Assembly (NCBI GenBank): GCA_036345935.2
Contig: JADWOT020000006.1
Span: forward strand, 14,482,519 to 14,546,518
DNA from: Taenia hydatigena
Taxonomy: Eukaryota > Platyhelminthes > Cestoda > Cyclophyllidea > Taeniidae
Length of the DNA: 64,000 bases
Reading direction: 5' to 3'
Part shown: piece by piece, positions 1-64,000 of the stretch
How positions within the stretch are numbered: the first letter of the stretch is position 1
Layout of the letters: each line of letters begins with the position of its first letter
Notes under the pieces: model-generated
Seen by the model: the letters and a program-made list of their open reading frames with translations, nothing else
What the model was told of the DNA's origin: nothing
Database searches by the model: none
Position numbers and translations under genes: made by a program

Positions 1-297
1 ATCGTTTTGATGCCCGCCATAGATTACATTAGATAAATCCAGAAGACAGTATTCCGGATACGGCTATAAACTTTTAACCAATCTAAACAGTTGAATTCGA
101 GCAGAAATATTTTAGGATGATAAGATGCATGCATAGCCTTTACACAACAAAGCACAAACAAAGCGTGGAATGTTGCCGAATTTCATCCGCTTTAAACTAT
201 GCAATCAACAATATCAATAAAACTAAAAATGACGTTGGGTAGCTGAGACGCGTAAGTTTGATACAAAGGTTAATTAAATCGCAGACTTTACACTTAC

Positions 298-3200
298 CCA
301 CAATTGCCATTGTATTCAAACTTTCCTTGGTTCAGTTGCATAGCAAGATCAGGGGTTTGAAAGTTGAGCGCAACCATTTGACATCCAGCGTTCCAAAAAA
401 TCTTTAGAAAATTTCCAAAAATCGGCGGACTATTAATTACTTTGCTCCGTGTAGGGCAATGGTAACGAGGACGGTAATTTTACAATGGCTGAAAATGCGT
501 TCAACACGCAACGAAGTTTACGAGGAAGCCATCAGATGGATTAAAGTGATTGAGGCAAAGTGGGTCACCAGGGTTTAAAATTCACCTCAACAACCTTTCA
601 GAGGCATTCATAGTCCAAAGTAAACAAAGCTATAAACCCATCTGAAAAGCTGGTTAAAACTTAGGAATGCAGGAAGAAAGTTTGAAATAAAAGGCTAATA
701 ATGGTCAACCACTCATTTCTTAAATTGTGACTACGGGCTTCGGGACAACTGTCTGTGATAATCCTGCACAAGCCCACACTCGACAGGAAGCCTCTAATTT
801 GATCCTGTTAAGTAAGTCAAGTACTTTATAGCAAACTTTTAACTACTACTTTACCTGAGGCATGTAGTTGCTGGACTCAACACGATTTCCACGTGGGTAA
901 ATGCGACTCATCTGACGCTTGTTGTAACTGTTCACATCGATTAAGGAATTAATAAGAGGGCTTTAAGGGTATTTATCAGCCAACATGTTAAGTACATTTT
1001 ACCTCAACATAATGAAATAACAAAGCGATTTTTATGGATCTGCTTCGCTAAGACCAAATAGAGATTCAGTGGCACGTGTAATCATTAGTAAAAAGTGACA
1101 GCAAGTAAATTAATTGTAAATATTAAAATGTAGACACAAAAAATAAGCAAATAATAATACGAATGGTACTAAGTAGAATATTACAACGAAGTAGCGCATT
1201 GAAAAGGACTTCAAGGATGCATGCAAGCATATAGCGTAAAAAGGGACCACATGGCAAAAGTCCTTCATGCAGAGTAGAAACAAGGTGGAAACACACAAAA
1301 AGATACCAAACAAATTCCGTGCAACTCCGCTTGATGAGACCAAGAGCGGTGTTCTCATTGAAAGACGACATTTGGAAAGACAGTCGTTTTGCTCAAACAA
1401 CATGTGCAAAGGGAAAGAGAAAAGGGAGGCACATTAAGCATTAATCCAAGATGCTGGAGAGAGGAGCAAGCTTCACATTCATTCTCACGCAGACCTCGAG
1501 AAAGGAAAGGATACTTTACGAATTCAATGGCCTCGTTTTTCATCAAACCCAAAGCCACCGTCTCGCTAAAGGAGGACATGTGATAGTGGATGTTCTCATC
1601 TACATATGCACAACACAATGATCCACGCATTGACATGCATTAATGCAAAACACAACACGCAATTTGGCACGGGACCAGGCAAGCAACACAGAGGGCAAGG
1701 GGAAAAGAAATCCACATTAAGCTTTTATAAATGAGACAAGAGGTTGTTAAGAATAGGAATTGATCTAGCTAGCAAAATTATTAATGTGCATTTCAAGAGA
1801 AGATAGAAACCTTAGAGATTACATGTAACCTGTTCAGTCGTTGGGCACATTGCGCGCATGAATTAGTCAAAATAACAAACATTTCTAGACCCTTTAGAAT
1901 TCGGATTGAAGCGAGGAACACAAAATCCAGACTGACCTTCAGCGACGTCGAAGCCTTGAAACTTGACCGGTTGAGCATAATTGACCATGGAGGAGAGAAG
2001 GGGATGAATTGTCTTCGTTGCACCTGTATAGTGGTACTGGGCAAGCATGGCCTGCTCTTCTTCTGCAGTTAGACTACCCTGCAGTAGAAGAGGGGAGAAT
2101 CGAAAACCGACAGAAAGTAGCTAAACAATTGATAGGCAAGCATGTAAACTACAAATTTCGAGCTGCTTAGCACACACAATAAGCATATCGGAGAACCCAC
2201 ACTTAAGTCAGGCTAATTTTAAAGATAAGAGATTTTATGCAAGCATTCAATGCAAAAAATTAGCAAGCTAAATTTTTGATGTAATTCGTATCGATTTCAA
2301 AGGTGCCATCAACGCTTTTGTACCAACGGGAGGCGTAAATTAAGGTGTCTAGGATGAATGATGATGCCGACGAAAAAAAGCAAAACAGTTGGAGACGAAA
2401 CAAGCGAAGCCTTTAATTGTTTTTTGAGGAATGAATTCATTTTCTTAGTTTGAAAAGGCCAGAGGAACTTTCAAACAGGTCTAAAAAACATCTCACTAGA
2501 CATTAGTCAACAACAGAATAGTTGCAGCATTATCAATAACACAATTGCCTAAAAAAGATTTGTTCTTAGGGTGACAAGGCACTGAATAAAGTTTGCCATA
2601 TGCTTTTCGTGGAATACATGAATTTTAGAATGAGGGTAAAAAACATCGTGTAGTGTCCAGCAAAATACCGGTGCCTAAGCATCACACTGCCAGAAGAGCT
2701 TGAAGTGCTTCGAGAAAAAAATGTTTTACGAAAGAGTGCATTTGGGAAAACCAATCCCACGTGTGGACCGTACCTTAAAACTTGAATGATAAAATAACGA
2801 CTATCATGAAAATAAAGGGAATTAGATAAAAAACACCTTGAGAGATTGTGCAATGAATAAATACGAACCTCTTCCTGTTGATCCAAAGGAAACGTCACGC
2901 AAAAAACCGCGGCGAATGTTGGAAAGAATGGATAGAAAGTTAGGCGTTCGACAGGGAATTTAATAAAAAGTTACTAGTTCATCAAATCGACGGTACATTA
3001 AGGCATCACCTAGCGTGAAAATCAGTAACACAAAGCAAAGATATGAAACCTGCAAAAGTGGTAAAAAACCAACTCGCATGAACCCTACTTCGCCTTTGCA
3101 AACAATCACAACAGTTTTAAATGAGCTATACTTTTTAATCAACAAAGAAAGTGCAATAGCGAAAGATACCTTTTTCGTTACCAATCGCTTCATCTCAGCT

Positions 3201-6200
3201 TCGGAAAGTTTGCCCAGCAAGGATGAAGAAAAAACACCGCTAGTGGAGAGGGCATTGATTTGGCCCGAGCCGGGCCGCAGTTTGGTTTCCGGGTGGGGAT
3301 CTATATCACCTAGGCAGAAGCCAGAACGAAAAACCAAAAACATTAGAAGCATTTTTTGTTGAAAAAGGATTTGATCAAAACCAACCCTAAGAATTCTAAA
3401 AATAAGTTCAGATTGACAGAGAAAGACAGTACTAGTGATATCGGATTAAATCGTACAGATGGTAAAAGGGAGCGCAACTATGACTGAATTTCCGAATTAG
3501 AGAAATTATTAAGTTTACGGCCAGTATTTCCCAAAGCTATAACGACACTTCAAAAGTCTAAAATGCGTTAAAAAACAGTCGGAAAGTGCAAAAGGGTGAG
3601 ATAATAACAAATAAACACGCACCGTTTATGGGGCTGACGTCACAGTCAGTGGAGCCAAGGGGATCGGGATCTTCCGCCACATCATCTTCTTCTTGCACAG
3701 GATCGGCTTGGCCTTTCATAAACAATTCCAGTTGGTCTAAAAGGTCAATGGATCACCGAAACCATTAACGACCAGAACAATGAAGGTCATCTTAGCCACA
3801 CAAGGACTAGAACAAATGGCCAGTAAGGGCGTTCGCTAACATCGGCGACGCAGAGACCTACAGGGCATTAATCTGTATGTATGCAAGGATTCCGGATGAG
3901 AATTTCACAGCTAGTGATTTACAAGCACAGTTAACCTGGAGATAACTACTAAATCCGAGTTTCGCAGCAGAAACGCTCGAAAGGAATATGCAGAATAGCA
4001 AGACGGTAAATAGTTTATCAGGTAAAGCTACTATGCATTAAAGTTACGATAGGGGATCCCAACGATTCTAGCAGCTGAAACAGATGCAAAGGTGATGACG
4101 CAATCTTTGTAGCAGCCAATGCCGAGAAAGTGAAAAACCTACGCTTTTCGACATCGGGATCCAGGCGCTTATTCTTAATGAGGATTTTTCTTTTGAGTTT
4201 CTCGGGGGATGGAAGAGGAACGCCGGGTTCAAGCTAAGAAGTGGAGAATAAAACATTCAAGTCTACATTTAGAAACAGGGGGAAATCGAAACAATGGATA
4301 GAGCTATTGATAAAAACTGTGAAAAAACCAACGATTCCAATAGCAAGATTAAAAGCAGCAAAGTCACATTCGAAGGATTTCTTGTTTTACAATAATGCAG
4401 GATGTACGAAAGCAAAGATACGCACAACTGCTTCAAATAATAAGTGCTCGACCAATCAAATAGGTTAAGTCCTTAAGTATGCACGCGTTTTTTAGATAAA
4501 ATTCACATGACTACATGACAGCTCAACCTCAGAATGAGAACGTGAAAGATCAAGAAGGATGCCATAATTAGGATGGTAAATATGATAGAGGGAGAAGTGA
4601 TGGAGCAGGAAACGTACGGGATATTTGTCAAGCGGCTTTGTCAGTAGCATGTCACCTAGGATGTCTTCGCAGTACTTCGCCAACTTATACTGCTGGTGCT
4701 TGCTGTGAAATAACAAAAAGAATCGGGCATACCTTCAGTGGGTGATTTAAAAGTCAACTTTTAAGCATAGAAAAGTGGTACAATAATGAGAACTCGAGTA
4801 CTAAGATGTAGCTGGTTTTATTCTAACTGAAGAAACACCAATTATGCGACTGAAAATGGTAATAGCGGATAGATTAAAAAACGATTTTACACAACCGCCC
4901 CGTTAATATTTACATAATTAATGTCGTTATCGACTGAATATTTGCGCACTATCAGTTATTCACAAGGAACTTCACAAATTACGATTTCATTAAAGCTAGC
5001 ATCCCTGAGCAAGGGGATTGAGCCTTCACTCCCTCCACATGTTTAAGGTGCATGCGTTGCTATTCAACGGCCTTTGGACGATATGGGATTGGAATGTATT
5101 GGATGAGATGAGGTGTAACATTGTCCAATGATCGCTGGGAAGTGGGAGACGGACACAAAGCACAGGTGACCTTAACACTCAAACAATCGCAACCGCGATA
5201 TTTACTCAGGATTGAAAAAGCAGCCAGAACCAGACGCGTGGGCGAAGGCAGAAGTTCTGTTAACGTACCTGCAATGATTTTCGAAAGACATAATGAGAGG
5301 ATATTCTGAAGTTACAAAAGCCGTGTCCCGAACAGCATATATCACATCCTAAATGTGCAGAATGAAAAAAAAAGACTCAGAGTTAACCATAACTGCATTG
5401 AAAGCGCGAGAAATAAGAGAAATAAGAGTCAATGTGACGCAATAAACAAGTGAATGGAGATTTGATTCCTTTCGACAATCATACACACTAGATGTAATTC
5501 TCTGAGAGGATGAGATATTAAGCTGGCGCTTTTAGAAGCACCCAAATACCTTGGCGGAATAATGAACTAGCAATCCTATAGTTAATGAACCAAAAGTTGA
5601 CTTATGTGAGTGGATAAAATGATTCAGTTCTACATAACACTTTCAGTCGGAACGTTCAGCGAAAAACATTAAAGCGCTTACCTTAAAAAGAATATCGGAA
5701 CACATAGCTTTTCCATGAGTGATGATAGGTTCTTGATCTTCTCCCTTGCCGTCCCAGCAGTCAAGTTCGATACACCTGTGAGAAAGGAGTGTTAGGTAAA
5801 CGCGCAAAGGAGCGATACGGGGACCTACAAGGGGAATGACAACTTGTTTTGAAAAAGACAATTCCGTACAGATAAAAATTTCATGATGTGAGAACGCATC
5901 GAAGGTGGTGCACCATGATTAAGTTCTTAGTGCTCCGAGTAGTAACTAATTTAGGAAGACGGACTTCACCCAGCCTACATGGGCACTCAAAAGACTATAT
6001 GGAAGCATTCTAACAAAATGATAATGCAGTATCCTGAGAAGGAGGAAGAAGAAGTTTGCATGTGCACGCACACACAAGCCCGTATGAATTTGGCAGGCGT
6101 TCAGACGACCCTAATTAGAAGTGAGAAACAATAACTCACACCAAAAACAATTGATCACCTCCAAGAAGAATGTGAATGCACTACGTATACATATATTTAA

Positions 6201-9200
6201 AGTATTTGGATAGCGATGGTTCACACGCAAATAAAGGGAAATTAAAAACAAAATTTGGGGGAGGTTGGGAACGCTTGGTTTAAAAACCTGTAATTCTGAA
6301 AGACCAGACGTAAACATTGAGTCTATGAATAGAACGCTGATTAATCAAATAGTAAGAATCAGCTCACAAAACCATGCCGAAAGCGCCCATACATAACAAA
6401 TGGAGCAGAACTAGGGAAATTTTGAAGTAAAAAAGCAGAAAAAAAACGAATCAGCTAATAAGGTGATGCAATCAATGTATTTGATGACAAAGTGAGCCAC
6501 TAAGAGTAGGAAAATTGACCGATTTACACCCATATAATTGCCCACGGCGTGGAACGCAAAACTGGAAAAGGTTGTGACATACCGACATCCAGCAAGAAGC
6601 ACTTGTCGATAGATCTCGACCGACGACTTGCCACCAAACTGTCTACCAATGAGGTAGGTGTTGTGCGAGGAATTGATGTAGTAGTGGCATAGCGGTTGGT
6701 CCATGTCCTGATATATATCCAATCGGTCGAGAAAAACCGGAGCATTGTCATCCGACATCAGATAGCGATAGAAGCCCTTCAGACTCACGGTATCTACGAC
6801 ATCGACGGAACAATGGTTATGGGAGTGAATTAACGTTTCTGTCACAGTTAGGGCGAGGTGATCAGCCTAGAAAAGCGAAGAAATTGGGAAAAAGCAACAG
6901 TGTCTTAATTCAGATAATTTAGTGGGACGCATTAATAAGCTGAACAGGTCATTAATCAGAATGGATAAAAAACCGAAATTCCACCGAAGACAAACCAGAA
7001 CTGCTATTTTTGTCCCGTGAATCGTATGTTTCCTGAATGTATCGGATCGTTTGGCGATTTGCGTAGGGGTAAAGGATTTCATTCAAACGAGGATCACGTT
7101 GAACCTGATAAATTCAGAAAAAAAAGTTAGCAGATAGCAAAAATATAGGTTCTCGAAAGGGAATGTATAAATTCTATACATTATTATTCTCGCATGAACC
7201 ATTATCTACAGCTGTTTGATACGTTCTGCTGTTCGAAAGAAGCCTTTTGAAGGTTCAGAAAAACAAATGCCCAGACTTGGTCCAAAGGCATAGTTGAATT
7301 TCACTAAGGCATAACTACGGAGATCCCAAAATAATGCTGAAACAATGGAGTTACAAAAAAATCAAAAGACAGTGGACAAGTCCATTCAACATACTTCATT
7401 CAGAAACCCTATCATTTTGTCGGCAGTAATTGTGTCCCTGCCATGAGATCTGAAACAGAGAAAAAGAGTTGTTGAAACCAACCAATTACCCCCCCCTCCC
7501 CCCCAAGATGCCTTCAAATCAGTACGCTGAAAGGTGGACGCGAAACACGTAAGAGTCTAGCAAAAGCACCTAATTTACCGTTTTCGTTCTGTACAAGCCA
7601 CATGGGTAAGCTACGAGAGTACTTAAATACAATAAACATTACGAAAAACCTCGCCCTATGAGGATAGAAATTCTTAGCGATAGAATGGAATGTAATAACA
7701 TGAAGGACGGTAAAAATTAATTCAGAGGAAGCATTGGAAAATCCGCATTTCAGCATAGAAAACAAAAAGTACGCGGCATTACAATGAATTAACTTATACA
7801 AAGACCGAATTTGATTTTGTGTTTACAACTTACAGTGATTTGAACAGCTCCTCAATGTCAGTTCGGGGACAGATTTTATGATACAATTCGTAGAACCGTT
7901 CGAACGTAAAGTCTGAGGGTTCTACTTCATCATTCTAGGCAAGAAAACTTTAATTTATAACAGCAATCAAGATTTACGATTTGGAAGCATTGCTCCTAAA
8001 GGCAAGTTAAACAAGACCAATATGAGGGCTTACACTTCGATAGTGAGGCCCGATGCCATCAAGTGCGTACAAAAATCTTGGTCAATGTCTCTTTGGTTAT
8101 CAGCGTAAGGATTACAGTCAGCTATTTGACTGAGGTCATTTAACTTAAAACAAGAATACAAATGAGACAAGTTATCATGAATGCAAATTAAGATCGGAAT
8201 GCAAATAAAAACTGGATGGAAACGTATATCGTTTTGCAAAATCCATTAATCATCCGAGCAAGTTAATTTATTAATGCCGCCAACTTGCCAATTAAAACTT
8301 AGAAGTCCTAGGCTCAATTGACCCGTAAACAAAGGCCACCTGTTTTGCCACTAATGATTACGGAGCGAGAGGGATCTGAGTCTTACTAACACCTCCCATG
8401 GAGGATGAAAATGAATTCGGCGAATCCCTTGTTCTACTGACTAAGAAAGCATAACTAAGGTGAAAGGTACGAAAAAACTACCTTTCCTGAAGGGAGGCCG
8501 AGATCCTTAAGACTCTGGAAGATTATGCGCTCATTGCGACCGGAGGCGAAAGTCTTGGTCACCACTCTGACGGGGATTTTGCCACGAGGATTCACCGTTA
8601 GTGTTATCCGCAACCAACTGCCAAACGGGAAAACAATGACAACAAATTATTCGGAAGATAGAAAAGTACCAGAGTAAGCACCCACTATGGGCCAGCACTA
8701 CTTTTTCGAAGCAAAATCTAAACAACGATCCTTCACAATTCGACCAACTGAAATAACGGAGAACCACAAAATTTAAATGGCTGCGTAGAATATTTACCAA
8801 CAGCGATCCCATCAAATGGGCAAATGTAGAGAGCCAAAAACACAAATAAGATGGTTAGTGGTAGTATTGTGAAAAAACACGCAAAGGTACAAAGTGTATG
8901 ATAAAAGCTGGAAATTAGTTTAGAGGATGCCAGAGGCAGAATCAGTTTTCCAAAGAGAAGAACAATTAGGCAAAAATGGTTCGAATTTAGATAAGCATCA
9001 TTACATGCAATTCACCAGGTTCGTTGGTTGATTCGCAAGTTACAGAGTATGAGCGCATAAAGTAAAGCCAAGATCGGAAACAGCAGATACTAAGCAGTAA
9101 AGGCAACAAGCACTTTCTGGAACTAAATGATGCAAAGAGAGGAAATTGTCTCAAATTGTTATTTAATCCAACATAAAAATAATAAACCTTAGCATTTAGC

Positions 9201-12200
9201 ACAACAATAGCGAAAATATGGAAAATGAACAGACTAGTTATGCTAAAGCGGCTTGTATACGAAGATCTGTGACTGAATTAAAACATATTCGTCAAGTTGA
9301 ATTGAACGAAAGACACTCACTACTTTCATACCATAAAAAGACGTAAAGTTGGAACAATATGAGGAATTTTTGAGATTAAATTCCACTCCACACTCATTTG
9401 AGTAAACGAACAAGTGGATGAAATTGGGTTCATTTGAGAAGGGAGAGGATTAAATCGCATTCCCAGTGCAGCCGAAACTAGTGCCAAATGCTTGACTTCC
9501 AGCATGTGCCAGCAAAGCGCAGCAGCAAATGCTAACAGGCATTTGTACGGGCGTGAAAGACCCATTGCACCTAACACCCAATTGAAAACTAAAAGCCAAA
9601 GTCGCTTCCTTCAATTCATAAGTCATAAATTATTAAACGTTTGACGCTTAGGAGCTGTTGTTGTAACCTTCCACCGAGAGATAAAACCACGACTAAATTC
9701 ATCAGATATTTAACGTAGTTGGCGCGGATAACTTACTGCTTTCGCAATTGTGTCATTGGACAAACATTTTGAGCTTTGGTATTATGCGTGAGACCCCGGA
9801 CAGACTGAATCCATAGCTAGAATAAACGATACGATGACTTTCAGCCAGGGGAGAATAATCAAATAGGAAGATAATTAAGTCATTTATACAGGATCTGAGC
9901 TATTAAACTTATTTACAGCGATTTTTGAACGTATGACATGCTGCTTATGGGTTCATATTATAGATACGTAACTGACTTGTGGAGGCATTAACAGAAAATC
10001 AGAGTTATCGGGCATAATTCATCGTCCTTTTGATACGATTACTTTCTCAAATGCAAGGAAATGGATTCAGTGTGCATATCGAGTTTAAATTTTGAAGATT
10101 AACGCCAGAACAAATAACCCAGAAATGGGAATTCTTCGCTTAAAGCATATAATAGTGGCCAAAACTTGATACAGTAACGATACGATACCGAGCTTATAGA
10201 CAAGTGTATTGACCTATGGGGATATTGTAAACATTAAAGCTGCATTGATGGTGAAAGACACGAGACTCACCGAGGCAACCTCTGATGAAGCTGCCACGAA
10301 ATTAGTGTAGGAAATATTCACTAAATCTAGCCCACTGCAAACAGTCACGATGCGCTCATCCAAATTCTTTCCACCCGAGGGCATTCGTTCCATCAAAGCT
10401 CCCAGAAGTTTTTCATCCTACAAAATGTTTTTCCACGGAGTTCAAATAATCGAAAAGATAAGCAAAATTGCTTCAAAACGATAGTCTACCTTATTTATGG
10501 CTGCCATATACTAGACGATAAATATGGTCCAGTGACCAAGTACAGAACTAGAAAGGTGATATGGAAGGGGAAAAGGGTAGTTAAGTTCTAATGGGATATG
10601 GCCGCGCCAAATTCATCTTTATTAGGAATGTGGGCATGGGAGCTGAAATACGACAGACGGCTCATGTTATGCGAGCTACATACACTCCTGGAGGCCTACT
10701 AAATATTATTCACGGATGAATAAATGCTGTGAGACCGTTGGCAAGTTCAGGCATGTGATCGGGCCTTTATACAGAAGTCTATCTGTATAGTCTACCCGTC
10801 AAAGGGAGCGAACATATCAACGTGGCACTCCAATGCCGTCGCGAAAGGTAATCTGATATAGTGCTTTTACCAGATGGATACCACGCGTATAAACCTTATC
10901 TGAATGAAAGAGTAGTATGTCGATCATTCAACGTTCTGTAAATGAAAAAGACGCCAGAGATAGTCGATATGGCTTCAAAAAGTAATGCGGGAAAGAAATC
11001 AAAATCTATTACAAGGGGTGAAAGAAAGAACGCTTTTGGGATAAAATCTATAAAAGCTGTAATAAATTGAGTCAAGAGTAAGAACGTCCAGAGAATTCAG
11101 TAAAGTCGACGCATAAAATGACACCAAAGCACGAGACAGGCGAAGGTCAAGTGCATGATATGTTGTACGCTAATGCTCGTGCTTAAATACAAATTATTGG
11201 TCGAAACAGCGAAATAAAGTGTCGAACGTGCTCAAATCAACTCCAACACCGTCACTGCATTTTGATGTTTATATTTATGATATAACGAAACTCGTGCTTC
11301 ACATAAGCCTAATTAATACGGATAAGTGACTTCTTTATTCGATTGAGAGTGACAAAAACGTTTTAAAAGTCATCCACAAAGTGTGCTTTCAGAGGCCACG
11401 GTTACAGCAGTTAGCGCAAGAAGCCATCTCCCATGCAAGGGCACGAGTGCATTTTAGAGGTCATCAGGACTGCGAGTACGTCAACTTTAACGCGAAGCAC
11501 AAGAGCCCGATACAGTGACAAACAATTCGAGCGCATTCAACTTTACAATGCTCAGGGCATTTCCCACATTCGGAGATATTAAGTAGGTAACGCGTATGCG
11601 GAGAGAAAAAATTCAAGTAGACCTAGATATGATGATCAGAAAATGCAAACCATGAGTGCTGGTTGGGGAAAGGGAACTGCAATCTAAAGAGAACTGCATT
11701 TAGCTCAGTTACAAATTTCAAATTAAACTCAAAACGGAGCTTGTAAATCCGATTTCCAAGCAAAAAATGAAGGGCCGATGTACCTTCGGTTTCGTGCCTT
11801 GCCGGACATCACTGACTTGCGAAAGCTCCAGAACCTGACCCTCCTAAAAAAGAATGAATTAAAAAAATTCGAAACGTGACTTGGAAAGTCGGTAAAAGGT
11901 GCATTCAACCATGAAAATTCAAAAATACCACTGGATGGGGTATTGTGGTAGAAATTTGGAAACTGCTTAACGACATATTTCATCCTTTCAAATACCCATA
12001 AAGGTGTCGGCATGACCTGAAAACTTCAGAGCAAATAAATTCGCACAAAATATCGCTATAAAAATTAGTAATTGAAACACCTGCAAAGTAGCACAGAAAT
12101 TAAATTAGCATTGAGGGGCCATTTTGCAAAATACATTCAAAGCCAAACAAAAACAATTAATTTGCTGTTGAGAGAGTAAGCAGTTTTATGTGATGTAAAC

Positions 12201-15200
12201 GAATAACTTAATGTTTTTTCAAAACGAAAAATACCGGCCATACATATTTTCTGCCGATGAAGACTTTGGTACTCGACGGAAGAGTGCCACCCTCACATAA
12301 CAACCAACAGGAGTTTTGCATTTCAAACGCTGATCATGGCTGCGTGAAAACTACTTTAATAGCCACAAGGAAATGCCACTACCAGATGAATCAGGATGGA
12401 AAAGAGCAAGGTGGAACCAGTAATAAATGAAAAATCCGAAGCAAAGAGTGTTATTATCAACTGACATTGCTCATGCACATATGGGAAGAATGAGACACGA
12501 GTCCTCTAAGTTACTGGAATGCTTCTAACAACAGAGGCGATTTAAGCAGAGGCCTGTCAACCGCGGCAGATGTTGTGTTATGGTGGCAGTCAATGTTAAC
12601 GATTTTAGGCTCTTCGTGTGGGTGGTAATGACTTACATTAGTTTCACTTTTCCAGAACAGGAAGAAGCCATCTTCATCCACACGCAGGAAGCAACCGAGC
12701 TCCAGCGTTCCAGTTTCCTGAAAATCAAACAGCAATACGCTGAAGACCATGGGGAGAAATCGGAAACGGGCTCAGAATCAGAAGAGCTGATTGGGGAAAG
12801 GATACAATGAATATGAAATGACTCCGAAAAATTGAAATGAAAGATAGGAGGCAACAGCATAACAACATTCAAAACCATCACAAAATAAAACAAAAGGACG
12901 CATACCGTGTAGAATGAAAGCAGCAATGAAATTCCAATACTCACTACCGGAGTAGAAGTCTACAACCGATGTCAATGACGCATCTATTTCGTGCAATTAG
13001 TAGGTACGACGGCAGTGTACTAAGTACAAAAATAACACAAATGGAAAGTGTGCCTGCTAAAAAACACGTTTTGGTAGGCCTTATACTCAATAAATGCTTA
13101 ATTCCGAAAACTCTAAAATGTCCAATCATATGGTGGAATTAAAATCAAACAACTGGATGAAACGAAAAGTTAACAGTGATAACCTCCCAGCCGCATCTAT
13201 TCTTAATAAAGATTTCGTGATGACGCATATGAAAGTGAAAAGAATTTCAAAGCTCTCCAGCACGAAAAAAAAATAGAAAACAAATGCGACCGAAAGTATT
13301 TTTGAAGGTAAGGCCAGCCCATAATGGCTTAACTGTTGGCAGGGCAAAAGCGGATCTGAGAGGGGAGAATTGAAACTCGAAGGCAGTTCGAATAGAAAAC
13401 AATGCCAAGTCATCAAGTCTAAAAATTTGTGTGAAAGAACAACCATAGAGAGCTTATGAACGGAAAGGATTTCGTTACTGGAGTTGAAAGCTATAAACCA
13501 TGGTCAAACCAGTCATCCATGCTAATCTATTTAACAGTAATAAGTGTTGTCAAAGACAATTGGTTTTAAACCATCAGCTTGTATAGGAACATGTGACAAT
13601 TCGTGGTGAAAAGAGCTCATTTGTTTTGGCCGCCGGAAGTAATTATGCCATTTTCCAAACAACCACGAGGGATAGGAAGTGAACTCCTGGCTGCATGGGT
13701 AAAATAATAGTCAGATATATGCCAAAAAGGCGTATGAGACGAATGGAACGCATAATTATTTTGATTTCGAAACACAACATCTCAATGAGGTAGTTAAATT
13801 CTTACACCGCACAGTGGCAAATGACCATCTTATGAGGGACCAACAGTTAAGAAATATGAAAAAGGTATCAACGCGCGGAGCATACTAAAGAACCAGGGAA
13901 CCTTCTTTGGGGTTGAGAAAATACACCTCTTGATGCAGCTTTGATGCAAACCCAAGTGCAAGTGAGGGAAAAAAGAAGACTAAACTGAGGAAGTATGAGC
14001 AGCGCAGCAGCTACTTGCGGAAGTGGGAGTGACAACGTAATGCGTGCCAGGTTGCTTCCTGACGAGTGGACGCGTGAGCATACGCCGGCGGAAGCTTGAT
14101 TGCAGAGGCGTGGCGTGGCGCATTTCAAAGTTCAATTTACACTGGCTTCTCATACATACATACATGCATACGTACGTACATACATGCAAACGCATGCATG
14201 CATACATATTCATACATGCATACGTACATACATACATACACGCAAAGTTCACATGTTACACATGTTAATGCACATCACACAAAGTTCATTTGTCACTCAT
14301 TCTATTCCTTAACGTACAAAGACCATTGTTTTGTATGCGCAGTGGTAATAAAGACAGATGATGAGAGGTGAAGGTTAGGGGGAATGCTACTGTCGACAAC
14401 CATGAAGCGTTATCAAGGAAAAACGTCATAGAAGACTCTTGTTTCAAATGATTTCGGGTCAGTGGGTCTTAGAACCAAAAAACATTTGTGTGCGCGGCAA
14501 GCGCCATCCAGATAAATAAGAGACTCAGCATCCACATAAACTCGGACGGTGATTACTTCCCTTGTGGACACCTACTGAAGTTGTTGCATACTCCATGAAT
14601 CAACATCGAAATAACAAACCAGACAATCATCCACGCAAGAAGCAAAAATTACCGATGCAAAGCAGTTTATGAAGACCTAAAATTACCGTTAAATTGATCG
14701 GAGATGACCTATCTCGGATTCTTATCACCACTGCCAAATTTGGCCTCAAATTCTATCCGAACATAGTACTCAATGTATTTAAAATTGAGTCGGAGGGACG
14801 CCAATCCTACAGGTATATGGGGTATTTCGATATTCAATTTAAAGCTAAACAAAAATAACAGTGATTAAGGATGCATGAAAAAAAGGGTCAAATCCGGACG
14901 GGTAACAAGCCCTTAACTCTTCGTAATTTTATCTGAAAACATGGTATGCTTAGGTGAATAAAGTGAATAGTAGCAATTTCAAATCAAGTACGTGGCAAAT
15001 AATTGCACCAAATAGATGCAGTCGAGCTTCGCAGGCAAGACCTCAATTTTAACAATCACACGATGGTTGATCAATCGGCATCGGGATGATAAATAAGTAG
15101 TAGGTAGCTCAATCACATAACCGATCGCGTTAGAACTTCCGATCTCTTCAATGAACACGGCAATTAGTGTAGGGTGATGCGGCAATTGACTAAAATCTGG

Positions 15201-15949
15201 GGTGATTTTGGCACCCTATTGCTCGCCACGAATTACAAATTGAGTGACAAATTTTAATAAAGCTGCCCAACAAGTCTGTATAATCCCTCAAATGGAAAGA
15301 AATATGTACATCGAATCGGCTTGATGTAAAGATTTATGAACGGAGAACGTAGAGGGCACTAAGAGCGGTTCTACTACCCTATCCCTTTGCAATAATGCAG
15401 CATGACACCTTGCATAAATAAAAGTAGCACAAAAGATTTACTAAAACGACGGCCTAGAAGAACTTGACCATTATTACGCAAAAGAATGGAAATCATGGGG
15501 TTGAAAGGGATGAGAGGTCAAACGGGCGTGACCCTGCACATAATTAGCATAAGGGCGCACCGGGGTCAGAACTCTGCCCATCGCGATAGTGTTGAACGAA
15601 AGCAAGTGGTACATCCTCCCACTCGGATTGTTTACATAAACAGGGGAGGGTGGAGTGGAGCTGGTATAGACCATAGCATAGTCCAGTGCGCATGTGGAAA
15701 AATCCAGGTCTAGTGACGTATAAGTCAAAACAGAAGAAATTAACATACGATAATGACCAATGAAAAGAAGCAGTGTCACGCCATTCCATGTAAATGAGCT
15801 GATGAAGCGAAGCACACAAAAAGTACCTCCTCATAGCGGTCGAAGTAAGAGCCCTCTCGGAGCGCGGCAGGGACTGGTCTTCGCCACACAAAGTCATATG
15901 CCTTGGTCGATGGCACGGTGCGTTGTCTCTTAGCTATATCTGAGGACAT
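298..15949 (-). CDS. PLCB4-like: Phospholipase C-beta, PLCB4/norpA type (5' 20 exons; truncated at window edge)
   Basis: Hydrolyses PI(4,5)P2 to IP3 and diacylglycerol downstream of Gq at the plasma membrane. Exons in coding order on the minus strand: 15949-15827, 12717-12637, 11843-11784, 10417-10271, 9816-9737, 8617-8482, 7934-7834, 7449-7395, 7104-6985, 6866-6583, 5775-5682, 5348-5269, 4702-4618, 4233-4143, 3736-3623, 3309-3170, 2078-1937, 1599-1515 (or 1391-1307), 927-855, 401-298. All junctions are GT/AG and all phases join, giving about 731 residues. PH domain is about 1-150 and EF hands about 165-300. The X domain holds catalytic His369 (SSHNTYL) and His416 (ITHGK) and Ca2+ ligands Asn370, Glu399 and Asp401 (IELDCW). 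An acidic X-Y linker follows ([12 protein letters not shown]), then Y-domain motifs MSSF, RIYP and IFWNAGCQM. The start codon was chosen because it opens the exon matching the family N-terminus (FDRYEE). C2 and the C-terminal coiled coil lie off the left edge. Least certain are the donor at 6985 and acceptor at 6866, which add about 35 residues before the X domain. The other introns, up to about 1.4 kb, hold nothing recognisable except a C-run at 7488-7503. Confidence 0.95.
1307..1391 (-). other. PLC-beta Y-domain exon, copy B (tandem duplicate, alternative exon candidate)
   Basis: A second exon lies 123 bases downstream of copy A. It also has exactly 85 bases, a phase-1 acceptor (TTTGAG, preceded by a long pyrimidine tract) and a phase-2 donor (GTATCT). 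It encodes RLSFQMSSF and [12 protein letters not shown] and would join the same next exon to give FVCYNKR. It matches copy A at 13 of 29 positions by hand count and keeps MSSF, ALGL and EFV. Including both exons, or neither, would shift the frame, because 85 is not a multiple of three. Exactly one can be used in a full-length protein. The intact frame suggests selection, but there is no transcript evidence. Confidence 0.75.
1515..1599 (-). other. PLC-beta Y-domain exon, copy A (conserved version)
   Basis: This 85-base exon enters in phase 1 after TATGTAG and leaves in phase 2 before GTATCC. It encodes about 29 residues including NIHYHMSSF and [12 protein letters not shown]. Spliced to the exon ending at 927 it gives [14 protein letters not shown], the expected vertebrate/insect PLC-beta sequence. 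The first serine of MSSF corresponds to a substrate-phosphate contact in PLC-delta1 (known for the family). This is the canonical version of the exon. Confidence 0.9.
7488..7503. repeat. C-rich homopolymer run
   Basis: Eight C, one T and seven C in a row inside the PLC-beta intron 7450-7833. It is a simple low-complexity tract. Confidence 0.8.
12718..15826 (-). other. PLC-beta intron 1 (3.1 kb)
   Basis: This intron separates the exon with the start codon from the rest of the PH-domain exons. It holds a degenerate CATA-type repeat at 14152-14243 and a slightly GC-richer patch at about 14030-14130. Several open frames in it look like chance and I see no other conserved coding sequence. Confidence 0.7.
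14152..14243. repeat. Degenerate (CATA)n / (TACG)n microsatellite
   Basis: About 90 bases of tetranucleotide repeats of the CATA type, interrupted by TGCA and CGTA variants. It lies in PLC-beta intron 1. Short His/Tyr-rich frames across it are repeat translations, not genes. Confidence 0.85.
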
Positions 15950-17202
15950 TGGACTTCACTGAAAGATATGTAACATGAGGCCTGGATTACATCCTTCAAC
16001 TATGAAGAAATGCAAAAAACTCATCCGCAGAAACGGTTCTTTTCAACGGAAAAAATTGCTTTAAGAAATGGCAACAGACGTGCCAGACACAAACGCAAAA
16101 TTATTAGCTAAGGCGAAACAAAACATCGACGGAATTGGAATTTGGAAGGAATGTGGACTTGATAGGCCATTAAACAAAGAACAGCACTTCACCACAGTAG
16201 CAGAAACGCACAGAAAAAAATGCATAAGATTAACGGGAGCACTGTCCAATATAAAAACCCAAGAAATGATTCAAATAAAAAATAATGCTCATGGCAAATG
16301 AATATATGTCAAGTTGTAAATGCTGAAAAATAAAACGCATAAAATCGTTGCGACGAAACAAGTTAGAACAACAGCAATTGAATTGAGCACAAAATCGAAC
16401 GTTTATCCCAACTAACAGAAGCACAAGTGAGCAAAATTCGCCGGCTTAGCATTTTAAATCGGTTAATGACTTTAGAAACGTACATTAATGTACCTGGTAG
16501 GGATAATAGAAGAGGAATTACCCAGATGACAAAAAATTTCTAGCTCGCAAAAAAGAAGAAAGTGATGGTAAAACGCTGAACCGGAAACAAGGCTAAACAG
16601 CCGTGTAATGATTGCACAACACAAGACCATGTCAGTATTAATCCCAAAAGCAGCGAGTTATTTGCCAGCAAAATACAATAGCGATTCCACATTAAAATCC
16701 TAATATTTTCCGGAAAGCAGAGGAAACTCACTAACTGCGCCAGATTCTTGTGAAAACTAATGATATGCTTTGGTAATAAAATTACACCATAAAAGAGACA
16801 CGCCTCATGCCCGGGATGAGAAATGACCACAAAACGGTAAATAGACAATTTCAATGAAGCATTTACCAATTAGTCCGCAACCATCAGCAGAGGCTAGCAG
16901 TCCAAACAACTAACAAGCAGACATTCATTTTCTTCATTTCATAAAACGGACGGCGCAAAAATACTCGGGTTGAAGAAGTTAAACAAGGTGGGCTAAAACG
17001 AAAACAATAAGTAATTGCAAAATTAAAATAATTGAATCATTAAACGGCTCCAAATAAAACTTAAATTCAATAAAAATTAATTTTGAGCAACTTGTTAGTG
17101 GAGTAAGAAACTAAGTTCGTCAAAATCCGTAGAATCAGGTGAACAATAGAAAAGTCCGACATACGTCGATACTATATGATTCTTGAAATTTGATGCAATG
17201 AC

Positions 17203-17404
17203 TGTAGTACTTCGTTGGTTGGAACTACCGGTTTCGGTCAAGGTCACAGAGGTGGCCGTACTGCCCTAGCTGCGTGGGCTGGCCTCCAGGCCATTCCAGC
17301 AGCCTATTTCCCTCTGTCCGTTGAATATATATATATATATATATATATATTCTGCCCTAGCATTCTGCCTTCTTTTACCTTCGAGGGAGCCTCGGAACGC
17401 TACA
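17203..17404 (+). mobile_element. Solo LTR of TRIM-like family, with expanded (AT)n
   Basis: It begins TGTAGTACTT and ends CGCTACA, so it has the same TGTAG/CTACA ends as the LTRs at 17752-18561. Internal blocks are shared with them, for example GGTCAAGGTCACAGAGGTGG and TGAATATATAT. Flanks are ATGAC and TTGAC, a 5-bp target duplication with one mismatch. It is 202 bp against about 185 for the other copies, because the internal TATA tract has expanded to about 27 bp of AT repeat. No internal region adjoins it, so it is probably a product of LTR-LTR recombination. Confidence 0.8.
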
Positions 17405-17751
17405 TTGACAGCATTGTGTATTGCACTTTGTGCTTATCTTGAAGGACGAAAACCAAAGTGAAGTAAATAATAAGCACACGAAATCCCAATGTGTCTTCTA
17501 GTTCCCGAGTAGCATGTTTGACTTGGATTGTTTAAATCCAGCTTTTATCGACAACGGCCGAAATTTTCCTCTCGTGACTGAGCGGAAGCCATCGGTTCCT
17601 AGAGAACAAGCGAATTCTGACTTTAAATGACCTTCATTCCATGTTCACATTTGCAAGACTAATCAAAATAAAGACTCCATATCTGATCAATCTGCTCATT
17701 TACTCGACGTTTTATGCTATACCTAGTGTTGCATTATTCTTGAGTCATCAC

Positions 17752-17891
17752 TGTAGGTAGAATATATATTCAACGGACAGAGGGAAATAAGCTGCTAGCA
17801 TGGCCTGGAGGCTAGCCTACGCAGCTAGGGCAATACGACCACCTCTGTGATCTTGACCAAAACCGGCAGTTTTAACAGACAAAGCACTGCA
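17752..17891 (-). repeat. 3' LTR of the TRIM-like element, internally deleted
   Basis: It starts TGCAGTGC next to the purine tract and ends CTACA, like its partner. It is only 140 bp because a block near its downstream end, matching the segment with CTTCGAGGAAGTCTCGGGACG in the other LTR, is missing. The terminal five bases are retained, so the deletion is internal rather than a truncation. Confidence 0.8.
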
Positions 17892-18377
17892 TTGCCCCTT
17901 TCCTCTTTCGAGCGTCGTCCCCAACGCGACCCTCGGTACATCTCCAGCGTTAGCCATCATAACATACTTAGTGCTGCAACCAAGCCGATCGCCGACATTC
18001 GACGCGATTGAGGCTATGCTTGACACCAACCCCAGTGACCCTTCTTGGCTGTGCATTGGACTTGGAGTTTCGTTTGGCTTGGGAACAAAGTTCAAAATAA
18101 GTGATTCTGCTGACCATCAGTATGTCCGATCTCCTTAAGCAAGTATAATAGAGGTAATCTTCGAAACGAAAGTTTCCAGGTGGTCCATGGCTAGTGTCGC
18201 TTCAGCTGTTGATAGCTTTCTTGTAGAACACGGGGATGGGGTAGATGCCGGAGTTGGACACCGTTCGTGGCCCATCCGTAGCACATGCACTTCTTTCGCA
18301 CCGCAGCAACATGCCGCAGGCGGTAGAGATCGGGATAATAACCCTATAGAGTCGGGTCCGCTTTCCGCTGCCACCAA

Positions 18378-18561
18378 TGTAGCGTCCCGAGACTTCCTCG
18401 AAGGCAAAAGAAGGCAGAATGTCAGGGTAGAATATATATTCAACGAACAGGGAGAAATGGGCGGCTGGCATGGCCCGGAGGCCAGCCTACGCAGCTAAGG
18501 CTGTACGGCCACCTCTGTGACCTTGACCGAAACCGGTAGTTCCAACAAACAATGTACTACA
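18378..18561 (-). repeat. 5' LTR of the TRIM-like element
   Basis: This 184-bp LTR has TGTAG...CTACA ends. It contains an AATATATATTC stretch that could serve as a TATA-like promoter, as expected for LTR-driven transcription. Confidence 0.85.
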
Positions 18562-18626
18562 ATCACTTTTAGATAATTCCCGGTCTGCATAAATCTTTAC
18601 ATGGAAGTGAGCTACTTGCGCAGTGA

Positions 18627-18807
18627 TACCCCATATGTCTTCGCAGAGGGCGGTAAGAGACAAAATGCTTTGGCAGAATATATAGAGTCGCAGAGCGTAG
18701 TGCTGCAATTTTGACCTGAAGGCCAGCTTACCCGGTGAAGGAACAATTGTAGGGAATCTAAGTATCTTCTTCACCAAAACCGAGCGTTAAGCAACCAATG
18801 CGTTGCA
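18627..18807 (-). mobile_element. Strongly decayed LTR of the same family
   Basis: It shows partial similarity to the family in the same order: AGAATATATA, AGGCCAGC, a degenerate ACCAAAACCG block and an end resembling the LTR terminus (GCGTTGCA). Edges are approximate and no target duplication was seen. It lies just beyond the complete element, so it may be an older nested or neighbouring insertion. Confidence 0.45.
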
Positions 18808-19348
18808 TTTGTAGATGGTAATGGGTAAGTGTACACCAACTCGTGGCCAAATAGGGCGTCAGTAATCTTAAGAACATGTCAGACTCTAACCTTTTGCAAT
18901 CTATTTCTCATCCTATTTGGGTACAGACTGTATTTGACTTATACGTCTGAAGCGAAAAGTCGGGGCCATGACGTGTACTGGATTGTTTTTTGATGATTAG
19001 AATCACTGCATCTTAAAAATGCTGTGATTGAGGGAATTTTCTTGACAAAGTTGTCTTTATTAATCTAGAAATTTCTAATGTATTGTTAAAATGAGCCTTT
19101 TGCTGTTAGCGAATTTGTAAGTGGTCTCAAACATTTGTTTTAATATTCGGCAAAAGCTTGCTTGTGTGCGCAAATCTTTTACAAACTTTAGTAAATATGC
19201 AATTTATTTTACTTGATCAAGCAATTACGCCTCTATTTATGCATTGACCTCGAGCTGATGATGCGGGATACGGTGTCGTTCCTTCGCTATAATTAGTCAA
19301 TTGGACTGAGTAGCATCTAAAAACTAGGGTTTTCCGACACATATATCA

Positions 19349-26182
<6,834 letters not shown>

Positions 26183-26208
26183 TTTGGCCATGTTTGCTGC
26201 AAGTAGCA

Positions 26209-26214
26209 AATAAA
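26209..26214 (+). terminator. Poly(A) signal of the ERK gene
   Basis: AATAAA lies 27 bases after the TAA stop codon of the MAP kinase. It is the canonical signal at a short but plausible distance, so the 3' UTR would be very short. Confidence 0.6.
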
Positions 26215-28974
26215 TATGTCCACTGTTCAACACAACGCCATTATCTTGACCTGATCACGTGACATTCACGCAAAGGCGATGGCTGGTTGATTGCGTGCCG
26301 AACTTCTCGTGTGAAAACGACCTGTGCCATGCTAGTTCTCCTACTTTTGCCATGCCTCAAGAGAATATGCCTTCACCAAGTCAACGAGAAGCAATCAATC
26401 TCAACTCTTGAAATAATGGAAGACTTTAAGTAAAAAAATGGTTGCGATTCTGCCTAAGTTAAGCGCATATTAACCTGGTTTTACAATGCAGGTAGGTGTG
26501 CGACATTTATAGTGCTTGTAGAAACTAATACGTATGTCATTCTTCTTTTTTTTGCGGATGTTATTACTAAGAATTAATTTGTTTTGTTTGTTTTTTACAT
26601 CCTTTTCCCTTCTGTTTTGCTGCGTCATTTTAGAGATGCAGGTTGAAAGTAATCCCATGAGGTTTAATAGAATTCAAACGCTGTCTCAAAGAAGAAGAAG
26701 CCTCAATCGTGTGGGCTCCTCGATTGTCACTTTGTATTTCTTCCGCGCTTCTGTCATGTATTTTCATTCACTCTTGAGAATTGATCGAATGGCACACTTC
26801 AGTGAATCAAATCATGTTTCTCTTATCCTCCACATAATCCCATATATACTGATGTGCAATTTAAGAAACTCTTTATGTCCAACGCTGAACGACTGGATGT
26901 TAATCACCAGTGAAGTTACTTTTATGGAGGTTTTAGTTCGAAAAGTCGCCTTCACATTTAGTTAGTAAGGGGCTCTAAGTGCAGAAGTCGGGACTCCTGT
27001 GGTCTTGAAATTAATTACGATAGCGATAATTAAGTGAGTGAACTTGAGTGTCGTAGCAATTTTTGCGATGTGCGGTATGTTGACGAATCATTTGCACTGC
27101 TTGGTCAAATTACAGCTTCGTCCATGTTACGAGTGACAGCAGATACATCTAGAATGCTCAATATCGCCATTTTCTGGCAGATGGCCCAGATACGCAGTTC
27201 AACAAGATACCTTTTTTGCCAAATCGCTTCCACTTTTCCATCAAGTTTTATTAGATTTAAATGAGGGGTGTATTTCTGAAAGGCATTCAAGCACATAAAA
27301 ATCACATCAAGAATTCAATGAAGGAGGGACAGTTGGGAGTGCGGGCGTAGGACCTTGAAGGACGCTCTCCAACCACAAGAATGCGGCCGTTCTCCAGTGG
27401 CAAAAATGAGTATTGTCACTCCAATTTTCATTTTTGCCCTCTCTAAACTTATTTATACTTGGATTCTATTGAAATTGGGAAAAACCAACCGGCATTGAAA
27501 AGAAATTGACGATTAGCAAGTGGCACTGTTGAGGCTGTTTCCATAGAGAGGGGGGCAGGTGGGGGGAGGGCGGTGCAGATGTCGTGCCATTTAGCTTGAT
27601 GAAATGGATAGCAAACGAAGTCTGAGTGGGTGGACGAGATGCCGATTCGACCACACTTCATCAATGAAAATACCAAAAATAGTGTTGAAATGAGCTTGCA
27701 TATCTGCTCTTGCTTCCACTATTTTGTTGAGCATTTTCGCAGTAACTTACCCTCGAACATTTATTGCCTTATTGTTGCAAATTGTACACTGCGTAAACGA
27801 ATTTGCTTTTATTATCATACTTACTCGTCTGCACAAACAATATCTTAATGGGATTTCGTGGCGCAAATTAGCGCAACAAAATTACAGCACCGTTTCACTA
27901 CACACATTATGGCTGCTTAGTAGATCCGAATTAATCAGACTGTCGCGAGCGAATTGCTTATTGTACCGAATCTTTTTCCGTGAATGATGGGGAATAAAGG
28001 TAATTGATTCAATACGAGTAGGACGTTTATAGCCCAACGGCTTCTCGTCGGTGGTAGTTCATAAGTGATGTTTGAAACGATAATATTCAACACTTGCGGT
28101 CGTTGTTATAAGCATGCTTTTTGCGGTTGTTGTGGGCCCTAAGCTATAAATTTGGCCTCATGTGCTCTGAAGAATGTTGTGAGATTTTGTCATTCCAGGG
28201 GGTGAGTATTTGGACTCCTTTTTCATTAAATAATCGGTATACGACTACTGGCGGTGAACCATGATTAAATCACACAATCGTTAATGGGCGGATAACGAAG
28301 AAGGAGAGTTACGTCGAGAAGGTTTGCAAAAGCTCGGAGTTGGGAAGAGATAGTAAGTAAAAAATTTAAAGTGCAAAAATATTGCTAAACGGGGCAGAGT
28401 GGAGGACAAGTGTTAAGAGAATGCATCTATCAACACAATCTAACGTAGGAAGTACGTTAACGTTATGGTCTTCTAATCCCAACACAGAAGGAGGCGTTGT
28501 TTTTGTCTTCTCTTTATTTGCACGTGTCGACATCGGGCTGCGTTCCTCGGATAGCCAAATGCAGCAGTCGGCATTTCGAATAATTGAATCGCGTCAAACA
28601 CCCCCACATGGTGGAGTCGTTCTTTCACCAAATTAAACTGCTTCCCTCCATCATAAATGGTCACTTTCTCTTTTGAGTTTTGTGCATCTAGAGAGATTCT
28701 TGCATAAACATTCATGCACTTGCCATCATTGCGCAAATTTTGGGTTAAATAAAGTTAGGTACACTCCTATTTTAGAATATGTCTTATAATGTGCTCCTTG
28801 AATTTGTTCATTGGAATGCTTGCCTGGAACAAGCATGTCAAAGTCGCGGCTGTCATAGGCTGGTGTTCTCAAGTTAATCAGATATATCCGAATTTTGTTA
28901 AATAGAAATGGAGTGAAATTTTGGAAGATTGCTTAAAAAAAATGTTTCTGATTTTCACCTCTCGGAGTCGTTGT

Positions 28975-29160
28975 TGTAGCATCCCGAGACTTCCTTGAAG
29001 ACAAAAGAAGGCACAATACTGGGGCAGAGTATATATATTCAGCAAGCAGAGGGAACGGGGCTGCTGGGATAGCCCGGAGGCCAGCCCTCGCGGCTAGGGT
29101 AGTATGGTCACCTCGATGACCGTAAGCGAGACCGGCAGTCGAAACATGCAAAGTATTACA
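28975..29160 (-). mobile_element. Solo LTR of TRIM-like family with perfect target duplication
   Basis: A 186-bp copy: on the plus strand it begins TGTAGCATCCCGAGACTTCC and ends GTATTACA. The flanking five bases are GTTGT on both sides, a perfect target-site duplication. No second LTR or interior adjoins it. Confidence 0.88.
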
Positions 29161-32100
29161 GTTGTAACGGATTTCCAATTAACAAAATGCAAATACCTCT
29201 CGCAATGCACAAAAATACAAATGGGATGCAAACCTGCTTAAACACTTCCTAGGCATGTTAAAAGTTGCACGAATTTGTCAACAGCAACTAGATACCGAAC
29301 GAATGTATCACTCAAAAGCAAAGCAACTCATCCTCCTATGAACGTCTTGCCTAAAGGCAATGGGTGCCTTGGTGTATCAAATCACTAATGAGTAATAAGA
29401 CTAATTAAACGTACAATTATGAACACTTTTTAAGATTAAGATGTTACTATTTTTACTCTTTTCCTCCATGGCGACTGATGAAAACGTTTAAAGGAGACTG
29501 TCTTGCAAAAACACATTGAGGATTTACTCTACATTTGAGATCATAAACGTTCTCTACATATCCACACTTCTGACTTTTCAAATGGTGCCAAAAATTGCCG
29601 ACTTAGAAATACCCCTTACATGTTTAATTACAAAATATTAAAGTAAGTGTCGGTTTTGACGCCATTATAATGTTTTCATCGAGGTCTCTGATTTGGACGA
29701 CTACGTCAGAGAGGACTTCAACAATGAGAACTTCATTGAACGCTTGATCAAACCATAAATTTGGAGTTAACGGGCCCTGAACATTAACAAGTGATAGGTT
29801 GATATTACATAAATAACCGCTACCTGCAATTTTCAGTAGCACTCCTAGAGAAGCAACACGGCCGTTGACTCGTTTCCACCGTTGTTGGCATGTGCATGGC
29901 ACTTTATTCACGCAATGAGGCTGGCCCAATGATTGCGCAAACATTCAAATTGGTTGGTGAGAGCATTAAAATAAACACATGAAGTCGCACAAAATTAAAT
30001 GTTAGGTGTTGAATAAGAGGCAACACAGTAATGAGACGTCTCACAGCTGTGATGCATAGGCAAGTTTGTCTACACAAATAAGTATTTTTAAATTCCAAGT
30101 TATGGATTTTTTAAATTTCCCGCTTAAATTATTGCTATGTAAAAGTCAGCCTTCGTTGCCTAATGTCACCGTTGCGTGGTACAATTCTGTGTGGTTTCGA
30201 AATATGGATAGTAATGCGACATTCGACTTACTTGAAGGAAACTTGGAATTAAAATTCCTAGCAGTAGATAATCTTTCGCAACGAAGTCGCGGTTGCTCTG
30301 TTTTACATAAAGATTCTTTAGCCAAATTTAAGAGATAACCCATGTTTCTGCACATGAGACTCGTTAATAGAGTGAACTAAAAATTACGGAATCTTTCAAA
30401 TCAAACATTGTGCTAAACTTTATCTAATGTGAATAAACAGCATGAAATCTACAGAACAGGGCTTCAGTACTTTATTGTCATTTATTTTTAAGGCTTGGTG
30501 GCTTTGAATATGTATGCGAAAAAGGAGTACTTGAAAGAATTTGTTTGGGGGGAAGGGGGAGTAGTAAGAGCAGGAGACAAGGCTTAGCGGTCGTTGGATG
30601 GAAGTCGTGGTGGGCTTAGGGATGGGATAGCAACAGTTCTGAGTGCTTCTGTGCCCATACTGACAGGGAGAGTGGAGGTGTGAATGCGGTGGGCTGGTTC
30701 TCGAGCCCACGCTCCTGCGCGCGTGCACACAAGCACAGGCTTGGAGCGTGCCGCGCCGCAGGGACGCGCGAGCAACATGCGACGACGGCACCGAGGAAAG
30801 CAGCTATGGATTTGTTGGTGTAATTTACGAGGTGCAAAATAACCCCGCACCCATCTACACACTAGCAATTACACACGTGCACCCACTTGGAGGCCTTTTA
30901 CCCTCCATTTATGTGCTTCGATCTCGCCTAGCAGGACCTCACCAGCTCAATACTTATTGAAACAGAACTTGTAATGCTTTTTTGGCCTATGTGATGCAGG
31001 TTCTTTAAAGTATTAGTGACAATTCAAAACTAGTAATTTCCGATGAGAACACAGAAGAGCGACCGTGGTATTTGATAATACTTTTTTAATCAAGGAGAAA
31101 TAAAAGCATGTGCAAGAATACGTGATTCAGAGGGTGTATTGTTATGCATATCTAAAGTAATGCAATGTTTTGTATTTAATTTTTTTGCCGAACAATATCG
31201 TTCACACGTTCATTTGCTTTTAGTAGAGACGATAACGGAGAACTACCTTCCCATAGTAACGTTTTTATTAAACGGAGATGAACGTTTCATTACAAATAAT
31301 GGGATATTACAGTCGAGTCTTTGAGGACAACGCTACCATGCTTCAAAGGTGTCCTCTACACTCGCAAAATTCTGCTTCTTCCTCAGTCAGTGTCGTCTGG
31401 GAAATTCAGCCTTTGTCAGTGGTGTGCTAATTCTTCTATTCAAATGCCAATACTTGAGTTGGGACAAAAAGTAGTATTACCTTAAATTTACCCGACACAA
31501 AGAAATGCAATGAATAATAGATGGAAAGGAATACTTGACTCACCAATGAAAGGTTGTGCATTTGTTTTATTTTTGGATTGTATCGGCATCAATTTCTTGC
31601 AAAGGCATACTATTAATAACTAGGATATCATCTCAGTTAAAAACCTGCAGTTAGCTAAAACGAAGTATTTGGTGGGGAAACCAATTTAGGCAATAAGGGC
31701 TTCCTTCAGTAGGCAGGTATATCGTCTATCCAGAAAACTAGTTAAATATTATTTGAGAATAACCATTATATTTATAGAGATTTCAGTTCAATTATTTTGA
31801 GATTAAAATTCCATAAAAAGGTGGACTTTTCAGGTTACCTTTAAGTTATAAGTACTGATGCATCGATATTGGCAGTAGGTGCTCCCAAGTGTTACGCGGC
31901 CTCTCCCCCATCCGCTTTCGCATTTTAGCGAAGCTATTTGTTTCGCAAAGATGGTATAGTATACATAGACTAGTTGTCTTGGAAACTTTTTGGGATGGAA
32001 CAAGGTGGCATCACAGTTTTCGCTACTTGTACTACCACTTAATACAACTTGCCTGAAGAGCAGCTCACGAGCAAAAACATCATAATGCAACCGCAGGAAA

Positions 32101-32603
32101 GTAAATGTGTAAAACAAAGGCAACTTCCGGTTTCGATCAGCCACATCGGTCACTATAGCAATGTTCAAGTCACCAGCACTAAGTTTTGTCAATTTCCAAA
32201 ATTTGCACTGCAATGTACACAGGTCTTTTGAGTTTTAAATTGATAGTAGCACGAAGAAACAGCTATGCGCGAAAGGTAAGACAACCAAGGTCCCATGCAC
32301 TGAAATAAAGCAGGATGATGCAAAAAAAGACCTAATTGCATTTAATTTTTTAAGATAAAGACAATTATTATATGATTTAGAGAAAATGCCATTTCGGTGG
32401 CAACTTTTCCATTTACAGTTCATTTGGGGCATTAAAATATTTAATTTTGCAATGGGCTTGCATAAGTTTATATTTGTGTCAATTTTTGGCATACTCGGTG
32501 CACCTTAGATGCCATATTAATTCTGGGACGAACGCTGCTTGCTTGTCTAGTTCACCGTGGGTCCTTTTCCAAATTTTTCCAGTCGCTCTCATTCGCAGAT
32601 TCC

Positions 32604-32834
32604 CCTTCCTTCCTTCCTTCCTTCCTTCCTTCCTTCCTTCCTTCCTTCCTTCCTTCCTTCCTTCCTTCCTTCCTTCCTTCCTTCCTTCCTTCCTTCCTTC
32701 CTTCCTTCCTTCCTTCCTTCCTTCCTTCCTTCCTTCCTTCCTTCCTTCCTTCCTTCCTTCCTTCCTTCCTTCCTTCCTTCCTTCCTTCCTTCCTTCCTTC
32801 CTTCCTTCCTTCCTTCCTTCCTTCCTTCCTTCCT
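32604..32834. repeat. (CCTT)n microsatellite, about 58 copies
   Basis: A nearly perfect CCTT/TTCC tetranucleotide tract of about 230 bp. It continues as an imperfect pyrimidine tract to about 32896, where it becomes CT repeats. The long Pro-Ser-Phe-Leu and Lys-Glu-Gly-Arg frames that cross it on the two strands are translations of the repeat and not genes. Assembly length may be unreliable here. Confidence 0.97.
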
Positions 32835-35050
32835 CCCTTCCCTCCTCCTCTCCTTCCCTCCTTCCTTCCTTCCTTCCGTTCTTCTCTCTCTCTCTAATCC
32901 ATAAAATTTGGTTTAGGTAAATGCTTTTCCAAAGCCTCATATTTTAGTGGCACTGACGTAGGGAAACCCTTCTTTAGGCCTGATTGGTGGGTTATGCATA
33001 AGCGAAGCCGCAATAATCCTCAACTCATAGAGATAAAACTTGATGTGCTTGAACTAGAGCTGCAATTGTTGGATTTACAATGCATAATTGTGCCTAACTT
33101 AAAAAGGGACACTAGTCGCCACTGCGTGCATACATTATCCCACAGATCTCGACTGTGCACTAAATACCGAAAAGGAATGGGCACTTGGGAGCATTCTTAG
33201 GCCTACTTTAATTTGTGTTCGACAAAAATCACTCTATGCGTTTCAGGTTTCCTTTGCTTCATAATCCATTGTGCAAATTTATGCACAGAAAGAACTAAGA
33301 AATACTTCGTGACGACTTTTTTATTTCTTTTGCTATCATTTAAAAATAGTCTCAACATTAAAGAGAAAACCTTTATTGTGATTTGTGTTGAGAAAAAGTA
33401 ATTTGCCGCTTTGCTCCGTTGGGAATACCGGATTTTGCTATCAGTTGCAGTTCGGTGCAGTTAGAGTCATTTTTCCTGAGGAAAAAGCTGGAAGGCTTTA
33501 AAGCATCTCAAATAAATATTTTAGCTTTGGTTAATTTTACAGAATATAAACTCTAGTGGTTTCCTTCTCGCGTCCCAACTGAGGCGCAAATTCACGCAGT
33601 ATTTTAATTTTAAGTCCTTAGAAAGTGAATTGCTCGCGAATTACTCAAAAAGCGGTGGTTGTACACTGTCTCTAATGCTCATGCTGCTTTAAATGTGCCT
33701 TGTAGGCGAGAGGCGAGGTAACTTCGATTTCCCTGAAGCTGACTGCACCCACACTTCCAGTACCCATTAAGGTTGCATTGATCCCCCTTAATCTGAGATA
33801 ATAAAAGTGTTGCAAAACAACCAGCCTTGTCGTTCCCGAGGTGGCCGTAGGGAAGAGGAGGTGATAGAGGATAGTGCTGCAGTCTTCTAAAAGCAGACTA
33901 ATTTTAGAAATACGTCTGTAGCGAAGTTGCTAATTATATGGCCAGGAAATGAACGATGCACACCATGTGACCAGTTAAACATACAGTCCAAATGCGATTA
34001 AAACTTGTATTTCTCTTATGAGACAAATACTAATTTTCGTAGTTGGCAAAATGCTAGGATGGGATACTACAATCGTGCAGATTGCACTCCAATTATAAAG
34101 GCGTCCTCTCGGTAAGATAGGCGTGCTAGTCGACAAAGGATGGAAGTGTTTCGCACATCAATACTGACAACCCATTCGAAAATTCAAAAACACTGGCATT
34201 AATCTTGGACTTTCAAATAACAATAAAGTCCGTCTATGTTCCTATTACTTGATGTGATATTTTGGCGGGACCTCGTCTAATTCCCTGCGTTTAAAAGTAA
34301 CACCGGAAATTTATCCAGTGGTACGTCATGAGTGCTTTGGGATATTGCTTCTCATTCAGTTGCGGAAATGAATTGCAATTATTTAAACTGATGAAGTTAT
34401 GTGCCATTTTAAGCAATTCATAGAGGTAAATCATATAGTTTGATTCCCAGGAATTAATTTCTCCCTTTTCTGCATTGGAAAAAATACACCTTAAAAAGTT
34501 GCTGCGAAGCTTCACTTTTTCAGTCTGTATTTTCTGCAAAACTTAAATAAGTTAGTGCGATATCGTTCCATCGTTTGAAATGGACCAAAGATCAAAGCAC
34601 CCATGTTTCCGAAATTTTGCATTTATCGACAAAGCACAATTATCAAAAAGAACTAATGGAAAAGAAAGGGTTCGCTCAAAAGGCAAATGGCACATAAGCT
34701 TTGAGTCCATTCGGCAGAAATTTAATGAAAGAAATTCCTCATCGAAGTGGGAGCCTCGCATTTGAAGCACAAAGCCTCTAGGGGTGTGTAAAACGTATTT
34801 CTGGAGTTTGTGTCGCGCAGCACTCTTGGTGAAACCCTTGTGGGCGCATTTGTGGACTAAAAAGTGCCTCCTGCGCGTAATATCAACTGCGTTTAAAGTT
34901 TGAATCAGAATATTTTTTAAAGGAAAGTGCGGCGGTAGTGAAGGTAGTTGTAAAAACTTGTTTTGGTATAAAAAGCAGAGTTTTTCGTGTGTTTATTTAA
35001 AACGCATCCATATGATGAATTGATAGATAAATTCCCCATGGTGATTTTAC

Positions 35051-35186
35051 CTGTCCCTAAGGTACTTAGGTGCGGTGAAACAGTCAAATGACCTTTACTC
35101 CCCAAAGCCGCATCTGGCCATGTATCCATCGAAGCCAAAAATGCGTTGTATCCATCCGTGCGGAATCCCATAAATGCTTCCGTGTT
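35051..35186 (-). other. Exon-like open segment, unassigned
   Basis: On the minus strand a segment of 136 bases is bounded by an acceptor (TTCTCAG) and a donor (GTAAAA) and is open throughout in one frame (TEAFMGFRTDGYNAFL...). I do not recognise the peptide. It lies 3.3 kb beyond the stop codon of the K+ channel on the same strand, so it could be an alternative 3' exon or part of a separate gene. Another frame and the opposite strand are also partly open, which weakens the case. Confidence 0.25.
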
Positions 35187-37077
35187 CTGAGAATCTTAAT
35201 GATAATTCTAGGAGGAATTAATCGGCACATCAACTTTTATTAAAAAGAGAACTTTGTATAATCCGGTTTTAAAAACAGCAAGTGTCGTCATTTTGCAAAA
35301 TGTAAGTACAGTCATTTGAAAATAATTGAACAAAATCGTGGCACCTTAATAATTGCCCTTAATATTCTGGCATTATTAAGGCAATGGAATTGGAGGTATT
35401 TTACTTCTTCGATAGCAAAATAATTTGCAAGATTAAATTAGTTCGGCACTAACTCGAAGTGTCCCACAAACCCAAAGGCGGGAACAACAAATTGGATAGG
35501 GATCCCCAAACGTACGACGCTTGTGTTAATTGCAAACTGCCCATTAGTGGTAGTTTTACTTCATGTGAAATTGAAGTAGGATAAAATTAAAGATTTATAT
35601 GTGTGTTTATGTTCGTAGATAGCAATGCTTGTGCGAAGACCCCACAAGAAGCCAAAGCGCTACATTCATTTTAAAAAGCCTGTTTTGCTATTTAATACAT
35701 TAAGTATTTACTCCCTTTGTGGAGGCCAATATATGACCACTTTATTATTATGGGAAAGAGAATGAGCTACAGAACTGGAGTTATACAGAACGAATCTAGC
35801 AGTATTCAGCAAGTTATTTACCGGAAACAAAGTGGCGCACCCTTTCATATGCAATCCAGGCTAAATCAAACTCCACTGCTTTCGGACAACACTCCTACAA
35901 CTATTTCAAGGTACTTCATGTTATGGCCCCAAACTTAAACCATTAAAAAGTCCCGATTCTGTAAAAGTGGAGCGTTCCAACCATTAACTAAGACTTCCGA
36001 TTACATTTCCATCAAATACTGCGCAAATAGATAAACGAAATATTTCGACTTATAGGCGGTGGAGGTAAATTTGTATCGTACCCTGCAATAGCTTAAAATA
36101 CTTAAAATACTTAAAATAATTTACTACTTCCTTAAAGCAGTTCAGAATGCCCGGGCTAGGATCATGAACACATCTTGTCCGTCAATGGATTTTTAACGTT
36201 GTACACATTCTCTCGTCTAGCTTTACAATAAAAATCGAGAAATCATACAAAACACTTAGAGTGTTCTTAACACCAAATGCAAAATGACCAGTTTTTTTGG
36301 CATATCAGCATGCGACTTCACTGAGTTTGCAAATTTGAGGCAAACTTGCCCATTTTTTGGTAGCCTGATTTTTCTTGCTCCTGTAGTAAGAAGCTTGACA
36401 AAGTGAATTTGTTTGTTACGCCACTTTTGCTACTTTAGACCACTCCTTACCTTGGAGCATCGTGAACGATCTATTCCAATTAAATCAGACTGTTGGAAGC
36501 AGAATTAGCATCACTGTCAACTTCGGCGTCTAAATTTTAGAATGGCTTTCATTTGTTTAGCGTTTTACTCACTGCAAACCCAGTAAATAAACGTGGCTAC
36601 AGCATGACCCCTATTTGCGATAAAAAACTTCTGCGATAGTTGCAGCTTTTAAGATTATTTGGATGGTATTATCTTTCACCGACTAAGTAGTGCAACGCGA
36701 GCGAATTAAGCCATCAAGTGGGTGAATAAGTAGCTTCCCTCTGACTATAGTAAGCTGCAATTGCAACGGCGCCACGGAGGTTTATCTTCAACAGTTGCCG
36801 AAATCGAGTTGAGTGGCAGGCGTTGTCAAACAAATGCTCTTCTGCAAAAGGCTGGCCTCAGGTAAAGTTGAAAAAGGGAATCAAGCTCATTATTAAAAGG
36901 TCTTTTAATAAGTCTTCAACGATCTTAGTATTTCTCGACGACTTTGACAGATTAAAACGTTTTCTAGGAGGTGAATAAAAATAAATAAATGAGGTTAAGC
37001 TGTAAATGCAAGGGCAAATAGAGCGAAAATTCAACAATAATTCCATTTTATGCCGTTAATTTGGACCTTTTTTGAAA

Positions 37078-37098
37078 ATGAATTAATTAATTAATTAA
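37078..37098. repeat. (AATT)n short tandem repeat
   Basis: About five copies of AATT/ATTA in a row within AT-rich DNA. It is low-complexity sequence with no other feature. Confidence 0.7.
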
Positions 37099-38294
37099 AT
37101 TATCCAATGTTTTCAAATTAAATTGTGCGCTGATGGGTAAATTGCAGGAACCTCTGTAAAGTGCAAACCTGGTGATGTTTGCATGATTCATGCATTCAAT
37201 CCCTCTAAGCCACTAGCGTATGCGATATTGGGTTATTTAGTGTACCAAAATGCGCAAATCAAAACCCCTTCCCTCGAAAAGAGACATAGGGCTTAACCAC
37301 GTTTCATTAATTACCACAGGCGAGACAAATTGATGTGGTAAGAAGGTCCCAAATTCGTGAAATTATGGTCTCATGCTCAGCATGTAAAAGCACTCCAAGC
37401 ACTGGTTCGATAGAAAAGGTTCACTAACCAAAAGAAATAACGTCAATTAATTTTATGGTTAAGCTCTGTTTTGTGTTTTTAAAATGAGGTTTCAGCTTGA
37501 AATTTTCAAAATTATCATTTCAATATATGAAATGGCTCGGGTATCTAATGTAATATCCAGCGCATTTTTATTTAGACTGGTATCCATAATTCCCTAGGCA
37601 GCAATAAAACAACATTGTTGGCATTTGGTCAAAGTAGCAAGATGATTGCAGCATAGACACGGTGGGAACCAACCAACAAAGAATCATATGCGAGCGTTCT
37701 CTGACAGCACAGTAGTTACAAAGTGGTAAATATGGGTTAGCCAATGAAATGAAGCAAAGTATGAGCATTTGATTAAGATAACAAAATTCTTTACTTAGTA
37801 CACATTGTTCCATGACTGACAGTCCTGGCTGCTCTTGATGTGCACCGCTGATGCCTTTCGTGCACACAAAAGTGTCTTTTTTAATCTCACTGTTTGTATA
37901 ATCGTTGAAAACAAAGTTCGATAAAAATAATGTGAAAAGTGTTCCGCGGTAGGAGGCAGCGTCTCAATGATTGCGCAAAAACCTCATTATACATTTTTAT
38001 GGATCATGTCTCCACCACTCTTGATGACGATACACCTCTTCTAATGGTAAAAGGTTTGCTTAAATTGGAAGTGGAATCTTAGTTTCTTTTAAACGTACTT
38101 TTTATCAGTTACACTGCTCTACTTTTACAGTGAAGTTATTATTGCGGTGTGATCAAATTAGGGCACCACTTCGACTCAAAGAAGGCAGTAGGCAAGTGTG
38201 AATCTATAGATTACGCTATAATTTCAACACCTGGCCTTCTTTCACACCTTGCGTATGTGCATGTGCATCTGCGTGGGAAGACATACGGTTGTTT

Positions 38295-38300
38295 TTTATT
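38295..38300 (-). terminator. Candidate poly(A) signal of the K+ channel gene
   Basis: AATAAA on the minus strand, about 170 bases downstream of the channel's TGA stop. It is the nearest canonical signal and gives a normal-sized 3' UTR. Confidence 0.5.
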
Positions 38301-38471
38301 GTACACCACTTAGAAAAAACAGGGACCGAACAGGATTCACCACGATTTCTTCGCTATACTTGAAAAGGCGCTATAAAGGGAGAAAGAAGGGACAGAGGCA
38401 ATATTGCCACCGGATTTTCCTCTTCGTCTACAGATAAAGGTGGCAGGCACTACAGGCGTAATTCATTGTTA

Positions 38472-41400
38472 TCATACATAGTTACGTTTCAGACCAGTAT
38501 TATCTGCTAGGGAACTGAGCTTGCAGAAATCTGCTGTAGCATAGAAGGAACTGTCGTTATGTTGCTCATTGGGACTTGCGGTGAAGCCGGAGAAAGACAT
38601 TCCACCCGGATGCAGGTCGGCATCACTGCTGAAACTCTCCCGGTCTGCATTGCTTGGACCTCGGTTCCTTAACGCCGCGTGTATACATCGAATTTCTTCT
38701 AATTCCATTTCACTGGGCTCATCCCACTCTGGCCGTATCAAACTGCCAGAGGTGTGTATCTCAGAGGAAGGAATCAAATTTAGCAATCCATCAGTGGCCA
38801 AAGGATGAAGCATGCTTGCTCGGCGATCAGCGATTGGATCAGAGTGCATGCCAATGCTCTGCCTGTGGTCCACCGTGTCACCAAGGGATACGCGCTCCAG
38901 TGTGGTTGTTCGTGTATTATCTCCAAGATTACTTGGTTCACCTCCGACTGACCTACTTCCTGAACTCATAAGTAGACTCTTCTTCAAGTTGTCAGAAGTT
39001 TCACTAAGAGGGAAATTCTTCTTTTTCGTCGGAGAGAGCATAGGTTTTGCTTTACGGCGACCTTCTTCTCGTTTCGCTGCGTTCGTATTAGTTATACGAT
39101 TGCTAACAGGGTACTGTTTATCACCACGAAATTGTCTGTACTTCCTATGGAGCATTGGGATGCCCGTCTTCTCCGCAAATCCACCCAAACCCTTCATAAT
39201 ATTGTTTCCACCGACAGAGTTAATATCTCTTCGCAATTCTTTCAAGTACTTGTCCTCCTTTAGTTGGTTCTTCATGTACATATAGTAGGTGTTGAAGTTG
39301 TTTCCGATGATAGGAATAGCCAGACCAGTAACAATGCATCCTGATATGGCTGCCATTGAGCCAACAATGTAGCCTGCTGTGCCCTTTGGATAAGTGTCGC
39401 CGTAGCCCACGGTTGTGAGAGTTATGATGGACCACCAGAATGCCTCTGGGATATCCGCAAAAGTATCATTAACACTGTACTCGGCCATATAGATCATGCA
39501 GGAGAACATGAACATCCCATTCATCAAAAGAAATGCCAAGAGCATGAGCTCGGGAATTGATTTCTTCACGGTCAGCATAAGAACACGAAGACCACGGGAT
39601 ATTTTCGAAACTTTGAAAATCCTCAAAATTCGCATTATTTGCGTCATTGAGAGTATATTCAAAAGCCATAAGTTGTTTGGAGGTCTGTCCATCATTTTGG
39701 TTGGATCAAATGAAGCAGCACTTTGTTTTTTGTGGTAGTAGGTAAAATAAAAAACACTGATGTAGATCCAGTAAGTGATAAGATTGACCATATCGATTAT
39801 GGAAACGATTGAAGTGAGAAATTTATGCTTATCTGGCGCTAATAAGACCTTCAAAAGGAATTCTGTTGTAAGAACGACATTTAAAGCCAAGTCGAGAATT
39901 ATTAGACCTGACGCCGGTTCAGTGAAGCAGTCCTTCTGCACCTTCGAATTTGTTATTCGCGACGAGTCATCACAGATTTCTAGGGGATCGTCGAGGAGGT
40001 TGGAGATGTTCAAGAGACCTGAGTACTTTGCCTGAAAGTTCTTTACAGCCCAGGCAGATCGCCGAAAGATCCACGATGTCGAAAAGCAAAAGCAGAGGAT
40101 CGAGGCTATCATGAGTATCAACAGGAATGACGCCCATATCTAAAATTGTCAGAAAGAGTGAACTTAAAACCTAAAACGTAAAGTGCTAACTGTACGAAAC
40201 CGTTGGAGTAGTTACGACAACTCGTAAAAATTGAAACTTACCCACTTACGGATGTGTCCACCTAGAGCCTACTGCATGGGCTTTTAAAAATGTAAATAAA
40301 AATGGGAAATTTGATAACATATTCCCAAACATAAGTCCGCACAGTGTACTTATAAAATAATTTTACAAGTGCGTATTTTATGTTTTGGACTGCATAATCC
40401 CACTCTAAGTGTTGCAAAATAAGGTCCAGCCATAACCCCTTAAGGACATGGTTCAAAGTTGCACTGAAAGTCATTTCGCCCTCCCAAAAGAAAGATTTCA
40501 CTCAGATGCTGTGGAACAATTATAGTCTGCTCAGAATTAATTAGTATTTTTGTGTTGCTGACGGATAAGTTACCCAAGGCCCAATTGGTGTGAGGAGAGC
40601 CCGAATATTTTATCCATTCAATGTTGCTTAGATTGGAAGTTGAGTTAGAATTCGAAACCCAATTGATGAAAGGATTGACAGTATCTTAAAATCACTGAAG
40701 TTATTTAACTCCGAAGCGTATCCAAGACGGCCATGCCAGGTTTTCCTGAATGTGCTATCAACTATCGACTTCTCACCGTGCATCACTGTAAATGGTGCAA
40801 CAACTAATCGGCATATGAGAAGGAGAAATGCTACTGCACTAGTTGCTTCTGCGCTGCGATAGAATGTGGCTGCTATATCCAATGGAGTGCGTGGATGGAC
40901 GAGTCATCTGGCGGTAAGCGCTAATGCCACTCAGTGCGATGAGAAATTACGAACAGGATTATGCGGCTGAATCCAAACAATGTTTCAATCCATAATGCAA
41001 ATGGACAGACGATTCGCTTTCTTGAGGTCCTTGTGGTTTTGGTTCTATGTTCTTATACACAAAGCGAAATGCCATTCGCTTAAATTGAATGTTTTCAAGA
41101 AACAATAGCTAGATTGCAAGTAACTTTAAGTATCATTTTTCATTTCATCTTCATAGCGAAACTTTAGTAGATCTATTGAAACCACCCACAGGTAAGGAAA
41201 TTAGGTAAGTGGTTTTATTCCAACTTTCTTCAAGCTTCCCACTAGTTGGCGCGTGAATATGCACTGAATTTCTTATTTGCAGGTACTGACCGCGACTGAG
41301 GGAGGAGAGCTGGCCCTTTAAAAAAGTGGATATGTTTGCTTTCTATGATGGTACTGCTTTGGAGCGCCTTTGCTCACTGCGACATAAATGCCAGGGTGGT

Positions 41401-44400
41401 ATAGGACGGTTGTTTATGAGAAATTCTCAGTTATTCACAGCTTTCACTAATTAGAGAGGTTCGACAAGGCGCTAATACATTCTGCCCTCTCAAAAGGAAA
41501 TTTTTCACTAATTTTTGGTGTTTGGATAGGTTGGTCTCTGGCAATAAAATAATATTGTTAGAAACACTTTGAGAGTGGATAACTTTTAAACTACGCAAGG
41601 GGATCTGCAGAGAACTTTATGTTAAGTCTTGGTATGCTTTCGAAGTACATCATAAAATTTGCAAATTTTTATTCAGCCATATAACCTGTGAATTTACCTC
41701 ACACCGTACGAGTAAACGCTGTACACCACTCCTTCTCACTAGTTCACATGGGGTTTTAGTGAAAAGTTGCAGTGAAAGATACCAGCCCACTCGACTTATG
41801 TGAGTGGTGATGCGCTTTTTCACTTTTAGTGCAGACCTTACGGGTTTAGGTTAAAAAAACACTACTGGAAACATTTGTTTAACTTCAAGTAAAAAACGGC
41901 CGAAATCTTTAAATAGATTACTAGCAAAGGTAGCACCACAAAGACCTCTTCCTATTAATTACGCTGAAAACAGAGGCGAACGTTATCCACCCACACGACT
42001 GCTTGAGTCATTGTCCGCTCACCTAATGTTGGAGTCAAGAGTAAGGGCGATCTTGACTTTTGCAGACACGACTAAAATACAATTAATTGCCTAGAAAAGG
42101 CCAAAAATGAGGAAACGTCTTATAAATACAGGCCCACTTTTATGATGGAAACTCAAGGGGCTTCCATATCGCCATTTCTCTTTGCTGATTTCATATGACA
42201 AAGCGATATCATGACCACATGGCTACCACCAATGTGCAGTGGACATGAAGCAATATTTCAGTGGGATTTTCGGAAACTAGTTCCTGCCTCAATGTGCACT
42301 TAATTCGGCACGTCGACAGATTTGAACCATACCCTCACCATATAAAAGGCAAATGGGCTTCCTTTAGAATTGCATCCTACGTTCCCCAAGCCTCTCCGAC
42401 TGCCAATGAAGAGGCCTGCGGTTTTTTAACACCTCAAGCAAAACCTGTGCAATTCGGTATGGGGAAGGCTATGCAGTAGTTGTACTTGTTAATTTGGGAT
42501 CCGCTGTAAAATTGCGATAATATTGATGATTGAACTCTATTTTACTAAGATATCAATTTAGCTTTTTAAAAGTTGAGGTTGAACTCCGTTGGTTAATAAA
42601 TGAATGGCTAACAATAAAAAAGATAATTGCATTGTTCTTTTTTGTTGTAAAGCAAGGCTATAAATACGATTGTTCTTAATTGTCTACTATCAAGTATGTT
42701 TTCCTCTAATAGGGCATAACCATCCATATTTAGGTAGGCTATTTCGCACCCCAAAATCAGCGTATCTCACAAATCTTATGAAACAAGCTTCTGATCGAGA
42801 AAGTGTGTGGTAGTTGACAGTCCTACTTTTCCAGCAAAAAAGCTAAAGTTATCAACTGGGAGTAGGCAAAATGAATAATTTTGTCCCACTTTTTGTGAAA
42901 ATTTAAGTTCCATTCGGCCTCAGTTCCCACTTTATGTGCAAACATGAAAGGTACAGTGAGACATTTTTGATGACAGTTAGCTTACGTCTATTCTTTAGCC
43001 TTTACAATTAAAAGTTTGACACAACGGTTTTCCGATCTTGCCATGCATCAACTTCAATCCCTTCATGCCATACTACTATTATTGAAATTTCTTCGAGCTT
43101 AATGGTTAAGTGATTTCAAATCTTTTAAAATCTAGAGATACTTTTACCTTAATACAGAATAATTACAGGTTTCGCGAGACATTTTGCGTCATTTATGGTT
43201 GGCTAAACGTTTAAAAAGATTGACTTTGGGTGCCCATCGTTTTCATGCTAATTTTTGCAAAAAAGGCTCGATGCACTTGTGTGTCTCGCTTTTTCAAGGT
43301 TCCGCAATTTTTATCCCAAGATCGAAATCTCTAAAATGCCTGCGTTTTTTGCTTGCGCATAGACTCAAACAGAATGCTGGTGGAAAAATCTGTTCTGGCT
43401 ACTACTTCAATGAGCCCTCGTAAGCTAACAAACATTTTATATTACTGCTTGCTTGGTGATCATTTCGTAACTCATCAAAAACCTGTGAATAAAAGTGTAC
43501 GAGACTTTCGACTTTCCATGCCTCGCAGTTTTCCACTTTTCCAGCCACTCGAAGCATAAATGAAGTGTTAATTCCATGGCAAGTTGGTCCAATGAAGTGC
43601 ATACCATACGGCTATTCACACCCTTTTGTCAGGACTATTCAATCAGATATGACTACTAACCTTGATTTTCAAATGCGATATCTTGGATTGTGTATTTAGC
43701 ATGAGAACTCCAATATCTTTACTTCTAGCGTGTACCTTGGATCATTGGAAAGAGATTTATTGAATGACTCGGATTTATCACAGCAACAAGAAATGAAGTA
43801 TTTGCAAGGTCCCGCCTTTACGTAACGTCGGTTTCTACAATGGGTAATCAGTTATTTACACTATCGAGCAAGAGGTATGTAAATGGTGACAGCAATTTTG
43901 TGGAATGGTATTAAAAGTGTCCACTTTTCGCACGGATAATCACTACCGTGTGTAGGGGCACAATAAACCAGAAAATCATATATGTCCTGGGCGAAATGCT
44001 GGTTTGCAAAATTCATTGAAACGGAAGTACCAGACTTCCTTTCGCTGTCGTATTGGCCCATTGTAAGATTTCGCAAAAAGTAGTTTTTTTTTTCAAACTT
44101 TTGGAAAGAGCCAGTGACACTCCCTGACACGGCAGTTGCGCCCATTCCCAAGGTCTCTCGCAGGTCACGTGATGTCCTGCGAGAGTACGCGCAGACTTTG
44201 AGGTGGCCAATCGGCGTGCGGTGTGAAAGCGTTTTGGTGGTTTTTCGCTAGCCCCCCTAACCATGCTATTAAATTTTTAATAAACTGAATTACTCACCTT
44301 CGACAAAACAATCGTTAAAGATTATGAGGTACGATATATTTAGCTAGGAAAGTGGCGTTTCATCGAGCGCACAACTTTCAAGTAAATGCTCAAAATCCTA

Positions 44401-47400
44401 TCTCCTTATTGATCTATTGTAAATGTAAATCTTTAATGCAACTCGTCTGAAATATCATCTGCTCCAAACCCAAACTCGACTATTTCATGCGGCTTTTCTT
44501 TGGAAAAATACTTACCTAAAATTTGCAGAAAAATAAAATGAATTTAAATAGAGTTTGAGCCCACAGTATTGCAAAATCAGTCAATGGCCACATGGGTTCT
44601 CAATAATCCAATGTGGGCTCGTAGTGATGGGAAGTCTCCGTAACATTTCCCCATTTAAGCACACAATACGTAGTTAAACACTTTCATAGTTAACGTTCTT
44701 CTGATCTAAACAATGAAAACATTTAATAAATATAAAGATTTCCTCTCTTCATGTATCACACGGCAGTACTAACTTTTGAAACATTCATACGCCTTTTGAA
44801 ATTGAAATGCAGAACGCATAAGGATGTGTGCGGTTGAATGAGAGAAAGCGTTGTTGCGTTGTTGCGTCAAATACGACGGTTTGTCCCCGCCATGAATGTA
44901 CATGCGCTGTGCACTGTCGTCAGCACCCAGCGCCAAACGACGTCACGCAACCTTCGTCTCTGGCCAAGAAATCGAGTTTGGGGAAATGATAACTGCATGG
45001 CCAGTTTGGACACGCGACAACAATCGCACATGCACCAGTCTTTGCTTCGGCAACAATTTACTCATTAAAAACGTTTAATCCATCTAGGCGAATTCAACAA
45101 GAAGTCGGTGTTCCCCTTAAATGAGTAGCTGCAAACCTATTGGGTTGTTGTGTGTGATAAAATGGGTGATCGAAGCCACCAAGCATAGTTGCCCGTGCAC
45201 CGCCGTGACAGCGAGCTTGATTCAAGCATTAAAGTTAGTCAACAATTATTAGAGCGCATGATTTATCAACTAGACAGAGCGAGGTAGTTTCGAGTTTTTA
45301 AAGGGAGGGCAAGACTACCATACCTCTCATAAGTTCATCTACATCGACTCAAGCTTAATCATAGCTCACATTACATTAAATAATGGATGTGTTTTTTTAA
45401 AGAAACAATTGAAAGAAGGTGCGTATTTTAAAGCACACCAAGTCTCAGTAATAACTTGAGCATTTGTGTTGCCTCAAATCCGAACCAAATTGTTAGTGAC
45501 AAGTAGAAATTGTTCTGGAATTTGTGCAAGAAAATCATAATATTGGTTTTTGGAAAACATCACTCCTTTAGACGATGCTGCCCCGCATTGAAGTGGATGG
45601 AAGGCAAAAAGTACTTGCCATGGTTATGTTTTGTTACTAACACTCTCTAAAAGTAATGAACTAAAAAAAGCGATTTGTTCAACATCCTCAAGACCATTAA
45701 AGCTGTTCAAATTTTACTTCAGGATTATTTGTTAGTAAATTTTATTCTAATGCATTAAAATCGACATGTTACCTTAATTAAAGTATTCGAGCGAAATTTT
45801 GAGGGCGAGTTTTTTTAAAAATTATCCTCATTTTTCGAACATCAACTTTTCTTCGTGAAATTACAACTCCACTGGCATGTCATGGCACGTGTTAATGCTT
45901 GAGATTAATAGCGTGAGGCATTGTTTCGGACAGGTGGAAGATGGCAATTTGCCTTCCATTACACAAGGAAGAAAAGCCCAATCTCCATTGTAACACAATA
46001 TTGGCAGCTTCCTTGAGGCGTGGATTTAATATTGTGCAATTTCTAATTGCTCCAATCGCTATGATGATTCGGCAACATTTAAAGAACGATACCAATTGGA
46101 TTTACGCTTTTCGTAAGAAATTTGACACATTTGAGAAATTAAGTCGCCCTTTAGATTAGTTTTGCACACTAACTTTTTGAATGTTCATTCTCTTCCAATG
46201 AATTACGCACCACCATTAAGTGAGAACTGCTGATGCACCCGCGACAGATTGCTTCACCGCAGTTCGCGGAGGTGCTAGTTTTAGTCCTTTCAGTGGTTGC
46301 TCCATGTATATCCACTTAAAAACCATTAACAGCACTTCTTTCCCCCAAAATAGAGTAGCAGACGAAATCACCCTGCCGCGACCGGTGACTGTCCCTTGAC
46401 AGCAATGCACATACTCAACCACGACACAGACATGAGCATTTCAACTTGCACCACGAGAAGCGGTCAAGTCGTTGGTTAATCCAAATCTATTGCTTCAAAC
46501 AAATAATGGGTATTCCATGGTTGCATAGCTGTAATTACTCCACCTTGATGGCAAAATAAGTGTGCTTCATTAAGATAAATTGGCTGTCTGGATTGATCCT
46601 CAGCAAATTGCATTATCCACTTTTAGAAGCCTCTGACTTTATTTTTGCTTTGCATGACATCATAATAACGTTAGTTTTTTTCCATTCTACCTACCACGGT
46701 TACAAAATTTATGTATTATACCAGTCGGGCGATGTTACAGCAAAAGTCTTAAGTTAAGCAGATCTCGTACAGATACGAATTTGGGCAGTTATTTGCGCAT
46801 CACATCTCGACAATGGGCACTTCGAATTTGATATTTACTGTCTTGCCAACCAATTTATGCATGGAAGTCTGGGAGGCTTAAGTTTTGCTCGATTAGCCGA
46901 GTAAATGTTTTGCAGACATTTCAGCTGCGGGAGGAATCGGTGAGAACGCACATGAGTTTCATCATTTGCATTTTAATTGGGTCTTGCATAGCACCCATTG
47001 TAATGTTTGGCAAATTGGGTGTTCTATTGGCCTCTTATCTACGCAAATAGTAAAGTGGAGCATTCTAGCGCAACCAACGCATTTTCAGACTTGTCAATGC
47101 TAATAGTTAATTTCATTTTAGTTATACCAGAAACATGCCTCAAAGGTGGGTTCGCGAAAGCATAAAAATTCCTAATGAAGCCATTTAGTTTGAAAAAGGA
47201 TTATCATTACTGTAATCCCACTAAGTGCTCAACTTTATTTTAATGTACTTCTGATTTCCCACAAACCTCAATTCCTTTCTCGCAACCGGCTTTAAAATCA
47301 AGTAAGGCATTTAGAGGTTAAGGGTGCTGGTGCTAGTCCACTTCATTACCATTGGCAAACGGGGTTTGAGGAACTGCTTTGCCTTTACACGCAAATTGTC

Positions 47401-50400
47401 CCACGAACACGTTATGATATGCGAATGCCGCCAAAAATGGCAAGTCCATTCAATTTCACAAATATATTAGGGAATGGTTACCACTTTGTAAGCCGTCAGA
47501 ACGTTTTTAAAAGCTAAACAAAAGTGAAACATTTGGACTGGTCCAAATTAACGGTTATCCACTTTTGGTGAGTAGCTTCGCAGTCTTTTACCGCGGTCTT
47601 CTATTCATTGCCAACATTTATCGCTTCGATCATCGGTAAATGTTTTTGCCAACGCTCTCAAACGGCTCCAGCATTACCACATAAGGCTCCACGGCATATG
47701 TGTGTGTAACGACTTTTACTTCTGCTATAAAGCCAAGAGGATTGAATTCCGAGCAATTGCACAGTTTGTGGCCACATGAATGGTAGATAGTTAGTCACTT
47801 TTCCCGAAAATCATTTTTAATACCTAGTGAGCTGTCTGAACCACAGGTTAAACGCCGAAATGCGCTCTAAGAGGGGTTAGAAGCTGGAATTGCACCCTAT
47901 AATAGAGCTAAAAGGCTGCCAATCCAGTTTCCGCTACCGCAGTAGTGGAGGGTAAAATGTGCACAGTGGCCCAGGTTTGACACCCAGTGGGTGGATTGCA
48001 CTGATGCTAGAGCGGCGGTGGGACCGGTGCTGCTGCGTGCCGCTTTACGAATGCGTGTCGAACATAGCACGAGTTTGGTAGGACGCGCCTTATACTACTC
48101 GTCACACCTTAGTTCGGCTTAGCACTTCATTCACTCCGGAAGTAGCAGTGCTTGCGCTTCGTTTGCACGCAAACAAGCCACCACCAGCGTCAATGGTCAA
48201 GGTCATATTGCCATGTGGCAATGTAAAACCCTATCAAAACAAACGTCTCCTTCAGAGCGGTCAAAAGAATCTCGTGGATTAGAATCAAACAAGGAGTAAA
48301 CAGAAATTGAGTAGGATTTATTCGAGCTTAGCGATGGACATTCCCGAAGCCCACGGTAATCAATCATTTGCTGAATTATGAAGGAATAGTGTACAATTGG
48401 TAAGAAATAATATCACATAAAAGTTATGCTAACCATAAGAATTAATTGATTTAAAGATCAGATTTGATTCTTCATGACAGCTTAATTATTTGCTTCTAAT
48501 ATTCTTGCCTTACAAAATTTGCAAAGCAATTAGTATGGAGAAGTTTTCGATTACTTTAAAGGTCAATTGCCTCATCAGTGAAAGAACATTAAAATGCGAA
48601 GCCTTTTGCGGCTGGTGTTGCAATGGGAAGACTTCACAGACCTAAGCCCAAAAAGACCATCTGTTAAAATACCCGTGAGACAGGTTGAGTTTTCTATCAA
48701 TCTGGGAACAAGGCTAAAACCCAAATAGAACACTGGTTAAGCAATGATTTGAGGGAAACTGTTGCTGTCTGCAAAATGACAGGAAGGGCAGTGAACGCTA
48801 AAGGCCAGTACTCAAAATCTCCTGATGAATTTGCTGAGACCTGCGACTTTTTTTCTTTTTTTTTAGCTTACTAAGTCCATTCGTTGATTTTGATTAGCTT
48901 GAAGCATTCTTTTCCCCGAACGTTATACCTTGGAGCAGAATTGACTACACTGTTTTAAAATAGAGACATTAAGGCAATCTCTTTAGAGAAAACATTGTCA
49001 ATGATCTTAGGCAATTAAAGGCATCAGTCTGGATTTGTAAACTCTTAATCAATTTTATGATATTTCAAGTCCATGACTTTCGAAAAAGCGGTACGAGGAC
49101 TGTCATTCATACACTTTATTATTTCATTTTATTACAGCATTAATCAGCCTAGCTGTTATCATATGGATTTGTTGTTTACGATTTGATAAAAGGCATTTCA
49201 GCTTATCTGTGCAGGTGCTTAAAGTTTCTCAAAACGTTGTTCTAGCTGTTTGTTTTTTGCTTGAGTAACAAAATTGGTGACGACTTTTATGGCAATCTTT
49301 TGCTGTACCTGCCTGATGTCCGCATAGGAGACAGCTCATACTCTCCGCATTTTTAAGCAATTACATTGACCAAATATGCAGTGGAAGAATTAGCCTGATT
49401 TTAAGCGCTGACTTTAAGGCAATTAGCCGGGGTTTGGCTTGGTGGTGCAGAAGTTTGATACATATTGCATGCTTTATGAGGCTCGCATTGTTACTTCACG
49501 ATAATTTGTGCTTTGCATTCCACCTGTGGGGGCGCTGCACCCAGGAGCGTCGTATTCGCTGCTGCAGATTGCAGGCTGAGTGACGCAAACGAGGGTCTCG
49601 GCCACTTGACGCACACGATTGGCCACCGACGGAACTTTAAAAATCGAAGGCCGCGAGGGTGGATGTCAAACGGTGCAATCGCAAAACGCATGCATTTGGA
49701 AAGATAAGACGCCTGTTACCTCTAAGGTAGTTCCGCCAATAGCAATCACATCGCCAATTGCATAAGCCATAAGAAGAGACTCCTCCGTGAGCAGAAAATG
49801 TGGGCAAAAATGCCGGACAGCTGCTTGTCGAAAATCATTTTCTCAACTTCACTAACCGTTGCAAGCTTAAATACAATTTGTATCCACAGAAAAATTTCAC
49901 TTTAATCCATTTTTTTTTACTCAGAATTGGCTATCCAATCTCTAAAACTGACTTTCAAAGTGCTCCCCATCTTTTTTCTCAGCGGGAATGTAATCGACTT
50001 TTCACTAAATAATAAGTCCGGTTAGTTGATAAAGCTTTCATCGACCGTAAAAAAGCTGTTTGTCAATTAGATTTTCTTTTAGTTAGCAAAGCCAAAATGA
50101 ATAAAATAACTCATAAAGAGCGTGGCTTGGATAAAGAACTCCGTCGCTCCCTATCAAGTGGCTTACCAAACGCACAATTCTGACTTTAAATGGCCACATA
50201 TAGGGAGTTCATGGGATTTATGCTCTCACATTTTAATGTAGGGCTCTGAAGGACTTGTTCGGAGTTGGCTAACTTAAAAAGGTTTATAGGTCCACTGTCA
50301 TCTTTACAGTCTACTTTCGACTTAATTTTTGTGACAATCTATCAATAGATGGCACACAAATCTACTCCTGTTAAACTGACCTCTTCAGAAACAAAGTAGG

Positions 50401-51688
50401 CGTTCGTATTTCCGTATAGAAACAAAATTGCTACGTAAAGGCTGAACTGCATTAAAAGAAGATTTACAGTTTAAGTGCCATGAAGCAGATGTTTCATATC
50501 TGCACTCTTCGTGTCCACAGCGGGGAAGGGGCTAAAACTCGCTGATCTTATGAAAGTAATAGTTATAGAAAGTGGGATTTACCAAGAAAAAGTGGCTTTC
50601 TCAAAGCATATACAAAAGTAAAACTTATAAGTAAATGTCACAGATCTATTTTTTGGGTTGTAGAAAAGGTCCAAGAGTTCTAAAATGTTTAGAAAGTTAC
50701 TAACTTGACCCCATACATATTATTCATTTAGAAGTTTTAAATTGTAAATTTTAACCGCTAGGTTATAAAATAGGAAATTGGAAGCCGTTCAGAAATGGCA
50801 CTCGAAGATTGAGTAAACGATAGGTAATCATGAATTGGAGACATTTTAGTTATCGACCATTCCTATCCATTTAGTGTAGGACTATTATTTTAGTGCATCT
50901 GAAACCTACCTGAGCAGCGAATGATGATGTGGGGTGATCCATAAAAAGCCACATTCTGTATCGCCATTTCTTCCATCCGCGAGAAAACTTGACCAAATTT
51001 TGCATAGAATCAATATCCTCAAAACAATCTCGAAAGAGTGTTTTCTTGGTCCTCTTCTCCTCATCGTACCGCATGTAAGCAGGCATGCAACATGGATCGA
51101 TCAGAGACTCGTCAATGCCCCAGAAAATCAGCTCCTTCCTAACAAACGGGCCGCAAATGTTTGTCGGTAAATGGAGTTCTCCAGTGCGGTAATAGTCCAG
51201 CACAAATCTGAAGATTTCGGGATCCCGATCGAAGAAGTACACGGGTTGGGGAGCAACGCCTGTTTTGTCCTGTGAAAGGGGGCCAGGATATGAGTGGTCA
51301 TTATCCATCAAGCGGGTGGAGTGGCTCTCGGTTGGCGATGTGTTGTAGAGTTGGTTTTTGCAGACAGCCGCAGCCGATATCAACTCCTTGTTGCCAAAAA
51401 GGGAGGAAGCGACAGGGTTTGGAAGCAAAGTAGCACCACCAACGGTGTATTCGCCAGTATACTGGCTGTCCGAAGACAGTTGGGAGCGGTATTCGTGTTT
51501 CTGTGAGGCGGCCCGAGCAGCCTCCTCGCCCTGTGTCGCAATCATGTAGAGGCGACTGTCCGGAAGGCGATAGAGTGTCGCTCGCCGCGTAATGAACAGA
51601 CGCCCACCGATACAGAGATTGACTACATCGCCGGGTGTTCCCGGACGAATATAGGCAGACGCGGCAGATGCGTGGTTTTGCATTATCT
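38472..51688 (-). CDS. Voltage-gated K+ channel alpha subunit, non-Shaker (Shaw/Shab-like) type
   Basis: Tetrameric plasma-membrane channel subunit that repolarises excitable cells. Two main exons, 51688-50910 and 40139-38472, join in phase 0 (SSFAAQ to IWASFLLIL), giving 813 residues from the ATG at 51683. Exon 1 holds the T1 assembly domain (VVNLCIGG... YFFDRDPEIFRFVLDYYRTG) with the zinc motif HX5CX20CC (His171, Cys177, Cys198-199), which marks Shab/Shaw/Shal rather than Shaker types. Exon 2 holds S1-S6. The S4 charge repeat RILRIFKVSKISRGLR lies at about 428-443 and the selectivity filter TTVGYGD at about 500-506, followed by a 270-residue Ser/Thr-rich cytoplasmic tail ending KRNYV. Oddities: about 95 extra residues inside T1 (about 52-147), and an S6 gate reading LAIPIIGNNF where Shaw has LPVPVIVSNF. 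A strong acceptor (TTTTTACAG) just before the first ATG implies an upstream exon. The subfamily cannot be fixed without a tree. Confidence 0.93.
40140..50909 (-). other. 10.8-kb intron of the K+ channel gene
   Basis: This intron separates the T1 exon from the transmembrane exon. I see no further channel exon, and the two exons join in frame without one. It contains a perfect hairpin with an E-box core (44155-44185) and several GC-richer, CpG-containing patches (about 44860-45010, 47990-48190 and 49525-49690) that could be regulatory or old repeats. No mobile element was recognised. Confidence 0.75.
44155..44185. promoter_or_regulatory. Perfect 10-bp inverted repeat with CACGTG core in the loop
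   Basis: The arms CTCTCGCAGG (44155-44164) and CCTGCGAGAG (44176-44185) are perfectly complementary around an 11-base loop. The loop itself contains the palindrome TCACGTGA, an E-box. It sits in a GC-richer patch of the channel intron. The inverted repeat is seen directly; a regulatory role is inference. Confidence 0.5.
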
Positions 51689-54600
51689 CTGTAAAAAGCG
51701 ATGTTTGTAGTAAGGTCACCACACTACGTCCAAAATCACTTTTGAAAGAAACATCAAGTCATGTTAAGATCTAATAAGGGATGTTAAAAGTGGCCCAATT
51801 TCAGGTCGTTTGACTGTTGGTGAATTATGTTATTTCTAACATTTTCAAAACTGTCTTTGTAATTTGATATTCGAAAATCTGAAGTAGCATTGTGAAAAAT
51901 GGTTAGAAAAATTCCAGATTAGAGGCATTTCTGCACTGCTCACCTGGTTTGCATAAAGGAATGGGTATGGATGGAATGCAATGTGCGATCAAATAAAATA
52001 TGTAAAGCAAGTACGGTTGGGTCATGACAACTTTATTCCTGCATTGAATCCGATTAACACAGTTCAAATTATTGGTTGAAGCCTCCCAACTACTAGTATG
52101 ATCTCGTGGATGGTATTTCATCAGGTTGGTTAGAAGAACTCGACTAGGCAAAAGTTAAGCAGCATTCATGATGTCTTAGGTTAGAACTTGCTTATCATAA
52201 TCCTCTCTGCACACATGCATGTGGCGTAGATGTGAAATATTTCTCGAGAAACGGAAGTGTGCCTTGTGCATTGCCATGAAAATTTGACAGCAGGTCCGCA
52301 ATTAGTAGGCTTAAAAATGTCGATTTATGCTTGATACCCATCGTAATTGTACTAAAAATTTGACAACTTTTGCAGTTTGAGGGAAGAATTGGCTTTTTAT
52401 GCTCTCCTTCTTACATGTGCACCATCTCCATCTCCAACAGTACTTTGAATTTGGAAGATTGTGGCAAAATTTATTGGAGATTAGAAACTCGAGAGTTGGA
52501 TTTTTAGCTTTTAAATAAACGACTGCAAATTATATAGTCATATATCTTGCGAATGGTTAAATGAATTTGCAGCAGTACTTGTAAAATCAGCCTGATTTTC
52601 TAGTGTTTGCCTCTTTTCAGACCTGTCATCCTATGAGATCTTAAAGGCGTAATTATCAAAAGTTTTAAAATGCAGAATATTTTGTCTTCAAAACTCAAAT
52701 AGTAGGAAGTGTCTGGCGAAGTTTTTTGGATAACAATGAGTATGTTCGGAGGAGCACTAAACACCTACATTGAGAAGCTTCGTATGCTGGTTTCCGAAAA
52801 ATAGCCACTTCTTGCGTTTTATTTTAAATTTTACGCTAATGCATGAATTTTCAATGGCATTGTATTTCATTGCACATGGCAATTTTACTCGATTACCGGC
52901 TCGAATAAAGTCACGCGCGTTGACAACTCTTAACTATCGTTCGTGTTGTACTGAACAGAAGCTATAAGTATTCGCGAGTCAAAAACCAGCTTAAACACTT
53001 TCCTTCCCATACAAGTATAGTAAATTCGAACACACATAAAGAGGTATTTAGGAGTCGAAAATTCTCCTTTCATATTTCGCTATTACTCGAATTGGGGTCA
53101 TAACAGCACAATTGTCCTCATCTCTTTCCCTCGCAACATTATTCTGAGCGAGCACCTCATTTTTGGGAAACATTTCAGAAATAAAATTTTATCTGCTCCT
53201 TGCACTCCACAACACTGATAACGCCTGACATTTAATCCAACTTAGTCTTATTGTCTACATTCAGGGGTTCGCTGTTGTGTGTGTTACATGCGATAGTATT
53301 TTTTTGGCCTCCTTCAATTTATACATGCAAATCAACTATTGCTCAGAGGAAAAAATGTGAAGAAAATTTGTTGTCCATGGTTTTCTCTGACGCAAAAATA
53401 ATTATATTTATGCATTCACAAGAAGTTGCTTGATTACACTTCAATGTGTCACACCTTACTTCCCAGACTGATTGTGGATACAAAGTGCCAATGGCAAACC
53501 CGCCCTAGTTTCTCCATTACTTCTAACATCGGATTTAGTAGTACAAGTGTAAATGAATAAGCAGGCGAATCACTCAAGATTAAATTTCCTACTATCTTGT
53601 AACAATGTAGTGATTCAGAAATGCACTTCTGATGCATGATGGGATGTTCTTGCCACTAAAGCATTGATAGCATGGGCCAGAGCAGGAGTGATTTGTTTAG
53701 TCTAATGAAAAGTATGCTAAGCAATGCACTAAGCAGCGGCCATTGCTGTTACAAGGCATCAGTCAAAGCCCATGATGAAGGTTATTTAGTAGTAACCATT
53801 CCTCTGCACTCTGTAGATCAGCAACTTGTACATTCATGTGGTCTTTTGTGCTAGTGTGATAGGCGTTTTTAATTCCTGTATGGTCAAATAATGTACAGGG
53901 ATGCTTTGATATCAAGGCTTCAAAGGTCGTAGCAAATTGCATCCACAATGAGCTTCATAATTTGGAACTATTTTGCACTACAAATCGTATTAAAATATCA
54001 ATTCCAAGGGTTATAGTAGAACACTTTTTTGTTGGCAAAGCACCGGACCCATGTGTGAAAATTCGCTACTTTCTTCTCGCATAGGTTCCACAAAATGAGG
54101 CTTAGTTCTAAAAAATTGGAGAGCATTTACGACTAAATCCGTCAGTGAAAGTCCGCGCTGCACTCTTAATGAAACATTTCAGTAGACGTCTTGCCATAAG
54201 TAAATGAGCTCCTTTCAAGCCAGCTAAGCATGGAAACACTTCTTGCATCAAGGCTTCTTTAGCCTGTGCAAGATACTGGGGATTTTTGCGTTTCAAAGAG
54301 CCGACCTATTTGGTGTAATGTTTCTATGGGCGGACTTCTGTTTCGATTTTAGAGAGAATATTTGAAACTAACTAAATTTCCTTAAGCATTATGCTTATGT
54401 GGGTTTAACTGCATTGCTTTATGGAAGTGAATTAACTTATAAAACCTCCTTTTACCGTTTCCAATTTACAGACCGAGCAATTTGCAAAAGTAATGCTGAG
54501 CTTAAAGGCAAGAAAACTTACGGCTGATCTTATATCCAGGACTATGTTTCTATACTTCCACGTGAAATAGCGTTAATTCCATTATCTGCACTGGCGGTTC

Positions 54601-57034
54601 GGAGTGTATTCCAAACTACCTTGATTTTTGATCCTGCAAATCAAGTGTCTGTCGGAGTGGGTTTGTTTTATCCCAATAACCGCGGACGCATACTGACTTG
54701 TGACGCGGTTTTTGGCTGGTCCATCGAAAATCTGGGATTGGTTGGTTTCTGGCCAATGGACTGCAACTTCTAGAATGGTTTGTCCTGCGTTCGCCACGCT
54801 TTGAGGCAAGAGATGTTTAAATGCGAATCGACACTAGATTATAGTCCAAATGTGCATTGCTTTCCTTATTTAAATTTGGTTTATTTTATGCGCCTTTTAT
54901 AACTGGTTCAAAGGGACTACATCTGAATAGGCTCTGGTCAAAATATTTGATGAAATCAATAATTTGTCCGTACAAATGTCGAATAGAAAAAGCTTTTTAA
55001 GCTTGTGGTAAGGAACACTATTTGATAAATTTTTGGTCAGGGTACATTAATACTAGGTCCTTAAGCAACAGTCGACATCTTCGAACAGAGCGAAATCAAA
55101 CAATAGGCCTTAAATTATGAGGTCTTACGATAAATTCAAACTTATTTTTCCGGTAGCATCAAGTTCTGCTCACATAGCATATGTCATGATAAATGGTTCT
55201 GCGACCTAAGGGAGGTCATTCCAATAATGCAAAATGCTGGTTGAGGATTAACGTGCTGACTAAGCAAAAATTCAGTAGCATTTAGGCTAATCTTTGCTTT
55301 GCGTTGGTATCAACGTCGCATCCACCAATAAAAGACGCGTCCTGCTGTTGAAAAACCCAAGCGGATAAGTTTTATAGCTTTTGGTTAAATGCACGCCTAC
55401 TTTTCTCAATAGACACCTAAGTTGCTAACCTGAATGATAGTAGGGCTCTTCTGTTGTGATTTAATCCAGTGTTTGAGTTGCTTGCATTTGACCATAAGAA
55501 AATTTTGCTTGCACTATATTTCTAGTCTTTTTATTTCGCATTTTAGTTGTTTGACGCGCTTACGCTCCACATTATGCTAAGGAGCGAGGTTTTTTACTAC
55601 GCTCCCCACCGAAATGGTTGCTTGCCATCATTTTGTCATGATCACAATTTATTCTGTCAGTTATCAGTGTGATTTTCATCCACTTACGTGACTCATCGAC
55701 TTCTAGGTTTGATTTCTCCAATTTAGACAATATTTCATCAGTTTTTGTCTTTTTAAGTAGTTGGCTTAAATCATTCAATCAAGTGACTTTAGGCAGCTCT
55801 ACTTGCCTAATAGCGCACATTAATAGTGTTCTTTCCTTCAACAAATAACAAGACAGAATGACTGCCACTTTATTTAGCAGAGTTACGTGCTGTGATTGCT
55901 TAGTGGAGTCGTCAATTGGGTTTAGTTTATTACACAGTCGTAGGTAAAATACGATGTATTTCCACTCGAGAGCGATGCATTACTCCATCTCATGAACTTG
56001 GGCAAGGATAGCATTTTTCGTATGGATGATTGTGTATTTGATTAAGTGTATCCACCTTCTGCACCTGGGTCTGTAGCACGCGAAATAAGAAGTTGGGAGT
56101 ATAACACCGACTGTAGTGAAAAAAAGTTCTGTGTTCCACAACTTTTGCTGCTTCGTTTTGCATTCATAAACAGTGGAAATGAATTCTGAGGGAATCAGTG
56201 ACGATTCTTACTGACTGCTTAAGAAAACGCACTTGGATGCGACCAAGTGATGCAATTTCCTCTTTATGCTTGGCTTGAGAATTGGCGTTCAGTTAAGACC
56301 CTTTTTAACTTCATTCTGTCCCAAACAGAGCCGTTAAGGTATCCTTTCGCATTTTCATAAGTCGGGAAGGGAAGCAACACTAATTACAAGATGATTCTTT
56401 TTAATACTCACTGCATCACAATAGCGAGGTGATTCACCTGCAAGCGAATGTTGCAGTTATTATTGTGGATTGAAGTGTTCCTTTGTCGCCGTGCTGGACA
56501 CAGCGACTTTCACACCATAAAATCTTTTCAGAGCATATGAGATCGACTTCCAAGTGTCGAACTATTCAGGCATGCTTTTTCTCCTATGCTATTCAATGGC
56601 TAAAAATGAAGCAGGAGTCAACAGCTGCAACAAGATTCCGGAGGTACCTAAATGACTTATTTATTACCGATCCATGGGTATGCAACTGCTCTCACAGCCT
56701 CACGAACAACTCTATTGAAGTGTTGTCTGTTTAAACACCGAGCCTGTCGAAGGAAAAAAAAACTTATACCTCATACTATGGCATTATACATACATATATA
56801 TATTGAGTGAGAGTTTTAAAATATTAGTTGTTAAAAGCTTGATAAAGTGGAGTAGGACGGGCAGTTGCGACATTTGGTATCCTGAATACAGCAAAATATT
56901 CAAGTTGAATTCCGTAGCGAACAAAAACCTACGCTTTATTAAAGAATTAGGCTGAGCATGACTGACCCTTTCGAGTGAAATGATTTAGCGATTATTTGAT
57001 CAAGACAAGGTGACACTTATAACATCGTCAAACG

Positions 57035-57184
57035 ATGGCGCAGATTCCACCATATCAGAGTCATAGCCACACAGCATTGCCTGGCGTTTCTGACATGCTG
57101 ACACGATTAATGGCATGCGTGAACTATGGCAGCATTGACGCCACCACGCGCCATCGGTTCGGTCCACAGCTCGTCCACCACTAG
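57035..57184 (+). other. Short open frame in a compositionally distinct patch
   Basis: ATG to TAG, 49 residues beginning MAQIPPYQSHSHTALPGV. The patch (about 57030-57240) is clearly richer in GC and CpG than its surroundings, and its opposite strand also has an open frame (VVDELWTEPMARGGV...). No family is recognised. It may be a fragment of an interspersed repeat or a stray exon. Confidence 0.2.
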
Positions 57185-60100
57185 CCAGCTACCTGTTGGA
57201 CGTACGACTGGCTGTAGTGGGGTCGGTCAGTCTCTTGACGGCACACTACATTAAACTTGATATTTACCAAGAGGCTTCAAATCATTAGAGAGCACTTCCC
57301 TTTTTTTGGCTGAGCACTGCAAATGCATTTGCAACCGGCATCCAAGACACATGCAGAAGACTTGGTGTGTTTGGGTAAGAAGTAAGAAAAAATATTTTTG
57401 CCACCTCAACGACAGAGGTTGAACCAATTCTGCTTAATGCACATTTAAGGTATTAGCATATGGGTGTGTTGGGAGAGCAAATTGTATTTAGCCTAATCAA
57501 AATCATGCCCACTTGCGTATGGGACAGCATTTTTGAAGATCAAGCCTACCGAATTTCATGTCGAATGCAGTCTCGCTGGCTATTTGTCCAGTTGGCTTCA
57601 TGATTTGTAAAGTTCAGTAGCTGAGGTTGAAAATACTCAATAGGCCAGTTTGTGACATCGAAATTAAATGGCAAAAGTTGCTGATTTGTGGAATTGCGTT
57701 TTTGTGTAGGAATGTTTTACACATGTGCTGATGTTCATAAAATTATTCTAAGTGTTTTATGAGTGGCTTTAAAGTAGATGACATAAATACACCGTTTGCT
57801 CAATAGCTTTCGAAATTGCCGGCATCGCCGCCATTGCCTTGCTCATATCTCAAGTATCAAGCGAGTCATAAATATGAATGCGAACTGAAAAGCCTACCAA
57901 TAAACCCACGCCTGAAATGTGCGTTTGATCACCTTAATTGCGCAAAATGTTCGATGCTGTTCCGTTTGAAGCACTGGCGTTGTTAAAATCAAGCCAAAAT
58001 ATCTTAATAGTAGACATTCTTGCCTAATTCGCTTTTAAATAAACAGGGATGGAAATAAAATCAGTTGCCAATGTTGAGGCAGTGAATCCCACTTACTTGG
58101 TACATTTTGCCAAAGCTCTATTCATTGCCCACAGTTTGTGCAAGCGGTTACAGGCATGTGAGAGACACTAGGGCTTGAGTTCTGAAGATACGTGCCAAAT
58201 TTTGTTACTTCGTGGCGTTGGATTATAGTTTGCGCATCGTTGATAAAACCTAAGGAAGTCAGCTTTTGGCTTGGATTAAGTAATTCTAAGCATAAATTAA
58301 TTGAATCATTCTGGTTTCTTTGCTGCTCCGGATTCCTCGTTTGGATAGGTACTCTTCTTTATCAGCAGTTGACTTTACATCCTCATTCTTTTCCAGCTTC
58401 ACTTCACAAAAGTTATCCTTTTTTGATAAAGACTTTAAGTCATCCTATTTTCAACTAGCATGCATCCATTCTCTTTCATTGACACACATATGAGTCAATC
58501 TTTTAGCATATCCAAACGACAGATTACATTACCAACTAAGCTATTTGGATTAGCTCACTGCATTCTTTAACTAACAAATAAATCAAATGTTTTGGTTCCG
58601 GTGGCAGCCTTGGGCTGAGAAAATTCACACTACCTCCCACATTAACATCACTACAACTCGCACTTTGTGTATCCCAATCAATGATCACCAAGTGTAGTCG
58701 TATGTTCCATTTTATTTCTCATTTTATACCAATATGACCAATAAACCCAAGTTTTGGCCTCAAAGCACTCCCACTCAGGCTCAATCCTAGGGTAGATCGT
58801 GGAAAGTATTCTGCAATGGCGTTGATTGCCACCTTTTAGGGTGTGGTCCAATTCGAACTGAAAGCATTGCCCTGCATTCCTCCCTGCACGTATCACTAAG
58901 GCTAAATTTTGGATTCTAATTTCCACCACTTGACACTAATGTTAAATTGTGCAAGTATCGGATAGCTTTTAGCCCATTACTGAGCCCAAATTAAAAGACG
59001 GTATTCTTATAAAAGTGGTATTTTTCATTAAAATCGGGTTAACACTTTAGTCTCATTTTATAAAAATTTAAATACAAAATTTCTACTTCCGTCTCTTAAA
59101 GGCATGACTCTGTTTTGCTTCAATATTTCATAAGCATTTTTTAGCCAACAGAGACTGTACACACGAAGACGAGAAGCATCGTTGAGCGCTTTCACACGGG
59201 CACGCGATGCCACCATGTCTCATTGTTCAAGTATCATACATTGTGAAGGGATACATATTTGGGGATAAACTACAAAGACATAGCCTTAATGAATCTTTGT
59301 GAACGGCGTATCAAGCCTGTAATTAATTTTGTCTGAGTTTCTAGTGCGAAATTTATATGCACTCATGTTACAACTGTATGAAATAAAACGCATTTTGATG
59401 AATCTCGGTTATTCACACCTCTCTTTTCGATACATTAAATGCATAATTAATGATTCCCCTCAAGTTTCTCGTAGCTTCATACTAGTCTAAACTGTGAGGT
59501 TACGTCTCGTTTTATCAACTTCCAGCCACTAATATCATTTTAATACTCTTGTTCGATTGAGCTTGCATCCTCCGTAAAGTTGTTCACACAAGGTGTCAGA
59601 TCGCTCTGTGCCTCTCGCTTGACCTCTTTGAGCACACTTGATGTGAGTTATAAATCTCATTTTTTCTGATATGCAACATCACTTTCGAAGGTATTTTATA
59701 TGCTGTTTGCAGGCGATCTGAAAATCACAAATATTGTCAAAAATTATCGGCATATATGCCTCTATCGCCTGTGTCTGCAGCAAATGAACTCGAACACTCC
59801 AGTTAACTCGCCTTCACTTCCCATTGGATGGCATCTTTGGCTTGCGTATTTCAAGTGTTTTATCTTTATAATAAGCCATTAACAAGTGACATCATAGTTC
59901 TCATAAGTTTTCATGTTCAGTCTTTTTTATCATTCATAGGTCAGGCAGCTAACTTCAAGTGTTTTTGTGCCTTTGTGTCAAGATGTTTGTCCAAAACTTA
60001 AAAGCACTGAGAAATCTACGTTAAGCTATGGTTTTGAAATACCCAGCTTCCCCATCTATGTCGAGCCTTGTTCACAGGTCTGCTGCGGTTTTCGCACCAT

Positions 60101-60431
60101 TGTCATGCATCCAGTTGTCTGCTGACCCGACGTACTGTGGAGAGCTGAGAGATAATAATCTATTTTTAAACAAACGTTAACTGTACATGAGAAATGAAAA
60201 TTTCCGGAAAGATTTGATGTATGGTTTTGTCTGGCTTCAGAATACACTTTTTAAAGGAACGGGTTTGAATTTTCGCAGCATAAGGCCAAAGTCGTGTAAA
60301 CTACTTACAGTGGGTTTATCACTTGACTTGAGTCAAGCAGTTATTACCATCACCCTTGTTACAGTCTTTTGATAACCCGATCTCTGGGTGACTCCTACCA
60401 TTGGCTTAACGTCTAAGGTGTGCGAATGCAG

Positions 60432-60618
60432 TGTAGCGTAGCGAGACTTCCTTGAAAGGGAAAGGAGGCACAATACTAGGGCAGAATATATACATTCAAT
60501 AAGCAGAGGAAACGGAGCTGCTGGCATGGCTCGGAGGCCAGCCTACGCAGCTAGGACGATATGGCCACCTCTGTGACCGAAACCGAAACCGGCAGACATA
60601 ACAAACAAAGTATTATAG
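60432..60618 (-). mobile_element. Solo LTR of TRIM-like family
   Basis: On the plus strand it begins TGTAGCGTAGCGAGACTTCC and ends GTATTATA, with the CTACA end mutated. It shares AGAATATATA and GGCCACCTCTGTGACC with the other copies. It is 187 bp. The flanks TGCAG and GCATA do not form a clear target duplication, so it is probably older than the copy at 28975. Confidence 0.8.
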
Positions 60619-61189
60619 CATAAGTTGTTCAAGGAAAAACTGCATTCTATAGAATGCAATCCACTTTAGCCACTTTACAGTCTGTCCCGAAAAAATTTTG
60701 AAGGCGTGTGCTCACCGGTTTTGCTACGGTCCCAATTAGCAGTTAAAGAGCAAACCAGTCGTTTTTAGTCCATTATTAGTGTCATGTGGTAGTAATGTTC
60801 TAAGACGCCTTTTCTAATGATTGTTGCATGATTTTTCAATATTAAAATGGTTTTGTAACAATTTACTTTGAAAGAGTTTTAATTAATTTTGCAAGCGGAC
60901 TCATTTATTTATTTAAAAGGAATAATTATGTAGGTGTGAGGAGCATCAAAACGAAGTTCACACATCGGCTCAACATACTACACAGTTTGGTTCCACATCG
61001 ACCTCCCGATTCGCATCCCTTTGGGCTGCAATTATCACAACTTCGGTTGTCGTAATTTTAATTGCTCCCAAAGCAGTGCACTTCAAGCCTGCTGATTCTG
61101 CTTAGCATTGCTCAATGCTTTTGCAGCTGTCCGCCTTTTCGATTTGGACATTAGTCTTTTGGATCTAAGATCTAGGCCATACTTCACTC

Positions 61190-61254
<65 letters not shown>
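61190..61254. repeat. Compound (CA)n(TA)n microsatellite
   Basis: About 22 bases of CA repeat pass directly into about 43 bases of TA repeat. It is a simple sequence likely to vary in length between individuals. Confidence 0.95.
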
Positions 61255-61258
<4 letters not shown>

Positions 61259-63316
61259 AATGCGCTTGCCAGTTACGATGAGTTAGATGCAATGGAGCTA
61301 ATTAATGCCTTTAGGCCGATATTTGGTTTTCTTTTTTCTGTTATAATGTCCTCTTAAACCTTCATGCTATATTTAACTTAACCATTTGTTAAGTACAATT
61401 CTTATTCACATCTTTTGAAGCGTGTTAATTTGGCCTCTTAAAAAATAGCTTCTCATACAGTTTTGAATTTCTTTTTTTTAAAATATGCGAGTGCATTAGG
61501 ACACTGATTATTCCTTCTGTTTTAGCTGTCTAGATTTTTTTGACAATGTATAAGATTACTTTGTTCTTTAGATCCTTCTCTAATTTTACGTAAGTCGACT
61601 GTCTCAGCTGCAGCTTATCACTTTCTGTGGCTAATATGGGCAGAAGTGTCACCTTTGGGGCCGATTTTTTCGTCTAAATATAACGTTCAAAACGTTATAG
61701 TTGGTGTAGGTAAAAATGGACAGAATTAGTTCATTATGACAAATTACTGCAGAACCAATAAATAGCCATTTTTAGTTGTTTAGTGATTAGGATTTGTTGC
61801 TAATTAATTAAGTTCCCCTTAAGATAAAGAGAATAGTCAGAGTTTTGTTGTTTTCTCATTGATTTAAACGCACTCATTCTTGAGAAGAGCTTATTTCTGG
61901 TTCGCATAACGCTCTATTCAAACTAAGCAAGGTAAATGTTTACGACCACTCCATCGCTGGGTTCATGTTATGACATTGGAATTTGATCATGTATTCTTTA
62001 AGGGGCATTCACTATTGCTATTCTGCTTGAGTGCACACTCAGATTACTGTATTTTCAGGACGCGGCTGCTGGGTGGCATCTTGCGGTATTGGTCTGACAA
62101 TCGTGTCCACTAACTACGGAAAGGCATTCTTTAATTTATTGCCTAAATATTCATATCATAGGTGTTTACCTTTCGGCCTAGTCACTTGGGGAAACACCTT
62201 CTTACATACTAATGCTGTTCATGTGGGTAGACTATGAACAGGAGTAGAATCATTTAATTTTTCATAAAATAACATGACTGTTCAAATAAATGGCATCAAA
62301 ATTGAACAGTGAACTTTAATTAAACACTTGTGATCAAATACATTTCATATGTTCAACTAGCAGGTGACAGGAAGAAAAAAATGTTACAAACGTGTTATGG
62401 GAGATTACTTGTCGTTAGCAGTACACATTGAACACAGTTGTTCATGTCAGATAACTCTTTCAACCACTATTTCATAAACAGGTGTTTTGCAGCAATCATA
62501 TTTGCATTGGTGAGTGTTAGCGAATTCGACCTGAAACTTCCGTGTATTAAGTGTCCTCCCAACCCAATGCTCTCTTTCAAAATAATTTTTTAACTAGCAC
62601 CAAAATCACTGGAAGATTTACAGCTATTACGTATTAAGGTAGTCAGACAGCACTGTTTAGTGTCAACGCCTACAAACTCCACTAGCAATTGAGTCTGCAT
62701 TGATTACATGGATGCATATGTATCTTTTCCTACAACGGAGAGATTCACATTATATGCCCCATAAAAATACTAGTTTTAATTACAAAATCCTTCCCTAGAC
62801 GCCATGATCCCAGTCTCTGTTCCCAAAATGCTTTGAAGCCATCGCATGACTAAGATGTAACCCTACATATATTAACAAGAAAACTCTCTCCTTAATCTTT
62901 TGCTACGCATGACGTTTTGAGTCCCTATTCATGGCGTTCAATCCTAACATCATAGTGGTTCAGTCTATTGATCAGTCAATTTCTCTTCATGTAATCTCCA
63001 TCCTCCAGTAACCAAAGTCGAAATGAACGGAGCTTAAGTATACAAGCAAATGTAGTCTGAAATCAATTGAAAGCGCAGAGTGCGGCTTTGAATGGTCACC
63101 TCCTCCAATATTACACTTATTTTCAGGACCAATTTGTGAAAAAGTATGGCGATGCACTGCGTGCTAAATGTGCATAACTTTTTGAGGTTGATAGATCAAG
63201 CTACTTTCGGTCGAAAACTTGCTTGTTTTAGAATATGAAATAAGCGCGCATTAACAGCCAATGTTAACTTTCATTTGTACATGCATCTTATTGTTTGTGA
63301 ATCCCAAAAGTCTGAC

Positions 63317-63368
63317 CTTTTCCATCGCGGGCTGGTAAAGCTTCCCAGTAGAGATCAGGTCCGTCCAT
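63317..63368 (-). other. Possible first coding exon of the K+ channel
   Basis: On the minus strand an ATG in good context (GTGATGG) starts 17 codons (MDGPDLYWEALPARDGK) plus one base, and ends at a donor GTCAGA. The phase matches the acceptor in front of the T1 exon at 51688. Joining them reads ...ARDGK-E-IMQNHASA without a stop. The open frame also extends upstream of the ATG, and the patch is GC-richer than its surroundings. The implied intron is 11.6 kb. The peptide itself is not recognised, so this rests on phase, donor and composition only. Confidence 0.35.
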
Positions 63369-64000
63369 CACTGAATGGGCGCTGCGTAAGACCGAAGCCT
63401 CTGCTGAGGGCGTGAACCAATAACTTGGGTGGACTCCCTTGTACTTTTTCACCCTCTTCCATTACAGCCAATTTTTGTTTCACACTGTTAGGAGACGCCC
63501 TTGTTTGGTTGACATATCCAGCAGTTCATCATTTTCATGCGAACAAAGGTCAGGTTGTGGGACATAAATGGCTGAGATTGGATTTAATGGCCAAACATAA
63601 GCCACAATGTCAATTCAAGCTCAGGTCATACACTCCCTTTCATCTACATGACCTTAAAATGTCGGCATTCAATGCGCACCGCTCAATGCCAACTCACACT
63701 ATTTTTGTGCATTATTCATCACACCTCAGGTCAAACGCAGATTGCGCGTAGCAGCTAACAGCTCGCAAATTCAATTTCAGGTTTGGATTTGCACGGGTTC
63801 AATAGCCCATTTATGCTTTTCACTCGGGTGCCTAGTAAAATTAAACTGTAGCTTCCTTAAAAGTGTCATTTTACTGCAAGACGGAGTTACAGAAGAAATG
63901 CCCTTCCTTATTGATGAAAAACTTGCCTTAAAACACGAAAAAAAGGCAATGACGCTGAATTAAGATCTAGAATGCGGAGGGCAGTTCCATGGAAAGTCGT

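What the first reader, a model, noticed from the sequence alone, without database searches (positions are those of the whole stretch)
1307..1599. Tandem duplicated, mutually exclusive exon pair in the catalytic Y domain of PLC-beta
Two adjacent exons are each exactly 85 bases, with phase-1 acceptors, phase-2 donors (GTATCC and GTATCT) and intact frames. They share MSSF, ALGL and EFV but only 13 of 29 residues. Because 85 is not a multiple of three, only one can be included in a full-length protein. The swapped segment contains the substrate-contacting MSSF loop and its surroundings (NIHYH versus RLSFQ), so splicing could tune substrate affinity or membrane orientation of the catalytic core. 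Drosophila norpA is known to use alternative exons, but in a different, N-terminal region. I know of no Y-domain pair in this family.
Basis: partly seen in the sequence, partly recalled or inferred. Interest (0 to 1): 0.75.

Follow-up and report, generated by a model that had tools for sequence, protein, structure and literature searches.

The report
Ancient two-spliceosome exon switch in PLC-beta
A tapeworm signalling-enzyme gene carries two alternative versions of one small catalytic-domain exon, apparently kept strictly either-or because each must leave through the rare minor spliceosome, and similar alternative forms appear in flukes, clams and snails.

Summary
Confirmed and extended. Window 1515-1599 (A) and 1307-1391 (B), minus strand, are two 85-base alternative exons of a PLCB4-type gene; only one at a time keeps the frame. 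Copy B is conserved: Mesocestoides corti has two annotated proteins that differ almost only in this 29-residue segment, its B segment equal to the window's at 29 of 29 residues; the clam Mya arenaria has a matching pair. B-like segments also occur in other cestodes, trematodes, bivalves, gastropods and a probable cephalopod, so the pair probably predates the flatworm-mollusc split.

Exon A ends in a perfect U12-type donor (GTATCCTTT), exon B in a near-perfect one (GTATCTTTT). Their shared acceptor has a U12-like branch site (TTCCTTAAT) 13 bases from the exon, a score reached by 6 of 9,654 AGs. The upstream donor and the acceptors of A and B look U2-type. Joining A to B, or skipping both, would mix spliceosomes, as in vertebrate JNK genes. 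The genome encodes U12 snRNA.

Not shown: RNA reads from this species, relatives' DNA, or any functional difference. The segment overlaps a Y-domain helix once proposed to bind G-beta-gamma: a lead only.

The parts
1937..2078 (-). exon U, common upstream exon (142 bases); donor GAAG|GTCAGT, U2-like
   Evidence: (U12-donor score -15.8)
1515..1599 (-). exon A, 85 bases, [28 protein letters not shown] plus split codon
   Evidence: same form in T. crassiceps P0002
1506..1514 (-). donor of exon A, GTATCCTTT, perfect U12-type donor, A at -1
   Evidence: 15.8 bits, reached by 4 of 9,097 GTs including this one
1392..1514 (-). A-B intron, 123 bases, hybrid: U12-like donor, U2-like acceptor
1307..1391 (-). 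exon B, 85 bases, [28 protein letters not shown] plus split codon
   Evidence: 29 of 29 residues equal in M. corti P0037
1298..1306 (-). donor of exon B, GTATCTTTT, one base from the U12 consensus, G at -1
   Evidence: 11.1 bits, reached by 6 of 9,097 GTs including A and B
940..948 (-). TTCCTTAAT, U12-type branch site of the acceptor of exon D, 13 bases between the second A and the exon
   Evidence: 12.3 bits, reached by 6 of 9,654 AGs; pairs with this genome's own U12 snRNA
855..927 (-). exon D, common downstream exon, [24 protein letters not shown]

Best explanation
A and B are mutually exclusive exons of a PLCB4-type gene, descended from a tandem duplication that carried a minor-spliceosome (U12-type) donor with it. 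Exon U has a major-spliceosome (U2) donor, A and B each have a U2 acceptor and a U12 donor, and exon D has a U12 acceptor. U can join A or B through the major spliceosome, and A or B can join D through the minor one. A cannot join B (U12 donor to U2 acceptor) and U cannot join D (U2 donor to U12 acceptor), so exactly one copy enters the mRNA; escape products lose the frame. Choice would rest on opposite strengths: A has a weak acceptor and a perfect U12 donor, B a stronger acceptor and a weaker U12 donor. The swap rewrites the residues around the conserved MSSF contact of the catalytic barrel, giving two enzyme forms that probably differ in regulation or membrane engagement. Shown: exons, frames, splice-site letters and scores, the U12 snRNA gene, protein isoform pairs in two other species. 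Inferred: which spliceosome uses each site, that both forms are made here, the rule of choice, and the functional difference.
For: Exons and frames. A far above chance match of B to A. U12-donor scores 15.8 (A) and 11.1 (B); of 19 other donors of the gene scored, the highest is 9.6, at 3169, with AG before it (one of the 19 was scored one base off and re-scored at -10.2). D branch site 12.3 bits against at most 5.9 at 19 other acceptors (18, U). Pyrimidine fractions U 0.82, A 0.50, B 0.77, D 0.55. U12 snRNA in the own genome, 85.3 bits, with a 7-base pairing to the D branch site. Same layout in JNK genes (PMC3584512 passage); phospholipase C genes 60% minor-intron genes (PMC6865273 passage).
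Against: No RNA data from this species. B's donor departs from the consensus at +6 and has G at -1, which is disfavoured in GT-AG U12 introns (PMC10853781 passages); T instead of C ends the branch site. Weights are from recalled consensus. No DNA of relatives was available to see whether their donors are U12-type. Searches for U6atac, U11 and U4atac did not complete. The pyrimidine-poor acceptor of A is weak for a U2 site.
Confidence: 0.8

Rival explanations
1. The exons are mutually exclusive, but all sites are spliced by the major spliceosome; exclusivity comes from the frame with nonsense-mediated decay, or from RNA-binding regulators. The U12-like letters are chance in a T-rich genome.
For: The frame rule holds. 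GTATCTTTC also stands at another donor of this gene, 3169, so the B-type donor alone is not specific.
Against: A's donor (4 of 9,097) and D's branch site (6 of 9,654) are both extreme and belong to the same intron. The 3169 donor has AG in front, said to be incompatible with U12 splicing (PMC10853781), and its acceptor, exon U, has no U12 branch site (-3.8).
Confidence: 0.13
2. Competing RNA pairing (docking and selector sequences) brings one of the two exons to exon U.
For: Known mechanism for other exon clusters (recalled).
Against: Duplex energies between the three introns are no better than 60 shuffles each: z 1.08, -1.13 and 0.58. One species only, so low power.
Confidence: 0.03
3. B is a dead or dying exon copy that is never used.
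For: Several cestode proteins found carry only A: T. crassiceps, E. granulosus, H. taeniaeformis, Spirometra; the database merges isoforms at 90% identity.
Against: 29 of 29 residues equal in M. corti and 24 of 29 in two Hymenolepis, against 13 of 29 between A and B. Annotated B proteins in M. corti and Mya. P0199, B-like by the letters I20 and C24, has 1,216 residues on a contig of at most 4,477 bases, so probably a cDNA.
Confidence: 0.03

Closest known systems
Vertebrate JNK (MAPK8/9/10) alternative exons with a hybrid U12/U2 intron
   Different: Different gene family; here in PLC-beta, and the pair appears to be shared by flatworms and molluscs. Splicing not tested here.
Human exon clusters held exclusive by U2/U12 incompatibility
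   Same: Same type of lock; five clusters, 0.79%, in PMC5740500 (passages).
   Different: 'PLCB' does not occur in the main text of that paper (0 hits).
Drosophila norpA alternative exon
   Same: Alternative exon in a PLC-beta of the same type (recalled).
   Different: Recalled to lie in the N-terminal part, not in the Y domain; my searches listed no paper from which I could check it.

Membership tests
Mutually exclusive exon pair | Adjacent homologous exons of equal length and phase | tested here: met
Mutually exclusive exon pair | Only single inclusion keeps the frame | tested here: met
Mutually exclusive exon pair | Transcripts with either exon, hardly any with both or none | tested here: inconclusive
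   Protein pairs in M. corti and Mya; one H. microstoma model holds both with the intron between; no RNA reads available
U12-type intron | Donor matches RTATCCTTT | tested here: met
   A perfect, B one mismatch
U12-type intron | Branch site like TTCCTTAAC close to the acceptor, no pyrimidine tract | tested here: met
   TTCCTTAAT, 13 bases; optimum 11-13 in PMC3584512
U12-type intron | Minor spliceosome present in the organism | tested here: inconclusive
   U12 snRNA found; U6atac, U11, U4atac not answered
U12-type intron | Removal depends on the minor spliceosome | not testable with these tools
   needs a splicing experiment
PLC-beta-4 / norpA class | Nearest relatives and domain set | tested here: met
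   relatives named beta-4 with PH, EF, X, Y, C2 and C-terminal Pfam domains

The most novel reading that the evidence does not exclude
An isoform switch older than the flatworm-mollusc split sits in the PLC-beta catalytic core and is wired through the minor spliceosome, so that minor-spliceosome activity and the contest between the U12 donors of A and B set which PLC-beta is made. The swapped 29 residues, aligned with Q562-D590 of human PLC-beta-2 and covering the Y-domain helix once mapped as a G-beta-gamma site, would change how the enzyme takes G-protein input.
Probability: 0.12. Interest if true: 0.85.

Novelty: new member of a known kind. Interest (0 to 1): 0.62.

Why it matters
If right, this is a further gene family, besides JNK, in which an either-or choice is built from two incompatible spliceosomes, and it seems to have lasted since before flatworms and molluscs parted. 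It suggests a concrete reason for keeping a minor intron in phospholipase C: it makes the choice error-proof. It also offers a natural variant of the PLC-beta catalytic barrel changed around, but not at, the MSSF contact. Gene models around this intron can go wrong: the T. asiatica and Bulinus models run past the donor of A, so isoform B may be missing from annotations.

Tried and rejected
Rejected or unsupported: chance similarity; a third copy of the exon (none among the top matches); RNA docking pairing; steric exclusion by a short A-B intron (123 bases; the limit used in PMC5740500 is under 50 from donor to branch). The norpA hit in PMC13216214 was an author's name.

Against a clean A/B division: I called segments B-like mainly by I at position 20 and C at 24 (13 of 13 B-type and 0 of 12 A-type that I grouped). 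By plain identity to the window's two exons several trematode B-like segments are equal or nearer to A: S. haematobium 17/17 (A/B), Heterobilharzia 17/16, Paragonimus 19/17, O. felineus 18/15; Calicophoron is 14/17. Echinoderm and hemichordate forms also have I20 and C24, and a priapulid and an onychophoran C24, so these letters are not unique to B. Lingula and Macrostomum, first noted as B-like, are nearer to A by mean BLOSUM62 and are not counted. dN/dS of B was not possible without relatives' DNA. Structure prediction was not run.

Literature (open PMC library, all 10 searches): the listings showed no report of this pair; that is all the absence rests on. The library lacks most subscription papers. 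Seen as passages: PMC10194004, PMC6865273, PMC10853781, PMC3584512, PMC5740500, PMC10639083, PMC2770079, PMC13216214, PMC3433705; PMC12871268 as passages plus its whole introduction.

Mended on checking: exon U starts at 2078, not 2079 (searches used 2079; therefore did not score its acceptor; done). An earlier count said 20 acceptors; one search scored 19.

Full report
What is there. The window lies in a 306-megabase genome of 1,354 contigs. Its minus strand carries a PLCB4-type phospholipase C-beta gene; the first exon I recognised is near 15948, and the gene runs past the window's left end into loci L003 and L004. My spliced protein, which lacks two exons, aligns to T. asiatica P0010 with 34 mismatches over 1,363 columns and to T. 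crassiceps P0002 with 35 over 1,297, gaps apart. T. crassiceps is 100% identical over the 135-residue Y region. So the source is a Taenia-like tapeworm; the species was not determined.

The pair. Exons A (1515-1599) and B (1307-1391) are 85 bases each, 123 bases apart, and fit the same phases between exon U (1937-2078) and exon D (855-927). U-A-D and U-B-D are open; A+B, A with retained intron and B, and neither, shift the frame and stop. Of 39,954 open frames, B is the best match to A after A itself, BLOSUM62 68 against 28 for the next.

B in other animals. Three protein searches (A form,526 hits; B form, 195 hits; Mytilus form, 988 hits) each listed the best 120 only. M. corti gave P0008 with A and P0037 with B, the latter equal to the window's B at 29 of 29 residues; 16 of their 17 mismatches lie in the segment, and two gaps lie in the C-terminal part. 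The clam Mya arenaria gave P0034 with A and P0196 with B; all 17 mismatches of the first aligned piece lie in the segment, besides a 17-residue gap and, further on, a stretch found only in P0034. H. diminuta and H. microstoma carry B at 24 of 29. Among trematodes, S. mekongi, Trichobilharzia, Clonorchis and O. viverrini show A, while S. haematobium, Heterobilharzia, O. felineus, Paragonimus and Calicophoron show forms with I20 and C24. Such forms were also seen in Mytilus, Crassostrea angulata, Haliotis, Pomacea and Babylonia and in P0199, an 83% relative of the Octopus protein P0030, which has A. P0199 encodes 1,216 residues on a contig of at most 4,477 bases, so it is probably a cDNA. The database merges proteins at 90% identity, so both isoforms of one species seldom show.

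One duplication or several? With 6 flatworm A, 7 flatworm B, 6 mollusc A and 6 mollusc B segments, 1,310 of 1,512 quartets by identity and 1,398 by BLOSUM62 group A with A and B with B. This favours one duplication before the flatworm-mollusc split. It is weak evidence: 29 residues, rows chosen by me for looking like A or B, several trematode B-like rows no nearer to the window's B than to its A, and echinoderm and hemichordate forms sharing I20 and C24.

The lock. Against a U12-donor matrix, A's donor scores 15.8 bits (4 of 9,097 GTs reach it) and B's 11.1 (6 of 9,097). Of 19 other donors of the gene, the highest is 9.6 at 3169, which has AG in front; the next is 1.5 (one was mis-registered and re-scored at -10.2). 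D's acceptor has TTCCTTAAT with 13 bases to the exon: 12.3 bits, 6 of 9,654 AGs, while 19 other acceptors score at most 5.9. Pyrimidine fractions are U 0.82, A 0.50, B 0.77, D 0.55. The genome has a full-length U12 snRNA (85.3 bits) whose UAAGGAA pairs with the D branch site. U6atac, U11 and U4atac searches did not complete. In print: the U12 branch-to-acceptor optimum is 11-13 bases, without a pyrimidine tract (PMC3584512); phospholipase C genes are enriched in minor introns (PMC6865273); schistosomes have all four minor snRNAs (PMC2770079); Schistosoma is named in a passage on minor-intron enrichment (PMC10639083); JNK genes have the same hybrid-intron layout (PMC3584512). Gene models of T. 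asiatica (P0010), H. microstoma (P0003) and Bulinus (P0155) read on past A as K-Y-P, which fits a donor beginning GTATCC there too, at codon level only.

What follows. If the sites behave as their letters say, U-to-D and A-to-B would each need a U2 site to react with a U12 site, so exactly one copy is included. A transcript with U-A and B-D both spliced would keep the hybrid intron; H. microstoma P0003, a 'hypothetical transcript' with A, an untouched stretch and B, looks like that, though it may be an annotation artefact. Choice may rest on opposite strengths of the two exons' ends. That is inference.

Function. By my count on the chain aligned (2fju), the exon corresponds to Q562-D590 of human PLC-beta-2. 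[quoted passage not shown] the peptide limits N564-K583 and E574-K593 are recalled. [quoted passage not shown] So the overlap is a lead only. Recalled from PLC-delta-1: a substrate-contacting serine and a membrane-ridge leucine fall in this segment; the window's A and B both keep them (MSSF, ALGL).

Verdict. Use, regulation and function remain to be measured.

Noticed in passing
window 38472-40121 (-) and 50871-51722 (-): An open frame with an ion-channel domain (Ion_trans, 111.3 bits) and, 11 kb upstream on the same strand, one with a BTB_2 domain (66.9 bits): together they look like a voltage-gated potassium channel gene.
   Followed up: partly
window 32479-32940 (-): A 153-residue open frame matches Yae1_N above the cut-off (37.6 bits), though no single stretch passes on its own.
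   Followed up: no
[quoted passage not shown] crassiceps P0002 and M. corti P0037, absent in T. asiatica P0010 and M. corti P0008.
   Followed up: no
protein P0001 (Sinocyclocheilus grahami): A fish PLCB4 model holds the start of the Y domain twice, the second copy running into unrelated residues; probably an assembly or model artefact.
   Followed up: no
echinoderm and hemichordate proteins such as P0126-P0132, P0135, P0202: Their listed PLCB4-like proteins carry I20 and C24, the letters that mark B in flatworms and molluscs, in an otherwise A-like segment; whether they also have a second exon is unknown.
   Followed up: no
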